Shown here piece after piece: positions 1 to 16,211 of a stretch of DNA of 16,211 nt. The notes beneath the pieces were generated by a model. The model ran no database searches and was not told where the DNA came from. It worked only from the letters and a program-made list of their open reading frames with translations. The stretch's first letter is position 1; every line of letters starts with the position of its first letter. The DNA lies in NCBI GenBank assembly GCA_902801585.1, contig CADCIU010000061.1, positions 1 through 16,211 of the forward strand, in the 5' to 3' direction. This DNA is from an uncultured Lachnospiraceae bacterium (GTDB taxonomy: Bacteria > Bacillota_A > Clostridia > Lachnospirales > Lachnospiraceae). A program made the translations under genes and the position numbers.

Positions 1-2517
1 CGGCTCCCTGACCGAGATCATCCCGGAAAGTTCTTCCATATCGGGGCAGATCTGCGCGAAACGGTCCTCCACATCCTGAAGAACAGACGGATCGTACCGA
101 ATCGTCTTGTGGTCGTTGAAGACCGCGCTGTAGCTCATCTCCGCTTCCACCAGGTCCTGAAACATATGGCTTCCGTAACTGAGTTCCGGCATAAATCCCG
201 CCCGGCTGTCCGAGACCTCGCAGATCACGTCAAAACAGGAAATATCCGCAAAGCTCACCGGAACGCCCAGCTCCGGTGACGATGTGCCGATCCTCCCCGG
301 TGTCATGAGCAGAAGACTCCTGCCGGTGTCCGCGTAGTATCGGTTGATCCTGCCGACAGCATCCGCCGCCTTGTATTTCTGTGCATAAGGCATTTCATGA
401 TAAAGCTTCGCGTCGATCTGGACGACAACATCGATCTTTCTCTTTTTGGACGAGCCCATGGAAGCGCCGCGCACATCAAACAGGACCTTTTGGAGAGAAA
501 GATTCTCCACATGGACCTCCTCTCCTTCCCCTCCCAGATACAGAGGCCGGCACTGCAGGAGGTTGACGACAAATTCACCGTCCTCATCCATATTGACGGC
601 ATACTCGATATCCACAGGTGTCCCGTAGACGCGCTCCAGCGTCTTGAGAATCCTCTGCATGAGACCGGTAAAGGCAGTGTTCTCGAGGAGCTTCTGGCAG
701 CTCACGAACCAGACCTGTCCGGGCCTGCCCAGGTCATAGAGAGTGCGCTCAGCCTCATAGTCATGCTCCATCACCATTCGCTTATACCACAGCGGCAGAA
801 CATTCAGAAGGCGGTCCACAGGCACTTCGCAGCAGAGATTCTCCCTGCAGTCCAGAGTGTCCACGTATCTCTGCGAAAACTTGTGCTTCTGCGCCGCACT
901 GGTGTGGATCGTGACAGTGGGCCGGTCCAGATTCACGAGCCTGGGGTAATCCTCCCGCGTTCTGTCCACGGCTTTCGTGCCCAGCCCCATGACCATCCGG
1001 AGCATTCCCGCCGAAGGGTCCATATTCGGATACCACTGATAAGCGCTGTGACTGTAACCGACGCCGGCGACGCAGGGCATATAATACCGCTCATAGTAAC
1101 TTCCCGACACGCGCTGGACCAGAATCGCCATCTGCTCATCCTTACCGGCCAGCCCGCGCCGCAGCCGGTACTCCAGCGCCGAGCGGTCCATGGTGCTGGC
1201 ATACACGCGGCGCACCGCATTCTCAAAGGCCTCCAGCCTTTCCTCTTCGCTTCCTCTGTTGACGCAGAAGACGGACTCGTATTTGCCGGCGAAAGCGTTC
1301 CCGAATCCGTCCTCCAAAAAGCTGGACGATCTCACGATGAACGGATTCTGGCCAAAATACTCCAGCACATTAAGCAGCTGCTCCCGAATCTTTCCCGGAA
1401 ACCTCCCAGAAAGAAGCCGCTCCTTCAATTCGTCCGCCGCGTCAAAAAATCCCTCCGGAGATCTCTGCCTGATCCTGAGGTTCCAGTCTCCGTTCGAAAC
1501 AATATAGGTATAAAAGACATCCGACCCGATATAGAACGAATCGTGAGGCTCTGCGTACATACGGTAGTCCTCCAGTTCCGTGTCCACGATCTTTCGGGCC
1601 AGCAGCATGCCGCAAGCCTTGCCGCCGATCGCGCCGCTTCCGATCATCCGGTCGCGCAGCGCGAAATAATCAGCCGGCGCAAAGTATTGTCTGACCAGCT
1701 TTCTTAAATGAGCGTCCTTGGTCATTGTGCTGTCGATGATCTGCGTCTCCATCTGCGTCGTGAAATGCCCTGATTCGAATGCTGCCTTTGCCATGGTGAA
1801 AAAACGGTCGTAGCTGTCTATATTTTGGTCCTGGCTCCTGTCCCTGACCTGCTGCAGCGTCTGATAGTACCGGCTGATGCTCACCCCGTCTTCAAGGAGC
1901 CTGAATTCTCCAGTGCTCTTTCTGTAACCGTGCGGCAGGAACATTGTATCCGATGCGCGCTCCCACACCTTGATCGGGTGCATATAGATCCACTTCTCGT
2001 TAGAGCACACATCCAAAAGGAGCTGCGTTGTCTCACGGATCCTCGCGATCGCGTCAAAAGAGTGCCGTCCCCGCATGACCGGGAAATAGGCCACAGTATC
2101 CAATTCGAACAGGTACGGACAGGTCACGCGGAAGAAATTTCCCATCATCAGGTCCGTATACCAGACGGACTGCAGTTCAGACAGGCAGTCAAAGACATAG
2201 AACGCGTCCCGCCCGTGCCTTGTGATCTCGTCGTGAATAGCCACGGTAAATGATTCGAATCCGGCATCCGGATCAAATTTCACTACCTGTACATTTTCCA
2301 GGATCTCCGGCTCTGTCAGGATCGGTTCATGCTGGGCAAACCGGATATACACAATATCGCGGCGGTCTTCAATCGCCTGCCTCACATATGGTACTGCAAA
2401 AAATCGAAACTCATCAAGATCTGTGACCTGCCAGACCACATTGTCGCCCATGCGGATGTAGTCAAGGATCCCGTCCATCTGCGGGATCCCGCTCTTCACT
2501 TTATCAAAAGCTGCCAT
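1..2517 (-). CDS. PEP/pyruvate-binding (PPDK N-domain-like) protein, C-terminus beyond window
   Basis: The open frame runs leftward from ATG at 2517 and leaves the window after 839 codons, so the C-terminus is not visible. The start follows a strong site (AAAGGAGG, about 6 bases upstream). From about residue 285 the protein resembles the ATP-binding N-domain of pyruvate phosphate dikinase and PEP synthase: IGGKACGMLLA near 299, VRSSSFLEDGFGNAFAGKY near 394, and LLQCRPL near 650. The first 230 or so residues resemble a RecA/KaiC-like fold at its start (SGIPQMDGILDYIRMGDNVV), but the P-loop GKT is absent. Past residue 655 I see no phosphohistidine TxHA-type motif; instead there are GRIGTSSPELGVPV and LSYGSHMFQDLVEAEMSY. 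It therefore looks like a non-canonical family member rather than a glycolytic or gluconeogenic PPDK. Its reaction is unknown. A promoter and a hairpin lie upstream. Confidence 0.85.
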   Translation of the reverse strand, partial: MAAFDKVKSGIPQMDGILDYIRMGDNVVWQVTDLDEFRFFAVPYVRQAIEDRRDIVYIRFAQHEPILTEPEILENVQVVKFDPDAGFESFTVAIHDEITRHGRDAFYVFDCLSELQSVWYTDLMMGNFFRVTCPYLFELDTVAYFPVMRGRHSFDAIARIRETTQLLLDVCSNEKWIYMHPIKVWERASDTMFLPHGYRKSTGEFRLLEDGVSISRYYQTLQQVRDRSQDQNIDSYDRFFTMAKAAFESGHFTTQMETQIIDSTMTKDAHLRKLVRQYFAPADYFALRDRMIGSGAIGGKACGMLLARKIVDTELEDYRMYAEPHDSFYIGSDVFYTYIVSNGDWNLRIRQRSPEGFFDAADELKERLLSGRFPGKIREQLLNVLEYFGQNPFIVRSSSFLEDGFGNAFAGKYESVFCVNRGSEEERLEAFENAVRRVYASTMDRSALEYRLRRGLAGKDEQMAILVQRVSGSYYERYYMPCVAGVGYSHSAYQWYPNMDPSAGMLRMVMGLGTKAVDRTREDYPRLVNLDRPTVTIHTSAAQKHKFSQRYVDTLDCRENLCCEVPVDRLLNVLPLWYKRMVMEHDYEAERTLYDLGRPGQVWFVSCQKLLENTAFTGLMQRILKTLERVYGTPVDIEYAVNMDEDGEFVVNLLQCRPLYLGGEGEEVHVENLSLQKVLFDVRGASMGSSKKRKIDVVVQIDAKLYHEMPYAQKYKAADAVGRINRYYADTGRSLLLMTPGRIGTSSPELGVPVSFADISCFDVICEVSDSRAGFMPELSYGSHMFQDLVEAEMSYSAVFNDHKTIRYDPSVLQDVEDRFAQICPDMEELSGMISVREP

Positions 2518-2565
2518 AGGGGTTCCTCCTTTCTTTCATGATCTGCCGCTGCTTGTTCAGCAAAT

Positions 2566-2637
2566 AAAAAGCGGCAGGGATGTCGTCGCTTCACGGACAG
2601 CTCCTCGCTGTTCGCGATGTAACGACATCCTTGCCGC
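2566..2637 (-). terminator. Intrinsic terminator / candidate attenuator in the leader of the PPDK-like gene
   Basis: On the minus strand, arms 2637-2622 and 2586-2571 pair over 16 bases with one G-T pair. An inner stem (CGGACAG/CTGTTCG, with wobble) extends the structure. It is followed at once by TTTTT (2570-2566). No T-run follows on the plus strand, so it acts leftward. It lies between a good promoter (2672-2700) and the ATG at 2517, which fits leader attenuation. It could also simply end transcripts from hisJ. The 3' arm (2570-2577) can alternatively pair perfectly over 8 bases with 2543-2550, near the ribosome site. Confidence 0.65.
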
Positions 2638-2671
2638 TCTGATCAAACTATATTCCGTTGTATTTGATTAG

Positions 2672-2700
2672 ATTATTGCGCGTATGGCTTTCCGTGTCAA
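2672..2700 (-). promoter_or_regulatory. Sigma-A-type promoter for the PPDK-like gene
   Basis: Reading leftward, a perfect TTGACA (2700-2695) is followed by a 17-base spacer and AATAAT (2677-2672), five of six matches to TATAAT. Transcription would begin near 2665, giving a leader of about 148 bases before the ATG at 2517. That leader contains the terminator-like hairpin at 2571-2637. Confidence 0.6.
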
Positions 2701-2739
2701 GCAGGAGACGCGGGCACAGTCTGTGGCTCATCAGCTATC

Positions 2740-2838
2740 TTACTCTTCCACTTCAATCCTCAGCTCATAATCTTCCGAAAGCTGTTGCAGCATTTTCTCC
2801 TTCTTCCTTAACAAAGGGTTCTCTTCGTACATGTTCAT
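2740..2838 (-). CDS. Possible 32-residue acidic helical protein
   Basis: This small leftward frame runs from ATG at 2838 to TAA at 2740, 58 bases after the remnant end of hisJ on the same strand. It reads MNMYEENPLLRKKEKMLQQL and continues to an acidic end (RIEVEE). A weak purine-rich site (GTGAGGG) lies just upstream. The composition is strongly charged and looks like one amphipathic helix, with no signal peptide or membrane segment. I recognise no family. It could be a real small protein cotranscribed with hisJ or a chance frame in a 380-base stretch that otherwise holds only the promoter and hairpin. Confidence 0.35.
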   Translation of the reverse strand: MNMYEENPLLRKKEKMLQQLSEDYELRIEVEE

Positions 2839-2896
2839 CCCTCACCATTCCCCAGCCACTTTTTTGCTTTGTTGTAGCAGCTGCATTTGTATTCTA

Positions 2897-3744
2897 CTAC
2901 ATCTTATGCGGAATCGGGCGCATCTGATCAAACGTGTAAATCTCTTCAAATCCCAGCTTCTTTGCTTCATCCATTGTGTCAAGGATATGAGCTCCCAAAT
3001 GCTCCTTCCGATGGCTGTCGCTTCCGATCGTCAGAATCCTTCCTCCAAGCTCATGTCCGCAGACGGCGTCAAATCCTGAAGCCCGTAGCGATGGCTTGAT
3101 GTATTGATCTCAATCCCCTTGCCGTCCGAAATGACCGTTTTCAGAATTTCCGTAACGATAGGCCTTATTTTTTCAAACGGAAAAGCCCCGGCATTGTCAT
3201 ACCTTGAAATCAGATCCATATGGCCGAGAACGCTGTAGTGATGGTATCGCTGCACCAGTGCCAGCATCTCCTCGTAGTATCGAAGATTATATTCCTCCTG
3301 CGTCCGCCCGCGCTGGAAGTCCTGCGTCCAGAATTCCTTATCTTCCACCTGATGCACAGAAAGGATAATGAAGTCAAAGGGATAGGAGGAGAACAGTTTT
3401 TCATACTGTGGAATCGTATGTGTCTGCATACCGAACTCCATGCCCATTTTTATGGTGATCCGGTCTCTGTATTTTGACCTTAGCGCTTCAATTTCAGCTG
3501 CGTAGCGGGGATAATCCACGTTCGCTAAAGGCATGCGCTCCGGCTCTCCGGGGCCGCCGCGTCGGTAGAGCATGCCGTGCGGGTCATCCCAGTCGCGCTT
3601 GATGCCGTAATCCACATGGTCCGTAAAGCAGATTTCATGAAGGCCCAGGGAGACGGCGTCTTTTACGACCTCTTCCATAGAATACTCGGAATCATCGCTG
3701 TAACTTGTGTGTACATGGTAATCTGCAAAAATACTGATCTCCAT
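2897..3744 (-). pseudogene. hisJ: Frameshifted HisJ-family (PHP) histidinol-phosphatase
   Basis: The gene starts at ATG 3744 behind CAGGAGG and is open to a TGA at 3031 (237 residues). PHP-type metal and active-site motifs are visible: DYHVHTSYSDDS near the start, FTDHVD, MGMEFG, LSVHQVEDKEFW and LGHMDLISRYD. The frame ends as LTPSADMSLEEGF, but the family C-terminus continues in another frame: ELGGRILTIGSDSHRKEHLG, then FDQMRPIPHKM and TAG at 2897. The break lies at about 3051-3054. Compared with my memory of family members (TPS-x-DILxLYxELGG), about six codons are missing, consistent with a deletion of roughly 16 bases. The shifted part carries the GSDSH metal ligands, so the truncated product should be inactive. 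The normal role is dephosphorylation of histidinol phosphate in histidine synthesis. A sequencing or assembly error is the alternative. Confidence 0.85.
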
Positions 3745-3823
3745 TCCGGATTACCTCCTGTTAAGCCCTCAAAAAGTGTTTGGGGTACTGTTGAAACTAA
3801 TATAATTATATTATCACGGAAGA

Positions 3824-3877
3824 AAGACCTCTGGGGTAGTTTGTCCACAGTTGTGGACAAACTACCCCAGAGGTCTT
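3824..3877. repeat. Perfect palindrome made of two repeat copies (A and B)
   Basis: Copy A (3824-3849, forward) and copy B (3852-3877, reverse) are perfect reverse complements over 26 bases, separated by only two bases (GT). The core is GACCTCTGGGGTAGTTTGTCC. They lie between the membrane-anchored protein gene and hisJ. On the minus strand the hairpin is followed by TCTTTCTTCC, so it could serve as a weak terminator after the gene ending at 3963. The same core recurs at 3878-3937, in carA and in carB. Confidence 0.9.
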
Positions 3878-3899
3878 GGACAAACTCCCCCAGAGGTCT
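3878..3899 (-). repeat. Repeat copy C, one base changed
   Basis: This is a reverse-orientation copy directly abutting copy B. It matches B over the core except for CTCCCCC in place of CTACCCC. It is followed by TTGTGCTC, a short extension also found after copy D, so C and D share a slightly longer unit 37 bases apart. Confidence 0.85.
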
Positions 3900-3911
3900 T
3901 GTGCTCCCCGT

Positions 3912-3937
3912 TGTGGACAAACTACCCCAGAGGTCTT
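3912..3937 (-). repeat. Repeat copy D
   Basis: This reverse-orientation copy is identical to copy B over 26 bases. It lies 25 bases downstream, in transcription order, of the stop codon of the gene at 3963-4475. With A, B and C it makes a cluster of four copies filling 3824-3937 of an otherwise gene-free gap. Confidence 0.9.
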
Positions 3938-3962
3938 GTGCTCAGTCATGTACTCTCGCGGT

Positions 3963-4475
3963 TCACTGACTCACTTCCAGCAGTTTCTTCTCTATTCTCG
4001 CCATTGTATCGACATAGTATGCATACTCAGCCGCCGTAAGCTCTTCTTCGTCAATCTGATCCAGTTTCTCCATGGCATCCGCATACTTTGTCATGTAATC
4101 GGCATAGTCCATGAGCATCGAAGTGGGATCATCAGAATCCTCATATGTCTTCATGAACTCGACATATCCATCGAAGAACGCTTCATAACTGTCCATAGCT
4201 TCCTTGAATTCCGGTGAGATCTCATCCTCGGAACGTTCTTCAGAAGCCTCCTGTTCATCTTCCACAGCGTCTTCATCCGGCTGTTCAGCTTCTGCCTCTG
4301 TTTCTTCCTCTTTTGTTTCCTGTTCCTCTGTAGCCGCCGCATCCTGCGCGGCCGTGACTTCTTCTGTCTCTTGTTTCTGAGCGCTCTGCTCCTGATTCTT
4401 TGTTCCGAATCTGCCGCCTCCAAAAAAGGCAAAAAGAATGAGCAGCACAATGACAACACCTATTATCTTTTTCAT
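3963..4475 (-). CDS. Membrane-anchored acidic protein, DUF6591-like
   Basis: The start at ATG 4475 is chosen because CAGGAGGTTTT lies immediately upstream and the protein then begins with a typical anchor (MKKIIGVVIVLLILFAFFGG). An in-frame ATG at 4553 would bury that segment and lacks a ribosome site. The product is 170 residues: a short N-terminal membrane helix (no lipobox cysteine), a very acidic Glu/Gln/Ala-rich linker at about residues 30-85, and a helical C-terminal domain with FKEAMDSYEAFFDGYVEFM and DYADYMTKYADAMEKL. The C-terminal domain resembles, from memory, a DUF6591-type domain of Clostridia. It probably faces the outside of the cell. No enzymatic motif is visible and its function is unknown. 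It follows the HTH gene on the same strand after a 135-base gap containing a palindrome. Confidence 0.8.
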   Translation of the reverse strand: MKKIIGVVIVLLILFAFFGGGRFGTKNQEQSAQKQETEEVTAAQDAAATEEQETKEEETEAEAEQPDEDAVEDEQEASEERSEDEISPEFKEAMDSYEAFFDGYVEFMKTYEDSDDPTSMLMDYADYMTKYADAMEKLDQIDEEELTAAEYAYYVDTMARIEKKLLEVSQ

Positions 4476-4548
4476 AAAACCTCCTGCTTGTTTTCTGATC
4501 CGTTTATGGTCATATATTTCAGTATATCTTTCTGTTCTATCCGGAGTA

Positions 4549-4563
4549 TTCACGATTCGTGAA
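4549..4563. promoter_or_regulatory. 15-base palindrome, possible operator
   Basis: TTCACGA-T-TCGTGAA is a perfect inverted repeat with 7-base arms. It lies between the HTH gene and the membrane-anchored protein gene. A possible leftward -10 (TATACT, 4526-4521) sits about 25 bases further on, with no good -35, so the site could be an operator. The neighbouring HTH protein is an obvious candidate binder, but nothing in the sequence proves it. Confidence 0.3.
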
Positions 4564-4610
4564 CATCGAAACTCCTGTCCGAACCTGCATCTTTTGGTCC
4601 GACACGCCGT

Positions 4611-4841
4611 TTACTCTTCCGGGTCTCTCATAAAATCCTCCAATGACGCCCTGTAATGCAGCGCGATCTCAAAGAAAGTCTCAAGATCAGGCAGCCGGTA
4701 CCCGCTCTCATAATTGGCAATTGTCGTTGCTCCATATCCAAGCAGTTCTCCCAGCTGCTGCTGCGTCTCGCCATGCTCCAGACGGAGCCTCCTGATATTT
4801 GCTCCGATGACCTGCGTGCTGACGTTTCTTTTTTCTTCCAT
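4611..4841 (-). CDS. Small XRE-family HTH transcriptional regulator
   Basis: The start at ATG 4841 is preferred: AAAGGGGC lies upstream and the protein then starts right before the domain (MEEKRNVSTQVIGANIRRLR). An upstream in-frame ATG at 4949 would add 36 residues that look like untranslated leader. The 76-residue product is a single Cro/C1-type helix-turn-helix: GETQQQLGELLGYGATTIAN forms helices 2 and 3 at about residues 24-43, followed by YESGYRLPDLETFFEIALHY. There is no effector or dimerisation domain. It is transcribed away from carA, and its upstream region overlaps the carAB promoter region, so it could regulate itself, the downstream membrane protein gene or carAB. The target is inference only. 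Confidence 0.85.
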   Translation of the reverse strand: MEEKRNVSTQVIGANIRRLRLEHGETQQQLGELLGYGATTIANYESGYRLPDLETFFEIALHYRASLEDFMRDPEE

Positions 4842-4905
4842 GATTCTGCCCCTTTCTGCCTTTCGGCAAATAGAATGATTTGTTCTACTTAAGGAGCTGT
4901 AAATC

Positions 4906-4925
4906 CTGCGCATAAGCAATGAGCC
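4906..4925 (+). repeat. Direct repeat, left copy (flanks carAB promoter)
   Basis: CTGCGCATAAGCAATGAGCC here recurs at 5057-5076 with one mismatch (A to G). The two copies are 151 bases apart and bracket the carAB promoter and leader hairpin. They could be regulator sites or the trace of a duplication. No protein is proposed. Confidence 0.7.
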
Positions 4926-4942
4926 CTTAACTGCACTGCCTC

Positions 4943-4970
4943 TTGACAAATCCCCGCTTCAGCCTATAAT
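4943..4970 (+). promoter_or_regulatory. Sigma-A promoter for carAB
   Basis: There is a perfect TTGACA (4943-4948), a 16-base spacer and a perfect TATAAT (4965-4970). Transcription would begin near 4977, leaving about 130 bases of leader before the carA ATG at 5106. This is the strongest promoter-like sequence seen in the window. Confidence 0.8.
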
Positions 4971-4997
4971 TTTTACAAATGAAATATTGAAATCCTC

Positions 4998-5048
4998 AAG
5001 GCGCAATGACGTGCCGGAGCCCAAGAGCTTCGGGGGTCATTGCGCCTT
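4998..5048 (+). promoter_or_regulatory. Long hairpin in the carAB leader, candidate attenuator
   Basis: AAGGCGCAATGAC (4998-5010) pairs perfectly with 5036-5048 over 13 bases. An inner 7-bp stem (CCGGAGC with GCTTCGG, one G-T pair) closes on a CCAAGA loop. The structure is followed by CTTCTTGCGTTCT, which is U-rich but not a clean U-run. It begins about 20 bases after the predicted transcription start, so it should form in the carAB message. I do not see a convincing PyrR-binding loop. Arginine- or pyrimidine-dependent attenuation, or a protein target, are possible. Confidence 0.55.
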
Positions 5049-5056
5049 CTTGCGTT

Positions 5057-5076
5057 CTGCGCGTAAGCAATGAGCC
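5057..5076 (+). repeat. Direct repeat, right copy (flanks carAB promoter)
   Basis: This is the second copy of the 20-base repeat (19 of 20 identical to 4906-4925), placed between the leader hairpin and carA. Its CTGCGC end can also pair with GCGCAG just downstream (from 5078), forming a small hairpin ahead of the carA ribosome site. Confidence 0.7.
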
Positions 5077-5105
5077 ATGCGCAGTCAGAAAGGAAACCTC
5101 AGGAT

Positions 5106-6257
5106 ATGAAAAGAAAATGTGACCGTCAGATCATCCTCGAAGACGGGTCAAAATACAGCGGCTTCGGATTTGGCGGCATGCAGGACAAGATTCTGGAGAT
5201 CGTGTTCAACACTTCCATGGTCGGTTACCAGGAGATCCTCTCGGATCCGTCCTACACAGACCAGGCCGTCGTCATGACCTATCCTCTGATCGGCAACTAC
5301 GGCATGGCCAATGAGGACTATGAGACTGATATTCCCACGATCGGCGCGCTGATCGTACACGAATACAATGACGAGCCGTCCAATTTCCGAAGCAAAGCTT
5401 CCCTCGGTGACGTCATGAGCCGGTTCGGAATCGTGGGCATCAGCGGCGTAGACACCAGAAAGCTGAATCGGTCGATCAGAGATTTCGGAACGCGGAAATG
5501 CCTGATTACAGACATCTCGACGACTCTCGAAGAGGGGTTGGAAAAACTGCGCAGCTCCCAATTGCCCAATGATGCCGTATCAAGAGTCAGCAGCAAAGAA
5601 ATCTGGGACTCCCTTGCTCCGGCTCCCGCTCCTTTTCATGTCGTCCTCATCGACTGCGGCATGAAAAAGAACATCCTCCGCTCCCTGAACCGGCGCGGCT
5701 GTGATGTCACGGTCGTCCCCTGGGACACGACCTCTGGGGTAGTTTGTTCTTTAAGGCCGGACGGAGTCCTCATTTCCAACGGACCCGGCGATCCCACGGA
5801 TGTGCCCGAGACCATCGAAACCATAAGGGCACTGCGCGGCAGATTTCCCATCTTCGGCATCTGCCTGGGCCACCAGATCTTGTCTCTGGCCTACGGGGCA
5901 AAGACCTATAAGCTCAAGTTCGGACATCGCGGAGGAAACCATCCTGTGAGGGATTTAGCAACCGGCCGCATCGAGATCACATCGCAGAATCATTCCTACG
6001 CTGTGGACGCCGAATCCCTCGCGCAGACGGAACTCAGTGCTACGCATGTCAATATTTTGGACAATACTATCGAGGGAGTGAAGTGCGAAAGAGACCGCGC
6101 TTTCAGCGTCCAGTATCACCCGGAGAGCTCGCCGGGCCCGCAGGACAGCGCGTATCTGTTTGATCGTTTCATTGAGCTGATGCAGGGAGCACGCAGAAAC
6201 AGCACTCCCGGAACGTCTGGCAGTCAGCTCGATGCAAAGGAGGTGCCCCATGCCTAA
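5106..6257 (+). CDS. carA: Carbamoyl-phosphate synthase small (glutaminase) subunit
   Basis: CarA hydrolyses glutamine and channels ammonia to CarB for carbamoyl phosphate, the entry to pyrimidine and arginine synthesis. The start at ATG 5106 has AGAAAGGA upstream (spacing about 11) and lies at the usual distance from the domain; an in-frame ATG at 5070 has no ribosome site and falls in the leader repeat. The 383 residues show the N-terminal CarA domain (ILEDGSKYSGFGFG, NTSMVGYQEILSDPSY) and a class I amidotransferase domain with nucleophile Cys253 in FGICLGHQ and His338/Glu340 in QYHPESSPGP. Residues 208-214 (TTSGVVC) are encoded by a copy of the dispersed repeat, yet the spacing to LRPDGVLISNGPGDP is the same as in E. 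coli CarA. The gene overlaps carB by 8 bases, implying coupled translation. Confidence 0.97.
   Translation: MKRKCDRQIILEDGSKYSGFGFGGMQDKILEIVFNTSMVGYQEILSDPSYTDQAVVMTYPLIGNYGMANEDYETDIPTIGALIVHEYNDEPSNFRSKASLGDVMSRFGIVGISGVDTRKLNRSIRDFGTRKCLITDISTTLEEGLEKLRSSQLPNDAVSRVSSKEIWDSLAPAPAPFHVVLIDCGMKKNILRSLNRRGCDVTVVPWDTTSGVVCSLRPDGVLISNGPGDPTDVPETIETIRALRGRFPIFGICLGHQILSLAYGAKTYKLKFGHRGGNHPVRDLATGRIEITSQNHSYAVDAESLAQTELSATHVNILDNTIEGVKCERDRAFSVQYHPESSPGPQDSAYLFDRFIELMQGARRNSTPGTSGSQLDAKEVPHA
5728..5749 (+). repeat. Repeat copy E inside carA
   Basis: CGACCTCTGGGGTAGTTTGTTC is a forward copy read in the frame giving TTSGVVC. Unlike the carB copies it does not lengthen the protein compared with family members, so it either replaced the native codons or is itself the source of the family. 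Confidence 0.85.
6236..6244 (+). promoter_or_regulatory. Ribosome binding site deciding the carB start
   Basis: AAAGGAGGT, near perfect, sits 5 bases before ATG 6250 and inside the end of carA. It rules out the in-frame ATG at 6232, which precedes it. Confidence 0.85.
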
Positions 6258-9200
6258 ACGCACCGATATCCACAAGATCCTCGTCATCGGCTCCGGACCC
6301 ATCGTGATCGGACAGGCGGCCGAGTTTGACTACGCCGGGACTCAGGCCTGCCTCGCGCTCAAGGAGGAGGATTACGAGGTGATCCTGTGCAATTCCAACC
6401 CCGCGACGATCATGACAGATACGTCGATTGCGGACAAAGTCTACATGGAACCTCTGACTCTGGAATACATTGCCAAAATAGTGCGCAAAGAGAGGCCGGA
6501 CGCTATTTTGCCAGGGATCGGCGGCCAGACGGGGCTCAATCTGGCGATGCAGCTGGAGAAAAAGGGCATCCTCGCTGAATGCCGCACGGAGCTTTTGGGC
6601 ACAAAGAGCCGGTCAATTGAGCAGGCGGAAGACCGCGAGCTGTTCAAGGAGTTGTGCCTTCGTCTGGGCGAGCCCGTCCTGCCGTCGGAGATTGCCTGCT
6701 CCATGGAAGAAGGCCTGCAGGCGGCGCGCGATATCGGCTACCCTGTCGTTCTGCGGCCGGCTTTCACTCTCGGGGGAACCGGAGGCGGATTTGCGGACAG
6801 TGAAGAGGAGTTCATTCCCATCATGAAAAATGCCCTCGCGCTCTCCCCGGTCAGCCAGGTGCTGATTGAGAAAAGTGTGAAGGGTTACAAGGAAATTGAA
6901 TATGAAGTGATGCGCGACCGGAACGACACTGCCATCACCATCTGCAACATGGAAAACATGGATCCGGTGGGCATCCACACCGGGGATTCCATTGTCGTGT
7001 GCCCTTCGCAGACCCTTACCAACAGGGAGTATCACATGCTGCGCGACAGTGCGCTCAAGGTGATCCGCGCCCTTGAGATCGAAGGCGGCTGCAACGTCCA
7101 GTTCGCGCTGGATCCGAATTCTTTTCAGTATTACCTGATCGAAGTCAATCCGCGTGTTTCCCGCTCGTCGGCTCTTGCCTCCAAAGCCAGCGGTTATCCC
7201 ATCGCCCGCGTCTCCGCCAAAATCGGCATCGGAATGACGCTCGACGAGATCCCGCTTGCCAATACGCCTGCTTCCTTTGAGCCGGCCCTCGACTATATTG
7301 TCACCAAGATGCCGCGCTTTCCTTTTGATAAGTTCACGGAGGCGGACAACTCGCTCTCCACGCAGATGAAGGCGACCGGTGAAGTCATGAGCATCGGCCG
7401 GACACTGGAGGAGAGCCTCCTCAAAGCGGTCCGGTCTCTCGAGACAGGACACTGTCATCTGAGTGATCCAAAGTTTGATCTTTTGTCTACTTCAGAGCTT
7501 CTTAAATACATCCGCACCGGCACAGACGACCGCATCTTCGCAGTCGCAGAACTGCTTCGCCGCGAACAATCGACCTCTGGGGTAATTTGTTCGGGACAAT
7601 CGACCTCTGGGGTAGTTTGTCGCGAACAATCGACCTCTGGGGTAGTTTGTCGCACGCTTGAGGAGAAGATCCACCGCCAAAGCGGTATCGACCTCTTCTT
7701 CCTGCGCGCAATACGCCGGATTGTTCAGGAAGAAAAAGCACTGGCCGCTGCGCCCGGCGATCCGGAAGAACTGCGTGAAGCCAAGCGATTAGGCTTCTCG
7801 GACCGGGCAATCGGTTTACTTTGGGATCTGCCTGAAGAGGCTGTCTTCGCAATGCGGAAGAGATACGGCATCATGCCTGTCTATAAGATGATCGATACCT
7901 GCGCCTCGGAATTTGAGAGCTACGTTCCCTATTTTTACTCTACATATGAGAACTCCGGCCAACAAATTACCCCAGAGGTCGATTGGAGCCCAGCTGTCAG
8001 CCCCGGCCAACAACTTACCCCAGAGGTCGTTGAGGTCGTTCTCCCCGACCTCCCTGAACACGCTGAACAAATTACCCCAGAGGTCGACCTCCCCGAGAAC
8101 GAAGTGGTCCTCTCCGACAAGAAGAAAGTGATCGTACTCGGCGCCGGCCCCATCCGAATCGGGCAAGGGGTGGAATTTGACTACTCCTCCGTTCACGCAG
8201 TGCAGACGATCCAAAAAGCGGGATACGAAGCAATCATCATCAACAACAACCCGGAAACAGTTTCTACGGACTACACATGCTCAGATAAGCTTTACTTTGA
8301 ACCGCTCTGCGTAGAAGATGTAATGAATGTCATAGAAATGGAAAAACCGGAAGGCGTCATCGCGACTCTCGGAGGCCAGACTGCGATCAACCTGGCAGAT
8401 CCGCTTCGCGCCCGCGGTGTCAGGATCATCGGCACAGACTGCGACGCCATCGACCGGGCAGAAAACCGAGACCTGTTCGAGAAGTTACTCGAGACGCTGG
8501 GAATCCCGCAGCCCAAGGGATGCGCCGTTACTTCCGCAGCGGAAGGACTCAAGGCCGCCAAAGAGATCGGCTACCCTGTGCTTGTACGTCCCAGCTTTGT
8601 CCTGGGCGGCAGGGCTATGCAGATCGTCGCAAAAGAAGCGGACCTGCGCAGTTATCTGAAGACAGCCGAACCCATCGACGAAACAAGGCCTGTCCTCGTG
8701 GACCACTATATCCGCGGCAAGGAAGTGGAAGTAGATGCTGTTTGCGACGGTGAGCGCGTTTTTGTCCCGGGCATCATGGAACTGGTCGAGCGGACCGGCG
8801 TCCATTCAGGCGATTCGATCAGCGTCTATCCTCCTTACAGCCTCTCGGCCGGTGTCAGGAAGACCATCCTCGACTACACGGAAAGGCTCGGTCTCGGCAT
8901 TGGGATCCGCGGCCTCTTCAACATCCAGTTCATCGTCGATGAGCGGGAAAACGTCTACATCATCGAGGTCAACCCTCGCTCCTCGCGGACTGTTCCCTTC
9001 CTCTCCAAGGCGACCGGCTACAGCCTTGCGGATATCGCCACACTCGTCAGCCTCGGCATCACTTTAAAAGGCCAGGGCCTCATCGTGCGCTATCCCGCCG
9101 AAAAATCGCGTTATTACGTCAAAGTACCGGCTTTCTCCTTCTCCAAGCTCCGCGGTATGGACGCCTACCTCTCTCCGGAGATGAAGTCCACCGGCGAAGC

Positions 9201-9660
9201 CATCGGATATGACAAAAAGCTCCATCGCGCCGTCTACAAGGCCATGATCGCTTCCGGCATGACGCTCCGCAATTACGGCACTGTCCTTGTCAGTGTTGCC
9301 GACGAGGACAAAACAGAGACCATCCCTTTGGTTCGCCGCTTCTATGAGATGGGCTTTAACATCGAGGCGACGACACTGACTGCAGAATATCTGCGAGATG
9401 CAGGTATCAAGACCCGTGTCCTGCACAAGCCCAGTGAAAACAGTGAGGAGATGCTCGACTCCATTCGCGCAGGTTACGTCAGCTATGTCATCAACACGCG
9501 CGCGATCCTCTCCGGTGTGCATTACGGAGACGGCGTCGCGCTCCGCAGCATCGCCGCGCAGAACAACGTTGTGATGCTCACCTCTCTTGACACTGTGCGC
9601 ATGCTGCTGGATGTGCTGGAGGAGGTCACCATGGGAATATCGACGATCGACGCAGAATGA
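6250..9660 (+). CDS. carB: Carbamoyl-phosphate synthase large subunit with repeat-encoded inserts
   Basis: CarB makes carbamoyl phosphate from bicarbonate, two ATP and ammonia supplied by CarA. The start at 6250 is fixed by the ribosome site at 6236. The domains are complete: a first ATP-grasp half (ILVIGSGPIVIGQAAEFDYA, LRPAFTLGGTGGG, IEVNPRVSRSSALASKASGY), the oligomerisation region, a second half beginning VIVLGAGPIRIGQGVEFDYS near residue 626 (VRPSFVLGGRAM, IEVNPRSSRTVPFLSKATGY), and the C-terminal MGS-like allosteric domain. At 1136 residues it is about 60-70 longer than usual (E. coli has 1073). The excess lies in two places: residues 438-467, three decapeptides ending STSGV(I/V)C in the oligomerisation region, and about 567-620, containing three QxTPEV segments at the junction of the halves. 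Both are in frame and no catalytic motif is touched, so the enzyme is probably active. Confidence 0.97.
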   Translation: MPKRTDIHKILVIGSGPIVIGQAAEFDYAGTQACLALKEEDYEVILCNSNPATIMTDTSIADKVYMEPLTLEYIAKIVRKERPDAILPGIGGQTGLNLAMQLEKKGILAECRTELLGTKSRSIEQAEDRELFKELCLRLGEPVLPSEIACSMEEGLQAARDIGYPVVLRPAFTLGGTGGGFADSEEEFIPIMKNALALSPVSQVLIEKSVKGYKEIEYEVMRDRNDTAITICNMENMDPVGIHTGDSIVVCPSQTLTNREYHMLRDSALKVIRALEIEGGCNVQFALDPNSFQYYLIEVNPRVSRSSALASKASGYPIARVSAKIGIGMTLDEIPLANTPASFEPALDYIVTKMPRFPFDKFTEADNSLSTQMKATGEVMSIGRTLEESLLKAVRSLETGHCHLSDPKFDLLSTSELLKYIRTGTDDRIFAVAELLRREQSTSGVICSGQSTSGVVCREQSTSGVVCRTLEEKIHRQSGIDLFFLRAIRRIVQEEKALAAAPGDPEELREAKRLGFSDRAIGLLWDLPEEAVFAMRKRYGIMPVYKMIDTCASEFESYVPYFYSTYENSGQQITPEVDWSPAVSPGQQLTPEVVEVVLPDLPEHAEQITPEVDLPENEVVLSDKKKVIVLGAGPIRIGQGVEFDYSSVHAVQTIQKAGYEAIIINNNPETVSTDYTCSDKLYFEPLCVEDVMNVIEMEKPEGVIATLGGQTAINLADPLRARGVRIIGTDCDAIDRAENRDLFEKLLETLGIPQPKGCAVTSAAEGLKAAKEIGYPVLVRPSFVLGGRAMQIVAKEADLRSYLKTAEPIDETRPVLVDHYIRGKEVEVDAVCDGERVFVPGIMELVERTGVHSGDSISVYPPYSLSAGVRKTILDYTERLGLGIGIRGLFNIQFIVDERENVYIIEVNPRSSRTVPFLSKATGYSLADIATLVSLGITLKGQGLIVRYPAEKSRYYVKVPAFSFSKLRGMDAYLSPEMKSTGEAIGYDKKLHRAVYKAMIASGMTLRNYGTVLVSVADEDKTETIPLVRRFYEMGFNIEATTLTAEYLRDAGIKTRVLHKPSENSEEMLDSIRAGYVSYVINTRAILSGVHYGDGVALRSIAAQNNVVMLTSLDTVRMLLDVLEEVTMGISTIDAE
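7561..7650 (+). repeat. 3 x 30-bp tandem array in carB (copies F, G, H)
   Basis: Three consecutive 30-base units each contain the forward repeat core: 7571-7590, 7601-7620 and 7631-7650. The unit is (CGCGAACAAT or TCGGGACAAT) plus CGACCTCTGGGGTARTTTGT. Copy F has TAATTT where G and H have TAGTTT. Each unit adds ten residues of the type REQSTSGVVC, inserted between LLRR and RTLEEKIHRQSGID, where relatives run straight on. Confidence 0.95.
7961..7981 (-). repeat. Repeat copy I in carB, inverted
   Basis: AACAAATTACCCCAGAGGTCG is a reverse copy that exactly complements copy F (7571-7591) over 21 bases. It is read in frame as Q-I-T-P-E-V in the junction between the two CarB halves. Confidence 0.9.
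8009..8029 (-). repeat. Repeat copy J in carB, inverted
   Basis: AACAACTTACCCCAGAGGTCG is a reverse copy with one base different from copies I and K. It is 48 bases after copy I and is read as Q-L-T-P-E-V. The following bases repeat GAGGTCGTT. Confidence 0.9.
8065..8087 (-). repeat. Repeat copy K in carB, inverted
   Basis: This reverse copy is 57 bases after copy J, again read as Q-I-T-P-E-V. All 23 bases complement copy F at 7570-7592, making a long-range perfect inverted repeat within carB. Confidence 0.9.
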
Positions 9661-9672
9661 TATTTTGACTTC

Positions 9673-9712
9673 TGCGTGAAAACTTCCTTCTATATATTCA
9701 CTGCGCATTTTT
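9673..9712 (+). terminator. Possible terminator after carB
   Basis: TGCGTGAA (9673-9680) can pair with TTCACTGCGCA (9697-9707) with a small bulge, and TTTTT (9708-9712) follows. The stem is weak. The rest of the 134-base gap before the next gene is AT-rich and holds no other clear signal, so readthrough into the ATP-grasp gene is possible. Confidence 0.35.
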
Positions 9713-9794
9713 CATTGCACATAAAAGGATATTCTGTTAACCTCTTTTCAACGGATTCCTAATATCGTTTTCGAAAAGAAAGGATCTTATTCTT

Positions 9795-10988
9795 ATGAAG
9801 AACTTTATATTTGTGTCGCCGCATTTTCCGGTCAACTACCGCAATTTCTGCTTTCATCTGCATGAAAACGGAGTCAACGTACTTGGGATCGGAGATGCAC
9901 CTTACGACTCCCTCGACTATATGCTGCAGGAAGCTCTGACAGAGTATTATCGCGTTGACAATATGGAAAACTATGATGAAATGTTCCGGGCTGTGGCATT
10001 TTTCAGTTTTAAGTACGGAAAGATCGACGGGCTCGAGAGCAACAATGAGTACTGGCTGGAGCAGGATGCACAGCTCCGGAAAGATTTCAACATCCCCGGA
10101 ATGAAACCGGAAGAACTCTCACCCATTAAATGCAAGTCCGGAATGAAGAAGTGCTATAAGAAGGCCGGCGTTCCCTGCGCCCGGTATCATCTGGTGACAG
10201 ATCTTGCGCAGAGCAGGGCCTTCATCGAGAAAGTCGGCTATCCGGTGATCGTGAAGCCGGACAACGGAGTCGGCGCCGTAAATACTTACAAATTGAACAA
10301 TGATGAAGAACTGTGCAGCTTCCATAATGAGGATCTGGAAGGTATTCAGTTCATCATGGAAGAATTTGTCCCCGGCGATGTCTATTCCTATGACGCGATC
10401 ATAGACAGTAACGGCCGGCCTCTGCTGGAGACCGGAAATCACACACCGGGGTCGATCATGGAAACCGTGCTCAACCAGGAGAGCTGTGTCTTTTACATTG
10501 AAAAGCAGATCAAAGATGACCTGCGCGATGCAGGGCGCAGATGTGTCGCCGCCTTCGGAGTGCGGAGCCGTTTCATCCACTTCGAGTTTTTCCGCCTGGC
10601 GAAGAACCACGCATATCTTGGCAAAAAAGGAACTGTAGTCGGTCTGGAAGTAAACCTGCGTCCTTCCGGCGGATTCACTCCGGATATGATCAATTTTGCC
10701 AACAGCACGGATGTCTACAAGGACTGGGCTGACATGGTCTGTTTTGACCGTTTCACCTTAAGCGAATACGCCGAAAAATATTACTGTGTATCCGTTGGAC
10801 TCAGGGACAGCCGTCACTATGTTCACACACAGGATGAGATCCTGGAAAAATATGCAGACAAGATCGTCCTTAGGCAGCGCCTCCCTGAAGTTCTGGCAAA
10901 CGGAATGGGGGACAACCTCTACCTCGGCAGGTTAAAGACCAAGAAAGAAATGGATGAATTTATCCGCTTCCTTGCAGAGGAGGCCTGA
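9795..10988 (+). CDS. ATP-grasp domain protein of unknown substrate
   Basis: The ATG at 9795 follows AAAGGA with a 10-base gap. The 397-residue product is a single-domain ATP-grasp ligase-type protein: a preATP region (MKNFIFVSPHFPVNYRNFCF), ATP-binding segments YPVIVKPDNGVGAVNTY (about residue 150) and MEEFVPGDVYSYDAII (about 190), and a metal-binding segment GLEVNLRPSGGFTPDM (about 285). Such enzymes join a carboxylate to an amine or similar nucleophile through an acyl phosphate. The order resembles the biotin-carboxylase/CPSase-like branch, but no second domain is present to reveal the substrate. It follows carB by 134 bases and precedes murT by 80 bases on the same strand, so it may link to either pathway. 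The product is cytoplasmic: no signal peptide or membrane segment is visible. Confidence 0.85.
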   Translation: MKNFIFVSPHFPVNYRNFCFHLHENGVNVLGIGDAPYDSLDYMLQEALTEYYRVDNMENYDEMFRAVAFFSFKYGKIDGLESNNEYWLEQDAQLRKDFNIPGMKPEELSPIKCKSGMKKCYKKAGVPCARYHLVTDLAQSRAFIEKVGYPVIVKPDNGVGAVNTYKLNNDEELCSFHNEDLEGIQFIMEEFVPGDVYSYDAIIDSNGRPLLETGNHTPGSIMETVLNQESCVFYIEKQIKDDLRDAGRRCVAAFGVRSRFIHFEFFRLAKNHAYLGKKGTVVGLEVNLRPSGGFTPDMINFANSTDVYKDWADMVCFDRFTLSEYAEKYYCVSVGLRDSRHYVHTQDEILEKYADKIVLRQRLPEVLANGMGDNLYLGRLKTKKEMDEFIRFLAEEA

Positions 10989-10999
10989 CCTCTGTCAAA

Positions 11000-11018
11000 A
11001 GACTGCTGCCTGCAGTCT
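11000..11018 (+). other. Small hairpin between the ATP-grasp gene and murT
   Basis: AGACTGC (11000-11006) and GCAGTCT (11012-11018) form a perfect 7-bp stem with a 5-base loop. No U-run follows, so it is a poor terminator. It could affect stability or expression of the murT message. Confidence 0.3.
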
Positions 11019-11055
11019 GCTTCTGCGATGATATGATCTGCAATACTCCACTCAC

Positions 11056-11063
11056 AAGGAGGT
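11056..11063 (+). promoter_or_regulatory. Ribosome binding site setting a TTG start for murT
   Basis: AAGGAGGT lies 5 bases before TTG 11069. The in-frame ATG at 11033 has no such site and would place this motif inside the coding region, so TTG is preferred. Confidence 0.75.
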
Positions 11064-11068
11064 ATCCC

Positions 11069-12475
11069 TTGCATCTGCGAACGCTTCTGGCAATCACCGC
11101 CGCTAAGGCCGCTCTCAAGGCCTGCCGCCTGACAGGCCGGCCCGGTTCAACGCTCCCGGGCAGAGCGGCCATAAAAATCGATCCGCATATCATCGCACCG
11201 CTTGCCGCGCAGATCCGCCGCGGAATCATCGTTACATGCGGCACCAATGGCAAAACGACCACCAACAACCTCCTGTGCTCCGCTATCGAGGCACAAGGGT
11301 TTCATATTGTCTCCAACCGGCTCGGTGCCAACATGATGGAAGGCGTTGCCGCCGCCCTGGCCACTGCCGCAAATTCCTTCGGCCGCCTCGATGCGGACTA
11401 CGCATGCCTTGAAGTTGATGAGGCCTCCTCTGTCCATGTCCTGCAGGACCTTCATCCGGACTGCATGATCATCACCAACTTATTCCGCGACCAGCTGGAC
11501 CGGTACGGCGAGATCGATCTCACAATGAAGGCTCTCGAAAAAGCGATCCGTCTTGCTCCGAAAATGACACTGGTCATCAACGGCGACGATCCTCTCACAT
11601 TTTATCTGGCAAAAAAGAGCGGTCACCCCTATGTCAGCTTCGGCGTCAGTGAGAATCTGACCGGGACAGAAACGGCATCTTCGAACGAAATCCGAGAAAG
11701 CCGCTTCTGCGAGAACTGCGGCGCGCCTTTGCAATATGACTTCTACCACTTCAGCCAGCTTGGTGTATACCGATGCCCTTCCTGCGGCTTTGGAAGGCCG
11801 GCAATTGACTATGATGCTTCCTGCGTCAGGCTGTCGCCGCAGCTGTCTTTTGACATACGGGAAGCTGATGCTTCAAAAACTCCCTCAAATTCTTCTGACA
11901 CACAGGTAAACAACTCTGCTCCCGTCCGGATCACTTCGCCTCTCACCGGTTTCTACAATATCTACAACATTCTCGCCGTCTACAGTGCTCTTAGGGAAAT
12001 GCATCTTCCCACAGACAAATTCAGTGAGGCCCTCCGCGGCTTCAGACCGCAGTTCGGGCGCGGTGAGATTTTTCATATCGGGAAAAACGGCGGACAAAGA
12101 GTTCTGCTGAATCTGGCCAAGAATCCGGCCGGTTTCAACCAGAATATCTCCTCCATGCTGCAGGACCGTTCACCAAAGGACCTGATCATTGTGATCAACG
12201 ATAACGCCCAGGACGGGAGGGACATCTCCTGGCTGTGGGATGTGGATTTTGACAGGCTTGCGGACGAAACGATCTGCTCCATCACAGTGAGCGGTCTGCG
12301 GGCGCTCGATATGCAGCTGCGGCTCAAATATGCAGAAATTGAATCAGATCCGGCATCTGCTGTAGAGGAGGCGATCGACCGCCGGCTTGCCGGCGGGTGT
12401 GACAACTTATATGTGCTGGTAAACTATACAGCGCTTTATGAGGCGCACAAGTATTTGGAAGGGATTCAGAAATGA
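11069..12475 (+). CDS. murT: Lipid II isoglutaminyl synthase, Mur-ligase-like subunit MurT
   Basis: MurT with GatD converts the D-glutamate of the lipid II stem peptide to D-isoglutamine, using ATP and ammonia from glutamine, at the cytoplasmic face. The chosen TTG start gives 468 residues. Visible features are the P-loop GTNGKTT at 58-64, the Mur ligase central-domain segment CLEVDEASSVHVLQDLHPDC, the motif ITNLFRDQLDRYGEID, and a zinc-ribbon pair typical of MurT (Cys214/Cys217 in CENCG and Cys236/Cys239 in CPSCG). The C-terminal MurT domain follows (LNLAKNPAGFNQNISSMLQ, INDNAQDGRDISWLWDVDFD). It overlaps gatD by four bases (ATGA), a standard sign of translational coupling and of a stoichiometric complex. 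Confidence 0.95.
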   Translation: MHLRTLLAITAAKAALKACRLTGRPGSTLPGRAAIKIDPHIIAPLAAQIRRGIIVTCGTNGKTTTNNLLCSAIEAQGFHIVSNRLGANMMEGVAAALATAANSFGRLDADYACLEVDEASSVHVLQDLHPDCMIITNLFRDQLDRYGEIDLTMKALEKAIRLAPKMTLVINGDDPLTFYLAKKSGHPYVSFGVSENLTGTETASSNEIRESRFCENCGAPLQYDFYHFSQLGVYRCPSCGFGRPAIDYDASCVRLSPQLSFDIREADASKTPSNSSDTQVNNSAPVRITSPLTGFYNIYNILAVYSALREMHLPTDKFSEALRGFRPQFGRGEIFHIGKNGGQRVLLNLAKNPAGFNQNISSMLQDRSPKDLIIVINDNAQDGRDISWLWDVDFDRLADETICSITVSGLRALDMQLRLKYAEIESDPASAVEEAIDRRLAGGCDNLYVLVNYTALYEAHKYLEGIQK

Positions 12476-13242
12476 GTAATGACGGCGCTAACGGACTGCA
12501 TAATAGTACTTACAGGCTGAATATCGTACACCTGTATCCTGACCTTCTGAACCTCTACGGGGATCGCGGAAACATACAGTGCATGCGCATGCGCTGTAAG
12601 TGGCGCGGAATCGACGCGCAGGTCACGGAATGCAATTTAGATGATAAGCTTTCTCTGGCGTCTGCAGATATTGTTCTTCTGGGCGGCGGGTCCGACAGGG
12701 AACAGCAGATCGTCTGCACCCGTCTGCAGAAGATCCGTCAGGATCTGCGTGATTATGTGGAAGACGGAGGAACTATGCTCGCCATCTGCGGCGGTTATCA
12801 GCTGCTCGGCCACTACTATGATACTCCTGACGGGCGGATGGAGGGACTCTCATTGGTGGATCTCTATACAGAACAGGGCTCGCCAAGGCTGATCTCCAAT
12901 ATCGTGCTTAAAAATGAGTCATTACCGGATGCTCTGCCTTATGAAATCGTCGGGTTTGAGAATCACGGCGGCAGAACTTATATCGGTGACAACACACCCT
13001 TTGGCAGAGTCTCGTATGGTCACGGCAACAACGGAAAGGACGCCGGTGAAGGCGTCCTCTACAGAAATGTTGCAGGCACTTATCTTCATGGTCCGCTGCT
13101 GCCCAAGAATCCTCATGTCTGTGATCTTCTATTGCAGAGAGCTTTGGAAAGAAGATACGGGGTCTCTTTGAAAGAATTCCCGGCCTTGGATGATTCCCTG
13201 GAGAGGGAGGCTAACAAGGCAGTTGTAAGGAAATACTTGTGA
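12472..13242 (+). CDS. gatD: Lipid II isoglutaminyl synthase glutaminase subunit GatD
   Basis: GatD hydrolyses glutamine and passes ammonia to MurT. The 256 residues form a CobB/CobQ-type class I amidotransferase: N-terminal LNIVHLYPDLLNLYGDRGNI, an ADIVLLGGGSDREQQ segment, nucleophile Cys106 in AICGGYQLLG, and His206 in GTYLHGPLLPKNP. The last quarter is helical (CDLLLQRALERRYG). The start ATG at 12472 overlaps the end of murT. A leading stretch (residues 2-13) is unrelated to the domain, so a slightly later start cannot be excluded, but no other ATG with a site is nearer. The gene converges on asnB with only 22 bases between the stop codons and no strong terminator. Confidence 0.95.
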   Translation: MSNDGANGLHNSTYRLNIVHLYPDLLNLYGDRGNIQCMRMRCKWRGIDAQVTECNLDDKLSLASADIVLLGGGSDREQQIVCTRLQKIRQDLRDYVEDGGTMLAICGGYQLLGHYYDTPDGRMEGLSLVDLYTEQGSPRLISNIVLKNESLPDALPYEIVGFENHGGRTYIGDNTPFGRVSYGHGNNGKDAGEGVLYRNVAGTYLHGPLLPKNPHVCDLLLQRALERRYGVSLKEFPALDDSLEREANKAVVRKYL

Positions 13243-13264
13243 AGAGTTTTGGAAAATGCAAGCT

Positions 13265-14905
13265 TCACTCTCCGCTCGCACCGTAGTTGGACAGCACTCT
13301 GGCTGACGGATCATTCACATTACATCCCTCCCACTCCCGATTAGGCATCCAGAAATCCGTGACCATCTCAGACTGGCCGGGATAATACTTTTCGAAAATC
13401 TCCCGATACAAAAGGGATTCCTTCGTAAACGGCTGCGCATGTGTATATGCATGCCTGCGCTCCTCATAGGCTTCATCCGTATACAGGCTCTGCGCATACT
13501 CGATCAGGTCGTTTACGAGCGAGTGCCCGACAGCGTCAGAAAATGCCGCCTTTTCCCGCATCAGGATATCATGCGGAATCAGCTTGTCCTCCTCAAAAGC
13601 AGCTCTGAGCAGATATTTCCCGATCCCGTATTTGTTCAGTTTCATCTCCGGATCGATCTTCATGCAGTAGGAGACAAAATCCAGATCGCCGAAGGGCACT
13701 CTCGCCTCCAGAGAGTTCACACTGATGCATCGGTCCGCCCGCAGCACATCGTACATGTGGATCTCCCGGATCCTCTTCTCCGCCTCCTTCTGGAAGGCCT
13801 CCGCATCCGGTGCAAAGTCCGTGTACTTGTAGCCGAAGATCTCGTCCGATATCTCTCCCGTCATAATGACGCGCACATCCGTATTTTCATGGATCCATTT
13901 GCAGACCAGATACATACCGATCGACGCGCGGATCGTCGTGATGTCGTAAGTACCGAGTGCCCGGATCACCGGCTCCAGCGCCGCGATCACATCGTCTCTT
14001 GAAATGATCACTTCATAGTGGTCACTCCCGATATAATCCGCTACTTTGCGCGCATACTTGAGATCGATCGCGTCGAGATCCATGCCGATAGAAAAAGTTC
14101 GCAGCGGCTTGTCCATAAGCTTCGCAGAAACGCCGCAGACCAGCGATGAATCCAGTCCTCCGGAGAGCAGGAACCCGACCGGCGCGTCCGCGTCCAGCCG
14201 CTTCTCAATTCCGGCGATCAGCTTGTCGCGGATGTTTCTCTTGATCTGGAGAAGGTCATCATCAAGGTAATATCCGGCGCTCCAAATTCTGCTGTATTCC
14301 GCCATCGCTATTCCCTGATGTTCCAAGGGAATACACTCGATATCCCAAGGTCCGAGGTGCGCGGCGCTGATCACGGCGTAGTGCCCGGGCGGAAACGGCT
14401 CGATCCTCTCACAGAATCCCACCAGGTTCTTAGGCTCCGACGCAAAGACCGGTATCCCCTTCTCATCTCTGCCAAAATACAGCGGCCTGATGCCTATCGG
14501 ATCCCGCGCTGCAATATACTCTTTTTTGACCGCATCATACAGGACCAGAGCGTACTCTGCATCCAGAAACCGGAACATATCGATTCCGTATTTTTCGTAG
14601 AGAGGCAGCAGGATCTCGCAGTCGGAATCGCTCATGAAAGTATAGCCTTCCTCGATCAGTCTCTCCTTCATCTTGCGGAACCGATAGAGCTCACCGTTGC
14701 AGACCACTGCGTTCCCGTTCAGGGTAAACGGCTGCATCCCTTCCGGAGTCAGCCCCATGATCGCAAGGCGGTTAAACCCCAGAAATCCGTTCCCGGTATT
14801 CAGGATCCTGCTGTCATCCGGTCCCCTCGAGATCGTTCTCGATAGCATCTGAGCCACTCTTTCATAGTCCGCCTGCCCGCTGCAGTAAGCTAAAATCGAA
14901 CACAT
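13265..14905 (-). CDS. asnB: Glutamine-dependent asparagine synthetase family protein (AsnB)
   Basis: The ATG at 14905 follows AGGAGG. The 546 residues contain a class II amidotransferase domain with Cys2 as the presumed N-terminal nucleophile (MCSILAYC), GFNRLAIMGLTPEG, CNGELYRFRKMKERL and ARDPIGIRPLYFG. A synthetase domain with pyrophosphate loop SGGLDSS at 248-254 follows. The length and layout match the E. coli-like AsnB class (asparagine from aspartate, ATP and glutamine). The canonical NGEIYN segment reads NGELYR. The gene follows dapL after a 50-base gap on the same strand, so the two are probably cotranscribed. Because family members in some Gram-positive bacteria amidate meso-diaminopimelate of peptidoglycan, that role is a possible alternative here, less likely by length. 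Confidence 0.92.
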   Translation of the reverse strand: MCSILAYCSGQADYERVAQMLSRTISRGPDDSRILNTGNGFLGFNRLAIMGLTPEGMQPFTLNGNAVVCNGELYRFRKMKERLIEEGYTFMSDSDCEILLPLYEKYGIDMFRFLDAEYALVLYDAVKKEYIAARDPIGIRPLYFGRDEKGIPVFASEPKNLVGFCERIEPFPPGHYAVISAAHLGPWDIECIPLEHQGIAMAEYSRIWSAGYYLDDDLLQIKRNIRDKLIAGIEKRLDADAPVGFLLSGGLDSSLVCGVSAKLMDKPLRTFSIGMDLDAIDLKYARKVADYIGSDHYEVIISRDDVIAALEPVIRALGTYDITTIRASIGMYLVCKWIHENTDVRVIMTGEISDEIFGYKYTDFAPDAEAFQKEAEKRIREIHMYDVLRADRCISVNSLEARVPFGDLDFVSYCMKIDPEMKLNKYGIGKYLLRAAFEEDKLIPHDILMREKAAFSDAVGHSLVNDLIEYAQSLYTDEAYEERRHAYTHAQPFTKESLLYREIFEKYYPGQSEMVTDFWMPNREWEGCNVNDPSARVLSNYGASGE

Positions 14906-14955
14906 TTCCTGCCTCCTCTCACAAACCTTGTCATTTGTTCATTTTTTAACTCCGG

Positions 14956-16170
14956 TTACATTCTCTTGATCCGGTCCACCGCCTCAATCGTGCTCTCCCG
15001 GCTTCCGAATGCTGTCAGCCGGAAATAGTGCTCTCCGTGCGGCCCGAATCCCGAGCCCGGCGTACCAACCACGTTCGCCTGCGTGAGCAGCTGATCGAAG
15101 AACTCCCAGCTCGTCATATTACCGGGGGTCCGCAGCCAGATGTATGGAGCGTTGACGCCGCCCGATACCTCATAGCCTGCGGACCGCAGCCCCTCCAGGA
15201 TATACTTTGCATTGCCCATGTAATAGGCGATCTGCTCACGGACCTGCTGTCTGCCCTCATCCGAATAGACTGCTTCTCCGGCTCTCTGGATGATATAGGG
15301 GGCTCCATTATATTTGGTCCCGTGGCGCCTTGCCCACAGCGGCCACAGTCTTTCGCCGCCTGTCTCAAGGTCCTGGGGAATTACTGTATAGCCGAGACGC
15401 AGTCCGGTAAAGCCGGCTGTCTTGGAGAAGGAGCGAAACTCGATCGCGCATCCTCTGGCCCCCTCACACTCATAGATACTGTGGGGCACATCAGGCTCCG
15501 AAATATAAGCCTCATAGGCTGAATCAAAGAGAATGATCGAGTCATGCTGATTAGCATAATCGACCCACTGCTGCAGCTGCACTTTGTTCAGACCTGCGCC
15601 CGTCGGATTGTTGGGAAAGCACAGGTAGATCAAGTCCGGCACTTCCTCCGGCAGATCCGGCACAAAGCCGTTCTCCGCTGTGCATGGCATATAGATCACA
15701 CCTTCAAACCGCCCTGTCTGCGCATTGTAAGCGCCCGTTCTGCCGGCCATGACGTTGGAATCCACATAGACCGGATATACAGGATCACACACAGCGATCC
15801 TGTTCGAGGTGTCAAAAATCTCCTGTATATTGCCGCAGTCGCATTTAGCGCCGTCCGAGATGAAAATCTCTTCTGCCGAGATTTCACACCCTCTTGCCCA
15901 ATAGTCCTTGCGCGCGATCACATCCCGCAGAAACTCGTAGCCCAAATCCGGCGCATAACCGCGGAAACTCTCAGCATGCCCCATCTCATCAACTGCTCCG
16001 TGCAGAGCTTCTATAACTGCAGCCGCAATGGGCTGCGTCACATCCCCGATCCCGAGCCGAATGATCTTCGCCTCCGGATTTGCCGCCGAGAAATCGCGGA
16101 CCTTTTTCCCGATCGCTGAGAACAGATAACTGCCCGGCAGTTTTAAATAGTTTTCATTTATTTTTGCCAA
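14956..16170 (-). CDS. dapL: LL-diaminopimelate aminotransferase
   Basis: DapL converts tetrahydrodipicolinate directly to LL-diaminopimelate with glutamate as amino donor and PLP as cofactor, bypassing the acylated routes to lysine and peptidoglycan. The start chosen is TTG 16170, which has AAAGGAG at 16183-16177 and gives the expected [18 protein letters not shown] beginning; the longer ATG frame from 16209 adds 13 unlikely residues. The 404 residues match the family's usual size (about 400-410). Visible features are [26 protein letters not shown], the PLP lysine Lys250 in [15 protein letters not shown], and the C-terminal [20 protein letters not shown]. It lies 50 bases upstream of asnB in the same direction, with no terminator visible between them. 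Confidence 0.97.
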
Positions 16171-16174
16171 AATA

Positions 16175-16184
16175 GGCTCCTTTC
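16175..16184 (-). promoter_or_regulatory. Ribosome binding site setting a TTG start for dapL
   Basis: On the minus strand GAAAGGAGCC lies about 6 bases before TTG 16170. The conserved N-terminus of the family begins exactly at this TTG, which supports the non-ATG start. Confidence 0.75.
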
Positions 16185-16211
16185 GTCTAAACAGGCCGCA
16201 CCTGCTCACAT

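What the first reader, a model, noticed from the sequence alone, without database searches (positions are those of the whole stretch)
3824..8087. Dispersed ~20-26-bp repeat family present in 11 copies, in genes and between genes
The core GACCTCTGGGGTARTTTGT occurs forward at 3825, 5728, 7571, 7601 and 7631 and reversed at 3852, 3878, 3912, 7961, 8009 and 8065, nearly without divergence. Five of its six reading frames are open (only the PLG-stop frame closes). All four forward genic copies use the TSGVV frame and all three reverse ones use the TPEV frame. No transposase or long element accompanies it. This looks like a coding-compatible proliferating element, in concept like Rickettsia palindromic elements, but much shorter and of a family I do not recognise. 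The mobiliser and any function are unknown.
Basis: partly seen in the sequence, partly recalled or inferred. Interest (0 to 1): 0.82.

Follow-up and report, generated by a model that had tools for sequence, protein, structure and literature searches.

The report
Transposase-paired hairpin repeats invading carB
This is a family of tiny hairpin-forming DNA repeats that has spread through the genomes of a group of rumen bacteria, even into the middle of essential enzymes, and it appears to be moved by a partner single-strand transposase; the kind is known, but this branch of it has unusual features.

Summary
All 11 copies are real (chance 0.01). They belong to a genome-wide family, up to 235 exact copies of the 12-base head GACCTCTGGGGT per genome, found in 18 of 62 genomes of one Lachnospiraceae genus. 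None of 395 sampled genomes elsewhere in the family has more than one; a few copies occur in Oribacterium.

Of 921 distinct copies, 744 lie between genes. Many form inverted pairs at fixed spacing, as REPINs do (164 against 7 in the opposite arrangement). Some sites are filled in one relative and empty in another.

The likely mobiliser, absent from the window, is a RAYT (REP-associated tyrosine transposase). One RAYT clade occurs in 12 genomes, all with at least 12 copies; 44 of the other 50 have none. The head lies within 400 bp of 13 of 18 genes of that clade and of 0 of 13 other RAYTs tested. A head predicted from a paralogue's flank was found 57 times in its genome, at most 3 times in the other 61.

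Verdict: new variant of the RAYT/REPIN kind, apparently marked at the hairpin apex and expanded in frame inside carB. Cleavage by RAYT is inferred; the window's own genome is not held.

The parts
3824..3877 (.). Inverted pair (REPIN-type palindrome): forward copy 3826-3844, 12-nt spacer, reverse copy 3857-3875; intergenic
   Evidence: Exact arms of 26 nt; stem folds as DNA at -30.4 kcal/mol, z -12.5; the same spacing (12-mer starts 38 apart) in 108 of 164 distinct outward pairs in relatives
3880..3898 (-). Repeat copy, one mismatch, intergenic
3917..3935 (-). Repeat copy, exact, intergenic
5729..5747 (+). Repeat copy inside carA (reads TSGVV); a substitution-like copy, with no length change against relatives
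   Evidence: 11 of 11 carA regions of equal length, with the sequence present exactly, with mismatches or absent
7572..7590 (+). Repeat copy in carB oligomerisation domain, first of three 30-nt units (reads TSGVI)
7602..7620 (+). Repeat copy in carB, second 30-nt unit (TSGVV)
7632..7650 (+). Repeat copy in carB, third 30-nt unit (TSGVV)
7962..7980 (-). Repeat copy in carB linker between the two halves (reads ITPEV)
   Evidence: G014, G015 and G016 have no copy in this linker
8010..8028 (-). Repeat copy in carB linker, one mismatch (LTPEV)
8067..8085 (-). Repeat copy in carB linker (ITPEV)
5106..6257 (+). carA, host gene of one copy
   Evidence: gene call; relatives aligned; gene name by recognition of the sequence
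6250..9660 (+). carB, host gene of six copies
   Evidence: gene call; relatives at 87-91% identity over about full length

Best explanation
The repeat is a non-autonomous, hairpin-forming element of the REP/REPIN kind, mobilised in trans by a cognate RAYT, a single-strand HUH/Y1 endonuclease of the IS200/IS605 superfamily. Shown: an invariant 12-base head (GACC-TCTGG-GGT), arms that differ by lineage, inverted pairs of fixed polarity and spacing, filled and empty orthologous sites, and co-occurrence and physical linkage with one RAYT clade, while other RAYTs carry other hairpins. Inferred: when the element is single-stranded, for example on the lagging strand, the RAYT recognises the folded head, cuts beside it and joins a copy elsewhere. 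Within genes, copies survive when they land in tolerant loops in an open frame (carB linker and oligomerisation domain) and then expand as in-frame units by slippage or unequal recombination.
Against: The window's own genome is not held, so its RAYT is not seen. Four genomes hold 5 to 19 heads without a clade A RAYT (G006, G010, G013, G057); incomplete assemblies or lost genes would explain this but were not shown. Five of 18 clade A genes lack an exact head nearby; at least G016C22, G009C61 and G023C24 carry variant heads. Within single genomes arm complementarity does not exceed shuffles (z -0.7 to 2.0), single window copies fold weakly (z -0.1 and -1.4), and 56-spaced pairs show no covariation (0.71 against 0.745 shuffled). 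A second hairpin family is abundant in six genomes without any RAYT hit. The carA copy has no length change. Strong regional clustering is not explained.
Confidence: 0.8

Rival explanations
1. A DNA-uptake-type or otherwise selected sequence motif: the 12-mer is kept by selection for a sequence-specific receptor and arises by point mutation, with dialects per lineage.
For: Invariant 12-mer with free flanks and lineage dialects. The carA copy matches this mode: equal length in 11 of 11 relatives and stepwise mismatches.
Against: Length-changing presence/absence at other sites, fixed-spacing inverted pairs, tandem arrays, strong clustering (G023: 32 of 52 heads in 36 kb of 2.7 Mb) and linkage to a transposase. 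Competence genes were not searched.
Confidence: 0.06
2. A regulatory or terminator element: a repeated hairpin acting as operator or transcription terminator in nitrogen and nucleotide metabolism genes.
For: In G006 many copies sit in a cluster whose genes look like carAB, purF, amtB, gltB, gltD, pyrG and glnA (named by eye). Inverted pairs fold strongly. Copies are mostly intergenic.
Against: Copies lie inside reading frames and in arrays; other clusters hold unrelated genes; no Rfam match in the window; no such role explains RAYT linkage and paralogue-specific heads. Secondary exaptation of some copies is not excluded.
Confidence: 0.06
3. Local duplication plus gene conversion only: copies spread between neighbouring sites by recombination and slippage without a dedicated mobiliser.
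For: Clustering; tandem units of 17, 30 or 35 nt; the L034 site shows copied local sequence next to the repeat; G016 carB units carry that genome's own dialect (TSGVIF), as if converted.
Against: Does not predict the RAYT association, nor the separate head families of RAYT paralogues, nor 12 to 235 copies spread over many contigs. It probably contributes within genes.
Confidence: 0.06
4. Mobilised by ordinary IS200/IS605 TnpA rather than by the RAYT.
For: IS200-type Y1 proteins are common in the genus; 44 of 62 genomes have some Y1 match.
Against: G033 has 38 Y1 matches and no head; heads flank clade A RAYT genes. Flanks of IS200 genes were not scanned for heads.
Confidence: 0.02

Closest known systems
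REPINs and RAYTs of Pseudomonas and enterobacteria (PMC3116915, passages seen; PMC8266576, abstract and part of the discussion seen)
   Same: Conserved ends arranged as inverted doublets at fixed distance with variable spacer, RAYT gene flanked by its own family, several RAYT-repeat pairs per genome, mostly extragenic
   Different: No GTAG foot tag; the conserved part is the hairpin head; the RAYTs are about 250 aa, longer than group 2 and 3 proteins; hosts are rumen Lachnospiraceae; strong regional clustering; many copies inside carB
TIRYTs with terminal inverted repeats, TnpAY1 subclass 2.1 (PMC3733652 section 16 and PMC6006769 sections 11, 12 and part of 15 seen)
   Same: Longer Y1 protein with NHVH, FQ and Y-x-x-NP signatures; flanking inverted repeats, a few families of which are multi-copy and form dimers; GGGG-containing motif
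   Different: PMC6006769 reports no REP-like sequences for subclass 2.1; here the flanking hairpins belong to families of up to about 200 copies. The TIR motif GGGGWSAS is not an exact match to either head
Intragenic REPs and Rickettsia RPE-4/RPE-6 (PMC3733652 section 15 seen)
   Same: Palindromic repeats in frame within genes of functional proteins, including grouped copies
   Different: Different tag, sequence and host; here copy number at one carB site varies between close relatives and follows the lineage dialect
Small dispersed repeats of cyanobacteria (recalled; not found)
   Same: 20-30 bp dispersed repeats invading other sequences
   Different: No comparison was possible with the papers held

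Membership tests
REPIN/RAYT system (broad sense) | Short palindromic repeat in high copy number (over about 100 per genome) | tested here: met
   160 to 235 exact heads in G001-G005 and G016, 105 in G009
REPIN/RAYT system (broad sense) | Predominantly extragenic | tested here: met
   744 of 921 distinct held copies intergenic, 168 genic, 9 edge; held DNA 82.5% coding by my codon model
REPIN/RAYT system (broad sense) | Inverted doublets at fixed spacing forming hairpins | tested here: met
   164 outward against 7 inward distinct pairs; 108 at 38 and 37 at 56; window pair folds z -12.5
REPIN/RAYT system (broad sense) | RAYT gene flanked by its own repeat family | tested here: met
   13 of 18 clade A genes, 0 of 13 others tested; paralogue-specific heads
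REPIN/RAYT system (broad sense) | RAYT has the HUH/Y1 REP-transposase fold | tested here: met
REPIN/RAYT system (broad sense) | RAYT cleaves the cognate single-stranded repeat | not testable with these tools
   needs purified protein
GTAG-tagged REP superfamily | GT[AG]G tetranucleotide unpaired at the foot of the hairpin | tested here: not met
   GTAG occurs inside the window's dialect (GGGGTAGTT) but not as a foot tag, and is absent from the G016, G065 and most G009 dialects
CGTC-tagged REP superfamily | CGTC tag at one end | not tested
   -
TnpAY1 subclass 2.1 (TIRYT, Bertels group 1) | About 238 aa, NHVH, FQ, Y[IV]HLNP, C-terminal helix-turn-helix | tested here: inconclusive
   249 to 303 aa, NH[VIL]H, LFQ, Y[IV]H[QR]NP in 18 clade A proteins; five C-terminal helices in the model, but no HTH family above cut-off; the subclass profiles were not available
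Rickettsia palindromic elements | Rickettsial palindromes with their own sequences | tested here: not met
   Host is Lachnospiraceae; sequences of RPEs were not compared
DNA uptake sequences | Even, dense spread; acquired without length change; competence uptake | tested here: inconclusive
   Clustered and length-changing at about 9 sites, but the carA copy shows no length change; competence not tested

The most novel reading that the evidence does not exclude
A distinct branch of RAYT/REPIN systems in Bacillota in which the transposase reads the hairpin apex, not a foot tag: each RAYT paralogue has its own invariant head while the arms drift freely, giving lineage dialects. These elements use essential enzymes such as carB as tolerated landing pads, where in-frame units multiply and are kept in step with the genome-wide dialect.
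Probability: 0.45. Interest if true: 0.75.

Novelty: new variant of a known kind. Interest (0 to 1): 0.62.

Why it matters
Systematic searches had found no REP-like repeats next to the long, HTH-bearing RAYT subclass (PMC6006769, sections seen), leaving open what those proteins act on. Here several RAYT paralogues of similar type each sit beside a different hairpin family, and the head predicted from one flank was found genome-wide. That makes recognition testable by swapping heads between paralogues in vitro. The carB expansions also give a natural series (no copy to several copies, both orientations, several dialects) of repeat insertions in an essential enzyme.

Tried and rejected
A chance origin was rejected. 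Fixed conserved coding sequence was rejected: sites differ between relatives and carB unit number varies. The 19-mer as the unit was dropped for the 12-mer once G016 showed another dialect. Stop-free frames as the organising principle were rejected: only 168 of 921 copies are genic, though 111 of these use the TSGV or TPEV frame. The frame labels printed are wrong; the counts were mapped again by hand, checked on the carA copy.

A nitrogen-regulation role was considered after and not supported by other clusters. Intergenic preference by gene orientation was left unused: gap lengths were not de-duplicated between overlapping loci. Register values were biased at -2 and -3 and were recomputed with equal cells; pair counts were likewise de-duplicated. 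Decay of copies without a RAYT (one-mismatch to exact ratio 0.12-0.25 in G001-G005, 0.41 in G006, 1.33 in G010, 0.75 in G013) points the expected way, but numbers are small and G009, G012, G014 and G023 (0.35-0.45) blur it.

Literature: one search looked for the two heads and their complements as strings; 28 papers matched, 15 were listed, and none of those is on bacterial repeats. Searches found no report of such repeats in Lachnospiraceae among the rows listed. The Bertels 2017 paper on RAYT groups is not held; its group numbering is taken from PMC6006769.
Full report
Observation. The window holds 11 copies of the 19-mer at up to 3 mismatches (9 exact, 2 with one mismatch) against 0.01 expected. 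Ten carry an exact 12-base head GACCTCTGGGGT, five on each strand. Six are in carB, one in carA and four between genes. Two of the intergenic ones form a 50-bp palindrome with a stem of -30.4 kcal/mol.

Distribution. In 16 genomes reached from these, counts at up to 2 mismatches run from 1 to 226, with 0 for the reversed pattern in every one. In the genus of G005, 18 of 62 genomes have the exact 12-mer, up to 235 times. In 397 genomes drawn from the family, G005 has 185, 23 have exactly one (chance level; the reversed control behaves alike) and 373 none. So the expansion is lineage-limited, though the copies in two Oribacterium genomes (2 and 3 at up to 2 mismatches) show that it can occur outside. 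Those two share an insertion site just after a terminator-like hairpin, full pair in one and half in the other.

Anatomy. Only the 12-mer head is invariant across lineages. The next bases form dialects: AGTTTGT in G001-G005 and the window, C[AG]TTTTT in G016, CAAATGACC in G065, and 17-base tandem arrays in G009. The head can close on itself as GACC-TCTGG-GGTC. In G065 the arms complete a perfect 14-bp stem and in G016 a nearly perfect one. Over 921 distinct copies, complementarity of the arms peaks in the hairpin register (0.408 against 0.24-0.34 when slid) and exceeds shuffles by 8.9 sd overall, but not within any single genome (z -0.7 to 2.0); the signal therefore comes from differences between lineages, and in the window's own dialect single copies fold weakly. 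Copies often stand in inverted pairs with GACC outward: 164 distinct outward pairs against 7 inward, 108 at 38 and 37 at 56 bases between 12-mer starts. In the 38-spaced class the spacer shows compensatory changes (paired 0.839 against 0.787, sd 0.011, in shuffles); the 56-spaced class does not (0.710 against 0.745).

Mobility. Comparing flanks between relatives gave 16 clean filled/empty comparisons at about 9 sites, length differences 47 to 119 bases; these passed a filter on 1,533 flank matches, of which 437 had no head in the second genome. Direction (gain or loss) was not polarised. Some events lie next to GACCTC in the host sequence, and one copies local sequence.

Mobiliser. Reading genes around clusters showed a Y1 protein with the HUH motif within them. 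Searching the genus with it found 54 places in 28 of 62 genomes. The 18 places at 63% identity or more (clade A) lie in 12 genomes, each with 12 to 235 heads; of the other 50 genomes, 44 have none, two have one, and four have 5 to 19. I drew the clade boundary after seeing the counts; the tree of 31 proteins then showed it as one side of a branch with support 92/93. The head lies within 400 bp of 13 of 18 clade A genes and of none of 13 others. The 13 are 13 of the 36 remaining places; one further protein failed my extraction, and G006C8 has no downstream flank. Six of these 13 sit in genomes that do contain the repeat, which controls for genome-wide abundance.

Other pairs. The other RAYTs are flanked by other hairpins. 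AGAACCGTCCCC, seen beside RAYTs of G020, G022, G029 and G059, occurs 201, 126, 73 and 133 times there, but also 33 to 138 times in six genomes with no RAYT hit (G031, G038, G042, G047, G053, G054). CTACCTCTGGGGT, beside a second clade A gene of G016, occurs 57 times in G016 and at most 3 times in each of 61 others. GACCTTTGGGGT, beside G009C61, occurs 8 times in G009, all near that gene or a RAYT fragment on C83, 5 times in G002 and at most once elsewhere. So repeat heads track RAYT genes, including paralogues in one genome.

Inside genes. Genic copies are 168 of 921; 58 read TSGV, 53 TPEV, 26 PLG, 18 PQR, 9 PRG and 4 DLWG (labels corrected). In carB the oligomerisation-domain segment runs from 39 aa with one unit (G023) to 83 aa (G004); the window and G002 have three units, G011 five, and G006 and G010 a segment without recognisable units. 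G016 has three units in its own dialect, TSGVIF, at the same place, so units follow the genome's dialect, by re-insertion or conversion. The inter-half linker has none in G014, G015 and G016, one in G004, two in G003, three in the window and four in G001, G002 and G005, while G009 has copies of the other orientation. In carA the site has equal length in 11 of 11 genomes and grades from no match (G006, G010) through one mismatch (G009) to exact (window); this copy is substitution-like and remains unexplained.

Clustering. All 17 copies of G006 lie on two contigs, and 32 of 52 heads of G023 in 36 kb. In G006 one region holds genes that look like nitrogen assimilation genes; regions in G009, G023 and G001 share other genes. 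PMC3733652 notes a clustered REP family in T. roseum as a precedent. The cause is unknown.

Verdict. It works like, and in the broad sense is, a RAYT-linked REPIN family; it is not a GTAG REP. The unusual parts are the apex-type head with drifting arms, paralogue-specific heads, a host group with no such report among the papers listed, and in-frame multiplication within carB. RAYT action, apex recognition and the copying step are inference.

Noticed in passing
window 4906-4925 and 5057-5076, hairpin about 5001-5047: A 20-base direct repeat CTGCGC[AG]TAAGCAATGAGCC flanks a GC-rich hairpin upstream of carA, possibly a leader or attenuator; no Rfam match at gathering score.
   Followed up: no
G006 C32 38-75 kb (L155, L156): One repeat-rich region holds genes that look like carAB, purF, amtB, gltB, gltD, pyrG and glnA (named by eye); why repeats gather there is unexplained.
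   Followed up: partly
genus of G005, for example G020, G053, G059: A second hairpin family with head AGAACCGTCCCC, up to 201 copies per genome, including six genomes without a RAYT hit.
   Followed up: partly
L004 873-922 and L046 2378-2396 (Oribacterium P6A1 and WCC10): The repeat lies at the same site after a terminator-like hairpin in both, as a full inverted pair in one and a half in the other; possible transfer between genera.
   Followed up: no
G006 and G010 carB: The oligomerisation-domain insertion site carries a 25-odd residue insert without recognisable repeat units, perhaps decayed copies.
   Followed up: no
G033: 38 Y1 transposase matches, several identical, suggesting an active IS200-type expansion.
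   Followed up: no
L119 (MAG labelled Ruminococcaceae, RUG12037): Four heads in a tandem array with GTTTTTCC spacers in a genome that was not searched whole.
   Followed up: no
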